Assembly: GCA_023268355.1 (NCBI GenBank)
Contig: JALNJK010000003.1
Coordinates: forward strand, 124,001 to 188,000
Direction of reading: 5' to 3'
Source of the DNA: Candidatus Terraquivivens tengchongensis
GTDB lineage: Archaea > Thermoproteota > Nitrososphaeria_A > Caldarchaeales > Wolframiiraptoraceae
DNA: 64,000 nucleotides
The number at the start of each line of letters is the position of its first letter. Within the stretch, counting starts at the first letter, position 1. Of the stretch, positions 1 to 64,000 are shown piece after piece. The position numbers and the translations under genes are program-made. The notes beneath the pieces are model-generated. The model did not search any database, was not told where the DNA came from, and worked only from the letters and a program-made list of their open reading frames with translations.

Positions 1-58
1 TTTTCTTCAAATCCTCGATTAACCTAGCTAAGATTTCTCCTACGTCTGACAAGCTCAC
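1..58 (-). CDS. nuoC: NADH dehydrogenase-like subunit C, N-terminus only (partial)
   Basis: A GTG codon overlaps the stop of the upstream nuoB gene (GTGA arrangement) and opens a frame that runs off the window edge. Only 19 residues are visible, starting MSLSDVGEILARLIEDLKK. This is too short for a family match. Assignment as NuoC (30-kDa subunit) rests on the usual nuoB-nuoC gene order and on translational coupling, so it is inference. Confidence 0.5.
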   Translation of the reverse strand, partial: MSLSDVGEILARLIEDLKK

Positions 59-627
59 TTGATCACCTCGTTCATTATCTTGTCTCTGAGTAGTAGTATG
101 CCTTGAAAAAGTGTTTCAGGCCTCGGTGGGCATCCTGGTATATAGACGTCAACGGGTATTATATCATCTATACCCTGAATCACGTTGTAAGAGTCTTTTG
201 CGTAAAGCCCACCGCTTATGGCACAAGCTCCCATAGCTATGACCCACTTAGGCTCCGGCATCTGGTCGTAGATCAGCCTGACTCTTTGGGCCATCTTCGC
301 CGTAACGGTCCCCTCGATTAGAAGGATGTCTGACTGCCTCAAAGAGCCGACTGCAGTGAGCCAGCCGAACCTTTCAGGATCGTACCTTGGCCCACTCAGA
401 GCTGCAAACTCGACGGAGCAGCACGCCGTCGTAAGATGAACTGGCCACATCGAGCAGAGCCTTCCCCAGTTTATTATATACTTGATAAGCGATAAATTCT
501 TCAGCTTATATATGACGTACTTCAGCCCCTCTCCTCCCTCTTTGTAAACATATCCGTGTTTGTACTTCCTCAACACCTCTTTAACGTCACTACTCGGTAC
601 GACTTCTTCTTCGACGGATTCTATCAC
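55..627 (-). CDS. nuoB: NADH-quinone oxidoreductase (complex I) subunit B, N2 cluster subunit
   Basis: This is the 20-kDa subunit that carries the terminal [4Fe-4S] cluster N2, next to the quinone site of complex I. All ligand motifs are present: the tandem Cys pair in TTACCSVEF, the single Cys in GACAISGG and the Cys in PGCPPRP. The frame can be extended to an ATG at 747, but a TATA-like stretch sits right at that ATG and two more lie at about 672-705. The GTG at 627 is therefore a better start and gives about 190 aa, near the family length. The stop overlaps nuoC, so the genes form an operon that continues off the left edge. Confidence 0.9.
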   Translation of the reverse strand: MIESVEEEVVPSSDVKEVLRKYKHGYVYKEGGEGLKYVIYKLKNLSLIKYIINWGRLCSMWPVHLTTACCSVEFAALSGPRYDPERFGWLTAVGSLRQSDILLIEGTVTAKMAQRVRLIYDQMPEPKWVIAMGACAISGGLYAKDSYNVIQGIDDIIPVDVYIPGCPPRPETLFQGILLLRDKIMNEVIK

Positions 628-771
628 TGTCTTGGAGTTGCCTAGGCTGTAACAGAAAGTACCGGCCTTGCGAAGAGAAAATTTAAGCGGATAATTATTA
701 TAAAGCAAGAAACTGGCACCCCTGCAACGTCGAGCATACAACCCCATATTTAAATCCTCGTCAAAGCTTTG

Positions 772-1398
772 CTATAATATGCGCTTTAATTTTGCGTAGA
801 TTTTGACGAGATATAGTAGAATGGTTACCACAATAGGTACTATCAAGAGTATAGACCATCTGGGCATATAGGAAGGTAGTGTTGCAAAAGGTGCGGCGAG
901 TGCTGCGGCGATTAGTGAAAGGACGAACATGAATGCTATGAACCTCACACCCGATCTTGAATCCGCGAGCAACTCTAGAAATGACTCCCTCAAACTGCTT
1001 TTGAGTTTCCTGTCATGGTTGGAACCCAACCCATAAACTTCCCTACCTAATTCCTCAAATAGGGTCGGTTCGTCAGCGCCGAAGAAGTCTTCCCTTAACC
1101 ACGCAACTACTTCCTTACCCCTCTTTAAGAAAATTCCTCCTCCTATAACCTCAACATCGAGGTTTCTGAACTTCGCGAACTTTCTTACAAGCGCTATGAA
1201 GTTTTTATCAAACTTGACGTTCATATTTCTTGCCATACCGATTATCGGCTTACCGATGAAGTATGCTCTGTTAACGACAAAACTATCTGCTTCGAACTCA
1301 GGCATCCTTTCCTGAATCGTTACTCTTGGAACACCCTTCCGCAATTGCTCTCTAATGTATTCTTGAGCCTTAATGAAAGCCTTTGACAACGTCACCAC
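772..1398 (-). CDS. Uncharacterised protein with two C-terminal membrane segments
   Basis: Not recognised. The 208-aa product has a soluble, charged N-terminal part of about 145 residues. Two hydrophobic helices follow at about 150-173 and 180-200, ending in a basic KIYAKLKRIL tail. This suggests a cytoplasmic domain tethered by a membrane hairpin. It starts with GTG. It lies 24 nt upstream of the longest reading of nuoB, but nuoB appears to have its own TATA boxes. A real gene is likely from its length and the clean membrane topology; the function is unknown. Confidence 0.65.
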   Translation of the reverse strand: MVTLSKAFIKAQEYIREQLRKGVPRVTIQERMPEFEADSFVVNRAYFIGKPIIGMARNMNVKFDKNFIALVRKFAKFRNLDVEVIGGGIFLKRGKEVVAWLREDFFGADEPTLFEELGREVYGLGSNHDRKLKSSLRESFLELLADSRSGVRFIAFMFVLSLIAAALAAPFATLPSYMPRWSILLIVPIVVTILLYLVKIYAKLKRIL

Positions 1399-1488
1399 TG
1401 GTTTATTCAGAAGCCTCTGAATATTAAAAATTATTTATGGTTCCAAAAAATAGTTATATTTTTGCATGCTGAAGTGTATGGGAGCACG

Positions 1489-1671
1489 ATGTCGCTAAGA
1501 ATCTCAATACCCTCGGCCGGTTTTAGGGAGATTTTCGCGATAGTGGTCCTGTTCTTGATATTCTTATTAACATTAATGGTTGTCGTGGCACTTGCTGCTT
1601 TCCTTAAGGAACTTGGGGCGGAAATAAGTAAGTATGTACTGGACGTGGTTCTAGGGGTTATGAGTAGCTAA
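1489..1671 (+). CDS. Small single-pass membrane protein
   Basis: This is a 60-aa reading frame from ATG 1489. It has one strong hydrophobic helix (residues about 14-40) and a short amphipathic tail. A TATA-like box (tagttatatttt, about 1451-1462) lies about 27-35 nt upstream, which would place the transcript start almost on the ATG, a leaderless arrangement common in this group. A TTG at 1462 would add nine residues. The 3' end overlaps the convergent rhomboid gene by 4 bp. No family recognised; it could be spurious. Confidence 0.45.
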   Translation: MSLRISIPSAGFREIFAIVVLFLIFLLTLMVVVALAAFLKELGAEISKYVLDVVLGVMSS

Positions 1672-2309
1672 AAACTATAATAGTAATACTTTCTAAGCCC
1701 AGCCCTATAGATCAACGTGAGGATCAAGCCTGTGATGAAGCCACCTACATGTGCGACGTAGGCAATCGAGCCAAGAGGCATTGCTATTGCATAAAGTAAT
1801 TGTATCAGTGCCAGCCCGAATATCACAACAATTGCAGGCGCTGCGACGGGAATTAAACCAAAGAACACAAAGAGTCTTCTGAATGGAAATAAGACGGCAT
1901 AGCTTGCCATCACGCCAAATATCGCACCAGAAGCACCTATTGCGGGTCTATACGCCTCCTCAGGAAATAGTGTGTATATGTAAGCGGAGTGGAGTATGCC
2001 TGCGAGTATACCGGATAGAAAGTACAGAAGTGTGAACTTTCTGGAACCATAGGCGACCTCACAGTCCTTACCAAGGAGAAAGAGCGCATACATGTTGAAG
2101 AAGATATGAAAAAAATCTGCATGTAAAAACATGGATGTCACGAGACTATGAAGAGATGTGCCGTTCATGATTAATGCTGGGACTACGCCGAAGATGTATG
2201 CGAGCTTCACAACGTCTCTATTTGATAGCGTAAGCGTGTAAACAAAAACGGCTAGGTTAATCAGTATAAGGACATAAACAATTCTAGGTCTTTCTTGGGC
2301 GTAGTACAT
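1668..2309 (-). CDS. Rhomboid family intramembrane serine protease
   Basis: A 213-aa polytopic membrane protein that cleaves membrane-embedded substrates. The catalytic serine is Ser127 in GASGAIFG and the catalytic histidine is His187 in AHVGGF. The HADFFHIFFNM segment (His63, His68, Asn72) is the conserved oxyanion-side motif of helix 2. Six hydrophobic segments fit the minimal rhomboid core, with no extra soluble domain. It stands alone between a small membrane protein gene and the C/D sRNA. Confidence 0.93.
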   Translation of the reverse strand: MYYAQERPRIVYVLILINLAVFVYTLTLSNRDVVKLAYIFGVVPALIMNGTSLHSLVTSMFLHADFFHIFFNMYALFLLGKDCEVAYGSRKFTLLYFLSGILAGILHSAYIYTLFPEEAYRPAIGASGAIFGVMASYAVLFPFRRLFVFFGLIPVAAPAIVVIFGLALIQLLYAIAMPLGSIAYVAHVGGFITGLILTLIYRAGLRKYYYYSF

Positions 2310-2396
2310 TCTGCATGTCGTTAGAGTTCGGACTTATATATTTTAAACAACAATAAAATAACGAAAATTAAATAAGGGCTGTTGCCATAATGTGCT

Positions 2397-2464
2397 AATG
2401 GTGGCGATGAAGAACCAGAGTTACGCGGATTAGTGACGAGGAGGCATTTGTCGGAGCCACCGTT
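2397..2464 (+). ncRNA. Box C/D guide sRNA (dual guide, predicted 23S rRNA targets)
   Basis: The sequence folds as a symmetric archaeal C/D sRNA. A 9-bp terminal stem pairs 2397-2405 with 2456-2464, with one G-U pair. Box C is ATGAAGA (2407-2413), D' is CGGA (2426-2429), C' is GTGACGA (2433-2439) and D is CGGA (2452-2455). Both guides are exactly 12 nt: ACCAGAGTTACG before D' and GGAGGCATTTGT before D; the D'-C' spacer is 3 nt. From memory of the conserved 23S core, the guides complement GTAACTCTG and CAAATGCCTC, which lie close together in the helix 69-71 region. That predicts methylation near E. coli 1913 and 1938. A TATA-like box (aattaaataa, about 2367-2376) is about 25-30 nt upstream. The D boxes differ from the usual CTGA. 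Confidence 0.8.
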
Positions 2465-2479
2465 TGACGCCCCGTCAAA
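2463..2479. terminator. Hairpin between atpK and the C/D sRNA
   Basis: A perfect 7-bp inverted repeat, TTTGACG and CGTCAAA, surrounds a CCC loop. It lies 18 nt past the atpK stop on the minus strand and directly after the sRNA on the plus strand, where A-rich and T-rich bases follow. It may end one or both transcripts. Confidence 0.4.
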
Positions 2480-2497
2480 AATTGGTTTTGGTAGGTT

Positions 2498-2857
2498 CTA
2501 CGCACCGAGTATGAAGAACGCAATGACTATGCCGTAGATAGCCAAAGCCTCGGCGAACGCCGCTACTATTATAGCGGTGGTCCTTATCTCAGGCCTCTCG
2601 GCGGCAGCCGCCAACCCAGCCGAGCCGGCCCTCGCAATACCGAAACCAGCCGATATGACAGCAACGCTAAATGCTATGGCAGCAGAAAGTGTCTTTGGGA
2701 AGAGCTCTGGTACTTCTTCTGGAGCAGCGGACACGGGTGTCATAAACGATACCAACAAAGAAAGTGCAAGCAAGGACACAAACGCTAGCTGACCGATAAC
2801 ACTTGACTTTAACACTCCGAAAGCACCTCTTTCGCGTGAGGCTTTCATGCTCAGCAT
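2498..2857 (-). CDS. atpK: A-type ATP synthase proteolipid subunit K (c subunit)
   Basis: This is the ring-forming subunit of the A-type ATP synthase. The C-terminal two-helix hairpin has the glycine/alanine-rich first helix (AGFGIARAGSAGLAAA) and the ion-binding glutamate in the second helix (AAFAEALAIYG). The N-terminus carries a hydrophobic stretch ending in VSAAPEE, which looks like a cleavable leader as in some TACK proteolipids. An upstream in-frame ATG at 2899 would lie inside the preceding gene. ATG 2857, 10 nt after that gene's stop, is preferred and gives 119 aa. It is last in the cluster atpD, three small genes, atpK. Confidence 0.92.
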   Translation of the reverse strand: MLSMKASRERGAFGVLKSSVIGQLAFVSLLALSLLVSFMTPVSAAPEEVPELFPKTLSAAIAFSVAVISAGFGIARAGSAGLAAAAERPEIRTTAIIVAAFAEALAIYGIVIAFFILGA

Positions 2858-2867
2858 CTTATAAGGC

Positions 2868-3068
2868 TTACCGAAAAACGAGTCCTTTATGCCTCTCAAT
2901 AAATACTACCACAAACACTGTCCAGCACAACGCGAATATGCCCCAACCTAGAATCGAGAATACATTGAGCAAATCAAATACCCTTAGGATTACTAGCAAA
3001 ATTATTGGAGGTCCTGTAAACATTACGGCTAGGAGTGTTGACCTTAGCAGCAGTTCCTTAAACTTCAT
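2868..3068 (-). CDS. Small two-helix membrane protein in the ATPase cluster
   Basis: A 66-aa protein with two hydrophobic helices (about residues 10-30 and 36-55) and a basic tail ending ERHKGLVFR. Its ATG overlaps the upstream gene's stop (TGATG), showing translational coupling. It sits immediately before atpK. No family recognised. Its position suggests an assembly factor or accessory membrane component of the A-type ATPase, which is inference from context only. Confidence 0.65.
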   Translation of the reverse strand: MKFKELLLRSTLLAVMFTGPPIILLVILRVFDLLNVFSILGWGIFALCWTVFVVVFIERHKGLVFR

Positions 3069-3283
3069 CAAGACACCCAAGAGAGCCTTCTTAAGACTCT
3101 TAGTATATAAGACGGCTTACACTTTTTAAACCTCTCCATATTTTGCAAAAACATTCTCTTAACCCCATCCCTCTCATATGATAGAACGTCATGATGGATT
3201 CTCCTTCGCGCGTTGAGCTCTTCTTTTAATCCTTCCTTTAACGTTTCAAGAAATTTCTTTTTGTTTTTATCTAGGGCCTTCAC
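3068..3283 (-). CDS. Small charged helical protein in the ATPase cluster
   Basis: A 71-aa, strongly basic and probably all-helical protein with a GTG start preceded by an AAGGAAG Shine-Dalgarno-like motif. It contains runs such as KNKKKFLETLKEGLKEEL. No family recognised. It is translationally coupled to the next small membrane protein. Charged helical proteins in this position could be peripheral stalk pieces of the A-type ATPase (subunit E/H-like), but the sequence alone does not prove this. Confidence 0.6.
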   Translation of the reverse strand: MKALDKNKKKFLETLKEGLKEELNARRRIHHDVLSYERDGVKRMFLQNMERFKKCKPSYILRVLRRLSWVS

Positions 3284-3313
3284 GTAACTTCCTTACCTAA
3301 TTATTATTTATTT

Positions 3314-3451
3314 TTATTTGCTCAAAACTTCATAGGTCTTTCTCAAGAGCTCCTCAATCTTAGATTCTACGCTCTTCATATATGCCTCTTTTTTGTCCTT
3401 CACAGCCTTTTTGGCTCTATCGAAAGCCTCTTCAACCTCCTTAACCCGCAT
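3314..3451 (-). CDS. Very short coiled-coil protein overlapping atpD (candidate stalk peptide)
   Basis: A 45-aa frame that begins at ATG 3451 inside the last codons of atpD and ends at TAA 3314. The product, beginning MRVKEVEEAFDRAKKAVKDK, has a heptad-like spacing of hydrophobics among Lys and Glu residues, typical of a coiled coil. The start overlaps the atpD stop by 11 nt, which suggests coupling. It resembles the short helical AhaH-type stalk subunits in character but is only about half their length. It is easily missed because of its size. Confidence 0.55.
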   Translation of the reverse strand: MRVKEVEEAFDRAKKAVKDKKEAYMKSVESKIEELLRKTYEVLSK

Positions 3452-4094
3452 GCAAGCCCGCCTCCCTTAACTCAAGCCTCCTCTTAATGTGCTTCAGCTT
3501 AACGAAATCGTCTCTTTCTCTTTCCTCAAGCGTCATAGATATGAACTTTATCGCGTCCTTATATCTAGGTATAACAACATGTTCGAGGGCATTGAGGAGG
3601 CGCTGGGTCTTCTTCAATTCCTCGGCAAGTCTGAATATGGCATTTTCAAGCTCTGCTGCCTTACAGACAGTATCAACTAGTTCTCTGAACATGCTGGCCG
3701 CCTCGTCAAGTGAGACGGATGTGTCGGCGAAGCCGTAGGTAAGCCCTATTTTTCCACTATCCGCCTCCACTATGGGTATGTTTATTCCCATAATTGTCCT
3801 AGATTTCGCTTTAACGGAAACGGCCTCGGGAATATTGGTAGCAATACTCTGTAATCTTAAAGGTCCCATATTAAGCAAGCTTTCATATAGCGCGTCGTAC
3901 GCTTTCATAAGTGGCTCCATGAGTTTCCGCCTCGCCTCTTCAGCCTCCTCTATGAGCTCGTTCAGTCTCCTTACAAGTATGTCTCTTTTGTCTTCCAGTA
4001 TTCTGTAAACGTTCTGGGCAACTTGTAAGGAGCGGCGTATCCTTATCAGCTCTAACTTCGTCGGTAGGTACTTCCCACCGAAGCTTACGGACAA
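3441..4094 (-). CDS. atpD: A-type ATP synthase central stalk subunit D
   Basis: A 217-aa subunit of the rotating central stalk that couples the A1 catalytic head to the K ring. The family hallmarks are the N-terminal helix (LPTKLELIRIRRSL followed by LEDKRDILVRRLNELI) and the long C-terminal helix with RRLNALEHVV-like spacing, seen here as TQRLLNALEHVVIPRYKDAI. The start is TTG 4094. A TATA-like element (atattaatat, about 4120-4132) lies upstream, so atpD probably opens the transcript with the three small genes and atpK behind it. Confidence 0.93.
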   Translation of the reverse strand: MSVSFGGKYLPTKLELIRIRRSLQVAQNVYRILEDKRDILVRRLNELIEEAEEARRKLMEPLMKAYDALYESLLNMGPLRLQSIATNIPEAVSVKAKSRTIMGINIPIVEADSGKIGLTYGFADTSVSLDEAASMFRELVDTVCKAAELENAIFRLAEELKKTQRLLNALEHVVIPRYKDAIKFISMTLEERERDDFVKLKHIKRRLELREAGLHAG

Positions 4095-4146
4095 TGCACG
4101 TCACCTTAGCCGAGAATTTACATATTAATATACGTTTGATGAAGTA

Positions 4147-4965
4147 TCACGGTAAAGAAGGTTTTTCCTTCTTTACATGAAAGGTGCACCTATCATTTCC
4201 AGCATTTATGCACTCAACTTCGTTCACGGTCCATTCTCCGCCGAACAACGTTGACATGTAGCCTGCCAAAATGCCCCTGCGTAGGTTGCCAGCTGGTCCA
4301 TTTGCAACACCTGACAGAAAAGTACACTCGACACTCTTCCATATTTTGACATAAAACTCATCTTTCGAGATAATGTCAAGCTCATACTTTGAAAACCAAC
4401 CAAATACCTTTCCTGTTTGTAGTGCAAGCTCTAGTAAAGTTTTTGGCGATGCTCCATTATCTAACAACGGTTTGTAGGTATTTGCCAGAAATTCTCCTAC
4501 GGTTAAGCCTAAATGATACAGGAAAACTGCCGCACCATCCTTAAACTTTTCATAGAGACCATTAAATAACCCCTTCAGGTGAGCATGCGTGAAAATTACA
4601 GCACTTTTATCATATATGCAGAGTTCTTCGTAATATTGCGAGAAAGCTGCAGAACCTATGGAGTCTACATCGAATTCATTATAATCAACGTAATGAACTT
4701 CCTCCATACTTTTAAACTCATTTATTAAATTTTTAAATTCAGAAACCGGAACATCTGTGACATCCAAGTAAACTGCACAGAATGTGCCCCTGCCTTCTTC
4801 TGACGTGGCGCTTGTTATGCAACCAATAACGTTGATATTTCTAGCATATATAGCGTTAAAAATTTTGGCAAGTGTACCCGGTACGTCCCTTAAGATGAAG
4901 TTGAGCGTCGTTGTTCTTCTACCGTGCCTAAATACGAGCAATGGTAAGCACAAACGCTTACTCAA
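4147..4965 (-). CDS. ACT domain-V4R domain protein, probable ligand-sensing regulator
   Basis: The 272-aa protein begins with an ACT domain (about 18-95), a small-molecule binding fold recognisable by LNFILRDVPGTLAKIFNAI. A V4R (4-vinyl reductase) domain follows (about 110-270). The C-terminal motif VECINAGNDRCTFHV provides the two cysteines usual for V4R. V4R domains bind hydrophobic ligands or metal in regulators and bacteriochlorophyll enzymes. No DNA-binding domain is present, so it may act on a partner or as an enzyme chaperone. TATA tttttatataaaaa lies just upstream of TTG 4965. Confidence 0.8.
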   Translation of the reverse strand: MSKRLCLPLLVFRHGRRTTTLNFILRDVPGTLAKIFNAIYARNINVIGCITSATSEEGRGTFCAVYLDVTDVPVSEFKNLINEFKSMEEVHYVDYNEFDVDSIGSAAFSQYYEELCIYDKSAVIFTHAHLKGLFNGLYEKFKDGAAVFLYHLGLTVGEFLANTYKPLLDNGASPKTLLELALQTGKVFGWFSKYELDIISKDEFYVKIWKSVECTFLSGVANGPAGNLRRGILAGYMSTLFGGEWTVNEVECINAGNDRCTFHVKKEKPSLP

Positions 4966-5032
4966 GTACGTTCACGTAAAGATACTTTTTGTTTGTTTTT
5001 ATATAAAAATTTTTAACTAATATACCAAACGT

Positions 5033-5770
5033 TTACCGTTTAGAAGCGAACACGCTTGCAGCTTCTTCCCATCTGAGTATGAGCATAAGCGGCCTAGCTC
5101 CAATGGATTTTGCAAACTCAGATAATAGTGCCTTTACACTAGACGGCTCAACGCCTAGCTTAACTAAAAAAGCATAGCTAAGGGGCGTGAGCGTTTTCAT
5201 CTCAACTACGTTATCGCTAACTTCCTTTGAATCCATGAACTCATCAGCTTCGATCGGCGTAAGGTCCAGAGCTAGGACGATATCTAACCCACCTCTAATA
5301 AAATCAATGAAAAAATTAACGGAAAGGTCTGAAATGGTCCCCCTCATGGGAAGGATGCTTATAGGTAGTCTTTCAACTATACCAAACGTCCTGATGAACT
5401 CGCCCCGTCCTATCTTTCTTACCCTCAATCGTGCCATAAGTTCCTTAACAGGTATCGTAACGGTTGAAGTTCTACCGTCTTCGTCTGGGTATATTACGTG
5501 GATTGTTTTGGATGAATCAAGGCCAGAAACCTTTGAGGTTTTTTCCTCTCCCTGCCCGACGGATACGGGATAATAACAAATATTATTCAACAAACTAAGC
5601 GTAAATTTCGTACCTTCACCTTTAACGACAAACCACCCGTCATCATTAAACTCAACTGAAGCCTGTGTATCGGCCTTCTCCAATAGTATACGTAACCAAG
5701 AGTTCATATCTGCCAGAACCTTCGAACAGTCCTTTCTCCAAGTCCTCTCGGCTATAGGTATGGCGACCAT
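5033..5770 (-). CDS. Uncharacterised protein, 245 aa
   Basis: Not recognised. Soluble mixed alpha/beta protein with no obvious motif; the middle part has a VTIPVKELMARLRVRKIGRGEF stretch suggestive of a small folded domain. The frame extends to 5875, but a TATA-like box (tatttaaaa on this strand, 5816-5826) lies inside that extension. Transcription would begin near 5790, making ATG 5770 the best start. It is divergent from the acetamidase-like gene and shares its promoter region. Confidence 0.65.
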   Translation of the reverse strand: MVAIPIAERTWRKDCSKVLADMNSWLRILLEKADTQASVEFNDDGWFVVKGEGTKFTLSLLNNICYYPVSVGQGEEKTSKVSGLDSSKTIHVIYPDEDGRTSTVTIPVKELMARLRVRKIGRGEFIRTFGIVERLPISILPMRGTISDLSVNFFIDFIRGGLDIVLALDLTPIEADEFMDSKEVSDNVVEMKTLTPLSYAFLVKLGVEPSSVKALLSEFAKSIGARPLMLILRWEEAASVFASKR

Positions 5771-5815
5771 TCTAAACGAACCAATCGGGAGAGCTTGCCG
5801 AAAAACTTTAGCAAG

Positions 5816-5826
5816 TTTTAAATAAA
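5816..5826. promoter_or_regulatory. Two-way TATA box between divergent genes
   Basis: The stretch ttttaaataaa can be read as a TATA box on both strands. In one direction it is about 31 nt before TTG 5857 of the acetamidase-like gene. In the other it is about 46 nt before ATG 5770 of the unknown gene. Inferred from position and composition only. Confidence 0.4.
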
Positions 5827-5856
5827 TAATGCCAACAACAATATTAACGAAATCAT

Positions 5857-7179
5857 TTGTGCGAGAAAGGTGCACAGAAGGTATTGGATGTTTTACTGAA
5901 CGATAAGTTTACAGATGGAATTATAGGACCAAGCGTAAAGATGCTGGGACCAGTCAAAAATGGCGGTCTAATAATCTACATAACGACACCAGGGTGTTGG
6001 GGTCCGATGATCACGCCGACTATACGAGGAGGTCATGAAGTTAACATTCCTGTGGCAATCGAGGGCGCAAACGTCGGCGATGCCGTGGCTATAACCATCG
6101 AATCCATAAGGGTTAGGTCTAAAGCAACATCCTCTGGAACGGACAAGCCAGTTAACGGTGCTTATGTCGGAGATCCTTTTGTGGCAAAGAAGTGTCCAAA
6201 TTGTGGTGAACCTTGGCCGAAATCAAGACTTGAAGGCATAGGTTTGGAGGCAATAAGGTGCGAAAAGTGTGGTTCACCCTCCTCTCCATTTAGGATGGTT
6301 AATGGTTACACAATCATCTTTGACGAGCGTAGATGTTTCGGTGTAACTATTAGGGAGGATATGGCAAGACGGCTTGCGGCTGATGGTTATGCTTGGATGG
6401 ACATACCAAGGAACTCGAAGCAGTTCCCAATAATAATTGCAGCGAAAGCTGACTTAGTAGGTCTCCCTACGAGGTTAAGACCATTCCTCGGCCAGCTTGG
6501 AACGACACCAAGCATTGACATACCTGATTCTCATAATGCTGGAGACTTTGGCACATTCCTTATAGGTGCACCTCATAAATACGCGATAACCGAGCAGCAG
6601 TACAAGGAGTGTATAACGGACGGACACCTCGACATAGACTCTGTGAGGGAAGGCGCAGTACTCATCGCACCAGTGAAACTGGACGGTGCTGGTGTCTATG
6701 CTGGTGATGTACATGCCCAGCAAGGAGATGGTGAGGTAGCCGGGCATACAACGGATATCTCAGCCGAGGTTAAGGTGAGGGTGGATGTAATAAAAGGTCT
6801 GAACTTAAAAGGGCCTCTTCTATTCCCGCCGCCTGAAGACCTACCACCGCTATCTAGGCCGTTGTGTGCTGAAGAGTGGATGCTTGTTAAGAGGTTAGCG
6901 AACGAGTACGGTTTAGAACCAGAACCATGGTTACCAGTTCAGGTTATAGGAACAGGTCCGAACATAAATAAAGCTGCTGAGACGAGTTTTTCGAGAGCCT
7001 CTGAGTTATTCGGAATGTCTGTGGACGAAGTGAGGAACAGAGTGACCATGGCTGGTGCCGTAGAAATAGGTAGGCTACCGGGCGTAGTTCAAGTAACGTT
7101 ACCTGTACCCGTGAAGAAGATGAAGGAATTGCAGCTTTACGAGATTGCCAAAAAACTGTACGCGTCACCTTTTGATTAA
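5857..7179 (+). CDS. Acetamidase/formamidase family protein with zinc-ribbon insert
   Basis: Members hydrolyse short-chain amides to the acid and ammonia. The family signature is DVHAQQGDGEVAGH (residues 284-297), containing the conserved acidic pair of the active site. The C-terminal region (AVEIGRLPGVVQVTLPVPV) also fits. Unusually, a four-cysteine zinc ribbon (Cys113, Cys116, Cys135, Cys138) is inserted in the N-terminal half. The start is TTG 5857, about 31 nt after the TATA box; ATG 5941 is an alternative but would cut into the fold. The substrate is uncertain. Confidence 0.88.
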   Translation: MCEKGAQKVLDVLLNDKFTDGIIGPSVKMLGPVKNGGLIIYITTPGCWGPMITPTIRGGHEVNIPVAIEGANVGDAVAITIESIRVRSKATSSGTDKPVNGAYVGDPFVAKKCPNCGEPWPKSRLEGIGLEAIRCEKCGSPSSPFRMVNGYTIIFDERRCFGVTIREDMARRLAADGYAWMDIPRNSKQFPIIIAAKADLVGLPTRLRPFLGQLGTTPSIDIPDSHNAGDFGTFLIGAPHKYAITEQQYKECITDGHLDIDSVREGAVLIAPVKLDGAGVYAGDVHAQQGDGEVAGHTTDISAEVKVRVDVIKGLNLKGPLLFPPPEDLPPLSRPLCAEEWMLVKRLANEYGLEPEPWLPVQVIGTGPNINKAAETSFSRASELFGMSVDEVRNRVTMAGAVEIGRLPGVVQVTLPVPVKKMKELQLYEIAKKLYASPFD

Positions 7180-7334
7180 AAATTAATAAAAAGTCGTACC
7201 CTAAAGCAGTAAATGTTCCCGTCATTTGTTGGTTAGTGTAAAATATCAAGGCTATACAAACATCCTTTTTTACGTGTTATTCATGCTTCCAACGATTGCT
7301 TTATATTTTTGTACATATTATACGTATTTGGAGG

Positions 7335-7850
7335 GTGCCGGACTTCTTACTAATAGTTGATGAAGATGTTGTTCTTGAAGTCATGAGACTGGTCGGCGGC
7401 GAGGATGCGGTCAACATAGTGAAATTTCTAATGAAGAACCCATCTAAGAGCGATGAGGAGATAGCGTCTGCTTTAGGAATGAATGTTAAGGACGTAAGAA
7501 GGATCCTCCACAAGCTCATTGACTACTCGCTTCTCACGTACGATGTAGCAAAGGATAAGGACACGGGACATAGGGTGTTTAGGTGGAAGGTTCAGCAGGA
7601 CCAGGTCCTAGGTTACATAAAAACCCAGATTAGGAGAATGATCGAGAGGCTTAAGGCTAAGCTGGAGTACGAGCAAACTCATCAGTTCTACTATTGCGGT
7701 ACAAAGGGTTGCAGAAAGTATGCTTTCGAGGAAGCTGTTGACAAGCTATTCAAGTGTCCAGTATGCGGTAATATGCTGAACTACTATGATAATAGCAAGT
7801 TGATAGATGCGATTAAACAAAAGCTCCAAATTCTAGAAAAATCGATTTAG
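7335..7850 (+). CDS. tfe: Transcription initiation factor TFE, alpha subunit
   Basis: This is the archaeal homologue of TFIIE-alpha, which stabilises the open promoter complex with RNA polymerase, TBP and TFB. The N-terminal winged helix is followed by a linker helix and a zinc ribbon with Cys121, Cys126, Cys141 and Cys144 (numbered from GTG 7335). A longer frame starts at 7296, but the TATA box tttatattt at 7300-7308 lies inside it. GTG 7335 is thus almost leaderless and gives 171 aa, near the family norm. Confidence 0.93.
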   Translation: MPDFLLIVDEDVVLEVMRLVGGEDAVNIVKFLMKNPSKSDEEIASALGMNVKDVRRILHKLIDYSLLTYDVAKDKDTGHRVFRWKVQQDQVLGYIKTQIRRMIERLKAKLEYEQTHQFYYCGTKGCRKYAFEEAVDKLFKCPVCGNMLNYYDNSKLIDAIKQKLQILEKSI

Positions 7851-7873
7851 TTCACCTTTTACATCAAAATTAT

Positions 7874-8404
7874 ATGAAGCTGGTTATTCTGAGGCTGGGT
7901 CATAGGATACACAGAGACGAAAGGGTTACAACACACGTTTGCCTAACCGCTAGGGCATTCGGCTGTGATGGTGTTATTATCTCGGGACAACCTGATGAAG
8001 GCGTGAAACGATCAGTGGAGGATGTGGTGCAGAGGTTCGGTGGTAAGTTCTTCGTTGAGATGAAACGAGACTGGACTAAGGTTATAAAAGAATGGCTCGA
8101 ATCTGGAGGGGAAGTAGTACACCTAACCATGTACGGGCTTCCGTTACCCGAGGTCATCGAGGAGATAAGGTCATCCAACAGGGATAAACTAATAATCGTT
8201 GGTTCTGAGAAGGTGCCGAGAAAGGTCTACGAGATGGCAACGTGGAATGTGTCTGTGACGAACCAGCCAATATCCGAGGTTGCTGCTCTGGCCGTTTTCC
8301 TTGACTGGCTCCAACAGCATCGTGAATTCTACATAGAGTTCGAGAATGCAAAGATTAAGGTGATTCCATCAGCGAGAGAAAAGAAAGTTATGCGTCTTGC
8401 TTAA
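7874..8404 (+). CDS. trm56: tRNA (cytidine(56)-2'-O)-methyltransferase aTrm56
   Basis: A SPOUT-class enzyme that methylates the ribose of C56 in the T loop of archaeal tRNAs using S-adenosylmethionine. The family N-terminus is clear: ILRLGHRIHRDERVTTHVCL followed by TARAFGCDG. The SPOUT knot region contains IIVGSEKVPRKVYE and the conserved SVTNQP segment. Length of 176 aa is normal for the archaeal enzyme. It follows tfe by 23 nt and is probably co-transcribed with it. Confidence 0.95.
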   Translation: MKLVILRLGHRIHRDERVTTHVCLTARAFGCDGVIISGQPDEGVKRSVEDVVQRFGGKFFVEMKRDWTKVIKEWLESGGEVVHLTMYGLPLPEVIEEIRSSNRDKLIIVGSEKVPRKVYEMATWNVSVTNQPISEVAALAVFLDWLQQHREFYIEFENAKIKVIPSAREKKVMRLA

Positions 8405-8503
8405 TGGATATACATACCAACACATACGCGCTGCTAACCATAACATGTACGCTATGCTGGTATTGGAACGAGCGTTAAGAAGTAAGGACGTCCATCCTTT
8501 TTG

Positions 8504-9289
8504 TTAGATAGTTATTCCGAAAACACTTAAGATGAACTTTAAGGAAACGTATAGGAAAACAACACCGAAGACCAGCTTTATATATGAAGCTGGAACCTTT
8601 GGTACGAGTCTTGAACCTATTTGCGCTCCTATTGCCGTTCCAGCTCCAAGTGATAACGCGGCAACAACATCTACCAATCCCTGATATATCTTGAACACTC
8701 CTGAAATGACTGCCATGCTTATGAATGAAGCTAAAGATGTTCCGACAGCTATCTTAACAGGTGATTCGAGAAGATATATCATTGAAGGAACTAAAGCGTA
8801 CCCGCCTCCTAAACCAACGATACCTGTCAACACTCCTATGACAAGCCCTATCAATGATTTGACTAAAGCGCTTCCAGGAACGATATTTCCAGTTTTTGCC
8901 TCAACCCTTCTCCTGATGCCACCTTCATATATCATCCTTAGAGAGACGTATAGGAATGCCGCTCCTAGGATGAACTTCAGTAGTGACAGCTGTTCTACTA
9001 GATATTGGAAAACAATTGAACCGAGCAATGCACCTACCGCACCTGACGTGGCTATAATTATTGCGGTTTTATAATCTACGTTTCTTATCTTTATGTGGGC
9101 CATTGAGCCCGATGTTGCCGTTATTATGACTGCAGTAATTGTCGTACCAATGGCTACAGGTAAGTTGTAATTAAAGAGAAAGTATAGGGCCGGAAGCATT
9201 ACAACACATCCGCCAGTTCCCAAGAATCCTCCAAGAATTCCTGCGAGCAAACCAAAGATCATCAAAATGATTATAAAAAACGCTTCCAT
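8504..9289 (-). CDS. TauE/SafE family anion or sulfur-compound transporter
   Basis: A 261-aa protein with eight hydrophobic segments in two related halves, each beginning with the glycine-rich motif of the family (LLAGILGGFLGTGGC and VIGVLTGIVGLGGGY). Members export sulfite, sulfoacetate or thiosulfate-type anions. It is divergent from an ArsR-type gene across a 30-bp palindrome, so its expression is probably controlled by that regulator. Which anion it carries is unknown. Confidence 0.92.
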   Translation of the reverse strand: MEAFFIIILMIFGLLAGILGGFLGTGGCVVMLPALYFLFNYNLPVAIGTTITAVIITATSGSMAHIKIRNVDYKTAIIIATSGAVGALLGSIVFQYLVEQLSLLKFILGAAFLYVSLRMIYEGGIRRRVEAKTGNIVPGSALVKSLIGLVIGVLTGIVGLGGGYALVPSMIYLLESPVKIAVGTSLASFISMAVISGVFKIYQGLVDVVAALSLGAGTAIGAQIGSRLVPKVPASYIKLVFGVVFLYVSLKFILSVFGITI

Positions 9290-9309
9290 AAACGCTCGAA
9301 AAAATACGG

Positions 9310-9339
9310 TTTATAGCAATATTTAAATATTGCTATAAA
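9310..9339. promoter_or_regulatory. 30-bp perfect palindrome overlapping the TATA box (ArsR operator candidate)
   Basis: Half-site TTTATAGCAATATTT is followed directly by its exact reverse complement. The central tttaaata is a good TATA box in both directions, for the TauE-like gene on one side and the arsR-type gene on the other. Binding of a dimeric repressor here would block both promoters. Confidence 0.75.
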
Positions 9340-9358
9340 AGTTTTGTACGTTTGAAAG

Positions 9359-9670
9359 ATGAGAGATCTAGAAAAATTTAAGGCTAGAATCTTCAGAGCT
9401 CTCTCAGATCCTATAAGGCTTAAAATTCTTGAATGCCTGCGTAGCGGAGAAAAGTGTGTCTGTGAGATCGTTTCGTATGTCGGAATAACTCAGCCAGTAG
9501 TTTCTAGGCATTTAGCAATCCTGAAGAGATGTGGGATTGTTGTAGACAGGAAAGAAAGGAACAAAAGATTTTATTCCGTAAACAACCCGGCCATATTCAA
9601 CATAATTGACATGATTGACAAGGATTTCATGGATGCACTCGTAAAGCACGTCGTCGATCAGCTCATATAA
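9359..9670 (+). CDS. ArsR/SmtB family winged-helix repressor
   Basis: A 103-aa DNA-binding protein with the ArsR fold: ALSDPIRLKILECLRSGEKC, then the recognition helix region TQPVVSRHLAILKRCGIV and a beta wing (RKERNKRFYSVN). The Cys-Val-Cys-Glu segment lies at the start of helix 3, the alpha-3 metal or thiol sensor site of ArsR/CadC-type proteins. It could therefore respond to a thiophilic metal, persulfide or sulfite. The palindrome 20 nt upstream is its likely operator. Confidence 0.92.
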   Translation: MRDLEKFKARIFRALSDPIRLKILECLRSGEKCVCEIVSYVGITQPVVSRHLAILKRCGIVVDRKERNKRFYSVNNPAIFNIIDMIDKDFMDALVKHVVDQLI

Positions 9671-9673
9671 GAG

Positions 9674-9815
9674 GTTTGGTACAGGTCTTGAACCTATCTC
9701 GTATTCATTTGTGTATGTGGTAGGCATAAATTCTTGTGTTTTCATAATTTCCAATATTATCAATTGCTAATACGTAAAATTCGACCTTTTCAGAATTTTC
9801 GGGTATTTTGATCAT
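9674..9815 (-). pseudogene. Possible decayed gene remnants between arsR and tRNA-Val
   Basis: This gap holds a 36-codon frame (9815 to 9705) with the segment VEFYVLAIDNIGNYENT, which resembles the end of an immunoglobulin or fibronectin-like domain of surface proteins. In another frame, bases 9674-9697 closely match 8599-8622 of the TauE-type gene (IGSRPVP against IGSRLVP). Neither piece is a complete gene. Remnants of deletions are a reasonable reading, but chance is not excluded. Confidence 0.3.
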
Positions 9816-9938
9816 CTTTAATATAAGGACGTATTATCGCATCCTACACGTGCTTGTTGAGTGAAAAATGACCGCTCAACGTACGCTGTTGCAGATTTGT
9901 ATGAGTTTGCGTCTTTAAGAACTCGCTTAAAATTTAGG

Positions 9939-10011
9939 TGGGCCGGGTGGGACTCGAACCCACGACCTCTGCCTCGTAAGGGCAGCGTCATAGCCGCTAG
10001 ACCACCGGCCC
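9939..10011 (-). tRNA. tRNA-Val (anticodon TAC)
   Basis: A 73-nt cloverleaf: acceptor GGGCCGG with CCGGCCC, anticodon stem CTGCC/GGCAG around loop CTTACGA, and T-arm GTGGG/CCCAC around TTCGAGT. The anticodon is TAC. No intron and no encoded CCA. A TATA-like gtttaaag lies about 20 nt upstream on this strand. Confidence 0.97.
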
Positions 10012-10128
10012 GTCCAAAGTTTGACAAGCTTTAAACATATACGGGTACTCTTAAAATTTAGCGCTAAAAGACCAGTTGCCGTATTTGGTGATATAAGAGG
10101 TCTTCCTTTAATACCGTTTAATTATCCG

Positions 10129-10170
10129 GCATCGTGTAAGAGACAGATTTAATTCATGCGCTTACGATGC
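10129..10170. promoter_or_regulatory. guaA promoter bracketed by an inverted repeat
   Basis: GCATCG (10129-10134) and CGATGC (10165-10170), extended inward by TAAG and CTTA, flank a TATA-like gatttaatt (about 10146-10154). The expected transcript start is near 10178, about 16 nt before the guaA ATG. The arrangement suggests an operator, but no regulator is adjacent. Confidence 0.35.
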
Positions 10171-10193
10171 TTTTAGCCGAGTAAGGTAGGAAT

Positions 10194-11744
10194 ATGAGGC
10201 CACAAAGAGTAGCGATAATAGACTTTGGCGGGCAGTACACGCACCTAATAGCCAGGAGGTGCAGGGAGCTCGGCGTATATTCTGAGATAATACCATCCAC
10301 TATGCCTCTCAGAGAGGTATTTTCTGGAGCTCACGAGACCCTTGGTATAATACTGTCTGGAGGCCCTCGAAGCTTTGACGAGCCTGACGCTCCTAGACTC
10401 TCGGCCGAGGATTTATTGAATGTCCAGGTACCCGTACTCGGCATATGCTATGGTCATCAGCTCATCGCAGCGGCTTTTAATGGAGAGCTCGAACGCGGCA
10501 CAATCATGGAGTATGGCAAGACCTACGTCAGAGTTGTCGAGCGGGATGTGTTGTTCATGGACGTTCCTGAGCAGTTCGTTGTATGGATGAGCCACATGGA
10601 TTCTGTGGTGAAGCAACCGCCCGGCTTTAAGGTCTTGGCACTTACGGAGAGGGGTGCCGTGGCCGCAATGAGACATGCCGAAAGGCCAATCTATGGGGTC
10701 CAGTTCCATCCTGAGGTCAAGCACACGCAGATGGGCAAAAGTATACTCAAGAGGTTCTTGGCGGATGTCTGTCGCTTCAGGTGCGACTGGAGACCCATGG
10801 ATAGGGTCGAGGAGCTGAGCAAGGAAATAGTCGCGACCATTCCTCCAGATGAGTGCGTGATCTGCGCGGTCAGCGGAGGCGTTGACTCTGTCACGACCGC
10901 CGTCCTACTCAACAGGATACTCGGCAAGAGGTTATACTGCATATTCGTGGACCATGGCTTAATGAGGAAGGATGAGCCCGAACAAGTCGTCTCAACTTTA
11001 AGACGTATGGGTATAACTAACCTCATCTTCGTAAGGGCAGCAGAAAGGTTCTTGTCAAGGCTCAGGGGTGTGAAGGACCCGGAGGAGAAAAGGAAGATAA
11101 TCGGTGAGGAATTCGCAAAGATTTTTGAAGAAGAGGCCTCAAAGATACCAAAAATCAGTTGGCTGGCTCAAGGAACGATCTATCCAGACAGGATAGAGAG
11201 TGGCTCCGCAGGTACTGGTTCCGCTCTCATCAAGACGCACCACAATGTTGCTGGCCTACCTGCGGATCTGAAGTTAAAGCTCGTGGAACCCCTTAGGGAC
11301 CTTTACAAGGATGAGGTTAGGGAGGTTGCCAGAAGGCTTGGCATACCTGAAGAGATCGTCTCGCGTCATCCATTCCCAGGGCCTGGGCTGGCCGTCAGAA
11401 TAATCGGCGAGGTCACTGAAGAAAAGCTCAGGATATGCAGGGAGTCTAACGCAATAGTCGAGGAAGAGTTCAAGAAAGCCGGAGTTTACGATAAGGTTTG
11501 GCAGGCGTTCGCTGTAGTAACAGACAGTTCATGGACGGGTGTGATGGGTGACACTAGGGCTGAGGGCTATGTTGTCATAGTGAGGGCTGTCGAGAGCGAG
11601 GACGGGATGACGGCAGACTGGTACAGACCAGATATGGATTTGCTTGACAGAATCTCAAAAAGGATAGTGAACGAAGTAGGTAACGTAACGATGGTAGCCT
11701 ACGCCACGACTTCGAAGCCACCGAGCACGATAGAGGCTTGCTAA
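10194..11744 (+). CDS. guaA: GMP synthase (glutamine-hydrolysing), single-chain
   Basis: Converts XMP to GMP with ATP and glutamine, the last step of guanylate synthesis. The N-terminal glutamine amidotransferase has Cys85 in GICYGHQL and the His172/Glu174 pair in FHPEV. The ATP pyrophosphatase domain has the P-loop AVSGGVDSV (residues 225-233). The C-terminal dimerisation domain ends in KPPSTIEAC-type sequence, here SKPPSTIEAC. At 516 aa it is a fused enzyme; many euryarchaea split the two domains. It stands alone. Confidence 0.97.
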   Translation: MRPQRVAIIDFGGQYTHLIARRCRELGVYSEIIPSTMPLREVFSGAHETLGIILSGGPRSFDEPDAPRLSAEDLLNVQVPVLGICYGHQLIAAAFNGELERGTIMEYGKTYVRVVERDVLFMDVPEQFVVWMSHMDSVVKQPPGFKVLALTERGAVAAMRHAERPIYGVQFHPEVKHTQMGKSILKRFLADVCRFRCDWRPMDRVEELSKEIVATIPPDECVICAVSGGVDSVTTAVLLNRILGKRLYCIFVDHGLMRKDEPEQVVSTLRRMGITNLIFVRAAERFLSRLRGVKDPEEKRKIIGEEFAKIFEEEASKIPKISWLAQGTIYPDRIESGSAGTGSALIKTHHNVAGLPADLKLKLVEPLRDLYKDEVREVARRLGIPEEIVSRHPFPGPGLAVRIIGEVTEEKLRICRESNAIVEEEFKKAGVYDKVWQAFAVVTDSSWTGVMGDTRAEGYVVIVRAVESEDGMTADWYRPDMDLLDRISKRIVNEVGNVTMVAYATTSKPPSTIEAC

Positions 11745-11845
11745 AATTACGTGAAAGTTGCGGATTGCAAAATTTAAAATATTTTAAATAATGTTGATAT
11801 TCAAAAATTTATACAAGCCTCTCCTAAAGTAAAAAAGGTAAGTAT

Positions 11846-13063
11846 ATGTGTAGATTGCATAAACTCTTAACTAAAGGAAGTCTAATTTTTTGGACGACAA
11901 GCATACTTTATTTGGTGCTAGGAACGTACTTAAGATTGTCAGGTTGGTTTCTTTATGATGATGCTGTAGGTTTTGTTGAAACTTCTAGAAAAATTTTGGA
12001 TGGATCGTTGAAGATATATTCAATTAAATGGGGGGGGCCACCAGATTACCTGCCTGCTTATTTGTACCCACCTTTGTTTGCATTGATCATTTCACCGGTT
12101 GTTGTTATAACAGACCTCTTAAAAATACCGGAGCTCGCACCTCCGCTTATCGGTATGCCTATTTTATTATTTGATATACTTGCAGCTTACGTTGTTAAAA
12201 GGATTTGTAATAATCTTGTTGCTAATCAACAAGAAAGGTCCTACTATGTAGCAACTATTGAGTTGTTAATTATTGGAATTTTTAAAAAAGTCGGGTTTTT
12301 AAGTCAGCAAGAAGGCATTATGTTATTCTTTTTGCTTCTAGGATTTAGCACGATCGTTAAGCACCCATTCCTAGGCGGATTTTTATTAGGCTTATCTTTC
12401 TTAACAAAGCAAACATCAATCTTTGCCCTAATCCCTTTTGCATGCATGTTGTTAATTTCAAAGAAAGACTTTAACATCCATAGCTTTATGAAAGCATTAG
12501 TTATCTTCATAGTGACCGTGGTCACCATTTTTACCCCGTTTATATTAGCGAATATTGAATGTCAACAAGAATACCCAAACTGTAACTTTTACGACACATT
12601 CATAGGTGCAGAACAAAGAAGGAGGATTTTAAACGAGAATGTTTGGAAGTTGTTAGATTGGTTAGGCAAAGCGCTGCTTATTTCGGATGGGTATGATACG
12701 TACTATAATATGTTAAGGTCAATCGCTAACCCTGTAATGTTATCGTTGATTTTAATACTTACCCCTTTTTTAATTATAAAGAGGAGGCCAGGTATTAATT
12801 CATCCCAAATGTATAAATTAATAGCAGGGCTTTTGTTCCTACAATTGTTCTTTAGTAAATGGGTTGGAAGACATTACTATATTGTACCTTTTAGTATGTT
12901 ATTGCTGGCAGATTATATCAGTAGCGCTCATATACGTACTAGGACTGTTATCCTTCTTACCAGTTTTATACTTCTTCATAATATGCCTTGGAATCCAATA
13001 ACTGGCTTGATATTAATTGTGATGTTGTTCATATCAGGAACTTACCTGATTTCTCATACTTAA
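11846..13063 (+). CDS. Multi-pass membrane protein, GT-C type glycosyltransferase candidate
   Basis: A 405-aa protein with about ten hydrophobic segments. The first extracytoplasmic loop contains LSGWFLYDDAVGF; an Asp-Asp pair here (residues 38-39) is the usual catalytic feature of GT-C enzymes that use polyprenyl-linked sugars. It could add sugars to lipids or to surface proteins. The gene is markedly more AT-rich than its neighbours and contains a run of eight G at 12030-12037, both suggesting recent transfer or a variable locus. Family assignment is tentative. Confidence 0.65.
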   Translation: MCRLHKLLTKGSLIFWTTSILYLVLGTYLRLSGWFLYDDAVGFVETSRKILDGSLKIYSIKWGGPPDYLPAYLYPPLFALIISPVVVITDLLKIPELAPPLIGMPILLFDILAAYVVKRICNNLVANQQERSYYVATIELLIIGIFKKVGFLSQQEGIMLFFLLLGFSTIVKHPFLGGFLLGLSFLTKQTSIFALIPFACMLLISKKDFNIHSFMKALVIFIVTVVTIFTPFILANIECQQEYPNCNFYDTFIGAEQRRRILNENVWKLLDWLGKALLISDGYDTYYNMLRSIANPVMLSLILILTPFLIIKRRPGINSSQMYKLIAGLLFLQLFFSKWVGRHYYIVPFSMLLLADYISSAHIRTRTVILLTSFILLHNMPWNPITGLILIVMLFISGTYLISHT

Positions 13064-13083
13064 ATAAAATTTTGATAATTGTT

Positions 13084-13623
13084 TTAGAATTTTCTATCGA
13101 AGTATGGGCTTTTTCCAGTCGCCGAGAGCGGTATTCCAAGTGCAACGTCGCCTTCTATCAAGCCAAGCTTAAGCGCTGCTGTGCCGACAGTGTACATTAT
13201 CCTATTGTCGGCGTTAAGGATACTTGCTGTCTTTGCGGCAGATCCTGCAGCTATGCCGAGGTCTAGGATATACATTGCGCACGTAGGTCCTCTATATGCT
13301 CTGCCCATACTCTTTGGTGCTTTCTCGAAATCGCTACACATCTTATACCCGCATGCGCTACAATCAAGCCGCTTCGGCTCTGTGGCCTTCACGGCAATCA
13401 AAAGAACGACCGATGATTGTCTCACGTTCTGCGCATCCCGCTTGAAGAACGCCTGTCCGAGTTCGTCCGCTAACTCTTCCATGGCCTTCGCCAGCCTCTC
13501 TTTGTCATCACCATAAACGATCTTTGTGTTCAGTGAATCTAAACCCCTTGCCTTTGGTGCAGTCCTCGCGCTTAAGGCCATCAGCTCCGCAACTCTTAAA
13601 AGTGCTTCATCTTCTACCCTCAT
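13084..13623 (-). CDS. DUF2148 ferredoxin-domain protein
   Basis: A 179-aa member of the archaeal and anaerobic bacterial DUF2148 family. The signature is the cysteine cluster LDCSACGYKMCSDF followed by RGPTCAMYILDLGIA, suitable for binding an iron-sulfur cluster. The C-terminal half is rich in small residues (GIAAGSAAKTASILNADN), resembling a nitroreductase-like or nucleotide-binding fold. The exact reaction is unknown. A TATA-like stretch (aaatttaattcaaag on this strand, about 13660-13674) precedes it. Confidence 0.88.
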   Translation of the reverse strand: MRVEDEALLRVAELMALSARTAPKARGLDSLNTKIVYGDDKERLAKAMEELADELGQAFFKRDAQNVRQSSVVLLIAVKATEPKRLDCSACGYKMCSDFEKAPKSMGRAYRGPTCAMYILDLGIAAGSAAKTASILNADNRIMYTVGTAALKLGLIEGDVALGIPLSATGKSPYFDRKF

Positions 13624-13751
13624 GGAAGAACACCGAGCTAAGTATAACAGTTGTTGAAGGCTTTGAATTAAATTTTTACCAACAAACCTAAAGCCTATAA
13701 CGTCAACGAGTTATTTATAACATTCTGATCAATATATTATATTTAAGAACT

Positions 13752-14171
13752 ATGTCTGACCACAAGACAAAGGGACCCTTCAGACCTTTTGACTTCGAGG
13801 TCATAATATCCGGCTTCTTCGGGGACGAGATGTTCCACATAAGAATCTCACCAGAAGGTGTAGAGCGCTTTAGGATACCAGCCGAGCGGTCTGGGATAAG
13901 GGAACCGTTGTTGAACGTGTTGGAGCAAGATGAGGAGATCGTGGTCTTGGCGGAAGTGCCGGGTGCTGAAAAGGAAAAGATAGAGATTGAGGCAAGAGAA
14001 GATTCTTTGACGATATCTGCATCGAACCATAACAGAAAATACTATAAGGAGCTTATACTTCCAGCGAAGGTAGACCCTAAAAGTGGAAGAGCAATTTACA
14101 AGAACGGTTTATTGGAGATAAGATTCAAGAAGTTGGAGAAGCGGAAGGGTGAGAGGATAAGCGTAGAGTGA
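13752..14171 (+). CDS. hsp20: Small heat shock protein, Hsp20/alpha-crystallin family
   Basis: A 139-aa ATP-independent holdase chaperone. The alpha-crystallin domain spans about residues 55-135, with VLAEVPGAEKEKIEIEARED and the closing YKNGLLEIRFKK, the conserved GxL motif. The N-terminal arm is about 50 residues and the C-terminal tail is very short. The promoter TATA gttatttataac (13710-13721) would place the start a few bases before the ATG, a near-leaderless transcript. The next gene follows after 11 nt. Confidence 0.93.
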   Translation: MSDHKTKGPFRPFDFEVIISGFFGDEMFHIRISPEGVERFRIPAERSGIREPLLNVLEQDEEIVVLAEVPGAEKEKIEIEAREDSLTISASNHNRKYYKELILPAKVDPKSGRAIYKNGLLEIRFKKLEKRKGERISVE

Positions 14172-14182
14172 GGGGGCAGAAG

Positions 14183-14698
14183 ATGACTGATGCCAAAGCT
14201 TCAAGTAAAAGGATTGCTGTGGCCGCCCTTTTCAGCGTTATCGTTTTCGTGTCTAAAGTCGCACTACCTTCGCCGCTCGATAAGATTCTCGTAATAGTCC
14301 AAGCGTTGCTCCTCTCACTATCGTCCCTAATGCTTGGCAGACTGGGTGCAACGTATGTTGCCACGATAGGTGGGCTGTTGACGCAGATATGGAGACCGGC
14401 CCTCTTCCCGTTCTCTTTAGCATTTGCAGTAGCGTATGGTCTGATGATAGATGGTCTTTTTTACATGTTTAAAGTAAAAACGCCAGGCGGAGACATAAAG
14501 CTCGGCAGGCTAGTAATATCGTTAATATTGGCCACATGCACCATAGGCGTCCTGAGCATGTATGCAACTGTCATGCTGGGCTTCATGCCATGGTCGCCTT
14601 GGCTTTATGCCGCTGTACTTGCAGGCGGCACAGTTAGTGGAGCTCTGGCCGGCTATCTTACGCCCTTATTGTGGAGGAAGTATTTCTCTAAATTATAA
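14183..14698 (+). CDS. Membrane protein, possible ECF-type substrate-binding component
   Basis: A 171-aa protein with about five or six hydrophobic segments. The segment RIAVAALFSVIVFVSKVALPSP and the later FAVAYGLMIDGLF resemble the S component of energy-coupling factor vitamin transporters, but the match is weak and no ABC partner is adjacent. A GTG at 14168 overlaps the hsp20 stop; ATG 14183 with the GGGGG motif 6 nt upstream is preferred. Probably co-transcribed with hsp20. Confidence 0.6.
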   Translation: MTDAKASSKRIAVAALFSVIVFVSKVALPSPLDKILVIVQALLLSLSSLMLGRLGATYVATIGGLLTQIWRPALFPFSLAFAVAYGLMIDGLFYMFKVKTPGGDIKLGRLVISLILATCTIGVLSMYATVMLGFMPWSPWLYAAVLAGGTVSGALAGYLTPLLWRKYFSKL

Positions 14699-14709
14699 AG
14701 CTTATTTGA

Positions 14710-14805
14710 TGCCCCGGGTGGGATTTCCATCTCCCTTAAGGAGATCTTGAACCCACGACACCCCGGTCTTCAGCCGGGCGCGCTCCCGATCTGCGCTACC
14801 GGGGC
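14710..14805 (-). tRNA. tRNA-Phe (anticodon GAA) with a 22-nt T-loop intron
   Basis: The acceptor GCCCCGG/CCGGGGC, anticodon arm CCCGG-CTGAAGA-CCGGG and T stem GTGGG/CCCAC are all intact, but the T loop is 29 nt instead of 7. The extra bases form a canonical bulge-helix-bulge: T stem, 4-bp helix TTCA/TGGA, 3-nt bulges AGA and AAT, and inner helix TCTCC/GGAGA. Removing 22 nt (about 14724-14745) restores a normal loop, TTCAAGT or TTCAAAT depending on the exact cut. No CCA is encoded. The stop codon of the upstream same-strand regulator gene lies inside the first bases of this tRNA. Confidence 0.93.
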
Positions 14806-15632
14806 ATCAAGAATTTGACACCCTTTTGATTATTTATATTGTTTTCGTGTAACGTCTTTTTATTATCCCCAGAAGTTAACAACAGCATGTGTTCGCAATA
14901 CTCGTCTCCTCTTATCAAGCTCTTTGTCTTTTTCCATGTAAAATTCTTACAGTTCATGTACAGACCGTCATAAAAGCCGTTTTCAAACCCCTCACAGATC
15001 AGACCGGCATAGTTTCGCGCCACCTCCTCGAACGGGCAGTTGTAGAACTTTATGAGTATCTCCCTGTCGCTGTTCTTAACAGCTTCAGCAATTATCCCAA
15101 TTTTTTTAAAGCATGTATCGACTAGGTGTTGGACAAACTTTTCCGTAGTCTGCTCATTATCCTCCATGAAGGTTCTTTCTACCCTCATCCTAAAGCTCTG
15201 GCCTAACCTCTTACCAAACCCGTACAGAACGGCCTTTGCCTGTAACTCCCCTAAAGATTCTTTGAGAGCAGCCAAGAGGATGTACGACAAAAGCATGTAC
15301 TGCCTAGGCGGGAATGATACCATCATCAAAGACTTAGAGAGTTCATAAAAAGCACCTGGCCTTCCAGCCCCTCCAGTCCTACATGCATTACTTTTTCTCA
15401 CTAAGCCAGCCTCGATGAGCGTCTTAAGATGAAACCTAACGGTCATCTGACTTAGGCCAGTTTCTTTCGCGATCTGTAGTATCGTCTTCTTTCCTTTCGA
15501 TAACGCCGTCAGTATGTCGTACCTTGACTTGTTGGACAATGCCTTGCCTTCGTCTATTAAAACTCTATCCAACATCAACAGGAAATCGTCCACGTCATAA
15601 AACCTCCCGAAAGGCGGTTGTACAAAAAGCAC
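14796..15632 (-). CDS. Winged-helix regulator with four-cysteine C-terminal domain, SufR-like
   Basis: A 278-aa protein. The N-terminal winged helix (about 30-100) has the recognition helix GLSQMTVRFHLKTLIEAGLV and a GRPGAFYELS wing, as in DeoR/ArsR-like SufR proteins. The C-terminal domain has Cys199, Cys213, Cys228 and Cys246 in the context CPFEEVA, LICEGF, MNCKN and DEYCEH. The spacing (13, 14, 17) is close to the iron-sulfur ligand pattern of SufR. sufC and sufB lie 0.7 kb away. A V4R-type domain is the alternative. It starts with GTG 15632 and ends 10 nt inside tRNA-Phe. Confidence 0.75.
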   Translation of the reverse strand: MLFVQPPFGRFYDVDDFLLMLDRVLIDEGKALSNKSRYDILTALSKGKKTILQIAKETGLSQMTVRFHLKTLIEAGLVRKSNACRTGGAGRPGAFYELSKSLMMVSFPPRQYMLLSYILLAALKESLGELQAKAVLYGFGKRLGQSFRMRVERTFMEDNEQTTEKFVQHLVDTCFKKIGIIAEAVKNSDREILIKFYNCPFEEVARNYAGLICEGFENGFYDGLYMNCKNFTWKKTKSLIRGDEYCEHMLLLTSGDNKKTLHENNINNQKGVKFLMPR

Positions 15633-15827
15633 GTGAATATCCGCGCGATCATTGTAGTATGCACATTTTAAGATTTTTGCACCATAATATAAAGTATTAC
15701 ATTAAACGTTCAAAAAACCACGCGAATAACGACACCGTTGCGCTAGTTCCTTTTATTTCTTATAAAAAACTTACAAAAACCTAGGTTATATTTATCAATC
15801 AGCTTCTATTGGTATATGTGAAGTCGT

Positions 15828-16016
15828 ATGACCCGCTACGTGACTGTGAAGATTCCAGAGGAGATAGGTCTTCAAATAGACAGAATATTGTACAAGGCAG
15901 GCTACAGTAGCAGAGCGGAGTTCGTTAAAGATGCCATAAGAAGGTTGTTGGAGAAGTTTAACGAGCAAGAAGCTCAGGCGTACGGGTTGCAACAAACGAA
16001 CGAGAGTCGCATGTAA
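15828..16016 (+). CDS. Ribbon-helix-helix (CopG/MetJ-type) DNA-binding protein
   Basis: A 62-aa protein that starts with the DNA-contacting beta strand RYVTVKIPEEIG. Two helices follow (LQIDRILYKAG and SSRAEFVKDAIRRLLEKF), the standard dimeric ribbon-helix-helix layout. The TATA box ttatatttat (about 15785-15794) lies about 35 nt before the ATG. No toxin gene is beside it, so it is more likely a stand-alone transcription factor. The target is unknown. Confidence 0.85.
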   Translation: MTRYVTVKIPEEIGLQIDRILYKAGYSSRAEFVKDAIRRLLEKFNEQEAQAYGLQQTNESRM

Positions 16017-16125
16017 TCACGCACACCGCTCGTAGAACACAAGAGCCGTCAACCACCCGAGGGTTGTCTGTTTAAGGAAAAAGATATAGATATATATCAA
16101 TAGCCCGAAGTTTTAGTAATCTTGG

Positions 16126-16219
16126 GGGCCGGTGGTCTAGCCTGGTATGACGCCACCCTGACTTAGACTACGGCTACAGGAAGCGGTGGAAATCCCCGGT
16201 TCGAGTCCGGGCCGGCCCA
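16126..16219 (+). tRNA. tRNA-Val (anticodon GAC) with an anticodon-loop intron
   Basis: The acceptor GGGCCGG/CCGGCCC, anticodon stem CCACC/GGTGG and T-arm CCCGG-TTCGAGT-CCGGG are clear. The anticodon loop is 27 nt, so about 20 nt are intronic, probably after position 36 or 37. Within it CTG/CAG (CCTG/CAGG if the stem opens) and TAG/CTA helices with a 3-nt ACT bulge give a relaxed bulge-helix-bulge with a larger 3' bulge. The anticodon is read as GAC. TATA tatatatcaa is about 30 nt upstream. No encoded CCA. Confidence 0.88.
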
Positions 16220-16322
16220 CCTTTAAATGGAATGTGCGATGTTGCACCTATCATGATCTACTTCATTAAGAAGGCTTATGACTTCTTAGGAGACTCGAGG
16301 TTGGATCTACCAAGCTGCGTCT

Positions 16323-17528
16323 TTAAAATCCCTTCATCGTCTGCTCTATTATGCTGTCGATCATCTTCTCTATGTGTTTTGGCAACCCCATAGAAGATAT
16401 GTCCAAGAATCCGCGAACCAAAAGCGACTCGGCCTCGTCCAACCTGAAGCCCCTGGACCTGAGATAGAACAGTTGTTCCTCTGCGATCTTTCCTATCGCG
16501 GCCTCATGCGTAAGCTCAGAGTCAGCATTCTTGGACGTGAGCGATGGTACCGCAGATATCTCCGCTTTATCGCTTAGTATCAGACCCCTGCAGCTTATGT
16601 GACCTTTTGTACCCGGAGCCTCGGATACTATGGATCCCCTGCTTACCAGCTTTGCCCTATCAGTAACGACAGAATTTGTCAAGAGCTCCGCTTTCGAACC
16701 GGGACCCTTTATCGTCACACCACCTCCGAGGTCCACGTTCGATTCTCCTGATAAGTAAATGACGTTATTCGTCGAGATTCTTGAGTTGCTGCCGGCAAGC
16801 ATAGTCATCGGGTAAGATTGTATGCTCTTGACCTCACCCAGCAGGACGTAGTTGTAGAGCATCGTTCCGCCCTCTTCAACGAGCATTCCGGTCCTTGGCC
16901 TTACGTCCATGCCAGGGCCCCACTTATGTACCATGGTAAAGCTGAGCTTTGCGTTTCGCCTTACGTAGATCTCCGTCATGCCTAGGTGCAGGCCCTTCAC
17001 GGACTTTATGTGGTGGGTGCATCCGGTTATTATGTGAGCCTCAGAATTTTCCTCTGCGATTATCAAGTTGTGGATGCACTGTGTAATGCTCGGCGAGTAT
17101 AGAAGGAGGCATGCTTGCACGGGTATGTATACGCGCCTTCCCTCCAAGATTCTTATGAAGTATCCGCCCCTTCTATTCTTTGCCGCAAAGGCTGTATACT
17201 TGTCCTTATAGGGCGATATGAGGTTCCACATGAGCCCCTCGACCCAATCGTACTTCTCAATGGCCTCTTCTATCGTCATCAGCTCCACGTCTTTCTCGAA
17301 CTTCTTCTGTATCGCCTTCAAAAGGACGCTGTGGTCTACCTGAAAGAAGCTGCCGACAGAGTCCTTCCTGGATAAATCTACGCCGACCTCGTATGCCCTC
17401 CTCACGATAGATTCCTCGAGCTTTACCTCTTCTTTTGGTTCCGTGATATAGCTCGAGAGGTCTAGGTCGAGGCCGTAGTCCGCAGGCTTATCTAAAGCTC
17501 TGCTCAGCTCTTCTTCATCGAGATGCAC
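16323..17528 (-). CDS. sufB: Fe-S cluster assembly scaffold, SufB/SufD family
   Basis: A 401-aa member of the SufBD family, which forms the scaffold complex with the ATPase SufC. The central right-handed beta-helix is seen as repeated short strands (for example VDLGGGVTIKGPGSKAELLT and RGSIVSEAPGTKGHISCRGL). The C-terminal helical part carries SELTHEAAIGKIAEEQLFYLRSRG, the conserved SufBD motif. Archaea often have a single SufB-like protein. It overlaps the end of sufC by 25 bp, so the two are coupled. Confidence 0.93.
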   Translation of the reverse strand: MHLDEEELSRALDKPADYGLDLDLSSYITEPKEEVKLEESIVRRAYEVGVDLSRKDSVGSFFQVDHSVLLKAIQKKFEKDVELMTIEEAIEKYDWVEGLMWNLISPYKDKYTAFAAKNRRGGYFIRILEGRRVYIPVQACLLLYSPSITQCIHNLIIAEENSEAHIITGCTHHIKSVKGLHLGMTEIYVRRNAKLSFTMVHKWGPGMDVRPRTGMLVEEGGTMLYNYVLLGEVKSIQSYPMTMLAGSNSRISTNNVIYLSGESNVDLGGGVTIKGPGSKAELLTNSVVTDRAKLVSRGSIVSEAPGTKGHISCRGLILSDKAEISAVPSLTSKNADSELTHEAAIGKIAEEQLFYLRSRGFRLDEAESLLVRGFLDISSMGLPKHIEKMIDSIIEQTMKGF

Positions 17529-18229
17529 TTCTCACACCATCCGTAACCGTTCTTAGATATCTGGTTCAGCATCTCCTCAGGATTTCCGTCGCAAGCTATC
17601 TGTCCCTTGAACATTATATGTGCCCTCACCGGCTTTATGTACCTGAGTATATGGCCATGATGCGTGATTATCAAGGCAGACTTTCCGACCAATAGCTCGG
17701 ACATCGCCCTGCCTATCAACTCTAGGTTTTCGATATCCACACCAGAATCAGGCTCGTCGAATAATAAGAGGTCGGGGTTTAATGCGAAAGCCTGCGCTAA
17801 CTCGCACTTCTTTATCTCCCCTCCAGAGAACCCAACGTTCACGTGCCTGTTAAGTAGGTCCTCGTTTATCCTAAGCTTATCTATAAGCCTCAAGAGACCG
17901 TCGTCCCTAAGCCTTCCGTCGGATATTCTGTTGAGTAGTTCCTTCAGCCTTATGCCATGGAGCTTAGGAGGGTGCTGTAAAGTTGCCGCCATGCCCAGCC
18001 TTATGCGCTCCTCAGTCGGCATTTCCGTTATGTCGATGCCCTTGAAGATTATCCTTCCGCTTATGACCTTGTAGGAGGGATGGCCAAGTATGGCCATGAC
18101 CAGCGAGGACTTTCCGGAGCCGTTAGGGCCGAAGAGCACATGAACCTCACCCTCAGCTATCTCAAGGTTCACGTCGCTAAGGACGAGCCTTTCTCCGACA
18201 GTAACGTAAAGCCTCTCTATTTTTAGCAT
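17504..18229 (-). CDS. sufC: Fe-S cluster assembly ATPase SufC
   Basis: An ABC-type ATPase of 241 aa that drives the Suf scaffold. Walker A is GPNGSGKS (34-41), the signature is FSGGE (134-138) and Walker B ends in LLLFDEPDSGVD with Asp158-Glu159. The H-loop histidine lies in IITHHGHI. An unusual feature is the C-terminal GYGWCEKCISMKKS tail with a CxxC. It leads the sufCB operon; no sufS or sufU is nearby. Confidence 0.95.
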   Translation of the reverse strand: MLKIERLYVTVGERLVLSDVNLEIAEGEVHVLFGPNGSGKSSLVMAILGHPSYKVISGRIIFKGIDITEMPTEERIRLGMAATLQHPPKLHGIRLKELLNRISDGRLRDDGLLRLIDKLRINEDLLNRHVNVGFSGGEIKKCELAQAFALNPDLLLFDEPDSGVDIENLELIGRAMSELLVGKSALIITHHGHILRYIKPVRAHIMFKGQIACDGNPEEMLNQISKNGYGWCEKCISMKKS

Positions 18230-18694
18230 CCGTATTATACTGTTTTCTGTGCTACCTAATTAGGATGGTGTCCAACGCTCGATAAGCCAGTATTACTCCG
18301 TCACAGTCAAGCCCACTCTGCCGTTATTGTGAGCACGACACATGCCTGATTCTGTACCCATGAACAGAGCTCTTACGTTACTTCAAGCTCCGAACGGTTA
18401 TGCGAGCCTTTGACCAAAAAGGATAGCTCATCGCATGTAAGAGGTAACCGATTTACAGTAGCTCGAAAGCATCCCCGCCACAGTTTGGCCGTCCTGCTGT
18501 TCTATGTGAGATTCCACATGTAATACCGTGAAATTCTTGAGGGCGCCTTGAGGTTTTCCTCAAAATTTTCGGCTTCTACGTTCTGATTCCTTGGAATTTT
18601 GTGGATTCTAATCAGTAGAATGTCTCTAGAAACGAGCGGGTTAAATAAAGCGGATTCAAGCATTCGGGCGCAAGTTTGCGAGTGTGATGAGAAA
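18230..18694. other. 465-bp gap holding the promoter of the giant surface protein
   Basis: No gene or RNA is apparent between 18230 and about 18600. A TTGAGG-TTTT-CCTCAA hairpin lies at 18548-18563. The strong TATA-like gttaaataaa at about 18640-18649 predicts a start near 18672, and an SD-like GTGATG (18685-18690) precedes ATG 18695. The remainder may be an upstream control region. Confidence 0.5.
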
Positions 18695-21600
18695 ATGGAT
18701 AATAGAAGTAAAGCTGCAAAAATAACCGCGCTAGCGCTCTTGCTAGCTCTAGTTGCTGCAGTAGTTCTACCAAGCGCCATCTACGTAGCCCGAGCAGAGG
18801 CAGAATACGAAGCATGGCTAAAGGTAGTTACACCAGCATGGGTAGGGACAGGTTACCCGCCTGTATTCCCCAAATATCCATCTACATGGGTTGAAAGATA
18901 CAACCTAACAAAGATCGATTCTAAGGGTGAGCCGACACTCGAGCCGAACGTCGAGGTGATGGTCTACTACCAGACCGTGTCCAACCCGAACCCGACGCCC
19001 TACAGGGTGTTCACGCCCAACGGTACTGGCTTCGTCAAAGTTGCATGGCCTAAGACTTGGGAGAACGTCACGATAGTCGTCAAGGCGAAGAGCTGGTACG
19101 GAGAGAACATAAGGACTTCCTCTAACAGGCTGTACGAGGGAATCATACTTGCGATGATCAAAGTAAACCCGACGGATTACGAGTACGAGCGTATAGGTAT
19201 ACCGACTACTTATGTAGGCAAAAACGTTACCATAAAGATGGACGGTACAATTGGGACCCCTAGTACTCCCTTCAACTTTGCTGAAAATGGCCCCGTTGTG
19301 CTGTGGAAATCTACCGGCGTAGGAGACTTTGCTACTATATACAGCAAGCCCGAGAAGGCATTCGTGACGCAGTGCGCAGTAATATGGATGAAGTTCCACA
19401 CGCACACATGGTACAGCTTGAAGGACAACCTCTCCTATGCCCAGGTAAGGGTATACGACCTGAACTACACGGCCCACGGCGTATCTGCAACGAGCGAGGC
19501 AACGCTCGTGGGCGCTGCAGTAACGCTGGGTAAGGAGGGAATGAGCGCATGGGTTCCGATACCGCTGCAGACGCACCACCTGAAGGCTAGGGTGCCATAC
19601 CACGAAGAGCTAGGTTATGAGGGACGTACCTATCCGCACTTGAACGCAACTGCAAGGGTCTGGTGGGAGACTGTACTCGTAAACCAGACAGACTTCGTCG
19701 CATATAGGGACTTTATGGTATCTGATCCCGATGATGTATGGTCAACTCGTTCAGTAACTGCTCCGTTGAGTTCAGACTTTGACGAAACTATGGTAAACCT
19801 GAACTGTACGGTCTTCTACGCAAAGTTCGGCGCAATAGACCTGGACCCAAGGGTGCAGCATCCAGATTTTGAGGATGCGCTTGTAAAGGCCCAAGTTGTT
19901 ATAGCGTTGACGAAGCAGAAACCTGGTGAGACAAGTCCATCCGTGTACTTTGACATGAACGAGATCGCCCTCACGGGCATAGATGGTTATACGGCGAGCG
20001 TGAGCGGCCCGGCGATTGTTGGTGCGCTGAGCGTATTCAAGGAAAAAGGTTACGTGAGGTTCCCGAATGCCTCGATAGAAGGTGCAACGGTCTACAACCC
20101 GAGGGATGCTAGAAACCTTGCAGAGGCATCAGCGGTACCGTGCGAGAGGATAGTGAACATCAAGGAGCTTAACACGATAAGCCTCGACGACGACAAGGGC
20201 AAGTGGGGAGAGTTCAAGGGCATAGTCGTACAGGTCAAGTGGGGAGGAGGTCCTGCTGAAGCATACGGTGGCGCTCCTGTAACAGTGAACTCGACGTACA
20301 TCGCAAACCCGTACTACGTGGCGCTAAAGAATGCCAGCTGGGTTGATCCATCAAAGACACCGAACGATGCAAGGTTGAATGTTCAGGATGCAGGCGCGAA
20401 AGGAATTGATGAAATACCGGTACTTCCAAATATAATGAGAGCCTACAGGGAAGACGGTCTCTTACTGCTGGAATGCAACGTATTCGACTTGATGATACAG
20501 ATAGTCGATCAGCTCGGCTCGCCGCTTGAACCGCTCTACACGAAGGTCGTGCTGATAAGGCCGAACGGCATTCCATTAGAGTTTGAGGGTTACCCGACGG
20601 AACATGGCATATATGTTCCACCAAGCTATTACGTAGATATTGTGTATTACGATTGGTTAAGCACTAACGGAACGCTATTCATATACCAGCTACCAGGAGA
20701 GATTGGACCGTACGGAATCAAGATATACTACCAGGGCGTACTCGTCTACGAGAACCTGACGCTCATAGGCAAGCTTGTAAGGACCGAGAACCTTTCATTA
20801 GTAACGTCTGTCTACAAGCTGCTAGTTAAGGTAACTGATGCACACGATGAAGGACTCGCCTACACGCCTGTCAAGTACGTGCACCCAACGTACGGGGATG
20901 TGCAGGCTAACACGGCTGATGAAGGCATAATACCGTTACCGAAGGTTCCAGTACCAGTTGGAGAATCTCCGACATTAGTGATCAAGAGCGTATACTGGAA
21001 GGGTGTCTGGGTAACGTTCTTGGACAAGAATGCAATAAAGTATCCAGACGGAACGACAGGTGACGCTCAGCCAGATGGCAGCGTCGCCATAAACATAACC
21101 AAGGCGGGTGCCGTACCGATAATCGTCAGGGCTAAGATAACGGACATCATATTCTACACTTACGACTTCCAGAAGGTCGAGAAGATACCGAACGTCAACA
21201 TAACGATGAGCTGGTGGGGACTGAACATAACGACCGGCAAGATGGTCAAGTTCGTAGAGACGATGGACGGCAACGTAGGAAGGCCTCCGCTTAACGAGAT
21301 GGCATTCGACCAGCAGCCGTACAACACTTCGAAGATAGTCGCCCAGTTCTTCAGGTACAAGATTACATACTTCAAGGATGAAGCCAAGGTCATATTCCAC
21401 CAGATGCCGGCTTTAGACGAGGAGGTTAACAAGCCTTGCATAAACGTAACGACGACGACGAGAGGATGGAAGTGGACTGAAACAGGATATGAAGAAGACT
21501 ACTTTGACTATGCTACACTTGCAACACCAGGCTCGCTACTATGGGACAATCCGGCCACTGCTTCTCATGATGAGGCTCACAACAGGACAGTACTAAGGGT

Positions 21601-24600
21601 ACTGCCTAAGGCACTCAACCCAGACGTCTACTATCCGGACATAATCGCTGCATTGAACTTCAAGGACCTGACGTTCTGCCAGAGGATATCGATAGACCTG
21701 CCGCTCTGGGCTATGGGCTTCAATGTGGTTGCGATAAACGGTGAGGAGTGGCTTGACGGTGCGGAGTTTGCGATCTACAACGACGTGGACGTCATGATGG
21801 ACATAGTCAAGACGAATGCAACGGCTCCGATACAGCTGAGGTCCAAGGTCGATGAGGACAATCCACCGCTCTCCAAGATATGGTGGAACAGCTCCACACC
21901 ATGGGTAAGGGAAGGTGTAGGAAGCGGATACTACTGCGCCGACCTGACGTTCGAGACGGACATGGGCGTTACCGTTGACATGTTCACTTGGTACAGGCCT
22001 GGCGGCGTATGGCCTGAAAACATAGCGCCAAGGCCAGACTTTGTGGCTGCTAACTACACGTTCTACCTGACGCCGAACGCAGCACTGAAGGGTACTTGGG
22101 AGACGAGGACCTCTATGGTGGAGGTTTACACAGATATAAACTCAGAAGAGCCTGTTGAGACAACATACTACATACCGTACATATACGACAAGGAGCTTCT
22201 GAAGGCTCCGCTACCTGTCGGTATCATATCGCTCGAGCTGAAGGACCAGGGCGGCGTAAGGCCGCTGAAGTACGCCTACGTGGAGATAAAGGCGCACTAT
22301 AAGCCGAAACCCATAAGTGATATACAAAGTGCAGCATCTATCACCGGTTTCGAAGTCTACGCAGAGTGGGCAGGAAAGGTTGATGCCGAGGGCAAGGCCA
22401 AGGTAATAGCTCCTACAGCAGGCTACTTGAACTACACTCTGAAGAAAGATGGAGAAGGTCTGTTCAAGACGTTCAACATAACGGTCTACTGGTACTTGAA
22501 CAGCAGCGTCGTCTACGAAGCATACTTCAACCTGACGAAGATGGGATGGAAGGTTGACAGGGTAGCGGTATCTGATGTAGTGCTGTACCACACGATATGC
22601 ACGGACTTCGACAGGGTAGTCAAGGGATTATACGCAGACCTTGCATGGATAAACGTCACGAAGCCTGATGCATACGTCCATCCAGGCATACTGGTGGCCA
22701 ACGACACCGCGAAGACATGGACGCTTGTACCCGTTGATGAGGCAATGGGCAAGAAACCATGGGCTGACGGAAAGCTGGAGCTCAACTTGGTACCGACTGC
22801 CATGAAGTTCAAAGTCTTTGACTACTTCCTGAACAAGTACGTCGAGTGGAACGTAAGCCACCTCTGGAGGGTTGCAGCATGGTACACAGGTCTAGAGAAG
22901 GGTCCAGTAAAGGTTAACGACAAGAGCTACAAGCAGCTGATGTTCGGAAGCGGTACTGACGAGTCGCCGGTCAACTCTGCGGTCTGGGTGATAATAGGCG
23001 CTGCTCCGTTCGACCACACGACGTACAGGTGGACAAGGGAGAGCGGCGACGTAATAAGCGGCTACGCTGTGGATACTAACTTTGGAAAGGTCGGCAGGTA
23101 CACACCAGATGTTGACGATGAGATACCGCTAATCAAATACCTAGAGCCTGCTAAGACAAGAGAAGTAATAGAGGCAACAAGGACTGTGAAGCATGTCGCC
23201 CTGAAGCTGAACGCTACCGACATCGCAGTAAGGGTAGTATGGCAGCAAGGAGAGAACGCAACGGCCACCTACACGACAGGCCCGCTTGTAGGCTGGAACG
23301 TTAAGCTGACGTTCGTGCCGCCATCAGACTACTTAACTGATGCGGAGAGGGAGGCTCTGTGGGCTAAGTGGAAGATAACGTTCGAGGGCAAGACCGACGA
23401 GACCGGAACAGCATGGATAAAGAGTGGTACAACACCGGAGACAGTCATATGGAACGGTAGCAGGATAAAGGCTGGAATGACGAAGGAGGCATCTTGGCTA
23501 GTCGTAAGCCCGCCAGCTTACATGCTGAACGAGAAGGACCCATACTGGCTGAACAACGTCGTGAAGCCTGGAGCTGAGGCACACGGCCTATCCGTATTCA
23601 AGGGAACGCAGGACCCGGCCGCGATGGTCGGCATAGACTTGACGCCAGAGGGATACTTCGCATGGTTGCCAGAACCATCGCTATGGGTTACCGATCCATA
23701 CGAGAGTGCTAAGAGCAGGATATACGACCTCTACGGCCTCCCAGTAGACATGGAGGTCACGAATGAGTGGGGTGCAGGTCTATGGTTGCCTTCAAAGTTC
23801 GGCAAATGGGAAAGGATAGGCGGTGCATGGTACGCAAGTATAAGCGTATGGCCTAACGACCCGAAGACCTCGCAGCACGTACCGTTCTCGCCAGTATTCC
23901 AGTACATGCCAGTAACGGCTAAGATAACGGACTTCAACGGCAGGCCATTACCTGGCGCATTCTTATGGATGGTAGATTCAGTAACTGGCAAGACGGCAGG
24001 CTGGTCTTACGCAGGAAAGGACGGTGTTACTGAGACCGTCTACTTGAGGAAGCCTGAGTGGACTCTGTTGCTGAGGGTCCACTATCTCGGCAGGGATGCT
24101 GAAGGCCACCCAGCATGGCCGTTCAACGCATTCGGAAAGTGGCCGGTAAGCTACTCCAGCGACATTGACGAGACCCAGCCAGGACCTGGAATATTCGGAG
24201 AGCTGGCTAAGAGGGTCAAGGTAACGACGCTGGCTCATGAGTACCACGGCGTGTGGAGGATAAGGCCAGGTGCCCACTGGGACATAATGGCTAAGATCTT
24301 CGACATCAGAGTAAGGCACTACTATGGAGAGGCTAAGCCGATAGAGGTAGACGCAACATTCTACAGGGAGTTCCCAGATAAGGCTAACGGAACTGTCGAG
24401 TTCAAGGCTAAGGAGGTCATAGAGGTCAAGAGGCTGAACAGAGGTACATACGATGAGATAGCAAAGTGGTTAGGCGTCATCGTCGGAAGGAAGAGCTTCG
24501 ACCTTAGCGCTGCTAACGTCGGTACGGTTGCTGGAGAGCTCCAGGTTGCAGTAGGCGACATAAGCGTGGCTGTCAAGGACATAACCGGAAGGGTGCTGAG

Positions 24601-25522
24601 CGATGCAATCGCAAAGTTCGAGGGCGTAGAGCAAAAGCTAACGATACCAGAGGCGATACTCGCGAAGTACAAGCTTGCGAGCGAGGAAGATGCTAAGACT
24701 TTGAAGGCAGTTGGCGCAATCTTCGTGACTAAGCTACCTATACCAACGAACATAAGGTACAGCCTAGACCTATCATGGACCTCGCCTGACTTCGGAACTG
24801 AGGCAAAGGTCTCGATCGTTGACACGGTTGACGGAATCAACGCAAAGAGGGAGATAACGCTACCAGTAGGTGTTGTTACGATCAACGTCGTTGACGCTCA
24901 GGGAAGACCTGTATCAGGAGCTGAGGTATCGTTAGGAGCTGTAAAGGCAAAGACAGATGCCGCAGGAAAGGCTGTCTTCGAGAGCGTACCGCTCGAGAGC
25001 GAAGGCAAGGGCATAGCCTACCAGGTAGTAGTCACACGCGAGGGCGAGGAGGTCTACAAGGCTACTGAAAAATTCTCAACAGCTAAGACCTCGATAACGG
25101 TCATAGGGCAGCTGTTCGACCTCAGCGTGTTGGTGAAGGGTGCCGCAGGTCAAGGCCTGCCATTCGCAACGGTAACGTTGAAGAGGGCAGGCGTGGTGGT
25201 GGGACACTTCACAACTGACGAGGGAGGTGCAGTGACGATACCGAAGCTAGTAGCCGCAGACTATGAGGTCGAGGCAACTTACAAGGGATACACTGGTACG
25301 GTAACAGTATCTAAGGCGGACCTGATGGCTGGTAAGAGGGCTGAGATAACGCTGCCACCGTACATAGAGATAGCTGGCATGCCTCTGACGTTCGCCACGT
25401 TCCTAGCGCTGATAATCGGCATAATCCTGCTGGTCATAGTAATCGTCGTCATAGCATTCGAGTACGTGCGCTGGCGTGGTAGAAGGGTGGGAATATTCCC
25501 ACCTCCGCCACCAAAGAAGTAG
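18695..25522 (+). CDS. Giant secreted, C-terminally anchored surface protein (S-layer candidate)
   Basis: A 2275-aa protein. It begins with a basic segment and a hydrophobic core ending VARAEA, a clear signal peptide. The body is beta-rich and has many N-glycosylation sequons (NxT/NxS). The last 200 residues include carboxypeptidase-regulatory or Ig-like modules, such as TINVVDAQGRPVSGAEVSLG and LPFATVTLKRAGVVVGHFTT. One membrane helix follows (about 2235-2258), then a short basic, proline-rich tail RRVGIFPPPPPKK. The frame opens upstream at 18599, but the TATA box and SD motif support ATG 18695. Codon use is very uniform, as in highly expressed genes. Size, anchoring and isolated strong promoter suggest the main S-layer protein; this is inference. 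Confidence 0.85.
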   Translation: MDNRSKAAKITALALLLALVAAVVLPSAIYVARAEAEYEAWLKVVTPAWVGTGYPPVFPKYPSTWVERYNLTKIDSKGEPTLEPNVEVMVYYQTVSNPNPTPYRVFTPNGTGFVKVAWPKTWENVTIVVKAKSWYGENIRTSSNRLYEGIILAMIKVNPTDYEYERIGIPTTYVGKNVTIKMDGTIGTPSTPFNFAENGPVVLWKSTGVGDFATIYSKPEKAFVTQCAVIWMKFHTHTWYSLKDNLSYAQVRVYDLNYTAHGVSATSEATLVGAAVTLGKEGMSAWVPIPLQTHHLKARVPYHEELGYEGRTYPHLNATARVWWETVLVNQTDFVAYRDFMVSDPDDVWSTRSVTAPLSSDFDETMVNLNCTVFYAKFGAIDLDPRVQHPDFEDALVKAQVVIALTKQKPGETSPSVYFDMNEIALTGIDGYTASVSGPAIVGALSVFKEKGYVRFPNASIEGATVYNPRDARNLAEASAVPCERIVNIKELNTISLDDDKGKWGEFKGIVVQVKWGGGPAEAYGGAPVTVNSTYIANPYYVALKNASWVDPSKTPNDARLNVQDAGAKGIDEIPVLPNIMRAYREDGLLLLECNVFDLMIQIVDQLGSPLEPLYTKVVLIRPNGIPLEFEGYPTEHGIYVPPSYYVDIVYYDWLSTNGTLFIYQLPGEIGPYGIKIYYQGVLVYENLTLIGKLVRTENLSLVTSVYKLLVKVTDAHDEGLAYTPVKYVHPTYGDVQANTADEGIIPLPKVPVPVGESPTLVIKSVYWKGVWVTFLDKNAIKYPDGTTGDAQPDGSVAINITKAGAVPIIVRAKITDIIFYTYDFQKVEKIPNVNITMSWWGLNITTGKMVKFVETMDGNVGRPPLNEMAFDQQPYNTSKIVAQFFRYKITYFKDEAKVIFHQMPALDEEVNKPCINVTTTTRGWKWTETGYEEDYFDYATLATPGSLLWDNPATASHDEAHNRTVLRVLPKALNPDVYYPDIIAALNFKDLTFCQRISIDLPLWAMGFNVVAINGEEWLDGAEFAIYNDVDVMMDIVKTNATAPIQLRSKVDEDNPPLSKIWWNSSTPWVREGVGSGYYCADLTFETDMGVTVDMFTWYRPGGVWPENIAPRPDFVAANYTFYLTPNAALKGTWETRTSMVEVYTDINSEEPVETTYYIPYIYDKELLKAPLPVGIISLELKDQGGVRPLKYAYVEIKAHYKPKPISDIQSAASITGFEVYAEWAGKVDAEGKAKVIAPTAGYLNYTLKKDGEGLFKTFNITVYWYLNSSVVYEAYFNLTKMGWKVDRVAVSDVVLYHTICTDFDRVVKGLYADLAWINVTKPDAYVHPGILVANDTAKTWTLVPVDEAMGKKPWADGKLELNLVPTAMKFKVFDYFLNKYVEWNVSHLWRVAAWYTGLEKGPVKVNDKSYKQLMFGSGTDESPVNSAVWVIIGAAPFDHTTYRWTRESGDVISGYAVDTNFGKVGRYTPDVDDEIPLIKYLEPAKTREVIEATRTVKHVALKLNATDIAVRVVWQQGENATATYTTGPLVGWNVKLTFVPPSDYLTDAEREALWAKWKITFEGKTDETGTAWIKSGTTPETVIWNGSRIKAGMTKEASWLVVSPPAYMLNEKDPYWLNNVVKPGAEAHGLSVFKGTQDPAAMVGIDLTPEGYFAWLPEPSLWVTDPYESAKSRIYDLYGLPVDMEVTNEWGAGLWLPSKFGKWERIGGAWYASISVWPNDPKTSQHVPFSPVFQYMPVTAKITDFNGRPLPGAFLWMVDSVTGKTAGWSYAGKDGVTETVYLRKPEWTLLLRVHYLGRDAEGHPAWPFNAFGKWPVSYSSDIDETQPGPGIFGELAKRVKVTTLAHEYHGVWRIRPGAHWDIMAKIFDIRVRHYYGEAKPIEVDATFYREFPDKANGTVEFKAKEVIEVKRLNRGTYDEIAKWLGVIVGRKSFDLSAANVGTVAGELQVAVGDISVAVKDITGRVLSDAIAKFEGVEQKLTIPEAILAKYKLASEEDAKTLKAVGAIFVTKLPIPTNIRYSLDLSWTSPDFGTEAKVSIVDTVDGINAKREITLPVGVVTINVVDAQGRPVSGAEVSLGAVKAKTDAAGKAVFESVPLESEGKGIAYQVVVTREGEEVYKATEKFSTAKTSITVIGQLFDLSVLVKGAAGQGLPFATVTLKRAGVVVGHFTTDEGGAVTIPKLVAADYEVEATYKGYTGTVTVSKADLMAGKRAEITLPPYIEIAGMPLTFATFLALIIGIILLVIVIVVIAFEYVRWRGRRVGIFPPPPPKK

Positions 25523-25556
25523 GAGCCTGCGGTGCTCCTACAAACTCCTCTTTTTT
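25519..25556 (+). terminator. Strong hairpin-T-tract terminator of the surface protein gene
   Basis: The perfect 8-bp stem GTAGGAGC/GCTCCTAC with a 7-nt loop starts at the gene's own stop codon. A T-rich run (25549-25560) follows about 8-10 nt after the stem. It probably separates this abundant transcript from the next gene. Confidence 0.7.
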
Positions 25557-25659
25557 CTTTATGCAAATCTTATCAAAGTATGGTATCTAGCCGTTTATAT
25601 CACAAAGATTTAGGGAAACGTATTTCTATGGCTAATTTTACAGAGTTGTGATGAATGAG

Positions 25660-26667
25660 ATGAGGAAAGTGCGCGCCCTATTACTTTTAGTGGTTCTACT
25701 CCTGATAATGCCGATATTGACGGTTAGCTCACAGCCTACGCCGGGCGGGTCCTTCGAGAGCGCAGGCGAGGTACACCTGGACGTCGGAAAGACTGTGCTG
25801 TTCAACAGTACCCTATCGCAGTTAGAGGACCATTACTATAAGTTATCTGGTGTGGGTGCTGGATACGAGCTTGTCCTAAACATAACCATGCACTCCAAAG
25901 AGGGAGGGATGACGATGGTATCGCTCTTTACCGAGAAGAAGGCAAAAGTATTTGATGATAAGTTCGTCTTAAGGAGCGGAGAGTTAAGGACCATATCGTT
26001 AAGATGGTTGACAGAGAAGGGAGGCGACTTCTACCTCAAGATAAGCGCAGTCGGAGGAATCTATGAGTACAACGTTTCGGCAACGCTCTTGGACAGGAGG
26101 GATGCAGGGAAGAAGGAGGCCGGCTCGAGCATAGAGGAAGCAACCTACGTAGGCCTAGCCTCCTACGGTGCTGAGCTTTCGTTCCCGGGCTACCTCGCAC
26201 AATCGGGTGCTGGTGATGACTTCGTGGATTTCTACGTCTTTGACACGATGTTAAGGAATATGGAGGCTGTCAGGATTAACGTTCTACCATCCGCTGACAT
26301 GTCCTTGGAGGCATCCCTTCACCTTCCTGACGGCTTCACGGTCGCACGGAATAGCTCCACATCTCCTGGCAAGGGCTTCACGTTAACGCTCAAAGGAGAT
26401 ATTGCAGGCAACAAGAGCTTCTACCTAAAGGTTTCGAACTTTGACGGTCATGGTGGTGGCGGAAGATATTCTATAAACATCAACGTCTTCAACTTAACAA
26501 CGACGACGGAAGAACCAAAGGTGCCGATAAACCTAGTGGATAGGGAGCTGGCAAGGCAGCTGATAATAATCTCGGTGGGTGTCATAGCGGGTATGACGGT
26601 CGTGGCCTTAGTCCTAAGAAGGAGGACTACCTCGGCCGAAGGTTGGTACGGAGAATACGGGTACTAA
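25660..26667 (+). CDS. Secreted, membrane-anchored exoprotein (putative S-layer partner)
   Basis: A 335-aa protein with a signal peptide (RKVRALLLLVVLLLIMPILTVSSQ), a beta-rich ectodomain of about 280 residues, a threonine-rich spacer (NLTTTTEEP) and one C-terminal membrane helix (IIISVGVIAGMTVVALVL) with a short tail. The ectodomain has two repeats resembling pre-peptidase C-terminal (PPC) domains, for example YKLSGVGAGYELVLNITMHS. ATG 25660 is favoured because GTGATG lies just upstream, the same SD pattern as the giant gene. Its place behind that gene suggests a stalk or partner, as SlaB is for SlaA; that is inference. Confidence 0.78.
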   Translation: MRKVRALLLLVVLLLIMPILTVSSQPTPGGSFESAGEVHLDVGKTVLFNSTLSQLEDHYYKLSGVGAGYELVLNITMHSKEGGMTMVSLFTEKKAKVFDDKFVLRSGELRTISLRWLTEKGGDFYLKISAVGGIYEYNVSATLLDRRDAGKKEAGSSIEEATYVGLASYGAELSFPGYLAQSGAGDDFVDFYVFDTMLRNMEAVRINVLPSADMSLEASLHLPDGFTVARNSSTSPGKGFTLTLKGDIAGNKSFYLKVSNFDGHGGGGRYSININVFNLTTTTEEPKVPINLVDRELARQLIIISVGVIAGMTVVALVLRRRTTSAEGWYGEYGY

Positions 26668-26717
26668 TCGGCGTACCAGAGTCGTAGTAGACGAGCGGCC
26701 TATACTACCAACAAATT

Positions 26718-26758
26718 AGTTCAGCATCTGTGGAAAAATTTTTCCATGGTGCTGAACT
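26718..26758 (+). terminator. Long hairpin after the exoprotein gene
   Basis: GTTCAGCA pairs with TGCTGAAC, and inside it CTGTGGAAAAA pairs with TTTTTCCATGG with two G-U pairs and one bulged T. This gives about 19 bp of stem with almost no loop, followed by TTTTA. Likely a terminator or RNA-stabilising end. Confidence 0.55.
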
Positions 26759-26859
26759 TTTACCGGGAGAGGCTTAGTACCGGGTTGTGGGGTTTTAACG
26801 CTTTTTAAGCGGTCTAATCACGACGATAATAACCATCAAAAATTTTAGGCGACTGATGC

Positions 26860-28338
26860 TTGGGCAGGGCCATAAGGCTGCGCTACACAGGTCTTATAGC
26901 CTTCTTAGCACGCATCGGTAGTATATTTACTGGACTCGCATTTACGGTCCTGGTTACTAGGAACCTTTCCGTCTCAGAATTTGGGCTCTGGCAGTACATA
27001 TCGATTCTGTGTAGCTATCTTCTGTTTCCCAACGCTCTGATAAACTACTGGTCGACACGCTTTACGGCGAGGGGCTACAATGTTGGAAAGACGCATGTAT
27101 GCTTATCGGCGTCCTTCTCCTTTGCCGCACTCGTTGCATTCTTGGCGATGTCTGTCTGGGGCTCAAGGGACCTAACGGCCGACGTCAGTGTATTCTTCTT
27201 GGCAAGTCTAACCATACCTTTCCTTTACCTATCCCAAGCCCTAGAAGCTTTGGCTTATGGTCACCGTCCCGAGCTGCCGCAGTACGGCTTCGTAGTGTTT
27301 GAGGTATCGAAGATAGCTCTCGGAATCGTCTTCGTGTTGCTACTGAGGATGGGTTTTTACGGTGTTTTAACCTCCGTGATACTGGCCTATGCCGTCCAAG
27401 CGGCGTTCCTGGCGATCACGCAGTTAAGTTTTCTAAGGGGCAGTCTTGATTGGAACGTTGCGGCCCAATGGATAAAGTCGAGCTGGCTCCCGGCTTACGG
27501 TCTTCTGCCGGGAACGTTGCTGAGCTTTGATACACTATTGGTCACTGTGCTGAGTAACTCCACGGAGCCGATAGCCTACTGGAGGGCTGCCCAGGTCATA
27601 TTCGGCATGGTGAGTTACTCAGCGTTCCTAGCATCGGCCCTCTACCCTAAACTACTCTCTGGCGGCGGAAGTAGGGACGTAGAGACCGTACTGAAGCTGG
27701 TCTTGATGTTCGCAGTTCCTATGGTAGTCGGAGCATTCGTCCTAGCGAAACCGTTGCTGGCAATCCTAAAGGCCGAGTATGTCGTAGCATCCGATATAGT
27801 AAGGGTTGGAGTGTTTGTCGCATTAATTTCGGCGACCGCGAACGTCTTCAGTGGTGCGATAGCGGGTCTTGAAAGCGTAGACAAAGAGGGTCAGCTTTCG
27901 TTCCGTAAACTCATGAAAAGCAAACTCTTTCTCATACCTTCTATAAACATGGTTGCTTCCTCAGCATACTTAGCATCACTCTTCATCATAACGCGGCTTA
28001 TTTTATCTTATGACGCAGAGAACGCTTACATCATGATACCTTTTTATGCGAACATAGGTCTGCTCATCGTTAACGCGCTTACGCTCCTATATCTCTATGC
28101 CATTCTGAAAAAGATCCTTAAGTTCTCATTCCCAGCGCTAAGCCTTCTAAAGTACACTGTCGCAGCCATGCCTATGATAGTCGTATTCTTTCTATACCCA
28201 CCCGTCGGCTCACTTAAAACGATTGCCGAAGCTCTGGTGGGTGGTTGTATCTACTTTTCTCTGCTGTTATTGATAGACAAGGAAGCGAGGGAATTGCTTG
28301 CGGCCGGTATCAGGTATGTTGGGAACAGGTTCTCTTAA
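26860..28338 (+). CDS. Polysaccharide/lipid-linked oligosaccharide flippase (Wzx/MATE-like)
   Basis: A 492-aa protein with about 12-14 membrane helices. The N-terminus LAFTVLVTRNLSVSEFGLWQY matches the pattern of Wzx/RfbX-type flippases (rNLs..eFGlw), which turn lipid-linked sugars to the outer face for surface protein glycosylation. Polar, charged residues are scattered through the first helices. The start is TTG 26860. It follows two secreted glycoprotein candidates, so a role in decorating them is plausible. Confidence 0.85.
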   Translation: MGRAIRLRYTGLIAFLARIGSIFTGLAFTVLVTRNLSVSEFGLWQYISILCSYLLFPNALINYWSTRFTARGYNVGKTHVCLSASFSFAALVAFLAMSVWGSRDLTADVSVFFLASLTIPFLYLSQALEALAYGHRPELPQYGFVVFEVSKIALGIVFVLLLRMGFYGVLTSVILAYAVQAAFLAITQLSFLRGSLDWNVAAQWIKSSWLPAYGLLPGTLLSFDTLLVTVLSNSTEPIAYWRAAQVIFGMVSYSAFLASALYPKLLSGGGSRDVETVLKLVLMFAVPMVVGAFVLAKPLLAILKAEYVVASDIVRVGVFVALISATANVFSGAIAGLESVDKEGQLSFRKLMKSKLFLIPSINMVASSAYLASLFIITRLILSYDAENAYIMIPFYANIGLLIVNALTLLYLYAILKKILKFSFPALSLLKYTVAAMPMIVVFFLYPPVGSLKTIAEALVGGCIYFSLLLLIDKEARELLAAGIRYVGNRFS

Positions 28339-28352
28339 AAAAATGGCACTCG

Positions 28353-28667
28353 CTAATCTTTTCGAATCAAGACCTGTCTGCCCTCTACTATGGCCCTTAC
28401 GAGTTTCTCTCTGCCGCTCTGAACTAGCCTCCAGATAGTATTCCTGGATACGCGCATCCTTTCACCGGCTTCATCCATAGTTAATTTGTCTAGGTCTACG
28501 AGCTTTAGTGCCTCAACCTCTGCGATATCTAAGTATATCGGTTCATTGCTACCTTTTGGTGAAGGCTCTATCCTTTCGACAAGAGGTATAGTCGAGATGA
28601 CGACTGGTTTTGGACATCTGCCGACTCCGCCGTACCTTTGCCTTCTGCACCAACGGTATCCGTGCAC
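28353..28667 (-). CDS. UPF0251 (DUF134) family helix-turn-helix regulator
   Basis: A 104-aa protein with the UPF0251 layout: a basic, Cys-containing N-terminus (RWCRRQRYGGVGRCPKP), the EVEALKLVDLDKLTMDEAGE segment and a helix-turn-helix GERMRVSRNTIWRLVQSGREK. The family is often found beside NifX-like or DUF5320 genes. The start is GTG 28667, virtually at the predicted transcript start. It is divergent from the DUF5320/NifX pair and probably controls both directions through the operator pair. Confidence 0.88.
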   Translation of the reverse strand: MHGYRWCRRQRYGGVGRCPKPVVISTIPLVERIEPSPKGSNEPIYLDIAEVEALKLVDLDKLTMDEAGERMRVSRNTIWRLVQSGREKLVRAIVEGRQVLIRKD

Positions 28668-28674
28668 GTTTTTA

Positions 28675-28717
28675 TGTGATATTTCACAAAATTTAAATAT
28701 TTCTGTGAAATATCACA
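28675..28717. promoter_or_regulatory. Paired operator sites flanking a bidirectional TATA box
   Basis: TGTGATATTTCACA (28675-28688) and its exact reverse complement (28704-28717) lie on either side of the TATA-like aaatttaaatattt. Each site itself has TGTGA/TCACA ends. Centre-to-centre distance is 29 bp. The layout fits autoregulation by the UPF0251 protein. Confidence 0.75.
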
Positions 28718-28735
28718 ATATGGAGGTGATTGGGG

Positions 28736-28966
28736 GTGTATGGGGGTTGGCATTACAGGTATTGGCCTAAAGGTTGGTGGTGTCCAAGACATCCATGGCC
28801 GCCTGCTTGGGCTAGAGCATACGCTCCATGGTGGTACGGGTATCCGGCAGACCCAAGTGAGGAATTAAAGTTCCTAGAGGATACGAAGAGAGAACTGGAG
28901 AGACAAATATCGGAGATCAACAGGAAGATAGAGGAACTGAAGAAATCTCTCGAAGAAAAGAAGTGA
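28736..28966 (+). CDS. DUF5320-like small protein with aromatic N-terminus and coiled coil
   Basis: A 76-aa protein. The first 38 residues are rich in Trp, Tyr, Pro and Gly (YGGWHYRYWPKGWWCPRHPW). They are followed by a charged coiled coil (EELKFLEDTKRELERQISEI and onward) ending in EEKK. This two-part layout is typical of DUF5320 proteins linked with NifX-like genes. GTG 28736 follows a GGAGGTGAT Shine-Dalgarno by 5 nt; TTG 28730 lies inside that motif and is unlikely. Its stop overlaps the next frame. Function unknown; a metal-cluster carrier partner is possible. Confidence 0.78.
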   Translation: MYGGWHYRYWPKGWWCPRHPWPPAWARAYAPWWYGYPADPSEELKFLEDTKRELERQISEINRKIEELKKSLEEKK

Positions 28967-28971
28967 AAGAG

Positions 28972-29304
28972 ATGAGGGTTGCAGTAGCCACCGTCAGAGA
29001 TAAAGGTCTAGAAGATGTTGTTTCCCCTCACTTTGGACACACGAAGTCGTTTACGATAATTGAGATAGAAGACGGTAAGGTCAAAACGTTTGAGGTCATA
29101 AGTAACCCAGCAGAAGCTCTAACGCATAAAAGAGGACTAACGGTCGCAAAAACATTAGCGAACAAAAACGTGGATGCAGTAATATTGAGCGAGATGGGTC
29201 CAGGAGCATCAGCCGCGTTACAGCAATTTGGAATAAAAACATTGATAGTTAGGCCGGGCCAGAAGGTCAAGGACGCACTAAGAGAGCTGGGCCTAATAAC
29301 CTGA
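28972..29304 (+). CDS. NifX/NifB-type iron-molybdenum cluster-binding protein
   Basis: A 110-aa single-domain member of the dinitrogenase FeMo-cofactor family. RVAVATVRDKGLEDVVSPHFGHTKSF is the characteristic start, and ILSEMGPGASAALQQFGIKT is the conserved second half. These proteins bind or carry metal-sulfur clusters. No nitrogenase gene is seen here, and many such archaeal proteins act outside nitrogen fixation. ATG 28972 lies 5 nt after the upstream stop. Confidence 0.9.
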   Translation: MRVAVATVRDKGLEDVVSPHFGHTKSFTIIEIEDGKVKTFEVISNPAEALTHKRGLTVAKTLANKNVDAVILSEMGPGASAALQQFGIKTLIVRPGQKVKDALRELGLIT

Positions 29305-29363
29305 ATAAGCTACGTGCTAATGATGAAAGACAAAACCGCCGAAAAAAGACCTATATCGTCCCC

Positions 29364-30257
29364 ATGACCTCTAACGACGTCCATGTGAGAATGAGAAAGC
29401 GAAGCCCAATTCGCAAGGTCTTGCTGGTGTCGACCTTTGGAAACGCTGCTATTTGCGGGTTAAAGATCGCCGGTGGCGTGCTGTCTGGGAGCACGGCCCT
29501 ACTCGCTGACGGTAGCGACTCGCTACTCAACGTCGCCAGCGGGGCTATAGCATACACGTTTAAGTCTAAGGCAGAGAAGCCCCCAGACTCTAGGCATCAG
29601 TATGGACACTCGCTTCTCGAAGTCTACGGCTCCTTACTGATACTTATGTTGATGATTTTCACATTTTCATTTATCGCATTCATTGCTATTGACAAACTTA
29701 GACATGGCTTCATAGAACCTATCGACCCAATAGGTGTGCCTTTTGCTATCGCTTCTTTAGTGCTTAACGTGAGTATGAGCACACTTCTCAGACTCTTTGG
29801 ACGGGAGAGCACCATAGCTAGCGTTGAGGCGCGGCATATAAGCCTGGACGTGATAGAGGGTTTGTTGACGCTTTCTGGCGTCTCGTTAGGGGTTTATGTA
29901 TCAGCGTTATATGATGTCGTGGCAACATTCGTATTAATCGTATTGATTGCCTTCTTCGTCGTCCAAACGTTCCGCGAGTTGAGGGCGTCCATAATCGCTG
30001 AAACCCCTCCAGAGGAAGTGATGAAAGCCCTCGAAAATACGCTCGTGGGTGTGGATGGTGTGAGAGGAATTCACAGCCTCCGCATTAGGCAGGCTGGAAA
30101 GAAAATCTTCGCAGATGTGCACCTAGAGGTTGATAGAAATCTAACGGTTGAGGAAGCCCATAGGATTTGCGACGAGGCAGAAAGCAAGCTAAAGCAGAGA
30201 CTTAGCAACGTTGATATCGTGATACACATCGAGCCTGAAAGCGAGGAACAATCGTAG
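29364..30257 (+). CDS. Cation diffusion facilitator (CDF) family metal transporter
   Basis: A 297-aa protein that exports divalent metal (Zn, Fe, Mn or Co) using the proton gradient. Six membrane helices carry the two metal motifs: Asp49/Asp52 in LLADGSDSLLN and His158/Asp162 in EARHISLDVIEG. The C-terminal ferredoxin-like domain (VDGVRGIHSLRIRQAGKKIF and HIEPE) is complete. It is 60 nt after the NifX-type gene and could help metal balance for it, although its own promoter is possible. Confidence 0.93.
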   Translation: MTSNDVHVRMRKRSPIRKVLLVSTFGNAAICGLKIAGGVLSGSTALLADGSDSLLNVASGAIAYTFKSKAEKPPDSRHQYGHSLLEVYGSLLILMLMIFTFSFIAFIAIDKLRHGFIEPIDPIGVPFAIASLVLNVSMSTLLRLFGRESTIASVEARHISLDVIEGLLTLSGVSLGVYVSALYDVVATFVLIVLIAFFVVQTFRELRASIIAETPPEEVMKALENTLVGVDGVRGIHSLRIRQAGKKIFADVHLEVDRNLTVEEAHRICDEAESKLKQRLSNVDIVIHIEPESEEQS

Positions 30258-30285
30258 CCTCTAGATGAGGTTCTATTCTATATAA

Positions 30286-30373
30286 TGGCGCCGGGGGTGG
30301 GATTCGAACCCACGAGGCCCGAAAGGGCCACAGGCTCTCCAGGCCTGCGCCTTACCAGCTAGGCTACCCCGGC
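30286..30373 (-). tRNA. tRNA-Ser (anticodon GGA)
   Basis: Acceptor GCCGGGG/CCCCGGC, anticodon arm CAGGC-CTGGAGA-GCCTG, a long variable arm GGCCC-TTTC-GGGCC and T-arm GTGGG-TTCGAAT-CCCAC. Discriminator base G is followed by an encoded CCA (30286-30288), unlike the other tRNAs in this window. No intron. Confidence 0.97.
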
Positions 30374-30417
30374 ATCAATCCCAACGATTTTGGGTTACAT
30401 GCTTCATTTATTTAGCT

Positions 30418-31635
30418 TCACCTTATCAGGAAAGGTAAAAAGACAATAGAAATGACAAGCATCACAAGCATCGCCGAGATTGCTCCCGTTATGCCTCTGA
30501 TGACAGATTCTGTCAGCCTGCCTCCGGCGAAGGTCCTTAAACTATTCATGAGCACTTGGCCTCCGTCGAGCGGGTAGATTGGAAGTGAGTTGAATATCCC
30601 GACGTTCACGTTTATGAACCAGAGCCAGAAAAGTAGGTTGGCAAGATAGTAATAGCCCGGACCGATTGGGTGCTGGTAAAAGACGTGGAGCGCATCTGAG
30701 AATGGGACGAAATTCTGTGCGCTGCCCATCGTTGGCGGGATGAAGTACAGGATTGGTGACGAATAGGCCAGCCTCCTGTAGTTCTCGAGGATGCTCGTGG
30801 TCCTTAGTTCCACGACGTACACGCCAATCCTCAGACCTTCTTTTGTCTCAACGGGTACCAACTCTACCGTCATGCTATCCTTCCATCCATCTCCTTTCCT
30901 GATCTCTAAGACCAACTTGCCATCGGGAGGCGGATTGTCCAGGGCCTGCTTCAAGGCGTCCACCGTGAGCACCTGCTTGCCGTTCACGGATACTATGACA
31001 TCGCCCTCAGATATCCCTGCTTGCTGGGCCGGCATCCCCTCCTCGACACTTGAAACGTAGAGACCATCCAAAGAAGGTGATAGGCCGGAGACGAGCACGA
31101 GTAATGCGAGAAGGCATGCAACGGCGAAGGCTACGTTCATGCTAGGTCCTGCTGCGAGTACCCTTGCAGACTTTCTCAAGCTCGCACCCTTCAGCTGTTG
31201 CTCGTCAACTTCGACAAAGGCGCCTACGGGAATGCCAAGGAACAACAGCATGCCGCTGGACTTCACCCTAAAGCCTAGCTGGCTTGCCATTATCCCGTGC
31301 GAGAATTCATGGATGATTATCGCCACGACAATTCCTATCCAGCCGTAAACTATCGGCAGGTAAGGGTTTATGCCTGGTATCAAGAGGTAGGCTTGAGCAC
31401 CCATCTGCCTTCCAGCCTCCCTTACTTCCGGCGAGACCAGAATGGCCGATACCGAATTCACTATCAGGAATATTCCTATGGCTGAAGATACTGGAAGGAG
31501 TGCTACCATGACCCAGCCCAGCGGGCTAAGGAATTTTCTCCTAGCTGCCCAAGTGAAGAGCCCAGTAACCCTTCTCGACCTTAGGATTATAAAGGGAATC
31601 TTGAACTCGAAAACCTTACGCCTCTCTTCCGACAA
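30418..31635 (-). CDS. Site-2 protease family (M50) zinc metalloprotease with PDZ domain
   Basis: A 405-aa intramembrane protease. The zinc site is HEFSH (109-113) plus the distal Asp in YPLDGGQVL near residue 350. A PDZ-like domain (about 190-275, with PAQQAGISEGDVIVSVNGK) sits between the helices and probably gates substrate entry. Such proteases release membrane-bound regulators. Four to six membrane helices. It is in line with the SPOUT and archease genes upstream on the same strand, with 18 nt to the nearest stop. Confidence 0.94.
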   Translation of the reverse strand: MSEERRKVFEFKIPFIILRSRRVTGLFTWAARRKFLSPLGWVMVALLPVSSAIGIFLIVNSVSAILVSPEVREAGRQMGAQAYLLIPGINPYLPIVYGWIGIVVAIIIHEFSHGIMASQLGFRVKSSGMLLFLGIPVGAFVEVDEQQLKGASLRKSARVLAAGPSMNVAFAVACLLALLVLVSGLSPSLDGLYVSSVEEGMPAQQAGISEGDVIVSVNGKQVLTVDALKQALDNPPPDGKLVLEIRKGDGWKDSMTVELVPVETKEGLRIGVYVVELRTTSILENYRRLAYSSPILYFIPPTMGSAQNFVPFSDALHVFYQHPIGPGYYYLANLLFWLWFINVNVGIFNSLPIYPLDGGQVLMNSLRTFAGGRLTESVIRGITGAISAMLVMLVISIVFLPFLIR

Positions 31636-31653
31636 ACGCCTTCAGAGGTTAGG

Positions 31654-32529
31654 CTATGGGTGGTTGGATATAAACTGATGTTGGCGTCCGAAAAGAAGCT
31701 CTAGCGCGGAGATGGTCGCGAGCGTCGCACAGACTGCCTCCTCGGTCCTTATTGTCCGTACGCCTTGCTCCGGGACTACGTTAATCACGAAATCGAAGAC
31801 CTCGTCCAAGTTGAAGTTCTGAAGCTTAGCTATGTCGTATAGGCCTCTCTTAGCCGAGCCGAAAGCTATGCAGACGTTCTTAGCCGTCGAAAGCTTCGAG
31901 GACAGTGGTTGAGCCAGCTCGTGGAATGGCTTGCCCAGCCTGGACGTTGCAATCTTAACGTCGTAATGTGCTACCAACTCGTCCAACCTTTCGGGCACTA
32001 TGGCCGTCTTGAAGCCAGCATACACTGGCGACTTCTTCCTGGAGATTAGCTTGAACTCGCCGGATTTTGAGTCCGCAACAACTACGACCTTTGTGCCCTT
32101 CTTTAACGGCTTTTTCACTTTGATAAGCTTCCCTAGGCCCGCATCTACTCTACCGGGCGAGACGACAAGACCCTCCCGATAGTGGAAGATGCCCCCAGAG
32201 TCTGCCTCGGGATGCGTCGGTATGTTCAAGGGCGGAAGCAAACCCGCGTATCTAAGAGAAGGCTTGATCGGAAACAACCTCTTCCTAAGGTACGGTGCGG
32301 TGTTAAGGTAATCCATGACGTCCTTTATGAGCTCCGCGTTCTTGTCGGGCTCAAGGTCCTCGTAATAGATTATCAGGTTGTCAACTCTAAACGTCGCAAG
32401 GAACCTCGCGACAAGACCAATCCTAAAGGTCTTCTCCCTCAGGTGCGGTGTCTCAGCCGTCAAGCTCGACGGAAGTAGGACGTCGAGCCTACACCTCCTT
32501 CTCGGTACCTCTTCAAACCTCGTGGGCAT
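31654..32529 (-). CDS. SPOUT-superfamily RNA methyltransferase (COG2106/MTH1 type)
   Basis: A 291-aa protein of the archaeal-eukaryotic SPOUT family that contains an internal OB-like insert (about 105-165, VKKPLKKGTKVVVVADSKSG). The N-terminal half has KTFRIGLVARFLATFRVDNL, and the knot region includes NVCIAFGSAKRGLYDI and VINVVPEQGVRTIRTEEA. Related proteins methylate rRNA or pseudouridine. The RNA target is not known from the sequence. It sits between archease and the protease. Confidence 0.88.
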   Translation of the reverse strand: MPTRFEEVPRRRCRLDVLLPSSLTAETPHLREKTFRIGLVARFLATFRVDNLIIYYEDLEPDKNAELIKDVMDYLNTAPYLRKRLFPIKPSLRYAGLLPPLNIPTHPEADSGGIFHYREGLVVSPGRVDAGLGKLIKVKKPLKKGTKVVVVADSKSGEFKLISRKKSPVYAGFKTAIVPERLDELVAHYDVKIATSRLGKPFHELAQPLSSKLSTAKNVCIAFGSAKRGLYDIAKLQNFNLDEVFDFVINVVPEQGVRTIRTEEAVCATLATISALELLFGRQHQFISNHP

Positions 32530-32544
32530 ACTGCTTCTCCTTCG

Positions 32545-32976
32545 CTATATGTCCAAGACGAACCTAACCTTCTTCACGTCATCCTCCACGATCTCCATCA
32601 TGGCATACGTGACGGACTTTATGCCTATACCGTGTTTGTGCCTTGACGGGTCAAACTTCTCGCCCTTCGCAGTTGCCCTAATCCTGAATACGTCGTCGGA
32701 CCTCTCTATAGCATGCACCTCGATGTTGGATACCAATAAGCCTTCCAGCTCGAACAGAAGTAGCAGCTGCTCTAACCAGTTGTAAAGAAGCGAATACATG
32801 TCAAAGCCCTCCGCGTAGACATCCCTCTCCACCTCGGGCTTAACGTCCTTCGTGTCCGATATGACGTCAAACAATGCCAGCCCAGCCTCTTTGAAGGCTT
32901 CTTCCATAGTCTGTCCGTACGCCTCCACGTAAACATCGGACATGTGGTCCAAGAACCTTCTGCCGCTCCCGCCCAA
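32545..32976 (-). CDS. Archease, RNA ligase RtcB cofactor
   Basis: A 143-aa protein that helps RtcB form its guanylate intermediate during tRNA splicing. Conserved features are RFLDHMSDVYVEAYG at the start, the acidic VISDTKDVKPEVERDV region, and the closing IGIKSVTYAMMEI. Metal-binding acidic residues are present. It is relevant here because at least two tRNAs in the window contain introns. RtcB itself is not in the window. Confidence 0.93.
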   Translation of the reverse strand: MGGSGRRFLDHMSDVYVEAYGQTMEEAFKEAGLALFDVISDTKDVKPEVERDVYAEGFDMYSLLYNWLEQLLLLFELEGLLVSNIEVHAIERSDDVFRIRATAKGEKFDPSRHKHGIGIKSVTYAMMEIVEDDVKKVRFVLDI

Positions 32977-33096
32977 TCCTGACCACCAACGCCACGAGTT
33001 TATATCGGCAGAGCGGATTTAAGGTTGCACCAGGATTCCTTGCCATCGAATTAGGGTTTTTATATCCCTTGACGCATACCTTAATCACGTAATCGC

Positions 33097-34062
33097 ATGA
33101 GCGGAGGAATATACGACACAATAATCGTAGGTGGAAGCGTTGCGGGACTGAGTGCTGCGCTCTATGCAGCAAGACAGGGCCTGAAGGTCTTGGTCGTGAC
33201 AAAGGACATAGGAGGGCAGCTGGCCCTTGCCCCGCAAATCGAGAACTATCCCGGGATAAAGGCTGTAGCCGGTCTGGAGTTGGCCCAATCAATAAAAGAG
33301 CAGGTGGAGGAGTTTGGAGCGGAGTTCGTTTATGACGAGGCCGTCGGTATATCCCAACTAAACAATACTTTCCGTATCTCAACGAAGGTTAGCGGAGATT
33401 ATGAGGCCCTCACGATCATATTGGCATTCGGGAAGACACCAAGGTCGCTCGACGTTCCAGGGGAGGATAGGCTCGTTGGTAGGGGTGTGTCTTACTGCGC
33501 GATATGTGACGCTCCTTTGTTCAGAGGCAAAAAGGTTGCGGTCGTCGGCTGGGGCGACCATGCTTTCAAAGCCGTGAAGCTTTTACGAGCTTACGGTAAC
33601 AAGGTTTACATAATCCATAGGGGCGAGGCAAAGCTCACAGACGAGGAGTTGATAAAGGATTCTAGCGAGATGAACGTGATCTACATGCCGAATAGTGTAG
33701 TTTTGGAGATAAAGGGTGACACAAAGGTTAGGTCGATAAGGCTGAAAAACATTAAGACAAATGAAGAAAGCGAGCTAGAGGTTGATGGCGTATTTGTTGA
33801 GATGGGCTACACGGCAAAAACGGATTGGGTGAAGGGATTCGTCCAGCTGAACGAGAACGGTGAGATAATCACGGACAAGCTTGGGATGACGAGCAGGCCA
33901 GGAGTCTTTGCGGCGGGTGACGTTACCGATATGCTCTATAAACAGGCGGTGATATCGGCCGCCCAGGGTGCCATCGCAGCTCTTTCAGCTTACAACTACA
34001 TACAACAGCTAAGGGGACGTCCTCTGAGAAAGTCAGACTGGGGCAAGTTAATAGAGAAGTAA
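33097..34062 (+). CDS. trxB: Thioredoxin reductase-like flavoprotein
   Basis: A 321-aa NAD(P)H:disulfide oxidoreductase. The FAD-binding motif IIVGGSVAGLSAALYAARQG is at the N-terminus. The redox pair is Cys134-Ala-Ile-Cys137 and the second FAD motif is TSRPGVFAAGDVTD. The NADPH-binding motif reads VVGWGDHAFKA, with Trp replacing the usual middle glycine and no Ser, so cofactor preference may be changed. No thioredoxin gene is beside it. Confidence 0.93.
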   Translation: MSGGIYDTIIVGGSVAGLSAALYAARQGLKVLVVTKDIGGQLALAPQIENYPGIKAVAGLELAQSIKEQVEEFGAEFVYDEAVGISQLNNTFRISTKVSGDYEALTIILAFGKTPRSLDVPGEDRLVGRGVSYCAICDAPLFRGKKVAVVGWGDHAFKAVKLLRAYGNKVYIIHRGEAKLTDEELIKDSSEMNVIYMPNSVVLEIKGDTKVRSIRLKNIKTNEESELEVDGVFVEMGYTAKTDWVKGFVQLNENGEIITDKLGMTSRPGVFAAGDVTDMLYKQAVISAAQGAIAALSAYNYIQQLRGRPLRKSDWGKLIEK

Positions 34063-34190
34063 CATGAAGCATGTCCCTGTCTTGCCTCTCAAAAGATGTA
34101 ATGATTATTGAAAAAGCCTCGACTGTAAAAAAATATTAAACTCAATGCTAGCGATAACCTGACTTTTGCACGTCTGGTATTGTTGGAATG

Positions 34191-35126
34191 TTAGGCGAAG
34201 CAGGCGGAGAGCCTCTGGAGCCTCTCCCATCTTTCGTTTACGTAAGCCTTTAGCCTCTCAAGTACTTCAGCATTCTCCGGCAATAGTAGATGGCTAAGCC
34301 TCCTTTGCACCTTTAAGAATTCCTCCAAAGGCTTAGGATTCGGAACTGGATGGGTTATTCTGTACCTTCCATTCTCCACTTCGTAGAGCGGCCAGTATCT
34401 CGTCTCGACTGCCAGCCTTGCTACCTTTATCGCCTCGCTTGTATCGAAGTACCACCCTCTCGTGCATGGTGCTATGAGATGTATGAAGGACGGTCCATCG
34501 TAGCTCTGCGCCTTCCTCACTTTGTTTACAAGATCTTTCCAGTGTGAAGGTGAGGCTGTAGCAGCATATGGTATCCTATGAGCCACGACGATCTCCAATA
34601 AGTCCTTCTTTTGCTGAGTCTTTCCTACAATTTTTGTACCTACTGGCGATGTAGTTGTGGCAGCTCCTAATGGTGTTGCGCCAGACCTCTGTATGCCTGT
34701 GTTCATGTATGCTTCGTTGTCATAACACACGTAGAGGAATCTATGGCCCCTCTCGAGTGCTCCAGAGAGTGCCTGTATGCCTATGTCAAATGTACCACCA
34801 TCGCCACCAAAGGCTATGATGTAGTGCTCTTGGCGGCCGTATTTTCTAGAAAGGACCTTTAGTGCGGCCTCTATACCGGACGCTGCGGTAGCCGCGTTCT
34901 CGAACAATAGATGGACCCATGGAACCTTCCACATCGTCTGCGGGTATGGTGTACTGGTTACTTCTAGACAACTCGTGGCATTCACCACTATGAGAGGCCT
35001 CTTAGAAGCCATCAAGATCTGCCTTACACCTACTAGAGCGCCACAGCCAGCACAAGCTCTATGACCTGGAGCTATTAGGTCTAAGCCATAAAGTTCCTTT
35101 ATTGATTTAACTTCGCCCACCAACAT
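34191..35126 (-). CDS. porB: Pyruvate:ferredoxin oxidoreductase, beta subunit
   Basis: The thiamine diphosphate-binding subunit. HRACAGCGALVG supplies the CxxC for the nearby [4Fe-4S] cluster. AFGGDGGTFDIGIQALSGAL with NEAYMNTGIQ is the ThDP/Mg motif, and TSCLEVTSTPYP the substrate-side loop. The start is ATG 35126, whose A is the last base of the porA stop (TAATG). This gives 311 aa. It is the last gene of porGDAB. Confidence 0.95.
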   Translation of the reverse strand: MLVGEVKSIKELYGLDLIAPGHRACAGCGALVGVRQILMASKRPLIVVNATSCLEVTSTPYPQTMWKVPWVHLLFENAATAASGIEAALKVLSRKYGRQEHYIIAFGGDGGTFDIGIQALSGALERGHRFLYVCYDNEAYMNTGIQRSGATPLGAATTTSPVGTKIVGKTQQKKDLLEIVVAHRIPYAATASPSHWKDLVNKVRKAQSYDGPSFIHLIAPCTRGWYFDTSEAIKVARLAVETRYWPLYEVENGRYRITHPVPNPKPLEEFLKVQRRLSHLLLPENAEVLERLKAYVNERWERLQRLSACFA

Positions 35127-36322
35127 TAGATTCTCAACCCCCAATATCTTACGCCTCTCTCTATAGGCCTTCCCGCCTTCAAGTCTTCAATAATCTTCGT
35201 GATTATGTTCTCAAACTCTGCGACCGAGATGTCCCTGCCCCCAAGCCCGTAAACATAATTTGCGACTGGTATGTTAAGACCAGCATCATATAGTACGGTT
35301 TTTATGTCTTGGCCTATTGGTGCAGATGGTGCACCTGGGCTCATTGCCCTATCCATCACAACTAAAGCCTTCACGTCCTTAATATGTGGAAGTATGCTCT
35401 CGGCAGGGAAGGGTCTGAAGAGTCTAATGCTTAGAAGTCCTGCCTTAATACCCTTCTCCCTCAAGCTTGTTACGGCAAACTTTGCTGTGGCAGCCGCTGA
35501 ACCTGCACATATTAAGCAAACTTCAGCGTCATCTGTCTTATAGGCGCCAACATGACCGTATCTTCTACCAGTCATTTTATAATAGATCTCTTCTATCTCT
35601 GCCAGCTTCTTCGGAACTTTCTCCATTGCCTCTACTACTTGATGTTTTATCTCAAAGTACCAATCCGGTAGTGCGAAAGCACCAAACGTCATGGGCATCG
35701 AGGAATCAATATAATACTTTGCTTTTCTTGGTGGAAGGAACATCGCTGCCTCGCTGTCCGATATAGTCGCGATACCCTCTACCGCATGCGATAGGAAGAA
35801 ACCGTCAAGGTTCACTCCGACTGGAAGAAGTATGTCCTCATCTTCTGCTAGCTTAAAGGCTTGGAAGATTCTATCGTATGCCTGCTGACCGTTCTCTACA
35901 AATATTTGTATCCATCCAGCATCCCTCGAGCCCATCATATCGGAGTGGTCGCAGTGGATGTTTATGGGCGCGGATAATGCTCTATTCGCAATAGCCATGA
36001 CTATCGGACACCTTAAACTAGAAGCGATATAGAGAACCTCATGCATGAGTGCAAGCCCTTGGCTGGCGGTTGAGGTGAAAACCCTAGCGCCGGTGAGGCT
36101 TGCTGCTACGCACGCAGACATGGCTGAGTGTTCTGATTCGACGGCAATGTACTCAGCGTCAAGCTCACCATTGTTAACGTACTCGCTGAGTCGCTCGACT
36201 ATTATCGTCTGTGGTGTGATCGGGTAGGCGGCTATGACGTCAACGTTTGCCTGTTTAACAGCATACGCAATCGCCTCTGAAGTTGACATCGGCTTAAGAG
36301 TCTTGGGTTGAAGAAGCGACAT
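35126..36322 (-). CDS. porA: Pyruvate:ferredoxin oxidoreductase, alpha subunit
   Basis: A 398-aa subunit that makes up the pyrimidine-binding and CoA-contacting part of the enzyme. The N-terminal SEAIAYAVKQANVDVIAAYPITPQ and ARVFTSTASQGLALMHEVLY are family hallmarks. ATG 36322 follows a GAGGGG ribosome site. The enzyme splits pyruvate with CoA into acetyl-CoA and CO2, reducing ferredoxin; a related 2-oxoacid (2-oxoisovalerate) is possible. Coupled to porB by a TAATG overlap. Confidence 0.95.
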   Translation of the reverse strand: MSLLQPKTLKPMSTSEAIAYAVKQANVDVIAAYPITPQTIIVERLSEYVNNGELDAEYIAVESEHSAMSACVAASLTGARVFTSTASQGLALMHEVLYIASSLRCPIVMAIANRALSAPINIHCDHSDMMGSRDAGWIQIFVENGQQAYDRIFQAFKLAEDEDILLPVGVNLDGFFLSHAVEGIATISDSEAAMFLPPRKAKYYIDSSMPMTFGAFALPDWYFEIKHQVVEAMEKVPKKLAEIEEIYYKMTGRRYGHVGAYKTDDAEVCLICAGSAAATAKFAVTSLREKGIKAGLLSIRLFRPFPAESILPHIKDVKALVVMDRAMSPGAPSAPIGQDIKTVLYDAGLNIPVANYVYGLGGRDISVAEFENIITKIIEDLKAGRPIERGVRYWGLRI

Positions 36323-36328
36323 CCCCTC

Positions 36329-36601
36329 TCACTCCTCCACCATTTTTATGGCTTTAGAGGGACATTCAACGGAACATATGCCGCAACCCTTGCAGTAATC
36401 GTAATCAAATTCAATCTTACCGTCATTTCTTTTTTGAATGGCCGGCTCAGGGCAGTATATCCAGCATAAAAGGCAGCCTGTGCACCTGTCTAAGTCCACT
36501 ACTGGCTTCTTAACCCTCCAGGTTCCTGTTTTATAATCGCTTGTGGAACCCGGCCTGCTTATAATGCCGCCGGGAAGTATGCTACTTTCAACCTTTGCCA
36601 T
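36329..36601 (-). CDS. porD: Pyruvate:ferredoxin oxidoreductase, delta (ferredoxin) subunit
   Basis: A 90-aa 2x[4Fe-4S] ferredoxin-like subunit that passes electrons from the ThDP centre to ferredoxin. The two motifs are CTGCLLCWIYCPEP and CKGCGICSVECPSKA. The start ATG shares bases with the porG stop (TAATG). Aromatic Trp within the first motif is common in PorD. Confidence 0.95.
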   Translation of the reverse strand: MAKVESSILPGGIISRPGSTSDYKTGTWRVKKPVVDLDRCTGCLLCWIYCPEPAIQKRNDGKIEFDYDYCKGCGICSVECPSKAIKMVEE

Positions 36602-37179
36602 TAGGCCTGTCCCACCTTATCATATCCTAAGCGCATCGCTTTAAGGTTATTCTCAAGAACGGCCCCCTTGAACCTTGTTCTTAGTACGGATTCCAGTGAA
36701 CTTAATGATACGATCCCTGTAGCTTTAGCGAAAGCTCCCAAGATCGCCGAGTTTTCGAATCTTGCGTCACCTAAGGATAGCGCTATGCCTCTCGCGTCCA
36801 CGTAGAATAACTTCGCCCGTGGTTTAGAGGATATGGCTTTTAAGAGGGCCTCCTCAACGTTCTTCGAGTTTATTATAACGACCCCCTCATCATCCAGCCC
36901 AGCGAGTATTTCAACAGAAGAGGATAATTTCGGGTCTATTGACACAACTATCTCCGGGTCATAGACTAAAGACCTAACTTCTATGGGTTCGTCGGATATT
37001 CTGACGTAGGCCCTTACGGGAGCGCCAGAACGTTCAGGACCAAACTCAGGGAACGAGAGCGAGTATTTGTTTTCTAAAAGACAAGCCTCAGCCAAAAGCC
37101 TTGCGGCCGTTACAACACCTTGGCCGCCTCTCCCGTGGAATCTTACCTCCACTAACTTTTTCAATTCAATCGCCTGCAA
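36601..37179 (-). CDS. porG: Pyruvate:ferredoxin oxidoreductase, gamma subunit
   Basis: A 192-aa subunit. EVRFHGRGGQGVVTAARLLAEA is the signature and the FPEFGPERSGAPVRAYVRI loop is conserved. The frame begins at TTG 37179, overlapping the upstream gene by 14 bp; a second TTG at 37164 directly after that gene's stop is equally plausible. First gene of porGDAB, possibly led by the zinc-finger gene. Confidence 0.94.
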   Translation of the reverse strand: MQAIELKKLVEVRFHGRGGQGVVTAARLLAEACLLENKYSLSFPEFGPERSGAPVRAYVRISDEPIEVRSLVYDPEIVVSIDPKLSSSVEILAGLDDEGVVIINSKNVEEALLKAISSKPRAKLFYVDARGIALSLGDARFENSAILGAFAKATGIVSLSSLESVLRTRFKGAVLENNLKAMRLGYDKVGQA

Positions 37180-37471
37180 ACGTATACTCCACTATATCTT
37201 CAATAGGTAATGTTGAGGTTTCAATAAATACTTTATGTCCTTTGTGCATTTTTAAATCTTCATAATAAACTGTTGTTTGACAATCTTTGCACCAGTAGAA
37301 CTCCGTCCCGCTGAAGCATCTTTCTACAAAACATTCGCAAGGAACATCATCTTGAAAGGCAACTTTACCGAAGTTCCTGCTTTTTATGTTGCGGCATTCT
37401 CCAATCATCGGTAAAACGTCAAGAGGTAACCAATAGTTACAATCTTTACAACACTCACTCAAAGCACTCAT
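37166..37471 (-). CDS. Cysteine-rich zinc-binding protein leading the por operon
   Basis: A 101-aa protein with two cysteine clusters. The N-terminal ECCKDCNYWLP together with IGECRN and PCECFVERC could bind zinc or a cluster. The C-terminal YWCKDCQTTVYYEDLKMHKGH has the C-x2-C...H-x2-H spacing of a small zinc finger. No family recognised. It overlaps porG by 14 bp, which suggests co-expression and perhaps an accessory role for the oxidoreductase. Confidence 0.7.
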   Translation of the reverse strand: MSALSECCKDCNYWLPLDVLPMIGECRNIKSRNFGKVAFQDDVPCECFVERCFSGTEFYWCKDCQTTVYYEDLKMHKGHKVFIETSTLPIEDIVEYTFAGD

Positions 37472-37533
37472 CAATATCTAGTTGCGTAGTGTTTCCTTAA
37501 AAATATTTGGTGCATATTTATCTCATGTTGAAA

Positions 37534-38538
37534 CTATATGTTAAGTATTTTAAAGTCTAGAGTTGCACCCATTTTATGAAGAACAGTCGCGACACCTTTT
37601 TCCTTTGACATCTCCGAGAACTGTAGCGCAAGCACTAGAGCCTTATTAACAGACCTCAACGTTTTTTCGCTGAAAGGCAGCTTACTGATTTCTTGATGGA
37701 GCGCTTCAACCTCATGCATCTTCATTGGTCTGCCTATCAACCTTTCCACCAATCTCTCAAGTTGGTAGAAACCTGCCTTGAAGCAATTGACAGAGGATGA
37801 GTAACCAAAGAAGCAGTTCCTACAATCAGAGGACATCAGCTCACGCATTGGTCCCCTTGGCTTCACCCTTACATGCCTCATTACCTTAATACAACCCCCG
37901 GACTTTAGCTTTCTCAATATCTTATACGTCATGCTCGGACTTAGGCCATAGTACGATAGATGGGAATGAACGTCCCCTGCGGAAACGTTTACGTTAGAAC
38001 ATATGAAATCCATAACGTTCTCTTCGATCCAGCTTGGTAGCATACGTACTAATTCTCCGATGAGTGATAGGATTTTTTCTCTCGATACGATGATAGAATT
38101 TTCGTTTTCTACATTAATATCGAATAATCTGAGAGTCTTGATACATGTTTCCCGGTCGAGCCCGCTCCGCTCGCATACTTGTTCAACGTTTAAGCGAAAT
38201 TCTGATGCATCTTTCAATAAATTTAGTATGGACCAAGTTACGGCATACTCTGCTTTGTGCCAGCTACGCCTTACAAACCAGTCAAACATTGTGAGGGTTT
38301 TTTGGGCAGATGACACAAGTAAAAAGTAAGAGTTGCCTCGACTAAGCTTCACGCCAGCGTTGTTTAGCGCGTACTCTACGGTCGGGTCGCAAAGCGGATC
38401 TACGCCAAGGATTATTGAGTTGTTTGCCTTGAATAACGTGAAGGGCGGATTATGGGTGTATATGTTCTCGCTCCATTCAAGGGGGGAAAAGCTCTCAAGA
38501 AGGACAACGAGCCCTTTAAGTGCGTTGGTTTTCTTCAA
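37534..38538 (-). CDS. Winged-helix protein with CX2CX9C motif, possible redox regulator
   Basis: A 334-aa protein of unknown family. The N-terminal third resembles a small ligand or enzyme-like domain. The middle has two winged-helix-like stretches (about 97-155 and 172-225, the latter with SPSMTYKILRKLKSGGCIKV). Then comes SSDCRNCFFGYSSSVNCFKAG with Cys239, Cys242 and Cys252, suitable for a metal or Fe-S centre, and a helical tail. It sits between the por and kor operons and is divergent from kor, so it is a good candidate regulator of both. The start is TTG 38538 near a TATA box (cttatattata on this strand). Confidence 0.65.
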   Translation of the reverse strand: MKKTNALKGLVVLLESFSPLEWSENIYTHNPPFTLFKANNSIILGVDPLCDPTVEYALNNAGVKLSRGNSYFLLVSSAQKTLTMFDWFVRRSWHKAEYAVTWSILNLLKDASEFRLNVEQVCERSGLDRETCIKTLRLFDINVENENSIIVSREKILSLIGELVRMLPSWIEENVMDFICSNVNVSAGDVHSHLSYYGLSPSMTYKILRKLKSGGCIKVMRHVRVKPRGPMRELMSSDCRNCFFGYSSSVNCFKAGFYQLERLVERLIGRPMKMHEVEALHQEISKLPFSEKTLRSVNKALVLALQFSEMSKEKGVATVLHKMGATLDFKILNI

Positions 38539-38556
38539 TACAGGTCTACATCTATG

Positions 38557-38647
38557 TTGTATATTGTATAATATAAGCTTAAAATTGTATATTTGACAAA
38601 TAAAATTATATTTTACTTCTGAGATACCCGATTGTTGGGTAGGGTAT
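38557..38647. promoter_or_regulatory. Divergent control region of the regulator and korDABG
   Basis: TTGTATATT occurs twice in the same direction (38557-38565 and 38585-38593), 28 bp apart, around the minus-strand TATA box. The plus-strand TATA aaaattatatttta lies at about 38602-38615. An ATACCC/GGGTAT hairpin (38624-38647) sits directly before the korD TTG start. The repeats are candidate operator sites. Confidence 0.4.
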
Positions 38648-38648
38648 T

Positions 38649-38933
38649 TTGGGTGAACCCCAGCAACGTCCGGTTTTAGAGCATGAGGTCTTAAGTAAGG
38701 CCTCCAAGAGGCCGAAGGGCATTGTCCATATCATACCGGATAGATGTAAGGAATGTATGTATTGTATAGAATTCTGTCCACACTCCGTTTTAGAAAAATC
38801 GGATAAAATAAACTACAAGGGGTTTCATTATCCGAGGGTCAAACCCGGTAAAGAAGATTCATGCGTAGCTTGCGGAATATGCGAGCTGATTTGTCCAGAT
38901 TTTGCGATATTCGTAAAGGAGGTTGACGAATGA
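38649..38933 (+). CDS. korD: 2-oxoglutarate:ferredoxin oxidoreductase, delta (ferredoxin) subunit
   Basis: A 94-aa ferredoxin-type subunit with two [4Fe-4S] motifs, [15 protein letters not shown] and [15 protein letters not shown]. The about 30-residue N-terminal extension is typical for KorD. The start is TTG 38649. The last codons overlap korA with an ATGA junction. First gene of korDABG. Confidence 0.93.
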
Positions 38934-40078
38934 CGGAAGGTCTAATCCCCCCAGGGAAGTATTTCATGCAGGGAAATGTTGCTTGTGTTGAAGCGGCCTT
39001 AATAGCGGGTTGTAGATTCTTTGCTGGATATCCGATAACACCCTCCAGCGAGATTTTACAGTGGATGAGCTATAGGCTTCCACAAGTGGGCGGCCACTTT
39101 ATACAGATGGAAGACGAAATAGCCAGCATTATGGCGGTCCTAGGGGCTTCGAACGCTGGCGTAAAATCTATGACAGCCACATCTGGCCCCGGTTTTTCAC
39201 TAATGCAAGAGGGCATAGGATTTGGTATGATGACAGAAACGCCGTGCGTCATCGTGAACGTTCAGAGAGGAGGTCCGAGCACTGGTATACCGACACTGGT
39301 TGGACAGGGAGATGTTATGCAGGCCAGATGGGGCTCGCACGGGGACTACGAAGCCATAGTATACGCTCCAAACAACGTCCAAGAAATGTTTGACCTCACG
39401 ATAAAGGCCTTTAACGCGTCGGAAGAATACAGGCAACCGGTTGTCCTATTGGCCGACCAAGTTATAAGCCATATGTACGGCTCTTTGACCGTACCTCCAC
39501 ATGATGAGATAAAGATAGTGAACAGGAAGCTACCCTGCGTTCCGCCAAACATTCCAGACTTCAAGCCGTTTGACGCGAAGTATGAAGTGCCGCCTATGGC
39601 GCTGGCCGGTATGGGATATAGGGTGCATGTAACTGGTTTGACCCATGACGAGAGAGGTTACCCATACTACACGCATGAAGTCTCGACATGGTGCGTAAAG
39701 CATCTAGTATCGAAAGTCAGGAACAACGCAAAGAAGATATGGGAAGTGGAGCATTTCATGTTAGAGGATGCAGACATCGTGTTGATATCGTATGGTATAA
39801 CATCAAGGTCATCGTATCAAGCAGTGAAGATTGCAAGGTCTGAAGGCATTAAAGCTGGTATGCTGAGACTAATAACGCTATGGCCGTTTCCGGATGAAAT
39901 CGTCAAGAAGGTAAGCGAGCAGGCTAAGGTAATCGTAGTTCCAGAGATAAACATGGGTCAGATAATTCATCCAGTAAGGGAGGTTGCTGAGTGCCTCGTC
40001 GTGGGTTTAAGTTGGGCTCCTGGCGCGGTGCCGACACCAGACGTCATACTCGATACGATCAGGTATGTGTCGAGGTGA
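38930..40078 (+). CDS. korA: 2-oxoglutarate:ferredoxin oxidoreductase, alpha subunit
   Basis: A 382-aa subunit. The family motifs are [37 protein letters not shown] and the [16 protein letters not shown] loop, which distinguish Kor-type from Por-type alpha chains. The complex converts 2-oxoglutarate and CoA to succinyl-CoA (or the reverse in reductive carbon fixation) with ferredoxin. ATGA overlap with korD. Confidence 0.94.
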
Positions 40079-40082
40079 TGGT

Positions 40083-40943
40083 ATGCCTAAGGAAGTTTTA
40101 GCTACAAAGCATCCCGATGATGAGCTGATAAGAACGGATAGGATGCCGCATATATGGTGTCCTGGTTGCGGAATAGGTATTGTGATGAAGTGCTACATCA
40201 AAGCGATAAAAAAGAGCGGCATACCGCCCGAAAGACATGTGGTCGTGTCTGGTATAGGTTGCTCCTCCAGACTTTCGGGTTACGTAAACATAGACTCTTA
40301 CCATACTACGCATGGCAGGGCGATACCTTTCGCGATAGGCATGAACCTTGTGAAGCCCGAGCTTGAGATAACCGTGATAGCTGGTGATGGTGACTTGGTT
40401 ACCATAGGCGGAAACCATTTCATGCATGCTATTAGGAGGAACCATGACATCAACGTCATACTGATCAACAACTTCATTTATGGTATGACCGGTGGGCAGT
40501 ATGGAGCCACGACACCCCTCGGCTCAAAGGCATCGTCCGCTCCTTATGGTACGATAGATAATCCGCTTAACATACCGCTCTTGGTCGCCTCACTTGGTGC
40601 TCCTTTTGTCGCGAGGTGGACGACGTTTCATGTACACCAGCTAACCGATGCGATACTCAAGGCCATGAAGATAAATGGCTTCGCATTCATAGAGGTTTTA
40701 TCACCGTGCCCGACGCAGTACGGCGAAGATAACAACTTCCCAACGGGTCTCGACATGATGAAGTACTTTAAGAAGACATGCGTCGTAAACCATGAGGCAG
40801 ACCTTAGGACTGTTGATATAGACTTGAAGTCCGGTAAGCCGATAGTCGTAGGAAACTTCGTCCATAAAGAAAAACCATCCTACAACGATATGGAGAGAAA
40901 ATTGATAGAGGATGCTATGAGGGAGAGGAAGTTGCATGGTTAG
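40083..40943 (+). CDS. korB: 2-oxoglutarate:ferredoxin oxidoreductase, beta subunit
   Basis: The ThDP subunit of 286 aa. HIWCPGCGIGIV provides the CxxC cluster ligands. VIAGDGDLVTIGGNHFMHAI and INNFIYGMTGGQ form the ThDP-Mg site, and GCSSRLSGY the conserved loop. ATG 40083 follows a GAGGTGATGG ribosome site; the frame also opens at 40065 inside korA. The stop overlaps korG by 8 bp. Confidence 0.95.
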   Translation: MPKEVLATKHPDDELIRTDRMPHIWCPGCGIGIVMKCYIKAIKKSGIPPERHVVVSGIGCSSRLSGYVNIDSYHTTHGRAIPFAIGMNLVKPELEITVIAGDGDLVTIGGNHFMHAIRRNHDINVILINNFIYGMTGGQYGATTPLGSKASSAPYGTIDNPLNIPLLVASLGAPFVARWTTFHVHQLTDAILKAMKINGFAFIEVLSPCPTQYGEDNNFPTGLDMMKYFKKTCVVNHEADLRTVDIDLKSGKPIVVGNFVHKEKPSYNDMERKLIEDAMRERKLHG

Positions 40944-41484
40944 GTGGGACATAAGTCTGTTCGGTTCTGGTGGTCAGGGCATAATTAGGGGCGGACAGAT
41001 ACTCAGCGAGGCCGCGGTCTTAGAGGAAGGAAAGGATGCCACGTTGACTATAGCCTACGGGCCGGAACAAGTCGGTGGTTGGTCGAGGGCGGATGTTGTG
41101 ATATCTGATGAACCAATAGATTTTCCGCTGGTTACAAAGCCCGACGTGCTGGTCGCCATGTCGCAGGAAGGGTTGGACAGAAGTTGGAAGGAAGGCAGAG
41201 TACCAAAAAAGTTACTCATATACGACAGCGAGCTTGTGAACGTGTCTAAGATTGGAGGAATAAAGATGGTGGGCCTTCCTGCAACCAAGATAGCTGAGCA
41301 ACTCGGAAGGAGAGTAATCGCCAATATAGTGATGCTCGGAGCGCTCTCAGAAGTTACTGACATCGTGAGGCGCGAGTCTTTGCTTAACGTGATAAGGAGG
41401 AAGTTCCCGAAAGCTCTAGAGCTTAACGAGAGGGCTTTCATGGAAGGTGTTAAACACGCTAAAGAAGGTGCGACAACTGTTTGA
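40936..41484 (+). CDS. korG: 2-oxoglutarate:ferredoxin oxidoreductase, gamma subunit
   Basis: A 182-aa subunit with SLFGSGGQGIIRGGQILSEA at the N-terminus and the TIAYGPEQVGGWSRADVVIS loop typical of KorG/C. ATG 40936 lies inside the end of korB. It closes the kor operon. The order delta-alpha-beta-gamma differs from por, which runs gamma-delta-alpha-beta. Confidence 0.94.
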   Translation: MVRWDISLFGSGGQGIIRGGQILSEAAVLEEGKDATLTIAYGPEQVGGWSRADVVISDEPIDFPLVTKPDVLVAMSQEGLDRSWKEGRVPKKLLIYDSELVNVSKIGGIKMVGLPATKIAEQLGRRVIANIVMLGALSEVTDIVRRESLLNVIRRKFPKALELNERAFMEGVKHAKEGATTV

Positions 41485-41623
41485 CAGTGTAGGTCAATGC
41501 TCCTTTTCAGATCGAATTTTTGATAATCATCATGCGATAGTGTAATGAAAAGCTTTATTTTCGTGAATGTCTGAGTTCAGACAGATGTGTTAAAAATGAT
41601 TCTGTCCTGGTGCCCATGACGAA

Positions 41624-42163
41624 ATGTCAGGTTATCAATTCGATAAAGAAATAACTTTTAGCGAGGAGGACAAGGAGAAGGTTAGAAAACCTCTGGGCAA
41701 GCTTTTCGAGGGTAAGCCGCCCGGAACGACGGAAAGGCTCATCAAACATATACGGAAAAGGAAGCCCGCGATGCTGATAGTTGTCGGCGACTTCTCCGCG
41801 AGGGAGCTAAGTAAGTCTGGAGTCCATGCGGATGTTTACGTAGTTGACGGAAAGGTCGAGAGAAAGACCTCGGAGAGGTTTGCCGATGATATTGCTTTGC
41901 AGATTTTTACGAAGAATCCTGCAGGGACGATATCCATAGAGGCGGTGAACGCTTTGAAGGAAGCGATACGTTCTGGGAAGAGGACCATAGTCTATGTTGA
42001 CGGCGAAGAAGACCTGCTAACACTTCCTGCAATCATGTTGGCTCCACTGGGCTCCATGGTCGTATACGGTCAACCAGGCATCGGTGTGGTTTCTGTAGAT
42101 GTTACAGAAGATAAGAAGCGGGAAATATGTGCAATGCTGAAGGATATCAGTGCTAAAGAATAG
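41624..42163 (+). CDS. GTP-dependent dephospho-CoA kinase (DUF359 family)
   Basis: A 179-aa archaeal enzyme that phosphorylates dephospho-CoA with GTP in the last step of coenzyme A synthesis. The family core is VGDFSARELSKSG near residue 53, and TIVYVDGEEDLLTLPAIMLA with VVYGQPGIGVV near the end. These include the catalytic and nucleotide-binding acidic residues. CoA is the substrate partner of the two ferredoxin oxidoreductases upstream. It converges with the S27ae gene with 1 nt between stops. Confidence 0.93.
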   Translation: MSGYQFDKEITFSEEDKEKVRKPLGKLFEGKPPGTTERLIKHIRKRKPAMLIVVGDFSARELSKSGVHADVYVVDGKVERKTSERFADDIALQIFTKNPAGTISIEAVNALKEAIRSGKRTIVYVDGEEDLLTLPAIMLAPLGSMVVYGQPGIGVVSVDVTEDKKREICAMLKDISAKE

Positions 42164-42164
42164 T

Positions 42165-42332
42165 TTATGCCTTCTTCTTAAACTCTGTGTAATGACAGTT
42201 TCCACAAGTGTATCTGTCAGCATGCTCAGCCATTATGTAACCTTTTCCGCACTTTGGGCAGAAAAGGACGCTCTTCATCAGATTATTCCCCTCAAGCTTG
42301 TACTTTGCCCAGAGTTTAGCCTGTCTTCCCAG
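42165..42332 (-). CDS. rps27ae: Ribosomal protein S27ae, apparent CTG start
   Basis: A 55-aa zinc-ribbon protein of the small subunit. The signature is CPKCGKGYIMAEHADRYTCG followed by NCHYTEFKKKA. The frame has no ATG, GTG or TTG in the right place. Going upstream it passes LWAKYKLEGNNLMKS, which aligns with the usual N-terminus, to a CTG at 42332 that follows a GGAGGTG ribosome site by 7 nt. ATG 42278 would leave only 37 aa and lose conserved residues. It overlaps the S24e end by 17 nt. Confidence 0.85.
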   Translation of the reverse strand: MGRQAKLWAKYKLEGNNLMKSVLFCPKCGKGYIMAEHADRYTCGNCHYTEFKKKA

Positions 42333-42615
42333 AAACCTCCACCTCCTGCCTTTTCAAAACGTACTTCCTCTCATACTTTTTCATATCTTCCGCGGTGTCG
42401 TAAACATGGCAGTGTACCGAGAGCCTATGTTGTCCAAAAAGGTTCTCCATTTTGACGATCGCTATTCTATCCTCCGATACTTTCAGGTACTCCGCTATAA
42501 GCTTCAAAACCTCATCTCTCTTGGGCGTTGCACCATCATAGTCTATCAATATCTGAATATCCTTTCGATTGAGCAACTTGTTATAAAATTCGGATGCTAT
42601 CAACAATTTGGCCAT
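42316..42615 (-). CDS. rps24e: Ribosomal protein S24e
   Basis: A 99-aa small-subunit protein. NKLLNRKDIQILIDYDGATP and RDEVLKLIAEYLKVSEDRIA match the S24e core, and ENLFGQHRLSVHCHVYDTAED the second half. Of several starts, ATG 42615 follows GGTGATG by 3-4 nt and is preferred; GTG 42624 and ATG 42621 overlap the S6e stop. Part of the S6e-S24e-S27ae operon. Confidence 0.92.
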   Translation of the reverse strand: MAKLLIASEFYNKLLNRKDIQILIDYDGATPKRDEVLKLIAEYLKVSEDRIAIVKMENLFGQHRLSVHCHVYDTAEDMKKYERKYVLKRQEVEVSGKTG

Positions 42616-42620
42616 AAACA

Positions 42621-43031
42621 TCACCCGCTCGCAGGTATTAGGACCGCGTTTATTTGCGCGATCGCCTCGCTTATCATGTTTCCCCTCACTGTAACCCTTT
42701 TTCTAAGACCTTCTTTTTTTCTTCTGTTCCTCTTCTTCTTTCTCTTGGAAGGTGGTTTCTCTCTTGGATGGAAGCCGACGCCACCAGAAAGGAGCACTCT
42801 CACTTTTCTTGGACCGCTCACGTCTGGTCTCATAGGGAAGCCGTCTACGTCAGTACCACCTGTTATCCTGATTTTGAAGCCAGACTTGCCGAGTATTGAA
42901 CCATCTAGCTCATCGCCTATCTTCTTCCCTATGAACAGCGAAAACTGTTGTGGCGTCAGTTGAATCGTTTGCGCTTTACCCGTGGAGGGTTCAGACAGGA
43001 CTAGCCTGGGACCAGGCTTCTTCTCGGACAA
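42621..43031 (-). CDS. rps6e: Ribosomal protein S6e
   Basis: A 136-aa small-subunit protein. The central RITGGTDVDGFPMRPDVSGP and RVLLSGGVGFHPREK are diagnostic. A very basic KRKKKRNRRKKEG stretch and the LRKRVTVRGNMISEAIAQIN end complete the fold. It starts at ATG 43031 and its stop overlaps potential S24e starts. A 53-nt gap separates it from aIF5B. Confidence 0.95.
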   Translation of the reverse strand: MSEKKPGPRLVLSEPSTGKAQTIQLTPQQFSLFIGKKIGDELDGSILGKSGFKIRITGGTDVDGFPMRPDVSGPRKVRVLLSGGVGFHPREKPPSKRKKKRNRRKKEGLRKRVTVRGNMISEAIAQINAVLIPASG

Positions 43032-43084
43032 CGGGGCACCTCCGTTTTATACCCGTCAACTAATAGGTTCTTAATAAGTCTCAA

Positions 43085-44893
43085 TTACCTAGCCCAAAGG
43101 GGGTTATTCTTCCTGATTATCTGGGCTATCTCATCGAGTACCGCCTTTTCATCCTCCGTTAACCTATTGGTGAAAGACTTAAAGAGCAACCGTGCCTCGT
43201 TTTCCGGTATTACTGTATAAAGTATTTCACCTTCCTTCACATGCCTTCCGATAGTCGGTTCCTTCATAGATATCGCGACACTCATACCGGCTGTGGCCTC
43301 TGGTATGCTCTGACCCTTGTCCTGTATCTGCGATATCGTGCCAACATGTTTGCCCTCAGAATTCATCAACGTATACTTCGGCTTAATCCTTCCACCTAAG
43401 ACTTCCACGCCCACTATGGCCGGGTTACTCCTCCTGAACACATAACCTGGAAGTATCTTTATCTTGCCAGGCTTTGTGAGGGACTCGAACTGAATAGTCT
43501 CCCTTCTCTCCTTCTCCTTTTTCACCCAATCTGTGTATTCTTCCACTAACCTGAATAGTACGTTCGATTTGAATATTCTGATACCCCTGTTGTTGGCCTC
43601 ACGTTCAAGGTCCGGATCAACTCTGATGTTGAATGCTAAGATGACGCCGCTCAACTCATCCTTCATCCTAACTACTTCTGCTTCAACTATGTCCCTCTTT
43701 GATAGCTCACCTATGTCGGCAACCCTTATCTGCACTCCTCTCTCACGGAGAAAGTTGACGGCTGCCTCGAGTGAGCCGAGAGTGTCCGCCTTGAGTACGA
43801 CACCCACTTTATCTGTAAAGAGCCTAAACTCACCAACTTCTTTCGTAATTCTCTCCAATACCTCTTCTTCCTTCTGACCAATCACGTATATAGGTGAACC
43901 AGGATACGTTTTATCCAACCCTTCAGCAACTAGTTTCAAACCCGCAGCAGCCAAAACGCGCTCTACCGACTTGAACTTATCCCTCGGGTCCCGCATCTCA
44001 TCGAGGGGCTTTGGCATGAGTATGGCCTTGACCTTTGTCGTGAACGCTCCATCTGGGCCAAGTAGAGCTACCTTGTCGCCGACCTTCAATACACCATCGT
44101 ATATTATTGCATTGACTGTCGTACCAAGCCCCTCTTCTTCTGTTATCTCTAACACGACACCCTCTGCTGGTGCATCTTCGTTGAGCGTAAGCTGCTCTTT
44201 CATGAACGCCTGGGCAAGACCTAAAAGTACGAGGAGTAGGTCCGGTATGCCTTCGCCGCTCTTGGCACTCACCGGAACTATGGCGACCGTAGTGGTGAAT
44301 GAGGTAATCCTAGTGTAGATGTCTGCTCTGAAGCCAAGGTTTGACAGCTCGCCGACTATCATGTAGACCCTCTGCTCGAGCTCATCCTTTACGGCTTGGC
44401 TCTGTCTTTGGAATGCTTTAGGGAAGGGCTCATATTCAACGGACTTCCAGCCTGGTATCAAGTCTATCTTATTCATGGCCACGACAAACGGTGTCTTTCT
44501 CGTCTTGAGCAACTCCAAGCTTTCAAGCGTCTGTTCCTGTATGCCTTTCGTCACGTCAATGACGAGTATTGCCAAGTCTGCTATCGAGCCTCCTCTTTTC
44601 CTCAAGTTGGCGAAGGCCGCATGGCCCGGCGTGTCAACGAAGAGTAAGCCCGGAATCTTCAGCTGCACCTTAATCTCTCCAAGTAGTGCCTTACACGTCG
44701 AGATGACTGCATCAAGCGGAAAGAGGCTTGCGCCTATGTGTTGTGTTATCCCGCCAGCCTCCCTTGCTGCTACCAGCGTGCCCCTCATCTTATCGAGTAG
44801 GCTCGTCTTGCCGTGGTCGACGTGCCCCAACACGACCACGATTGGCTGCCTCAGCCGCATGTCAAGTCCACAATCATTAGCCTTGACCGCCAT
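43085..44893 (-). CDS. infB: Translation initiation factor aIF5B
   Basis: A 602-aa GTPase that joins the ribosomal subunits and positions initiator tRNA. G1 is GHVDHGKT (23-30), G3 VDTPGHAAF and G4 NKID; domain II follows with APAEGVVLEI. Domains III and IV are complete (VGVVLKADTLGSLEAAVNFL; IGRHVKEGEILYTVI). No intein, unlike some archaeal copies. It probably leads the S6e-S24e-S27ae transcript. The neighbouring kae1 gene is divergent. Confidence 0.97.
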   Translation of the reverse strand: MAVKANDCGLDMRLRQPIVVVLGHVDHGKTSLLDKMRGTLVAAREAGGITQHIGASLFPLDAVISTCKALLGEIKVQLKIPGLLFVDTPGHAAFANLRKRGGSIADLAILVIDVTKGIQEQTLESLELLKTRKTPFVVAMNKIDLIPGWKSVEYEPFPKAFQRQSQAVKDELEQRVYMIVGELSNLGFRADIYTRITSFTTTVAIVPVSAKSGEGIPDLLLVLLGLAQAFMKEQLTLNEDAPAEGVVLEITEEEGLGTTVNAIIYDGVLKVGDKVALLGPDGAFTTKVKAILMPKPLDEMRDPRDKFKSVERVLAAAGLKLVAEGLDKTYPGSPIYVIGQKEEEVLERITKEVGEFRLFTDKVGVVLKADTLGSLEAAVNFLRERGVQIRVADIGELSKRDIVEAEVVRMKDELSGVILAFNIRVDPDLEREANNRGIRIFKSNVLFRLVEEYTDWVKKEKERRETIQFESLTKPGKIKILPGYVFRRSNPAIVGVEVLGGRIKPKYTLMNSEGKHVGTISQIQDKGQSIPEATAGMSVAISMKEPTIGRHVKEGEILYTVIPENEARLLFKSFTNRLTEDEKAVLDEIAQIIRKNNPLWAR

Positions 44894-44975
44894 CTAATGG
44901 GTCTTTTGCTTTTTTAGCCGGCGAGCAGTCACAAGAATGATAAGCACCTTAATCATAATCTTCTTTGAGAGAAGG

Positions 44976-45968
44976 TTGAGGGAAGGCACAAAAATAGTCC
45001 TTGGCATAGAGTCAACAGCCCACACCTTCGGCGTAGGTATAGTGTCGTCAGACGGCCGGATACTGGCCAATGAGAATAAAGTCTACAGGCCTTCTAAAGG
45101 GGGTATACATCCGAGGGAGGCAGCGCAGCACCATTCGCGTGTAGCTCCTGAGATCCTTAGAACTAGTATATCTAAAGCAGGTGTCTCCCTCAGCGAGTTG
45201 GACGGCATAGCGTTCTCTGTTGGGCCTGGTCTTGGGCCCTGCTTAAGGACTGGTGCAACTATAGCCAGGACACTCGCCCTCAGCCTCAATAAACCCCTCA
45301 TAGCCGTGAACCACGGTGTTGCCCATATTGAGATCGGAAGGTTGGTCACGGGTTGCAGAGACCCAGTAGTCCTTTATGTGGCTGGTGGTAACACACTGGT
45401 AGCAGCATTCAACGCAGGAAGGTACAGAATATTCGGTGAAACGTTGGACATAGCGGCTGGCAACTGCCTCGATACCTTCGGCATAAAAGCAGGCATAGGT
45501 CCTATGCCTATGCCGGAGGTTGTGGCGGAGAAAGCAAAATCATTCGTCCAACTCCCTTACGCGGTTAAGGGTATGGATGTGTCCTTCTCTGGTCTGCTGA
45601 CTGCTGCACTTTTGAAGCTTAAACAGGGAGTAGCGCTGGAGGACGTCTGCTACGGCTTGACGGAGACAGTCTACAGCATGCTGACCGAGGTAACTGAGAG
45701 GGCTGTTGCTTACACCGCAAAAAACGAGATACTCGTGGTCGGCGGTCTTGCGAGGAGCAAGAGGTTAAAGGGTATGCTCGACACTATGGCAAGAGAACGC
45801 GGAGCCAAAGTTTATACAATACCTGACGAGTACGCCGGAGATAACGGCGCGATGATAGCTTGGAACGGCATCTTACACCTCATGTTCGGCATGGTTGTTG
45901 ATGTTGAGGATAGTAGGATTAAGCCGAGGATGAGGATAGACGAGACAGAAGTCAGATGGTTCAGGTGA
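44976..45968 (+). CDS. kae1: KEOPS complex catalytic subunit Kae1 (tRNA t6A synthesis)
   Basis: Transfers the threonylcarbamoyl group to A37 of ANN-decoding tRNAs. LGIESTAHTFGVGIV is the ASKHA phosphate motif, NHGVAHIEIGR provides the metal-binding histidines, and VGGLARSKRLKGML the nucleotide site. The frame extends to ATG 44937, but TTG 44976, just before the conserved IVLGIESTA, fits family length (330 aa). Bud32 follows after 7 nt as a separate gene, whereas many archaea have them fused. Confidence 0.95.
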   Translation: MREGTKIVLGIESTAHTFGVGIVSSDGRILANENKVYRPSKGGIHPREAAQHHSRVAPEILRTSISKAGVSLSELDGIAFSVGPGLGPCLRTGATIARTLALSLNKPLIAVNHGVAHIEIGRLVTGCRDPVVLYVAGGNTLVAAFNAGRYRIFGETLDIAAGNCLDTFGIKAGIGPMPMPEVVAEKAKSFVQLPYAVKGMDVSFSGLLTAALLKLKQGVALEDVCYGLTETVYSMLTEVTERAVAYTAKNEILVVGGLARSKRLKGMLDTMARERGAKVYTIPDEYAGDNGAMIAWNGILHLMFGMVVDVEDSRIKPRMRIDETEVRWFR

Positions 45969-45975
45969 AGATGGA

Positions 45976-46641
45976 TTGCTGAGATTGGGAGAACCGACAG
46001 CGATCATAAGGCTTGGTGCTGAGGCAACGATCTATGCGCTAAACTGGAATGGTATGGAGCTCATAGCGAAGAGGAGGGTGCCCAAGTCTTACAGGCATCC
46101 TTTGCTGGACAAGGAGATAAGGATGCAAAGGACGGTCTCCGAAGCAAGAATAATCTCCGAGGCTAAGAAGTATGGTGTGGCATGCCCAGTGATAATCCTC
46201 GTAGATTTAGAAGATGCAACGATATACATGCAAAGGATACGCGGAATAGAGGCAAGGGACATCATAGGGAACTTAAACCAAGAAGATCTATCAAAACTCG
46301 CGAGACGTGTTGGTGTCCTTACGGGTATGTTGCACAACGGCGGTATAGCGCATGGTGACTTGACGCTCTCCAACGTTATCGTTGATGAGCAAATGAATCC
46401 TTACCTCGTTGACTTCGGCTTGGCAACTTTTACCAAGGATATCGAGGAGTTCGCAGTTGACATCCACCTACTTGACAGGTCTCTCCAGAGCACGCATTAC
46501 AACGTAAAGGACGGATTTATGCAGTGTTTCTTAGAAGGTTACAGGACAGTCATGGGCGATATGCTAAACGATGTCTTGAAAAAAGTTAAGGATATAGAGT
46601 CGAGGGGGAGATACGTGGAGAGGGAGATGAGAAAGCGTTGA
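45976..46641 (+). CDS. bud32: KEOPS complex kinase/ATPase Bud32
   Basis: A 221-aa atypical kinase that activates Kae1. The small kinase fold is recognised by AKRRVPKSYRHPLLD with the catalytic lysine region, HGDLTLSN (126-133) and DFGLA (146-150). The C-terminal ESRGRYVEREMRKR resembles the family's basic tail. Start TTG 45976. The stop overlaps the next gene's TTG (TTGA), so Kae1, Bud32 and the ITPase form one operon. Confidence 0.95.
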   Translation: MLRLGEPTAIIRLGAEATIYALNWNGMELIAKRRVPKSYRHPLLDKEIRMQRTVSEARIISEAKKYGVACPVIILVDLEDATIYMQRIRGIEARDIIGNLNQEDLSKLARRVGVLTGMLHNGGIAHGDLTLSNVIVDEQMNPYLVDFGLATFTKDIEEFAVDIHLLDRSLQSTHYNVKDGFMQCFLEGYRTVMGDMLNDVLKKVKDIESRGRYVEREMRKR

Positions 46642-47198
46642 GGCTAACTTTCGTGACGACGAATACGGGAAAGGCGAATGAGGTTAAGAGTTTGTTGAAA
46701 CCCCTCGGTATAGAGATAGACGTACGCGCAATAAAGCTCACCGAGATACAATCCGACTCTCTCGAGGAGATAGCGATGAGGAGTTGCGAAGAAGCTCATG
46801 AGATTTTGAAGGAACCCGTGTTCGTCGAAGATGCTGGCCTTTTCATCGAGCGCCTAAACGGTTTTCCAGGACCCTATTCATCCTACGTCTATAGAACGAT
46901 AGGTGTCGCCGGTATACTGAAGTTGATGGAATATGAAGAAAACAGGGCGGCACACTTCAAATCCTGTATAGCCTGCAAGTTATCCAGAGAACCTCCCGTG
47001 TTGTTCAGCGGTGTATGTGTCGGAAGAATTTCCCATGAGCCTAGGGGGTTAAGCGGATTTGGCTTTGACCCGATATTCATACCAGAAGAAGGTGATGGAA
47101 GGACTTTCGCCGAGATGAGTGTTGAGGAGAAGAATGCAGTATCGCATAGGGGGAAATCTGTTAGACTGCTTGCTGAATGGTTAAGGCTTATGCGCTAA
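46638..47198 (+). CDS. XTP/dITP diphosphatase (RdgB/HAM1 family)
   Basis: A 186-aa enzyme that removes deaminated purine nucleotides. Conserved features are FVTTNTGKANEVKSLL at the N-terminus, VFVEDAGLFIERLNGFPGPYSSYV and GFGFDPIFIPEEG, followed by SHRGK. TTG 46638 overlaps the Bud32 stop. Its end overlaps the convergent glycosyltransferase by 18 bp. Confidence 0.95.
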   Translation: MRLTFVTTNTGKANEVKSLLKPLGIEIDVRAIKLTEIQSDSLEEIAMRSCEEAHEILKEPVFVEDAGLFIERLNGFPGPYSSYVYRTIGVAGILKLMEYEENRAAHFKSCIACKLSREPPVLFSGVCVGRISHEPRGLSGFGFDPIFIPEEGDGRTFAEMSVEEKNAVSHRGKSVRLLAEWLRLMR

Positions 47199-48344
47199 TT
47201 CCTCAATTATCGAGACAGTAACGTTTACTGGATCAAGCTTCTCCATCAACCTCTTGAAAGAGAGAACATTTCTCGAATACGCATCATCGGTAAGAATTCT
47301 ATCTAATGCATGTCCGAGGACTTCCTCGTTTAACTCATCTTCATTGATTACTATTCCGGCGCCGTGCTTTGCAACGGACTCTGCGTTTGACTTCTGCTCA
47401 CCATGAGCCCTTATGGGTATCAGGACCATGGGCTTTCCGAATGCTAGCGCCCTAACGATACTTCCATGTCCTGATCTTGATATGACGACATCGGATGCAT
47501 CGTAAAGCTCGTCCGGATTTTCGACCCAATTCATGAGTAGCATATTCTCCTCCCTCTTTATGTTAGGAGCTTTTGGTTCTGCGAGAGTTATAACGAAGAA
47601 GTATCTATCCAGTTTTCTAACGATTCTAACAAGCTTCTCGGCAAGTACAGTCTTCTCGAATATAGGCCCACTAATATGCGCAAAAATTAATGGCTTCCCC
47701 GATGGTATTCCGTACTTTTTACGTACTTCGTCTTTTGTTGACAGTTTTTGCCTCGGCACCTCAAACAACGGACCGACGAATGTGCTCTTCGACTTTGCGA
47801 CATCGCTCAGCGCAAGGTTCATCCGCGAAATCGTGTAAGGTGGCGGAAAGTCCGATATCACGATTTTATCTGCCATCTCCCAAAACTTAGTGACGAGTTG
47901 TGCACCGTTCTCGACGAGCTCTACTAGCGTCTTGTACTTATGGTATTCTACTAATACATTAAATTGGTTGAGTATCAGCACAACAGGATGTTCCAATAAC
48001 TTTGCAGCTATGACCGTCGATACCCTAGTATCGGAGATGACAACGGATGGGCCAAAACAAGATATGCTGGAAACTTCCCTCGCAGTCTGGAGAGATACCT
48101 TAAGCGGAAGATGAAGGTTTTTAAATATCGTTAGCTTTATGCTAACCTTGCCGTCCGGAAGGACACCATAAGATACTGGATCAACCTTGTTGACCGGGAT
48201 GCCGATAGCCTCGAGATATTCTGCACCATCACTGTAGCTTGAAACTGCAACCTCCCATCCATTCTTCACTAACGCCTTAATGAGAAGCGAACTCCTGGCG
48301 GCATGGCCCATGCCGATTCCACAGATGCCGAAGTACGCCCTCAA
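47181..48344 (-). CDS. GT-B fold glycosyltransferase (MurG/MGT-like)
   Basis: A 387-aa cytosolic or membrane-associated enzyme. The N-terminal CGIGMGHAARSSLLIKAL is the glycine-rich acceptor-side loop. The C-terminal ISRSGHGSIVRALAFGKPMV and IPIRAHGEQKSNAESV form the nucleotide-sugar site of GT1/GT28 enzymes. It may make a glycolipid or lipid-linked sugar for surface glycosylation. Substrates are unknown. Downstream of the AMMECR1 gene with 4 bp overlap. Confidence 0.88.
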   Translation of the reverse strand: MRAYFGICGIGMGHAARSSLLIKALVKNGWEVAVSSYSDGAEYLEAIGIPVNKVDPVSYGVLPDGKVSIKLTIFKNLHLPLKVSLQTAREVSSISCFGPSVVISDTRVSTVIAAKLLEHPVVLILNQFNVLVEYHKYKTLVELVENGAQLVTKFWEMADKIVISDFPPPYTISRMNLALSDVAKSKSTFVGPLFEVPRQKLSTKDEVRKKYGIPSGKPLIFAHISGPIFEKTVLAEKLVRIVRKLDRYFFVITLAEPKAPNIKREENMLLMNWVENPDELYDASDVVISRSGHGSIVRALAFGKPMVLIPIRAHGEQKSNAESVAKHGAGIVINEDELNEEVLGHALDRILTDDAYSRNVLSFKRLMEKLDPVNVTVSIIEELAHKP

Positions 48345-48961
48345 ACTTCACAACCCTTCAGCTCTTTCTTGACAACTTTCCCTCTCGGGCTCTCTTCAGC
48401 GAATATCTCAGCCGTGAATCTGTAAATATCAAATTTCCCAGTCAACCAGTAAGTAGCAGGCAGGCCCGCCTTAATGCAAAGATGGCATAGAAACTCCTCA
48501 GCATCCCATCCATACTCTACTGGCACTTGAGGAAGGAGTAGCCCAGAACCTCGACTACTCTTTATCATCAGACCGTCCCTCCCTATGAGAATTTTGGAAG
48601 GTAACTCCCTTGGATTCATGAACTCTATTTTCTCTGGAACGCTCAGCACACTCGCCTCTATCACGATCTTATCCATCTCTGCGAGTTCTACAGGTGGGAA
48701 TCTGGGGTCTTCAGTTGCAGCAGCAATCGCGGCCTTCACCACAGCTTCTGGAAGACTCATCACGGGTAGAGGAAAGCCTATACAACCCCTGAGCTCACCT
48801 TCAGGATATGTGTAAAGTGAGACGAACACTCCTGTTTCCTTTTTTGGAATTCCCCACTCTTCGGTTACTGTATATATCTTGTTAGATTTTAGATACTCTT
48901 CTATTGCTATCCTTGCAAGCCTTACAATCTTTATACCATCGTCCAAGCTTAGCATACCCAT
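48341..48961 (-). CDS. AMMECR1 domain protein
   Basis: A 206-aa protein of the conserved AMMECR1 family found in archaea and eukaryotes. GELRGCIGFPLPVMSLPEAV is the invariant LRGCIG motif; VLIGRDGLMI-type sequence (ILIGRDGLMIKSSRGSGLLL) and WDAEEFLCHLCIKAGLP also match. In many prokaryotes it works with Memo and a radical SAM protein; a radical SAM gene of related type is at 59760 in this window. Precise function unknown. Confidence 0.94.
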   Translation of the reverse strand: MGMLSLDDGIKIVRLARIAIEEYLKSNKIYTVTEEWGIPKKETGVFVSLYTYPEGELRGCIGFPLPVMSLPEAVVKAAIAAATEDPRFPPVELAEMDKIVIEASVLSVPEKIEFMNPRELPSKILIGRDGLMIKSSRGSGLLLPQVPVEYGWDAEEFLCHLCIKAGLPATYWLTGKFDIYRFTAEIFAEESPRGKVVKKELKGCEV

Positions 48962-49012
48962 CGGGCAGAATGTTGAAGAGCTTATTATTATCTGTTTTAA
49001 TGTATCGTTGTC

Positions 49013-49453
49013 TTAAACTTTGCGTTCCAAGTATATCCTTCTTGCCTCCGAGAGCTTCCTGCTTATATCGACCCAATGACTCCCTATCCAGTATTCCTTA
49101 CCGCATCCTTCGCAGAACCAACGGGAGCCGTAACTCTTTAAGGGTGTATTGCATATAGGACAACGTGTCCTTTTTCCGTCAAATTCTAAGCTTATCTCAA
49201 AAGCTTCGGCAACGGTCGCAAGAGCTTCCGGTATATCCGAATCCGTTAAACCGAGCACAGGTATGCCGTTCTTCTCAGCAGATTTCACAACACCCTTGTC
49301 CTTTGTTAAAATTATTCTGCCCTCCTTCTTCGCCACCTCAATCATTTCCTTATCTTCGCCCTTCCAGTATTCTGTATCATAGCCTAGAATTCTAAGCCAA
49401 GTTACAAGACTTCCCAACATGGAGTTGACCAAGAACCTCTTCTCTTGAATCAA
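49013..49453 (-). CDS. Mut7-C (PIN-like) RNase domain protein with zinc ribbon
   Basis: A 146-aa protein. The N-terminal FLVNSMLGSLVTWLRILGYDTEYW and ILTKDKGVV are the Mut7-C/DUF82 nuclease core with its acidic residues. The C-terminal zinc ribbon is CPICNTPLKSYGSRWFCEGCGKEYW. TTG 49453 overlaps the upstream CBS gene stop (TTGA) and is favoured over an extension to 49507. Probably an RNA-cleaving enzyme. Confidence 0.88.
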   Translation of the reverse strand: MIQEKRFLVNSMLGSLVTWLRILGYDTEYWKGEDKEMIEVAKKEGRIILTKDKGVVKSAEKNGIPVLGLTDSDIPEALATVAEAFEISLEFDGKRTRCPICNTPLKSYGSRWFCEGCGKEYWIGSHWVDISRKLSEARRIYLERKV

Positions 49454-50037
49454 CTCTCTGTCTCTTCTCCGCCCCTCCTTTCTAGCTCCATTCTGCAATC
49501 TTCGCATAAGTATTGGTCGTCAACTCTAAGCAACATATCCGACCATTCACCACAAGCATCACAAAATCCTTCTATGTAGGTCTCACCGCTAACTCTCACG
49601 TTACCCATTCTCATCTTTTCTCTAACAATCTCCAGTATCTCAGGCGTTACCTGCAAGATATCGGTCGTGCTGATTATGCCTACAAGCTTATCCTTATGAA
49701 CGACCGCGAGATGGTCGATCTTCAGCTTATTCATCTCCTTTAAAGCGTTGTCTATTAGGTCATCTGGGCTTGCAACATGTATGGGACTGCTCATTATGTC
49801 CTTGGCCTTAACTTCGTTCGGTTTCAGGTTCTTCGCAACGACCTTATATACCAAGTCCCTTTTAGTTATTATACCGACCGGAAAGCCCTTCTCAGTCACC
49901 ACCACGCTACCTATGTCATAGCGCACCATCTTGTTTGCAACATCCTCTGCAGTTTCCTCAACATCGGCATCAATCACAGGGCTGCTCATTATGTCCTTAA
50001 CCCTTAATTCTTCCGCAAGCGATGCTGGTTTAACCAT
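49450..50037 (-). CDS. Paired CBS domain protein with C-terminal zinc ribbon
   Basis: A 195-aa protein. Two CBS domains (KDIMSSPVIDADVEETAEDV and KDIMSSPIHVASPDDLIDNA) form one adenosyl-ligand-binding module, such as for AMP, ATP or SAM. The C-terminus has CDACGEWSDMLLRVDDQYLC followed by a fourth Cys in EDCRMEL, a zinc ribbon. It may couple energy status to its partner, the Mut7-C RNase coded downstream with overlapping codons. Confidence 0.9.
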   Translation of the reverse strand: MVKPASLAEELRVKDIMSSPVIDADVEETAEDVANKMVRYDIGSVVVTEKGFPVGIITKRDLVYKVVAKNLKPNEVKAKDIMSSPIHVASPDDLIDNALKEMNKLKIDHLAVVHKDKLVGIISTTDILQVTPEILEIVREKMRMGNVRVSGETYIEGFCDACGEWSDMLLRVDDQYLCEDCRMELERRGGEETES

Positions 50038-50084
50038 TCGACCTCTGTATGGTTAGTGATTGGTGTTGAATATTAAATTTGTTG

Positions 50085-52025
50085 TTACCTCTGTAGAGTA
50101 CCCTTCCCGTAGGGTATCAATTGGGCTATCAGTGCGGCTAAAGGACGCTTCTCCTCATCGCTGAGCCCATATCCTGCCTGACTGCATAACAAATCAACTA
50201 TCTTTAGCGATAAGCTACCCGCCCCCTCATTACCAGGTACTACCTCAACAAAGGCTTTAGACTTGGCCGCTACCGCAGATGTGGGTCCATGGATTACTTC
50301 GCAAGCTCCATCACTTTTACGAAGACCAAATGCCACTGCCAACCTTGTCTTAATGTAATTCTTCTTACCTGTAACAATGAATGAGCCCTTCGGGAGATAT
50401 TCTCCAGATGGTGCTGAGAAAGACACTTGTTCAGGTCTAACGTAATAAACGTTAATCGATGATAGCCCTTCACGCCATGCCCTACTATAGGATGCAGCAA
50501 ACTGAGCTACCTCTTCTATCGAGCGCTCACTAGCCATGCTGCCTCCCTTTAAGATGACGACAGGAGCGCCTGTTATTTCAGCATGAAAAACTAGGTCCTC
50601 GGGTTGCAGATGCTTTCTAAGTAGGGCGATGTTGGAAGTCGCATCCTTACCAGCAACTGCCAGGAACCCCTCGGACGTCTCGAACCATCTGAATTTTTCG
50701 AACCACTTCTTCTTTTCACGCACTTTATGTTTAACATGCTCGAAACTCGACGTCTTCTTCGATTCGAGCTCGCTCGTTATCTTTGAAATCTCAGATTCTA
50801 GCTCGTTTAGCTCGCTCAATATCCTCTCCTTTGCTAACCTTAACCTCTTCACTTCATCAAACATCTTATCAACCTGTCGAGGAATCGACTCGTTCAACGA
50901 AAACTCAAATTCGAAACCGTTGAGAGAGACTATGGCCAAGCCCCTCGCTCTATCTATGCTGATGAGTTTTAGCACGTCTGTAGATTTGGTACTCCCTTCC
51001 TTAATCGATTGCCTAAAGCTTTCTGCTTCATGTAACACTAGAAAAAGCCTTTCTGCAATAGTCTTGGTGCGTTCAATCTTTGCCTCCAATTCTTTAATCG
51101 CAGCCTTCTTCGCCTCTATGCTTTCCTGAATTTCCTTTAACTTCTGCTTGAGGTCGCTCAAGACCTTCTCTTCATATTCCTTTACTAAGTACCTCTCGTA
51201 TTCTGCCGCAACAGCCTCATTGAACGAATTAACCGACTCGAAAGAGTAGCCGTTCTGCTCTAGACTCTTCAGGATAAATGGGGCGGCTTTGACATCTGAG
51301 TCGCGCCTTGCTATATGGGGTTTTGGTTCTCTGAATGCGATAAGCACGCGCTCAATAGCTTCAGCGACCCTGCGTCTTTCACCCTCGTCAAGCATATGGA
51401 CCGGTACGTGCTTGTCAACGTTTGCTAACACGACTACTTCCTCAGCATACTTACCACCCAGCCCTAACTCCGAGGCCAACCAAGACACCAGTTTCTTTTT
51501 GGAGTCGGCACTAATCATGATCTTTTTTACATCAACACCATCTGTCAACGAGAACCTAGGTGGGGGTGGTGCGTAATGCTTTCCTACCGCTATTTCTCTA
51601 TCTTTCATCTTAATGTGGAAGAGAGCAACGAGGATTTTGTTCGTTTCATCTATGAGCACTATGTTTCCTTTAGGCATGAGTTCTACAATTAGTTTCAAAT
51701 TACTGTCCCGTTCAAAACATAGGATGGCAATCCTTTCGTTGCTCATCTGTTCCAAACACTTGAGTCTACTCCCGTTCAGGAACCTCCTGAGTTTCATGGC
51801 GAGGCTTGTTGGTGTCTTCGGTTTTGGATAGGTGTGAGGTGTGAAGTACAAACACTTGCCAGCAGAGGCCCTGAGCTCATAATCACTTTCTTTACCCTTG
51901 AGCTTAAGGATTATACTGCCATCCTCAAGCTGATACACGTTATCCACTATGCACCCACGTAGGACATCCGACATCTCCTTTAACAAAACGGAAAGTTCAA
52001 GAACTGATATTTCCATAAAACCCAC
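50085..52025 (-). CDS. rqcH: NFACT family ribosome quality-control factor (RqcH/Rqc2-like)
   Basis: A 646-aa protein that binds the large subunit with stalled peptidyl-tRNA; relatives add C-terminal alanine tails. The N-terminal NFACT-N domain (VLRGCIVDNVYQLEDGSIIL and LAMKLRRFLNGSRL), the long central coiled coil (about 290-440) and the NFACT-R domain (KWFEKFRWFETSEGFLAVAG; EITGAPVVILKGG) are all present. Length and domain order are typical of archaea. Stand-alone gene with a divergent neighbour 14 nt away. Confidence 0.93.
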   Translation of the reverse strand: MGFMEISVLELSVLLKEMSDVLRGCIVDNVYQLEDGSIILKLKGKESDYELRASAGKCLYFTPHTYPKPKTPTSLAMKLRRFLNGSRLKCLEQMSNERIAILCFERDSNLKLIVELMPKGNIVLIDETNKILVALFHIKMKDREIAVGKHYAPPPPRFSLTDGVDVKKIMISADSKKKLVSWLASELGLGGKYAEEVVVLANVDKHVPVHMLDEGERRRVAEAIERVLIAFREPKPHIARRDSDVKAAPFILKSLEQNGYSFESVNSFNEAVAAEYERYLVKEYEEKVLSDLKQKLKEIQESIEAKKAAIKELEAKIERTKTIAERLFLVLHEAESFRQSIKEGSTKSTDVLKLISIDRARGLAIVSLNGFEFEFSLNESIPRQVDKMFDEVKRLRLAKERILSELNELESEISKITSELESKKTSSFEHVKHKVREKKKWFEKFRWFETSEGFLAVAGKDATSNIALLRKHLQPEDLVFHAEITGAPVVILKGGSMASERSIEEVAQFAASYSRAWREGLSSINVYYVRPEQVSFSAPSGEYLPKGSFIVTGKKNYIKTRLAVAFGLRKSDGACEVIHGPTSAVAAKSKAFVEVVPGNEGAGSLSLKIVDLLCSQAGYGLSDEEKRPLAALIAQLIPYGKGTLQR

Positions 52026-52039
52026 CGAGGTTTGGGGCG

Positions 52040-52315
52040 ATGAAACCTGAAGATAAACTGTATTGGTCTAAGGTCTTTTTGGGAATCTTTATAGGCTTCC
52101 TATCAGCTTTCTTAAGGTTGCACGAACCTACGTCTATAATTGCCATAATGGTTGCCATAGTCGTTTACGTGGTTTACAGTATATTATCACCATTCGTAAT
52201 ACTCAGGGCGCAAAGGAGTTATTTGAAGACTAGGAAACCATACATAACAGGTCTGGCGACGTACTTCCTCGTTTGGTTAGTGAGCTGGATACTCTTCTAC
52301 AACATCCTCTTGTGA
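52040..52315 (+). CDS. Small three-helix membrane protein
   Basis: A 91-aa protein with three hydrophobic segments (about 10-25, 30-52 and 70-90) linked by a basic loop RAQRSYLKTRKPY. Vaguely like EMC6-type small insertase components in size and topology, but no diagnostic motif is seen. ATG 52040 follows a GGGG motif. The last 39 bases overlap the convergent neighbour. Confidence 0.65.
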   Translation: MKPEDKLYWSKVFLGIFIGFLSAFLRLHEPTSIIAIMVAIVVYVVYSILSPFVILRAQRSYLKTRKPYITGLATYFLVWLVSWILFYNILL

Positions 52316-52687
52316 TGGCTCTCTTTGCGAGATCTTATGAGGAATTGGCAACTCGTGAAGCATGTTAAGAAAATCTGACCACGCCCTGTAAAAACCTGGG
52401 TTTATCGTAAACGGTAGCTTTGCCTTTTTCTCGAATTCTTCTGCCAATTTCTTCCTCTGCTTCTTTAGGCTCTCATCCGTCCAAATCTTGTACACGAACG
52501 ATTCGAAATCGTCGTTTACGTATGCATAGTATATGCCGTAAAGTGCATCGTAGTAACCCGCATCACTTTCATTGTTCAAGTTTTTCTTAATTTTCTCCAG
52601 AATCTTCTCAGCCTCCGAAATTTTGCCACTGAACAGTGTGACGTAGAACGTTTTTACCATCTTGTTAAGCTGCGGCATACGTCTCAC
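52277..52687 (-). CDS. Uncharacterised helical protein coupled to radA
   Basis: A 136-aa protein, mostly alpha helical with TPR-like spacing ([20 protein letters not shown] and [20 protein letters not shown]). No family recognised with certainty. Its start overlaps the radA stop by 4 bp, so the two are co-translated. An accessory role to RadA is possible but unsupported beyond context. Confidence 0.68.
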
Positions 52688-53682
52688 CTAGACTTAAGTT
52701 CATCCTCCTCCACATCTTCTAAACCATTTTCAGTTATCTTAAACACGGCTTCACCTTCAGGTAAATATGGGCTTGATACAAGCCTCGCTATTCTTATATT
52801 CCTGCCGACAGATTTGCGAAGGAAGATCCTAGTATGGCTCGTATGGCCGACTATGTGTCCGCCAACTGGTGAGACGGCAGCCGGTGAGAAAAACTCATCC
52901 GGTCTTGCCATTACTTGGTTGGTAACCACGGCGGCTGCATTGAAGGCCCTTGCAAGCCTTATCAGCTTGTGGAGGTGCTTGTTAAGTTTTTGCTGCCTCT
53001 CAGCTAATGTCTGCCTGCCGATGTATTCACTTCTGAAGTGGGACGTCAACGAATCGATTATTATCAATTTCACGTTGTTTTCCTTTATCACCTTGTCAGA
53101 TTTCTCAAGTAGCAACATTTGATGGTCGCTAGTATAAGCCTCAGCGTAGATTATTCTCTTAGACACCTCGTCAAAGTCAAGCCCAAAGCGTTTTGCGATG
53201 CTTTCAATCCTCTCAGTCCTGAACGTGTTCTCCGTATCTATGTAAAGCGCCGCACCATTCAAACCACCCATTTCAGTAGGTAGCTGTACGCATACTGCCA
53301 ACTGGTGACACAGTTGCGACTTTCCACTACCAAACTCGCCGTAGAACTCGGTTATGCTCTGCGTTTCTACACCGCCGCCTATCAGAGCATCTAGTTGCTT
53401 GACACCTGTCGTTATCCTGCCGACGTTCATCCTGAGCGAGGCTAGGTCCTTTGCCGTCACCCATGAGATCTCTATTGCCTGTCTAGCTGCAGCTATTATC
53501 TCCGCCGCCTTTTTCTCCCCGATGCCAGCAGCGATCAGCTCCGATACCGTTGCGGTCGCCAACGCCTCTATTGTGTTGTATCCTATCTCCCTAAGCTTTT
53601 CTGCTGTAGCCTGACCAACCGATGGCAAATCCTCTAAATCGATAAATGTCTTTTTCTCTTTCACCTTTTCCTTTTGACTCAT
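52684..53682 (-). CDS. radA: DNA recombinase RadA
   Basis: The archaeal RecA/Rad51 protein that forms filaments on single-stranded DNA for strand exchange. The N-terminal helix-hairpin-helix ([20 protein letters not shown]) is followed by the ATPase core with Walker [10 protein letters not shown] (122-130 of the longer frame) and Walker [13 protein letters not shown]2 contains [24 protein letters not shown] at 53703 gives seven more residues; ATG 53682 with AAGGGA upstream, near a predicted transcript start, is preferred (332 aa). No intein. Confidence 0.96.
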
Positions 53683-53804
53683 TCCCTTATTAACAGACTT
53701 CAACGAGGTATTTAAACACTAGCAAAAATATGTACTCTTTCGAATGACTCCGAGTAAAAACCCATTAGGCAAAGCTTAAGCATCGGTGTAATGTGTAGCT
53801 TTAC

Positions 53805-55052
53805 ATGGCATCCAAAGCTATCATCTTAGTATGCGACGGTATGGCAGATAGACGGTGCTCAGCGCTTGAAGGACTCACACCGCTCCAAGCAGCAAGGCCA
53901 AAGTCCTTCGACTGGATAGCGTCAAGGGGCGAGTGCGGTTTGATGGACCCGATATCGCCTGGTGTGCCGCCTGGTAGTGATACAGCCCACCTAGCGATAC
54001 TTGGTTACGACCCCTACAAGCATTACACGGGTAGGGGTGCCTTCGAGGCTTTGGGCGCTGGCATAGAGCTCGAACCAAACGATGTGGCCTTCAGGTGCAA
54101 CTTCGCCACGGTAAACAATGATGGCATAGTAGTTGACAGAAGGGCAGGAAGGATATCTGATGAAGATGCTAAGGTCTTGTCGGAGAGCTTGAACGGTATA
54201 AAGCTCGTAAGAAACTCGGATGTCGAGATCATGTTTAAGCACACGGTAGAGCACAGGGGTGTACTGGTCTTAAGGGGTGAGGGTTTATCAAGGTTCGTTT
54301 CCGACATCGATCCCCACAAGACGGGCGTGAAGTTCTTACACTCCAGACCATTAACAGATTCTCCCACTGCAAAAAAGACGGCAGATACTCTGAATGAGTT
54401 TGTTGAAATTTCAAGTAAAATCCTCGCAGAACATGACATTAACAAGCGTAGGGAAAAACGTGGTCAACCACTGGCTAACATAATATTGCCAAGGGGTGCG
54501 GGAACCTTACCGATGGTAGAAAAGCTTCCGACAAAATTTGGCATTAAGGCTGCAGCCATAGCGGGTGGTGCCGTTTACAAAGGCGTATGCAAGGCGGTGG
54601 GTTTTGACGTTCTCGAGGTGAAGGGTGCAACCGGCACAGTGGACACGAACCTGGATGCTAAGATGAGAGCAGCAATAAACGCAATCAAGGTTTACGATCT
54701 TGTTTTCGTACACGTTAAAGCAACGGATGTTGTAAGCCATGACAGGAACCCAACAAAGAAAGCCGAAATAATATCAAGAATAAGCGCGGCATTCTCCACG
54801 ATCGTATCGGAGGTAGACTTGGAAGGGACATGCATAGCCATAACGAGTGACCACACGACACCATCGGAGGTTGGAGAACATAGTGGTGACCCAGTTCCCG
54901 TGGCTTTATACGCACCGGGTGCAAGGTACGGTAATGTTGAGAAGTTTGACGAAATATCCTGCGCATCAGGAACGCTCGGTAGGATAAGGGGAGTTGACCT
55001 TATGCCAATAATCATGAACTATCTCGGCAAGGTTTCAATGTATGGTGAGTAA
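53805..55052 (+). CDS. apgM: 2,3-bisphosphoglycerate-independent phosphoglycerate mutase, archaeal type
   Basis: Interconverts 3- and 2-phosphoglycerate. The 415-aa alkaline phosphatase-fold protein has the first metal Asp in LVCDGMADR, the phosphorylated Ser in VPPGSDTAHLAILGYDP, and the C-terminal metal site VHVKATDVVSHDRNP with SDHTTPSEVGEHSGDPVP. Length and motifs are typical. The cyclophilin-like gene follows after 5 nt. Confidence 0.96.
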   Translation: MASKAIILVCDGMADRRCSALEGLTPLQAARPKSFDWIASRGECGLMDPISPGVPPGSDTAHLAILGYDPYKHYTGRGAFEALGAGIELEPNDVAFRCNFATVNNDGIVVDRRAGRISDEDAKVLSESLNGIKLVRNSDVEIMFKHTVEHRGVLVLRGEGLSRFVSDIDPHKTGVKFLHSRPLTDSPTAKKTADTLNEFVEISSKILAEHDINKRREKRGQPLANIILPRGAGTLPMVEKLPTKFGIKAAAIAGGAVYKGVCKAVGFDVLEVKGATGTVDTNLDAKMRAAINAIKVYDLVFVHVKATDVVSHDRNPTKKAEIISRISAAFSTIVSEVDLEGTCIAITSDHTTPSEVGEHSGDPVPVALYAPGARYGNVEKFDEISCASGTLGRIRGVDLMPIIMNYLGKVSMYGE

Positions 55053-55057
55053 GTGGT

Positions 55058-55429
55058 ATGTCTGTTCCGGTAAGGGTTCCAGTGAAGGTTTGGGTTGAGG
55101 GCGTGGGCGAGTACAAGGCTGAGCTGATAAAATTTTTGGCACCAGCAACAGTGACAGAACTCGTAAGGCTCTTGCCAATAGAAGGTATGGCTGGGCTTTG
55201 GGACTATGCGGTCTATATAGAGACTCGTATGGTGAGGGGTGCTGAGAAGCCGGTAGAAGAAGTGGATTGTGGTGATATGATCTTCTGGCCTCCAGCCGGT
55301 GCTCTAGGTTTCGTCTTTAAGAAAGCTAAACCCTATGCTCAGACAGTGAAGGTCGGAAAGCTATCTGGTGAGTTAGCTGCACTCACAAAAACAAGACCCG
55401 GAGCAAGGGTAAGGGTCCTCAAAAGTTAG
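55058..55429 (+). CDS. Cyclophilin-like fold protein (DUF369/COG2164)
   Basis: A 123-aa protein of the family typified by TM1367, with a cyclophilin-like barrel but no proven isomerase activity. VKVWVEGVGEYKAELIKFLAP at the start, and DCGDMIFWPPAGALGFVF, are characteristic. Co-transcribed with apgM by spacing. The function is unknown. Confidence 0.85.
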   Translation: MSVPVRVPVKVWVEGVGEYKAELIKFLAPATVTELVRLLPIEGMAGLWDYAVYIETRMVRGAEKPVEEVDCGDMIFWPPAGALGFVFKKAKPYAQTVKVGKLSGELAALTKTRPGARVRVLKS

Positions 55430-55435
55430 GATAGT

Positions 55436-55825
55436 CTACTTCTTCCTTTTTGACTTGGGCTTTGCCTCCGCAGATTCGGATGGTTTTGTCACCTCTGAAG
55501 CTTTTACAGATTCTACTGTTGCTTGAGCTGGTGCAAATATCCTTAACCTGTTGTCGCCGACTACCGGTACAATCAGTCCTTTTGATGCCAAGCTATTCAG
55601 TAAGCTCTTCGCAACAGACAACCTGATTCCGTACTTTTCAGAAATGAGGTATGGTGTAGCATACTTCATGCTCCTAATGTAGTTTATGACGTCCCTTTCC
55701 TCTGGTAAGGTTATGCTGCCCGTGTACTTCTGCGGCGCCGATTCTTTCTTCTCAGAAGGTTTTTGTTGAGTTTTCGTCTGCTTCTTCTCAGCCTGGGACA
55801 GTGTAGGTTTCTTAGGACCTCCCAA
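55436..55825 (-). CDS. rps25e: Ribosomal protein S25e
   Basis: A 129-aa small-subunit protein. The winged-helix core is LPEERDVINYIRSMKYATPYL through LISEKYGIRLSVAKSLLNSL and LIVPVVGDNRLRIFAP. It has a Lys/Gln-rich N-terminal arm and an unusual acidic-then-basic C-terminal tail (SESAEAKPKSKRKK). The start is TTG 55825. A hairpin lies 8 nt upstream of the start. Presence of S25e supports a TACK archaeon. Confidence 0.92.
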   Translation of the reverse strand: MGGPKKPTLSQAEKKQTKTQQKPSEKKESAPQKYTGSITLPEERDVINYIRSMKYATPYLISEKYGIRLSVAKSLLNSLASKGLIVPVVGDNRLRIFAPAQATVESVKASEVTKPSESAEAKPKSKRKK

Positions 55826-55833
55826 GGCGGCTT

Positions 55834-55851
55834 ACCCTTTTGGTAAAGGGT
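55834..55851 (-). promoter_or_regulatory. Leader hairpin in front of rps25e
   Basis: ACCCTTT (55834-55840) pairs with AAAGGGT (55845-55851) around a 4-nt loop, 8 nt before the TTG start codon. It could control translation initiation of S25e. Confidence 0.4.
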
Positions 55852-56042
55852 TTAGAGGTGTTATTAAGTGTTGTTTTGCGATAATGCAAGTTTGCGCTCA
55901 AAATTCGTACTAATATTGAACCACTAAGCTTGACTTTAGCATGGGGTCGTTGTCTGGATACTCATCCCTGTAATCATATTTTGATTTTGAGCAGAAGATA
56001 GGACTAAATCTAGCCTTGAAGTCATGAATCTCCAAGAACAAG

Positions 56043-56060
56043 TCACCTCTACTGAGGTGA
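56043..56060 (+). promoter_or_regulatory. Leader hairpin that hides the rpl13e Shine-Dalgarno
   Basis: TCACCTC (56043-56049) pairs perfectly with GAGGTGA (56054-56060) around the loop TACT. GAGGTGA is the ribosome-binding site 4 nt before ATG 56065. Its partner TCACCTC is identical to the anti-SD of 16S rRNA, so the leader competes with the ribosome for its own SD. Confidence 0.6.
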
Positions 56061-56064
56061 GAAG

Positions 56065-56307
56065 ATGAGCTTACCTATTCCGGTTGTTAGGAGAAAGCTC
56101 AAGGATGGTAGGATCATCGAGAGGAAGGGTAGGGGCTTTAGTATAAATGAACTTAGAGAAGCCGGCATAACGATTCAATATGCGAAGAAGCTTGGAATAT
56201 ATGTCGATAAGAGACGGAAGAGTTGTAGGAAGGATAACGTTGAGACCCTAAAGATGTTACTAAAAGCTGCGAGTGGAGTCGAAGAGGTGAACTCAGAAAA
56301 TGTTTGA
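56065..56307 (+). CDS. rpl13e: Ribosomal protein L13e
   Basis: An 80-aa large-subunit protein found in Thermoproteota-related archaea and eukaryotes. [41 protein letters not shown] and [20 protein letters not shown] match the family core. ATG 56065 follows GAGGTGA by 4 nt. It is divergent from rps25e. Confidence 0.9.
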
Positions 56308-56319
56308 CGAAATGCAACG

Positions 56320-56898
56320 TTAGAGCTCTTCTTTCGATTCAAGCACCTTGAAGAGATCTGCCTTAGTCACGATCCCAGTAATTTTACCATCCTTTTGAAG
56401 AAGCACCGCTGGATATTCCTGAAGAAGTTGCCTGACGATGTTGAGAGACGCCTCCTCTGGTATCATCGGAAACGCCTCATCCATTATCTCGCCCACTGGA
56501 ACGTTCATGGACTTTATCCCCTCAAGCTTCCTCACGATAGAAGACTCCGAGATGCTTCCGACGGGACTGCCGTTCCTCAGAACCGGAAGCTGCGATATCC
56601 CATGCCTTCTCATCAAGTTTACTGCCTTGCCCAATGTATCTGACACGTCTACACAGATAACGTCTCTCGTGCAAATGTCTTTGGCCAGCAGCTTGGCATC
56701 CCTCTCAGCCCTAACCATCTCGAGGGCTTGAAGAATTCGCCTAACAGCCTCATATGAGGGGCTGATCCGACCACACTCGATTTTCGATATCAATGATTGG
56801 CTAACGCCAGAAATTTTCGCCAGTTCCCTTTGGGTCAGCCCTAGCCTCCTTCTGAGCTTCGCGAGGGACTCGAGGTCCCAGAGCTTCTCCAAGAACAC
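56320..56898 (-). CDS. HTH (XRE)-CBS pair transcriptional regulator
   Basis: A 192-aa protein. The N-terminal Cro/XRE helix-turn-helix is LRRRLGLTQRELAKISGVSQ plus SLISKIECGRISPSYEAVRR. Two CBS domains follow (ICTRDVICVDVSDTLGKAVN; IMDEAFPMIPEEASLNIVRQ). CBS pairs bind adenosyl compounds such as SAM or AMP. It is divergent from a cystathionine synthase-type gene, so control of sulfur amino-acid synthesis by SAM is a reasonable guess. Confidence 0.88.
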   Translation of the reverse strand: MFLEKLWDLESLAKLRRRLGLTQRELAKISGVSQSLISKIECGRISPSYEAVRRILQALEMVRAERDAKLLAKDICTRDVICVDVSDTLGKAVNLMRRHGISQLPVLRNGSPVGSISESSIVRKLEGIKSMNVPVGEIMDEAFPMIPEEASLNIVRQLLQEYPAVLLQKDGKITGIVTKADLFKVLESKEEL

Positions 56899-56979
56899 CC
56901 CGCCTATATCAATGATTCTTATTGGAATCTATTATTATAAATGTTTATGAATATCTCATTACTATCAGAAACCGCGAAA

Positions 56980-58155
56980 ATGGCTCGAAGGTCGTCTACT
57001 GAGGCGATTCATGGGCACGGATATCTGGATCGTGAAAGGGGGGTATTTAAGGTTCCGATATACCAGACCGCCGTATTCGAGTACCCGGATTCCGTAACAG
57101 GAGGGCCTAGGCTCAGCGATCGTGGCCTGGACCTCAAGTACAGTAGAGAGGAGAATCATACCGTTAGGGCTCTTGAAAAGATTCTGGGAAAGCTCGAGAG
57201 AGGCGTTGATTGTCTCGCTTTTGGGAGCGGGATGGCCGCGATCGTGGCAACGTATCTTTCAAAGCTCAAGGCCGGATCGAAAGTTCTAGTCCCGCTAGAG
57301 TGTTATGGGACCACGCAGGAGTTTGCTCAAAACCTCTCGAAGTTTGGTGTTGAATGCATTCTCGCTAGGTCCGACACGGACGAGTTTCTTGAGAGGCTTG
57401 GGGATGGTATTTCGCTCACACTTGTCGAGACCCTCACGAACCCTATGGTGAGGGTTATTGACGTCAAAGAGATCGCCAAGAGATGCGCCGAGCTCGGAGT
57501 ACCGTTGATCGTTGATAACACTTTCTCTACACCGCTACTCTACAACCCGCTCGATGATGGTGCTTGGGTCACGGTTCACAGCTTGACGAAGTACATCGCA
57601 GGTCATAATGATGTTGTTGGCGGTGCGGTAATCATGGGAAGTGAGGAGGATGCGGAGGTTCTTTGGAACTGGAGGAGAAAGCTCGGATCGATCATGAGCC
57701 CATTCGATGCGTTTCTCACGATACGTGGAGTGGCAACCCTTGAGGCGAGGTTTGAAAAGCAGGCGAGGAGCGCCCTCGAGATAGCAGAGTTCCTTGAAGA
57801 TCATCCAAAGATCGAGAAGGTATATTATCCAGGGCTCTCGAGCAGCCCGTACAAGAGCATCGCAGACAGAATCTTCAAGCGACGGCTTTATGGAGGGGTT
57901 TTAAGCTTCAAGGTGAGGGGAGGCCAAAGGGAGGCGCTCGAGGTTCTCAGGGGCACGGAGCTGATCAAGCCCTCGCCGAGCTTGGGCGGCGTCGAGTCCC
58001 TCTTAACCTACCCAATCTGGACCGCGGCCAAGAACATGAGCAGGGAGCAGATGAAGATGCTTGAGATAAGTGAGAACCTTCTCAGATTATCGGTTGGTCT
58101 TGAAGATGTTGAGGACTTGAAGGAGGACTTAGGTAAAGCTCTCTCGAGGGTTTAG
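56980..58155 (+). CDS. Cystathionine gamma-synthase/lyase or O-acylhomoserine sulfhydrylase
   Basis: A PLP-dependent Cys/Met metabolism enzyme. The PLP lysine is in SVHSLTKYIAGHNDVVGG (Lys204), DNTFSTPLLYNPLDDGAWVT precedes it, and FGSGMAAIVATYLSKLKAGS is the N-terminal phosphate-binding region. The frame opens at ATG 56941, but a TATA-like ttattataaa lies only a few bases before it. ATG 56980, which begins MARRSSTEAIHG as in relatives, fits better. Which of the three reactions it catalyses cannot be decided from the motifs. Divergent from the HTH-CBS gene. Confidence 0.9.
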   Translation: MARRSSTEAIHGHGYLDRERGVFKVPIYQTAVFEYPDSVTGGPRLSDRGLDLKYSREENHTVRALEKILGKLERGVDCLAFGSGMAAIVATYLSKLKAGSKVLVPLECYGTTQEFAQNLSKFGVECILARSDTDEFLERLGDGISLTLVETLTNPMVRVIDVKEIAKRCAELGVPLIVDNTFSTPLLYNPLDDGAWVTVHSLTKYIAGHNDVVGGAVIMGSEEDAEVLWNWRRKLGSIMSPFDAFLTIRGVATLEARFEKQARSALEIAEFLEDHPKIEKVYYPGLSSSPYKSIADRIFKRRLYGGVLSFKVRGGQREALEVLRGTELIKPSPSLGGVESLLTYPIWTAAKNMSREQMKMLEISENLLRLSVGLEDVEDLKEDLGKALSRV

Positions 58156-58255
58156 CTTTCTGTAGACAGTACGACAATAATGTCTGAGTATGATTCTTAC
58201 CTATCTCTCCACTTTAGGTTAAAGGTTACTTGAAGGATGTCTTGAATGGGTGAAG

Positions 58256-59611
58256 ATGGAGACAATTTTAAGGCACTATTTGAGGGAGGATGTTACAAGA
58301 GAAATTTCAAGATTCTGCTCCGGTAGATGGGCCGCGTTAGAATGCCGGTCAGGCGGCGATAGTCGAACTTTCTACAGATATTGGCCTAACGGGAGACCAC
58401 TCACAATCAAAGAGCCCGCCGATATTAAGAGGTTGATCAACAAGTTCGGAAATAGGGTGATGAGGACAATTTATGGATCGGCGAATATCTATAAGAAGCT
58501 GGAGCAGAGGGAAGACGTATCCGCCGAGGATAATATTCTCATGAGCACACCAAGCTGGGATGTTGATGGTTCTCTAGAGGAGGTAGAGTTGATCAAAGAG
58601 GCGGCTAAGATACTCATCGAGACTCTCAGAAGCGAGGGCGTCGAAAAGTCCATCTACTTGGTCTGGTCGGGGCGGGGAATCCACGTTCACCTGAATGAAA
58701 AGGCAGTGAGTGGCGAGATATGGAGGAGGGGACCGCTGAGGGTCTCTTTTGCGATAGCTGAGTATGTTCTCATGCGCGCAAGAGACGGGCTTGAAAAAGT
58801 ATGCGAGAGATCTAGATCGCCTGATAGAAGGCTTAAGATTGAGAACCTAATGGATATCCAGAGGGTTTTCACGGCACCCCTAAGCCTTCACCGCGAGCTC
58901 GATCTTGTCGCCATAACGATCAAGCCTAACGACCTAGAGAACTTCAAGCTTGACTGGGCCAAGATCGAGAACTTCAGATATTGGAGTGGATGGAATGGGT
59001 TTGAGGATGGTGAAGGTGATGAGCTGGCGCTAAGAGCTCTTGCCGAGATCAAGAGCGACTCGAGGACGATGGTTGGTGAAGAAGAGGCCGCCCCGCTCGC
59101 TCGAGTTGGTCATGTTGGCAGGTTCCAAGTCATGGGCCTTCTCCAGGCAGCAAGATACTATGTGCTGAAGGGCGATCTAGAGCTCGCCAAATCGTTCGGC
59201 CTGAATAGAGCGATATTTTATGCTTGGGCGAAGAAGCATGGTGTAACCGCGAGGAGGTTTGGAGGTAGTATGAGGGTTGGTCAGCTTGCCGAGAAGGAGG
59301 AAGTTGAAGAAAAAGTAGGAGATGAGGTCGCTTATCGATCTCGGAGTGGATACTTCACGATAGGTGGACAGATTCAGAGGCCCACGGATTTTCATAGAAT
59401 GATAGCGGCAAGGTTCGGACCGAGCTTCGAGAAGTTCTGGAATGCCGCCATCAAGTACGTTAAAAGTTTCCCGGAGAATGTTCTCAAGAGTCAGCGTGAC
59501 TTCTACGAGAAGATCTACTTACCCGTTAGAGATTGTCCGGAGAAGATCCTTGAGCAGATAGAGCGTGACCAAAAGAGCTCAAGCCTCAATAAATCTCAAG
59601 ATCCAACATAA
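58256..59611 (+). CDS. Archaeo-eukaryotic primase (AEP) superfamily protein, PriS-like
   Basis: A 451-aa protein. AEP motif I is STPSWDVDGS with Asp102 and Asp104, motif II is WSGRGIHVH (137-145), and motif III is the RVFTAPLSLHRELDL segment (compare RLPGSLHGKTGL of PriS). The zinc site of replicative PriS is not seen. About 220 residues of unassigned, helix-rich sequence follow, with a helix-turn-helix-like stretch LAKSFGLNRAIFYAWAKKHG. It may be a paralogue for repair or plasmid-type priming. GTG 58250 is an alternative start. Confidence 0.75.
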   Translation: METILRHYLREDVTREISRFCSGRWAALECRSGGDSRTFYRYWPNGRPLTIKEPADIKRLINKFGNRVMRTIYGSANIYKKLEQREDVSAEDNILMSTPSWDVDGSLEEVELIKEAAKILIETLRSEGVEKSIYLVWSGRGIHVHLNEKAVSGEIWRRGPLRVSFAIAEYVLMRARDGLEKVCERSRSPDRRLKIENLMDIQRVFTAPLSLHRELDLVAITIKPNDLENFKLDWAKIENFRYWSGWNGFEDGEGDELALRALAEIKSDSRTMVGEEEAAPLARVGHVGRFQVMGLLQAARYYVLKGDLELAKSFGLNRAIFYAWAKKHGVTARRFGGSMRVGQLAEKEEVEEKVGDEVAYRSRSGYFTIGGQIQRPTDFHRMIAARFGPSFEKFWNAAIKYVKSFPENVLKSQRDFYEKIYLPVRDCPEKILEQIERDQKSSSLNKSQDPT

Positions 59612-59759
59612 CCTCACGACTATCTGATGAGTTCAGTCTTAATAGATGGAGGTCGTATGTCAGGGTATCTCAAAAAGCAATGCGGCGGCTTTTACAACTT
59701 ATATGAGCATCCATTCTTAAAATTAGCTTTAATTGGCACAATAATGATTTTGTTTTTAG

Positions 59760-60977
59760 ATGCTGAGGTTTGCTAAGAGGATACCGGATAGATGCTCAGG
59801 ATACAATACGTGCGAGGAGATAGTGGCATGCCCTGCTGGAAAGCTATTCTCAGAAGATCTGTGCTTCGGTTGCGGCGCATGCCAGTTAGCATGTCCAGGG
59901 AATGCTGTTAGGATGCTCAAGAGGACAAAAACAAAGGATGTCGAGATCAAAGTAAATGCTGAAAGATTCTGGGTGCCGGAAAGGATTACCATAAAGGCAG
60001 CTTTGGAGTTTATCGGGTATAAGTTCTCAAGCTTTCCAGAGAAGGATAGCATATTTGCTCCATGTTCTGTCGGAGGTTGCTATTCTTGTGCAGTGCTGGT
60101 TAATGGCGAACTCATGCCGAGCTGCGTCACGGGTATTAAGGAGGGTATGGAAATATCAACGGAGCTTCCGGAAGACTATGTTCCAAAAAGGATAGTGCAC
60201 AGTTGGATGGGCCATCCCGTTGGCGGCGTAGGAACGCCTTGGTGGTTAAAAGGTGATAGATACATAGAGGTTGCATGCTTTGCATGCGGATGCAACCTAA
60301 GGTGTCCGCAATGCCAAAACTGGACGACGACTTACTGCGGTAAGGATAGAGCTCTATCACCTTTCGAGGCGGCGAGAATAACAACTTACATGAGAAAGGT
60401 ATACCGAGTGAACAGGATGGCAATATCGGGAGGCGAAAGCACGCTCAATAGAAGATGGCTCCTAAATTACGTTAAAGCATTAAAGGAGTTAAACCAAGAT
60501 AGCGATGCAAGGATACACATAGACACGAACGCAACGATACTTACGAGGGATTACATAGACGCGCTAGTCGATGCAGGAATGACTGACATAGGACCTGACC
60601 TTAAGGGGCTGAAGGTCGAAACTTTCATGAGGATAACAGGCATAGAGAACCGTGAACTCGCCGAGAGGTACCTAAGAACATCTTGGGATGCATTTAGGTA
60701 CCTAGTAGACAACTACAAAGAAAGATTGTTCATAGGCATCGGCATACCTTACAACAGAGTGCTCATTAGCATGGAGGAGATAATAAGGATCGGCGAGGAG
60801 GTTGCGAAGATAGACGATAGCGTACAAGTCTGTGTCCTCGACTACAGGCCAGAGTTTAGGAACGTCAAGATCCCAAGACCTAGCTATACGGAGATGCTGG
60901 ATGTTTGGAAGGCATTGAAGGGGGTTGGACTCAAGACGGTGATATGCCAAACGTCCCATGGCCACATAGGTCCTTAA
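59760..60977 (+). CDS. Radical SAM protein fused to 4Fe-4S and 2Fe-2S ferredoxin domains
   Basis: A 405-aa multi-cluster protein. The N-terminus has extra cysteines (12, 18, 24) and a [4Fe-4S] motif CFGCGACQLACPG (Cys35, 38, 41, 45). A second domain has Cys102-x4-Cys107-x2-Cys110-x11-Cys122, exactly the [2Fe-2S] spacing of SdhB/FrdB. The radical SAM domain starts at CNLRCPQCQNW (Cys178, 182, 185), preceded by FACG, and carries the AISGGESTL SAM-binding motif. It resembles COG1180 activases in the catalytic part. The substrate is unknown; the ferredoxin modules probably feed electrons to the SAM cluster. Confidence 0.85.
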   Translation: MLRFAKRIPDRCSGYNTCEEIVACPAGKLFSEDLCFGCGACQLACPGNAVRMLKRTKTKDVEIKVNAERFWVPERITIKAALEFIGYKFSSFPEKDSIFAPCSVGGCYSCAVLVNGELMPSCVTGIKEGMEISTELPEDYVPKRIVHSWMGHPVGGVGTPWWLKGDRYIEVACFACGCNLRCPQCQNWTTTYCGKDRALSPFEAARITTYMRKVYRVNRMAISGGESTLNRRWLLNYVKALKELNQDSDARIHIDTNATILTRDYIDALVDAGMTDIGPDLKGLKVETFMRITGIENRELAERYLRTSWDAFRYLVDNYKERLFIGIGIPYNRVLISMEEIIRIGEEVAKIDDSVQVCVLDYRPEFRNVKIPRPSYTEMLDVWKALKGVGLKTVICQTSHGHIGP

Positions 60978-60982
60978 AATTT

Positions 60983-61726
60983 CTAAACCTTTATCTTAAG
61001 TATTCTCATGGCGTTCTCCATCGTAATCTCTTCCACCTTCTCCAATGAAATCCCTTTTATCCTGCTCACCACCTCTGCGGATATCCTTACGTTGGATGGA
61101 GTGTTCACGGTACCAGGAACAGGAGACAGAGCAGGAGCGTCAGATTCCAGCAAGATGTTCTCTAAAGGCACTTTGTTCACGAGTTTTTGTTTCTGAGTAC
61201 TCCTAACAACGGAGGGCGGTATGCTGAAGAAATAGCCCTTTTCGAATCCAATCAACGAATGTGACGCCGAACCATCAAATGCGTGCATTATCACATTCTT
61301 CGCACCACACTCTACTAACATTTCTAACGCATACTTTCCAGCACTCCTGGAGTGTACTATTAACGGAAGGTCTAGATTCAAGGACAGCTCTATGAATTCT
61401 TTAAAGACCTTTCTTTGCAACTCTTTATCAGGTCTGACGTTTACATGAAAGTCAAGACCGACCTCTCCTATGGCGACGATCTTCTTAGCACTCTTCTCTA
61501 TCAAAGAGAATACATCCTCATAACCATCAAGCTTGTACGGCATTATTCCTAATGACGGAAAGATCGTTTTGTAATCGGACACCTCTAATGCTTTTAAACA
61601 ATCCTCATACCCAAGCCCAGATGTTACAATTATAGCTACTCCAGACCTCTTAGCGTCCTCTACCACTTTTGCTAGGTTTGCCTTTATGGCCTCATCTGTC
61701 AGGTGGCAGTGCACATCGACGAGCAT
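60983..61726 (-). CDS. TatD family metal-dependent hydrolase
   Basis: A 247-aa TIM-barrel nuclease-type hydrolase. The metal ligands are in VDVHCHLTD, the Glu in IGEVGLDFHV, His in LPLIVHSRSAG and MHAFDG, and the terminal Asp in LLESDAPALSP. TatD proteins act as 3'-5' DNA or RNA exonucleases, or in D-aminoacyl-tRNA deacylation in archaea. It converges with the radical SAM gene 5 nt away. Confidence 0.92.
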   Translation of the reverse strand: MLVDVHCHLTDEAIKANLAKVVEDAKRSGVAIIVTSGLGYEDCLKALEVSDYKTIFPSLGIMPYKLDGYEDVFSLIEKSAKKIVAIGEVGLDFHVNVRPDKELQRKVFKEFIELSLNLDLPLIVHSRSAGKYALEMLVECGAKNVIMHAFDGSASHSLIGFEKGYFFSIPPSVVRSTQKQKLVNKVPLENILLESDAPALSPVPGTVNTPSNVRISAEVVSRIKGISLEKVEEITMENAMRILKIKV

Positions 61727-61778
61727 CGCTCTTAACCTAGGTTTACGCTTAAATACGCATCATCATCTTAAAAATTTT

Positions 61779-61853
61779 GGGCCCGTGGCCTAGAATGGAT
61801 AGGGCGGCGGCCTCCTAAGCCGTAAGTCGTGGGTTCGAATCCCACCGGGCCCG
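61779..61853 (+). tRNA. tRNA-Arg (anticodon CCT)
   Basis: Acceptor GGGCCCG/CGGGCCC, anticodon arm GCGGC-CTCCTAA-GCCGT with one G-U pair, T-arm GTGGG-TTCGAAT-CCCAC and discriminator G. No intron and no encoded CCA. The region just upstream is A/T-rich. Confidence 0.96.
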
Positions 61854-61970
61854 CTATCATATCACACAAAATCTCCACTTCTATGGAGGCCTGGTGCATC
61901 TCGAAGGAAATGTAAAACCAAGAACTTTCATAACTTCATTATATGCCAGTCTTAAATAAAAAGAAGGAGT

Positions 61971-62336
61971 TTAGCGTGGAGTAAGCGATTTTTCCACATG
62001 AGTAACTGTTCTTAGTGCGGCTATCTTCTGCATGTAATGTGATGCTACGAGTATCGCTCCCCACACTGTTAAAGTCACGACGGACATTGTTATGCCTACC
62101 GTGAGCATTTCATGGAGCATTACTGGTATCTCAACCGGGTTTGCCATAGCCGTCAGGAACGGCGGCCAAGGAACGACCTCGCCATGCCAGACGTGTTCGA
62201 CAGCCAGCAATATCACTCCGCCCCAAAGCAATACGTTGAGGATCCAGAGTTTAATTTTTCCAGCCAAGTTTCGTGCAGTCTTTTGGACGAGCGATGTTAT
62301 GATCGCCAGCACCATCGGAACTAGAAAGCACGCCAT
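61971..62336 (-). CDS. Small membrane protein, first of a related divergent pair
   Basis: A 121-aa protein with three or four hydrophobic segments. The second contains LLWGGVILLAVEHVWHGEVV, with a Glu-His pair inside the membrane region. The third helix pair is IPVMLHEMLTVGITMSVVTL. The divergent gene at 62408 has a similar WGATIMVFIDHV pattern and equal topology, suggesting a duplicated pair. The family is not recognised. The membrane histidine could bind heme or metal, which is inference. Confidence 0.65.
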   Translation of the reverse strand: MACFLVPMVLAIITSLVQKTARNLAGKIKLWILNVLLWGGVILLAVEHVWHGEVVPWPPFLTAMANPVEIPVMLHEMLTVGITMSVVTLTVWGAILVASHYMQKIAALRTVTHVEKSLTPR

Positions 62337-62407
62337 CTTTACACCCTCTGTAATACTAAATTTAAGAATAGTAACACCTATATAAACGTAACATTAAGCT
62401 TAAGCTT

Positions 62408-62698
62408 ATGTGGCTCGTAGTGTTGGCGATGGCGGCTACCCTCTCGACAGCGATCTGGTACTCCAAAGCTGAAAATGACGTCTATATGTTAAAGCTGTTG
62501 AGCCTAATATTCTGGGGCGCGACTATAATGGTCTTCATTGACCACGTCATGGGCTACCTCATGGAGGGTGGAGCATTCCTCGAGATGTCCGTTGAAGCTA
62601 CTGTTCTCGGCTTCATCCTTCTAATATTTGCGTTGATAGTCTGGGAAATAGTGTTGATAATCAAAGACCCTAAGGGTGTGCTGCGCAAAAGCGGATAA
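62408..62698 (+). CDS. Small membrane protein, second of a related divergent pair
   Basis: A 96-aa protein with three hydrophobic segments. The middle one carries FWGATIMVFIDHVMGYLMEG and parallels the LWGGVILLAVEHVWHG segment of the divergent neighbour. The third is VLGFILLIFALIVWEIVLII. The 71-bp intergenic region is AT-rich (cctatataaacg near 62380) and serves both. No family recognised. Confidence 0.65.
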   Translation: MWLVVLAMAATLSTAIWYSKAENDVYMLKLLSLIFWGATIMVFIDHVMGYLMEGGAFLEMSVEATVLGFILLIFALIVWEIVLIIKDPKGVLRKSG

Positions 62699-62791
62699 TC
62701 GACCGCAATATTTTCTTAACATTTTTTATACAAAAGACGACTGGTGAAAGGCTTAAGGAGAAGCTTTTTTAATAAATAAGCGACCGCGGTT

Positions 62792-62864
62792 GGCCGCGGT
62801 GAGGTAGCGGTTAGCCTTCCGGCCTGTGGAGCCGGCTGCCTGGGTTCGAATCCCAGCCGCGGCC
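62792..62864 (+). tRNA. tRNA-His (anticodon GTG) with encoded G-1
   Basis: Acceptor GCCGCGG/CCGCGGC, anticodon arm CCGGC-CTGTGGA-GCCGG and T-arm CTGGG-TTCGAAT-CCCAG. The gene-encoded G at 62792 pairs with discriminator C at 62864, the identity element for histidyl-tRNA synthetase. No intron and no encoded CCA. Confidence 0.96.
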
Positions 62865-62954
62865 CTTTTACCTAAAACAGTCGAAGGTGTATGAAAAGCA
62901 AAAGGCTTATAGTTGACATTTAAGTTCTAGGAACGTTTTAAACATATTTATGCA

Positions 62955-62967
62955 AAATATATATAAA
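62955..62967 (+). promoter_or_regulatory. TATA box of the rRNA operon
   Basis: The AT-only run aaatatatataaa is the best TATA element before the 16S gene. It predicts a transcript start near 62990, just before the structured leader, and leaves a leader of about 185 nt. Confidence 0.6.
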
Positions 62968-62997
62968 CAGGCGATGATTACAATAATGTGCGAAACT

Positions 62998-63116
62998 CCA
63001 CGGCTCGACGGCGGTACCGCCCTCGAACGTATAGGGGCGTGAAAGCCCATCAGATGTAAGGGCGGCCTCCTAGCCGTGGGACAAGATGAGGACCTAAGCG
63101 TTAGGATGCTTGGGTC
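62998..63116 (+). other. Structured leader (5' external spacer) of the rRNA transcript
   Basis: CCACGGCT (62998-63005) pairs with AGCCGTGG (63072-63079), closing a domain with a GGCGGTACCGCC palindrome and a GGGC-GTGAAA-GCCC hairpin. A second stem follows, GACCTAAGC with GCTTGGGTC (63091-63116, one wobble). The usual long processing stem with sequence downstream of 16S cannot be checked because that part is outside the window. Confidence 0.6.
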
Positions 63117-63175
63117 TAACTATGGGTTTTCAGCCCCCACAAATTCCTAGGGATGCGGCGTACTTCTCCAGGCTT

Positions 63176-64000
<825 letters not shown>

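Follow-up and report, generated by a model that had tools for sequence, protein, structure and literature searches.

Anatomy of the locus

The window (the whole stretch of 64,000 nucleotides that was analysed) contains an intergenic gap between a rhomboid-like gene (minus strand, starting at 2309) and a gene for a subunit of A-type ATP synthase (minus strand, ending at 2498). Within this gap, at 2397-2464 on the plus strand, lies an element with the layout of a box C/D sRNA. The features are as follows.

2362-2375, plus strand: predicted promoter, BRE CGAAAA (2362-2367) and TATA TTAAATAA (2368-2375); kept in 5 of 6 genus genomes
2397-2405, plus strand: 5' strand of the terminal stem, AATGGTGGC; pairs with 2456-2464 over 9 bp (8 Watson-Crick, 1 G.U)
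2407-2413, plus strand: box C, ATGAAGA (consensus RUGAUGA); A at 3b
2414-2425, plus strand: D' guide accagagttacg, 12 nt; predicted target 23S A1913 (helix 69)
2426-2429, plus strand: box D', CGGA; CGGA in 4 and CAGA in 2 genus genomes
2433-2439, plus strand: box C', GTGACGA; its 3b nucleotide, C, is able to pair with the G of D'
2440-2451, plus strand: D guide ggaggcatttgt, 12 nt; predicted target 23S A1938 (helix 71)
2452-2455, plus strand: box D, CGGA; CGGA in 5 genus genomes and CAGA in 1
2456-2464, plus strand: 3' strand of the terminal stem, GCCACCGTT; pairs with AATGGTGGC
2498-2899, minus strand: A-type ATP synthase membrane subunit K/c gene, named from its translation

The stem, the four boxes, the two 12-nt guides and the 3-nt spacer between D' and C' all lie where a preliminary description of this DNA had put them, and both D boxes read CGGA, as it had claimed. 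The description overlooked a further departure, as the terminal box C is also non-consensus (A for U at position 5). Boxes C, D', C' and D follow in order, and the GA of each box and the sheared G.A/A.G positions are unbroken. Each box departs once from RUGAUGA or CUGA (A5 in C, G2 in D', C5 in C', G2 in D), and all four departures map to the 3b or 3n position of a kink-turn (k-turn). The reading ATGAAGA for box C leaves g-A-U as a standard 3-nt k-turn bulge, which together with the 9-bp terminal stem makes the terminal motif k-turn-capable. The alternative reading GCGATGA was dropped, since it would lengthen the guide from 12 to 15 nt and leave no bulge.

A strict search pattern (boxes C, D', C' and D with their spacings, plus a stem of 3 bp or more) matched only this locus in 464 kb, about half of the genome, and nothing in each of five shuffles. 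A relaxed C/D scan returned further candidates in L039 and L030. Another of its matches, L054 +16774, was rejected as a C/D sRNA, since its third-position variation identified it as coding sequence.

The TATA heptamer and the stem are a nearly constant 20-22 nt apart in five of the six genus genomes; in the sixth (L007), no recognisable TATA was seen upstream of the sRNA. From the usual archaeal TATA spacing, transcription is predicted to start near 2395-2398. The ATP synthase subunit K/c gene is no more than 0.5 kb away from the sRNA in all six genomes. The homolog in Ca. Benthortus lauensis (L023 5395-5458) likewise has the ATP synthase K gene about 1 kb away, which suggests that the linkage is old.

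Elsewhere in the window, the 16S gene occupies 63177-64000. The sole 23S gene is on another contig (C1:102845-105917), so 16S and 23S may not be linked. ARAGORN called a tRNA with a 4-base anticodon (ttag) at 16126-16221 on the plus strand, probably a false positive because it is without Rfam support.

Complementarity to the host 23S rRNA

The host 23S gene contains GUAACUCUG, which forms nine contiguous Watson-Crick pairs with the D' guide, and CAAAUGCCU, a perfect 9-bp complement of the D guide that is extended by one further G.U pair. Both guides had been assigned to the helix 69-71 region of 23S rRNA, and both sites are indeed complementary in the host's own gene. By alignment to E. coli rrlB and the N+5 rule, the nucleotides addressed are A1913 (D' guide) and A1938 (D guide) in E. 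coli numbering; they are exactly 25 nt apart, in agreement with the earlier estimate of about 25 nt. The 23S sequences given there were nearly right: the host has GUAACUCUG, and the second site reads CAAAUGCCUU and not ...CCUC, and for this reason the last pair at the A1938 site is a G.U pair. No insertion separates the two target sites in the host 23S.

Fibrillarin, Nop5 and L7Ae are all encoded in the host genome, with fibrillarin and Nop genes adjacent to each other (C8:111839-113298) and the L7Ae gene at C8:82887. We infer that the sRNA would be transcribed from its own predicted promoter, that L7Ae would bind the C/D and C'/D' kink-turns, and that Nop5 and fibrillarin would assemble on them. 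For each guide, the 23S nucleotide opposite the fifth base counted from its D or D' box would then be 2'-O-methylated by fibrillarin, which places the predicted marks at A1913 in helix 69 (D' guide) and at A1938 in helix 71 (D guide). Helices 69 and 71 belong to the inter-subunit and tRNA-contact region of 23S rRNA. Overall, we put the probability at about 0.92 that 2397-2464 is the gene of a box C/D sRNA whose two guides both work, with 2'-O-methylation expected at A1913 and A1938.

Conservation of the guide pair

Among named organisms, the host is nearest to species of Ca. Terraquivivens, which belong to the Caldarchaeales ('Aigarchaeota'). Family searches covered Thermoproteota genomes. BLAST found homologs with invariant guide cores in 15 of the 101 genomes searched, and a covariance model found the sRNA in 42 of the 44 genomes of the order. 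At the level of the phylum, the model had matches in 281 of 398 genomes at E ≤ 0.1 and in about 170 at E ≤ 1e-5 (a hand count from the result table); the weaker matches may be other C/D sRNAs. Pairing of at least 8 bp at both sites was possible for 90 of 100 extracted homologs, compared with 1 of 500 shuffled sequences. Within the genus, the sRNA is 90-97% identical, with guide cores, inner stem and sheared G.A positions kept.

The register of the guides is also conserved. The N+5 nucleotide of the D guide is 1938 in 79 of the 80 homologs with a readable box. For the D' guide it is 1913 in 49 and 1912 in 25 of 75 such homologs. Guides pointing to 1912 occur mainly in the large f7 family (L073, L147-L155 and other f7 genomes), where the predicted methylation moves from A1913 to A1912 because one more nucleotide separates the guide core from the D' box. 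In L131 and L134, the A1938 (D) guide is kept next to an unrelated D' guide, a case of guide re-pairing. The inner pairs of the terminal stem are mostly kept in 14 homologs, with one pair changed from U-A to C-G in four; over these 14 homologs, covariation in the terminal stem as a whole was not above the shuffle control. The guide pair is thus conserved through much of Thermoproteota, and the sRNA is a known kind of RNA that is unusually ancient.

Covariation of guides and targets

In two lineages, the guide has changed together with its 23S target. In G028, the 23S sequence GUAAUCCUG is matched by the D' guide CAGGATTAC through two compensating changes. In G213, the 23S sequence GUAACUCUAA (CUCUAA) faces the D' guide TTAGGGTTAC (TTAGGG), with one compensating change and one G.U pair. 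The D' guide CAAAGTTA stands opposite an unchanged CUCUG target in seven genomes (G067, G081, G072, G051, G229, G391 and G085) and leaves one A.C mismatch; this uncompensated mismatch is common to several families (guides in L105, L112, L113, L114, L118, L123 and L125).

These data bear on the idea that C/D-like motifs came together by chance in an intergenic gap. Short motifs of this kind are common, the relaxed scan gives many background matches, and one of these turned out to be coding sequence. The strict pattern, however, had no match in shuffles, and the phylum-wide conservation together with the guide-target covariation refutes a chance assembly, to which we assign next to no probability.

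Several relatives carry a 23S insertion of about 0.5-1.1 kb near E. coli position 1927, between both target sites (L216/L210 in G005, L217/L212 in G067, L219/L214 in G229, L215/L218 in G051, L220/L211 in G024). The insertion is probably an intron, and one carrier, G005, belongs to the same genus as the host. Since the insertion separates the target sites in these relatives, the two guides would bind two flanking exons. It could be argued that the sRNA is mainly a folding chaperone, clamping helix 69 and helix 71 or holding the two 23S exons in intron-bearing relatives, with methylation being secondary. Such roles have been proposed for dual guides (PMC7994747), and both the distance of 25 nt between the targets and the insertion between the sites in several relatives, G005 included, speak for it. 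Pairing alone would not need a register, however, and the N+5 position falls on A1938 in all but one of the 80 readable homologs; moreover, the host 23S is without an insertion between the sites. We therefore regard a mainly chaperoning function as unlikely and prefer the sRNA as a methylation guide.

The CGGA boxes and the kink-turns

Of 15 parsed sequences of this sRNA from the rest of the family, 14 have CTGA as box D and the other one has CCGA. A search of relatives for CGGA D boxes, suggested in the preliminary description, found CGGA or CAGA in this sRNA in all six genus genomes, while the sister genera have CTGA. Two other conserved C/D sRNAs of the host, L041 (-) 11313 and L027 (-) 2520, have CTGA as box D genus-wide. 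The CGGA change is therefore restricted to a single RNA of a single genus. The suspected lineage-specific C/D kink-turn is only partly borne out: CGGA/CAGA is genus-wide in this sRNA, but a k-turn class of the lineage is not supported, as these two other host C/D sRNAs keep CTGA. The guides of the L027 sRNA match 16S rRNA, and one guide of the L041 sRNA matches 23S rRNA near its position 2217.

The C of box C' had been taken as a compensating change for the G of D'. The C'/D' 3b.3n pair is C-G in three genus members (the host and two relatives) and U-A in one, but the remaining two members have C.A and A.G, so that pairing is not maintained and the proposed compensation does not hold for the genus. 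At the terminal motif, 3b.3n is A.G because box C carries A for U at position 5, and there is no compensation there.

Both D boxes are non-CUGA in all six genus genomes, and the boxes might accordingly be taken as signs that the sRNA is in decay in this genus and on the way to losing its L7Ae binding. This is very improbable, given that guide cores, inner stem, sheared G.A positions and promoter (the last in five of six genomes) are kept at 90-97% identity, and that the substitutions are confined to 3b.3n. The worst ion-folding pair at that position, G-C, still folds with L7Ae when placed in Kt-7 (PMC4382518). By published k-turn rules, the CGGA boxes should leave protein-driven folding intact. 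The unusual D boxes amount to a small local variation at a position that tolerates change.

The terminal motif resembles Kt-7 of H. marismortui in having A.G at 3b.3n and C:G at -1b:-1n (PMC4382518, PMC5689011). It differs from Kt-7 in 4b:4n, which is G:C here as in box C/D, and weakens ion-driven folding; a study of box C/D k-turns reports that C:G at -1b:-1n promotes and G:C at 4b:4n impairs such folding (PMC5689011). Archaeal C/D k-turns mostly have U:U at 3b.3n, unlike the A.G found here. Judged by the same rules, the terminal k-turn may be foldable by Mg2+ alone, and it is predicted to be more ion-foldable than usual, whereas the internal one (C-G) is not. That one genus has changed its terminal k-turn to A.G at 3b.3n offers a natural experiment for the published folding rules.

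Comparison with known guide RNAs

The sRNA reached none of the Rfam gathering cutoffs (best archaeal model sR14, 28.2 versus 38 bits), and no family of Rfam release 15 holds the A1913 and A1938 guide pair. It has in common with Rfam sR families (e.g. sR14, sR17, sR11) the box order, guides of about 12 nt, the dual-guide layout and the length. End-to-end alignment with sR14 (28.2 bits) and sR17 supports its assignment to the archaeal C/D class.

Among eukaryotic families, SNORD15 (RF00067) can be aligned over the stretch that begins with C' and ends with D, where GAGGCAUUUGUC is identical; the score is 13.4 bits, below its cutoff of 75. The guide plus D box of the sRNA, GAGGCAUUUGUCUGA, is identical to the SNORD15 consensus except for the D-box G. 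Of 18 archaeal homologs tested, 8 also have a SNORD15 match in this register, the best at 20.2 bits, again below the cutoff of 75. U15 is much longer than the sRNA (its model has 146 positions). U15/SNORD15 and yeast snR13 (clan CL00045) have the same target adenosine as the D guide, A1938 corresponding to yeast Am2281; two papers give the A1938-equivalent adenosine as the U15/snR13 target (PMC3511168, PMC5199042).

In yeast, the guide for Am2256 is snR63, and that for Am2280/2281 is snR13 (PMC5199042). The offset of 343 between yeast and E. coli positions is our own numbering, and the 25-nt spacing agrees with it (2256 to 1913, 2280/2281 to 1937/1938). snR63 thus has the same predicted target as the D' guide, but it is a separate RNA and is likened to the sRNA by target only. 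Yeast uses two separate snoRNAs for these two sites, and the archaea studied here use one RNA.

A SNORD15-like guide could arise from the conserved target alone. Tentatively, and with more doubt than confidence, we consider that the A1913 and A1938 pair may represent one orthologous sRNA since the Thermoproteota ancestor, with a D half homologous to eukaryotic U15/snR13. If true, this would make it one of a very small number of snoRNA families that can individually be followed from archaea into eukaryotes. Hoeppner and Poole were unable to assign individual eukaryotic snoRNA families to the archaeal ancestor, and the passages drawn on here give no archaeal counterpart of U15/snR13 (PMC3511168). 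The guide-pair family is a direct test case for this question.

The sRNA is functionally ordinary in kind, and what merits follow-up is its deep conservation and covariation with the target. In a review of archaeal C/D sRNAs, guide evolution is described as accelerated, with no methylation site common to all seven species compared (PMC7994747). Against this picture of fast guide evolution, the guide pair described here is kept across much of a phylum and tracks the 23S rRNA through compensating changes.

Follow-up and report, generated by a model that had tools for sequence, protein, structure and literature searches.

Mirrored 14-bp palindromes around a shared TATA box as probable operators of the archaeal DUF134 (UPF0251) protein and its divergent DUF5320-NifX gene pair

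The region between two divergent transcription units of Candidatus Terraquivivens tengchongensis holds two exact, mirror-image copies of a 14-bp site, one on each side of a TATA-box-like element, and these sites are very probably the docking site at which a DUF134 (UPF0251) protein would switch its own gene together with the neighbouring gene pair. The latter pair, encoding a DUF5320-like and a NifX-like protein, is suspected from its sequence to have a role in carrying metal clusters. The locus lies in a 64,000-nucleotide stretch of DNA (the window) from a genome of 1.25 Mb in 8 contigs, and it is made up of the following features:

28353-28667, minus strand: UPF0251/DUF134 protein, 104 aa from GTG 28667 (PF02001, 66.8 bits, cut-off 27)
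28675-28688, plus strand: candidate operator proximal to DUF134, TGTGATATTTCACA, exact, between the TATA box and the GTG start
28691-28699, common to both directions: TATA-box-like element ATTTAAATA, including TTTAAATA at 28692-28699
28704-28717, minus strand: candidate operator proximal to DUF5320, TGTGATATTTCACA on the minus strand, exact reverse complement
28722-28729, plus strand: Shine-Dalgarno-like GGAGGTGA of the DUF5320-NifX transcript, read from the sequence
28736-28966, plus strand: DUF5320-like small protein (PF17253, 22.6 bits, cut-off 27), with homologues divergent from DUF134 in relatives
28963-29304, plus strand: NifX/ORP-like protein, start GTG 28963 or ATG 28972 (PF02579, 79.6 bits, cut-off 26.3)
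29364-30257, plus strand: CDF gene, profile score over the cut-off

The initial annotation had named the three central genes UPF0251, DUF5320 and NifX-like. Membership in DUF134 (PF02001, curated cut-off) and in Nitro_FeMo-Co (PF02579) is borne out by scores well above the cut-offs, whereas the small protein stays below that of PF17253, for which reason it is called DUF5320-like here, and the third protein is far from the equivalog cut-off of NifX proper (TIGR02663; 24.1 bits versus 112). A PF17253 scan of seven relatives gave one protein over the cut-off (L403, 28.6 bits), five below it and one without a match. The DUF134 family, which we take to be COG1342, is thus clearly represented in the window by profile, with a helix-turn-helix weakly like sigma-70 region 4 (the Sigma70_r4 and HTH_17 matches are both sub-threshold) and a recognition helix that reads VSRNTIWRLV; the score against NCBIfam PRK04217.1 (81 bits) is below the cut-off of 115. 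A single-sequence AlphaFold model of the protein was too poor for use (pLDDT 51.7), and the search for a solved DUF134 structure gave just one unrelated chain (E 0.84). Many DUF134 members carry an N-terminal GRGRPPKPR-type stretch, similar to an AT-hook motif, which fits the AT-rich centre of the sites. The DUF5320-like protein, with its Trp/Pro-rich N-terminus and coiled-coil-like C-terminus, likely starts at GTG 28736, behind the Shine-Dalgarno-like element, rather than at TTG 28730, although the TTG may still be the start, and its gene overlaps that of the NifX-like protein by 4 nt. The solved chains nearest to the NifX-like protein are 1eo1 (MTH1175, E 4.5e-12) and 2wfb (ORP, E 3.1e-8), and by its similarity to ORP the protein may be an ORP-like metal-cluster carrier. 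The solved PF02579 chains (1eo1, 2wfb, 1rdu, 1o13, 2yx6, 1t3v and 2re2; MTH1175, ORP and TM1290-type) are similar to it, the best over most of the chain, and most of them were deposited as hypothetical or uncharacterised proteins.

As read from its letters, the control region is a succession of candidate operator, TATA box and candidate operator. Exact mirrored 14-bp sites had been described around a TATA box between divergent genes, and both their positions and the gene order are as described: the two 14-mers are 29 bp apart (start to start), and 7 nt separate the DUF134-proximal site from the DUF134 start codon. The idea of a mirrored operator has to be amended, however, in that each 14-mer is by itself a near-palindrome, TGTGA-N4-TCACA with two inner positions breaking the symmetry, and therefore the region would contain two dimer-size operators and not one split mirror. 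On the minus strand, GAAATATTTAAATTT precedes the site next to DUF134, and some 28 nt lie between the TATA centre and GTG 28667; at the usual archaeal TATA-to-start distance, the DUF134 mRNA would be leaderless or nearly so. On the plus strand, the transcript is expected to start near 28720, just before the Shine-Dalgarno-like element and GTG 28736. A ATTTAAAT or TATATAAAT core is found between paired sites in relatives (e.g. L009, L010, L013, L015, L019, L209, L229, L237 and L244), and the complement of the Shine-Dalgarno-like element (TCACCTCC or close) adjoins the distal site in many of them.

The strongest comparative result came from 122 DUF134 loci (14 from the window's genome and its relatives, 28 further loci of the phylum and 80 more), nearly all of the same archaeal phylum sample and exclusive of the 29 lowest-scoring DUF134 places among the phylum matches listed and of those beyond. 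When all dyads with 5-bp arms were searched over a 235-bp stretch ahead of each DUF134 domain, with ten control stretches per locus, this unbiased search returned TGTGC-N4-GCACA as the top dyad (15 loci versus 0.5 expected) and TGTGA-N4-TCACA as the second (11 loci versus 0.0 expected). With a simple site score, fixed after the top dyads had been seen, 63 of the 122 upstream regions reached at least 9, compared with 31 of 1127 control tiles. In 62/122 loci a DUF5320-like or NifX gene is transcribed away from DUF134 at a distance of at most 1 kb; the DUF5320 profile behind this count was built up iteratively from short proteins of low complexity and may have taken in coiled-coil matches by chance. 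At the same score threshold, sites were present in 52 of these 62 divergent loci (10 having none) versus 11 of the 60 others. The regulatory proposal of the initial annotation was open to challenge by relatives that have the gene trio and lack the sites; in the event, sites were found in 15/16 divergent loci with an SRNT helix, as in the window, and in 34/40 with an SRGT helix, versus 7/11 and 4/41 non-divergent loci, respectively, and in 3/14 loci with other or misread helix labels, a few loci being misnamed in these counts. That is, regulator and presumed targets are transcribed outwards from a common control region whose palindromes are conserved, as they would be in an autoregulated divergent switch, and the proposal of a promoter autoregulated by UPF0251 is well supported by the recurrence of the sites in relatives with the trio and from their co-variation with the helix (see below).

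On this basis, DUF134 is likely a dimeric autorepressor that acts, via the 14-bp palindromes, on its own gene and on the divergent DUF5320-NifX operon. It would be a one-component helix-turn-helix regulator sitting as a dimer on the palindromes at either side of the TATA box, the bound dimer would keep the transcription machinery from assembling or starting in either direction, and derepression would follow some signal, possibly metal-cluster, sulfur or redox status. In archaea a site between TATA box and start codon usually represses. Repression of both directions is suggested for the window's lineage because each palindrome separates the TATA box from one of the divergent genes, and it is from this position of the sites that we infer the direction of control. 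In 21/24 SRNT loci the 22 nt preceding the DUF134-proximal site contain a TATA-like word, and in 0/24 the word follows the site, random 22-mers containing such a word in 83 of 2440 cases. In the SRGT loci the word is upstream in 2/36 and downstream in 27/36, so in this class the site next to DUF134 mostly precedes the TATA box and autorepression is less clear; occlusion is apparent on the DUF5320 side but not on the DUF134 side. In the window's family the spacing of paired sites is 28-29 bp, as measured in the 5 loci where two sites scored; in other SRNT loci it is 38-45 bp, and in SRGT loci mostly 24-25.

The same geometry could be read the other way, with DUF134 binding but activating, such that the distal site would recruit basal factors while the proximal one would serve the other promoter as its activator site. 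Two sites around one TATA box do make every site distal to one promoter, and the 27/36 SRGT loci in which the DUF134-nearest site is upstream of the TATA box would suit an activator, but SRNT loci with a single scored site place it between the TATA-like word and the start (e.g. L230, L236, L238, L240, L245, L252 and L253), and we regard activation as unlikely. Repression by DUF134 is thus retained as the preferred reading.

Further support for DUF134 as the binding protein was obtained from its recognition helix. Half-site position 5 is solely A in 23 of the 24 SRNT loci with a site (the exception being L236), whereas it is C or T in 34 of the 36 SRGT loci (exceptions L011 and L191). The association is strong by Fisher's test (p 2.9e-13), a value that overstates independence because the helix changed between N and G essentially once: in the weakly resolved tree the SRNT proteins form one 30-row clade, which includes one SRTT member, while SRGT proteins with TGTGC sites sit in more than one part. 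Site sequence and DUF134 recognition helix thus change together, for the most part in a single step of the tree. Two other groups, presumably Halobacteriota (37 loci, 30 from the phylum of a Methanocellales record and 7 miscellaneous) and Thermoanaerobacteria (30 loci from the class of a Caldanaerobacter record), have mostly other helices (SRRAFW, SRPTFF, SRQTFQ and SQPTFH), and no TGTG dyad enrichment was found for the DUF134 genes with other helices among these 67 loci. The top dyads of both groups are not TGTG-type, and TGTG-type sites as an operator of the whole family were rejected. In two loci of another archaeal phylum (L277 and L278), the helix reads SKATVWRLV and, by eye, TTGAAATATGTTTCAA and TGCGACATGTTTCA flank TATTTAAAT. 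These loci adjoin DUF5320-like genes and show the TATA-flanking layout of the window in different letters; SKATVWRLV with TTGAAA-N4-TTTCAA-type palindromes is possibly a third site specificity.

Adjacency alone does not prove which protein binds, and TGTGA-N-TCACA resembles CRP/FNR-type half-sites, so that some other regulator might occupy the sites with DUF134 merely as a neighbour. Against this, the exact sites occur at one place in the genome, their sequence tracks the DUF134 helix, seven of the 11 SRNT loci in which no divergent NifX or DUF5320 gene was detected keep a site at DUF134, and no TGTG dyad appears among DUF134 loci whose helix is of another type. We therefore consider another binder improbable and continue with DUF134.

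A genome-wide search for the site, put forward with the initial annotation, returned the exact 14-mer TGTGATATTTCACA solely at this pair, and TGTGANNNNTCACA likewise at these two places only, the backwards control pattern occurring once. Eight other places in the genome match the 14-mer with two mismatches, seven of them inside long reading frames, and a wider regulon in this genome was rejected on that account. The sole near-match outside long reading frames is in the window (18505-18518, TGTGAGATTCCACA), about 80-95 bp upstream of a 2307-aa reading frame at 18599. Exact TGTGATATATCACA sites in two relatives without DUF134 (G001 and G009) were likewise discarded, as they lie inside reading frames. 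Within the window, this locus and 9310-9339 are the only two with exact inverted 14-mers whose gap is 60 bp or less. A nucleic-acid hairpin (terminator or leader structure) in place of operators is very improbable: the 68-nt stretch does fold, as single-stranded DNA, far better than shuffles (z -5.7), but the repeat overlies the promoter, and hence neither transcript should hold both arms, each site is palindromic alone, and relatives keep single palindromes as well as pairs at spacings of 18 to 45. Nor is chance a credible source, short AT-rich dyads being generally common in AT-rich intergenic DNA but exact inverted 14-mer pairs with a gap in that range appearing in 0/40 dinucleotide shuffles of the window, beside the excess of sites upstream of DUF134 over control tiles given above.

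The families were said to co-occur, and this holds in the window's genome and its 40 relatives: DUF134 and PF02579 are both present in 12 of the 41 genomes and both absent in 26, with DUF134 only in 2 and PF02579 only in 1. A PF02001 match was thus found in 14/41 of these genomes and in 144/397 genomes of the phylum, a PF02579 match in 13/41 and 195/397, and a DUF134 match in 99/147 sampled genomes of another phylum. Two members of the window's genus are among those without either family. No DUF134-NifX fusion that could hint at the signal was found among 122 and 66 DUF134 reading frames. Remote NifX genes have a site close upstream, as judged by eye, in 10/45 cases in genomes with DUF134 and in 2/13 cases in genomes without a DUF134 match (L143 and L387-L398), the latter two loci being in fragmented assemblies (G194 and G232). 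The 10 comprise 4/9 loci of the window's relatives (L149, L156, L158 and L159), 4/7 in SRNT genomes of other families (L380, L383, L384 and L385 among L380-L386) and 2/24 among L352, L355-L358, L360-L373 and L375-L379 (L352 and L357), with 0/5 in L399-L402 and L404; the tandem NifX pairs of many genomes have no sites close by. Some NifX genes are probable trans-targets of DUF134, as judged from these sites, but a trans-regulon over all NifX genes is only suggestive because the contrast is that of 10/45 with 2/13. One locus (G015) has three sites, one between NifX and DUF134 and two between a P-loop ATPase frame and a DUF5320-like gene; the counterpart of this ATPase in G021 (L017) is NUBPL/ParA by Pfam.

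The CDF gene had been taken for a metal exporter belonging to the system. This link was not upheld, a CDF gene being found beside the trio in 3 of the 122 loci within the 1.5-2 kb reach of the fetched loci, two of the three in the window's genus. In some genomes the trio is accompanied by genes for TauE/SafE, a NUBPL-type ATPase, AhpC/TSA, OsmC, flavodoxin, or rubrerythrin-like or flavodiiron-like proteins, which suggests, but does not decide, a role in the anaerobic upkeep of sulfur, metal clusters or redox state. In G014 and G017 a TauE/SafE gene lies at most 200 bp beyond NifX and belongs to a TauE subfamily 76-91% identical to the window's TauE (8504-9289); members of this subfamily adjoin an ArsR gene in the window's genome (G000), G004 and G005. 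In G001, which belongs to the window's genus and gave no match to DUF134 or PF02579, the TauE of that subfamily (L449, G001:C8:15784-16482) has two in-frame stops. In G002 (L448, G002:C19) the gene is truncated to the last 74 aa of the window's TauE, and upstream of it a TGTGATTTGTCACA site at 1887-1900 stands beside a TATA-like stretch, perhaps the scar of an earlier trio-TauE operon. In the window itself, a perfect 30-bp palindrome (9310-9339, TTTATAGCAATATTTAAATATTGCTATAAA) is centred on a TATA-like element between the TauE/SafE gene, on the minus strand, and an ArsR-family gene (9359-9670, plus strand), and may represent a second mirrored switch; the TauE/ArsR locus of G004 has a perfect 28-bp palindrome in other letters (L444, from 994). 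Elsewhere in the window, at 16126-16221, ARAGORN called an unusual tRNA-like gene whose anticodon is read as four bases (ttag); it may have an intron or be a false call.

The kind of switch proposed here is familiar. In ArsR-, Lrp- and TetR-type divergent switches, too, regulator and target run apart from a common control region with palindromic operators; the locus studied here differs in its DNA-binding family and in having one TATA box between two separate operators. In the part of the literature covered, no paper was found on the function or operator of DUF134/UPF0251, no title on the function of DUF5320, COG1342 or PF02001, and no mention of the site TGTGATATATCACA; the parts seen of PMC7565180 and PMC5886521 merely name the families. 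The assignment made here of a predicted operator and target operon would therefore be one for an uncharacterised family. The closest parallel on the target side is provided by the orp operons of Desulfovibrio vulgaris, which, according to the available parts of PMC6345978 and PMC3897727, likewise form two divergent units around one control region with an ORP-type product. The orp system is bacterial and driven by sigma-54, a cognate regulator and IHF, whereas the window has an archaeal TATA promoter and DUF134, and those parts of the two accounts mention neither DUF5320 nor DUF134; going by reference titles in PMC6345978, ORP is known for a Mo/Cu cluster.

A wider and distinctly more tentative reading is that DUF134 is a widespread family with an evolvable code (SRNT-TGTGA, SRGT-TGTGC, SKAT-TTGAAA) that might sense the load or state of sulfur-ligated metal clusters and control, from its own divergent and from remote promoters, a cluster-handling set of DUF5320 and ORP-type NifX, to which some genomes would add a NUBPL/Mrp ATPase and a sulfur-anion exporter of the TauE/SafE type. 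If the helix code is true, an N to G swap in the SRNT helix would shift the preference from TGTGATATATCACA towards TGTGCTTATGCACA (C). With a predicted operator, a predicted contact residue and natural variants at hand, the DUF134/UPF0251 family becomes directly testable, and the operator assignment would give a regulatory handle on the archaeal DUF5320/ORP-type proteins.
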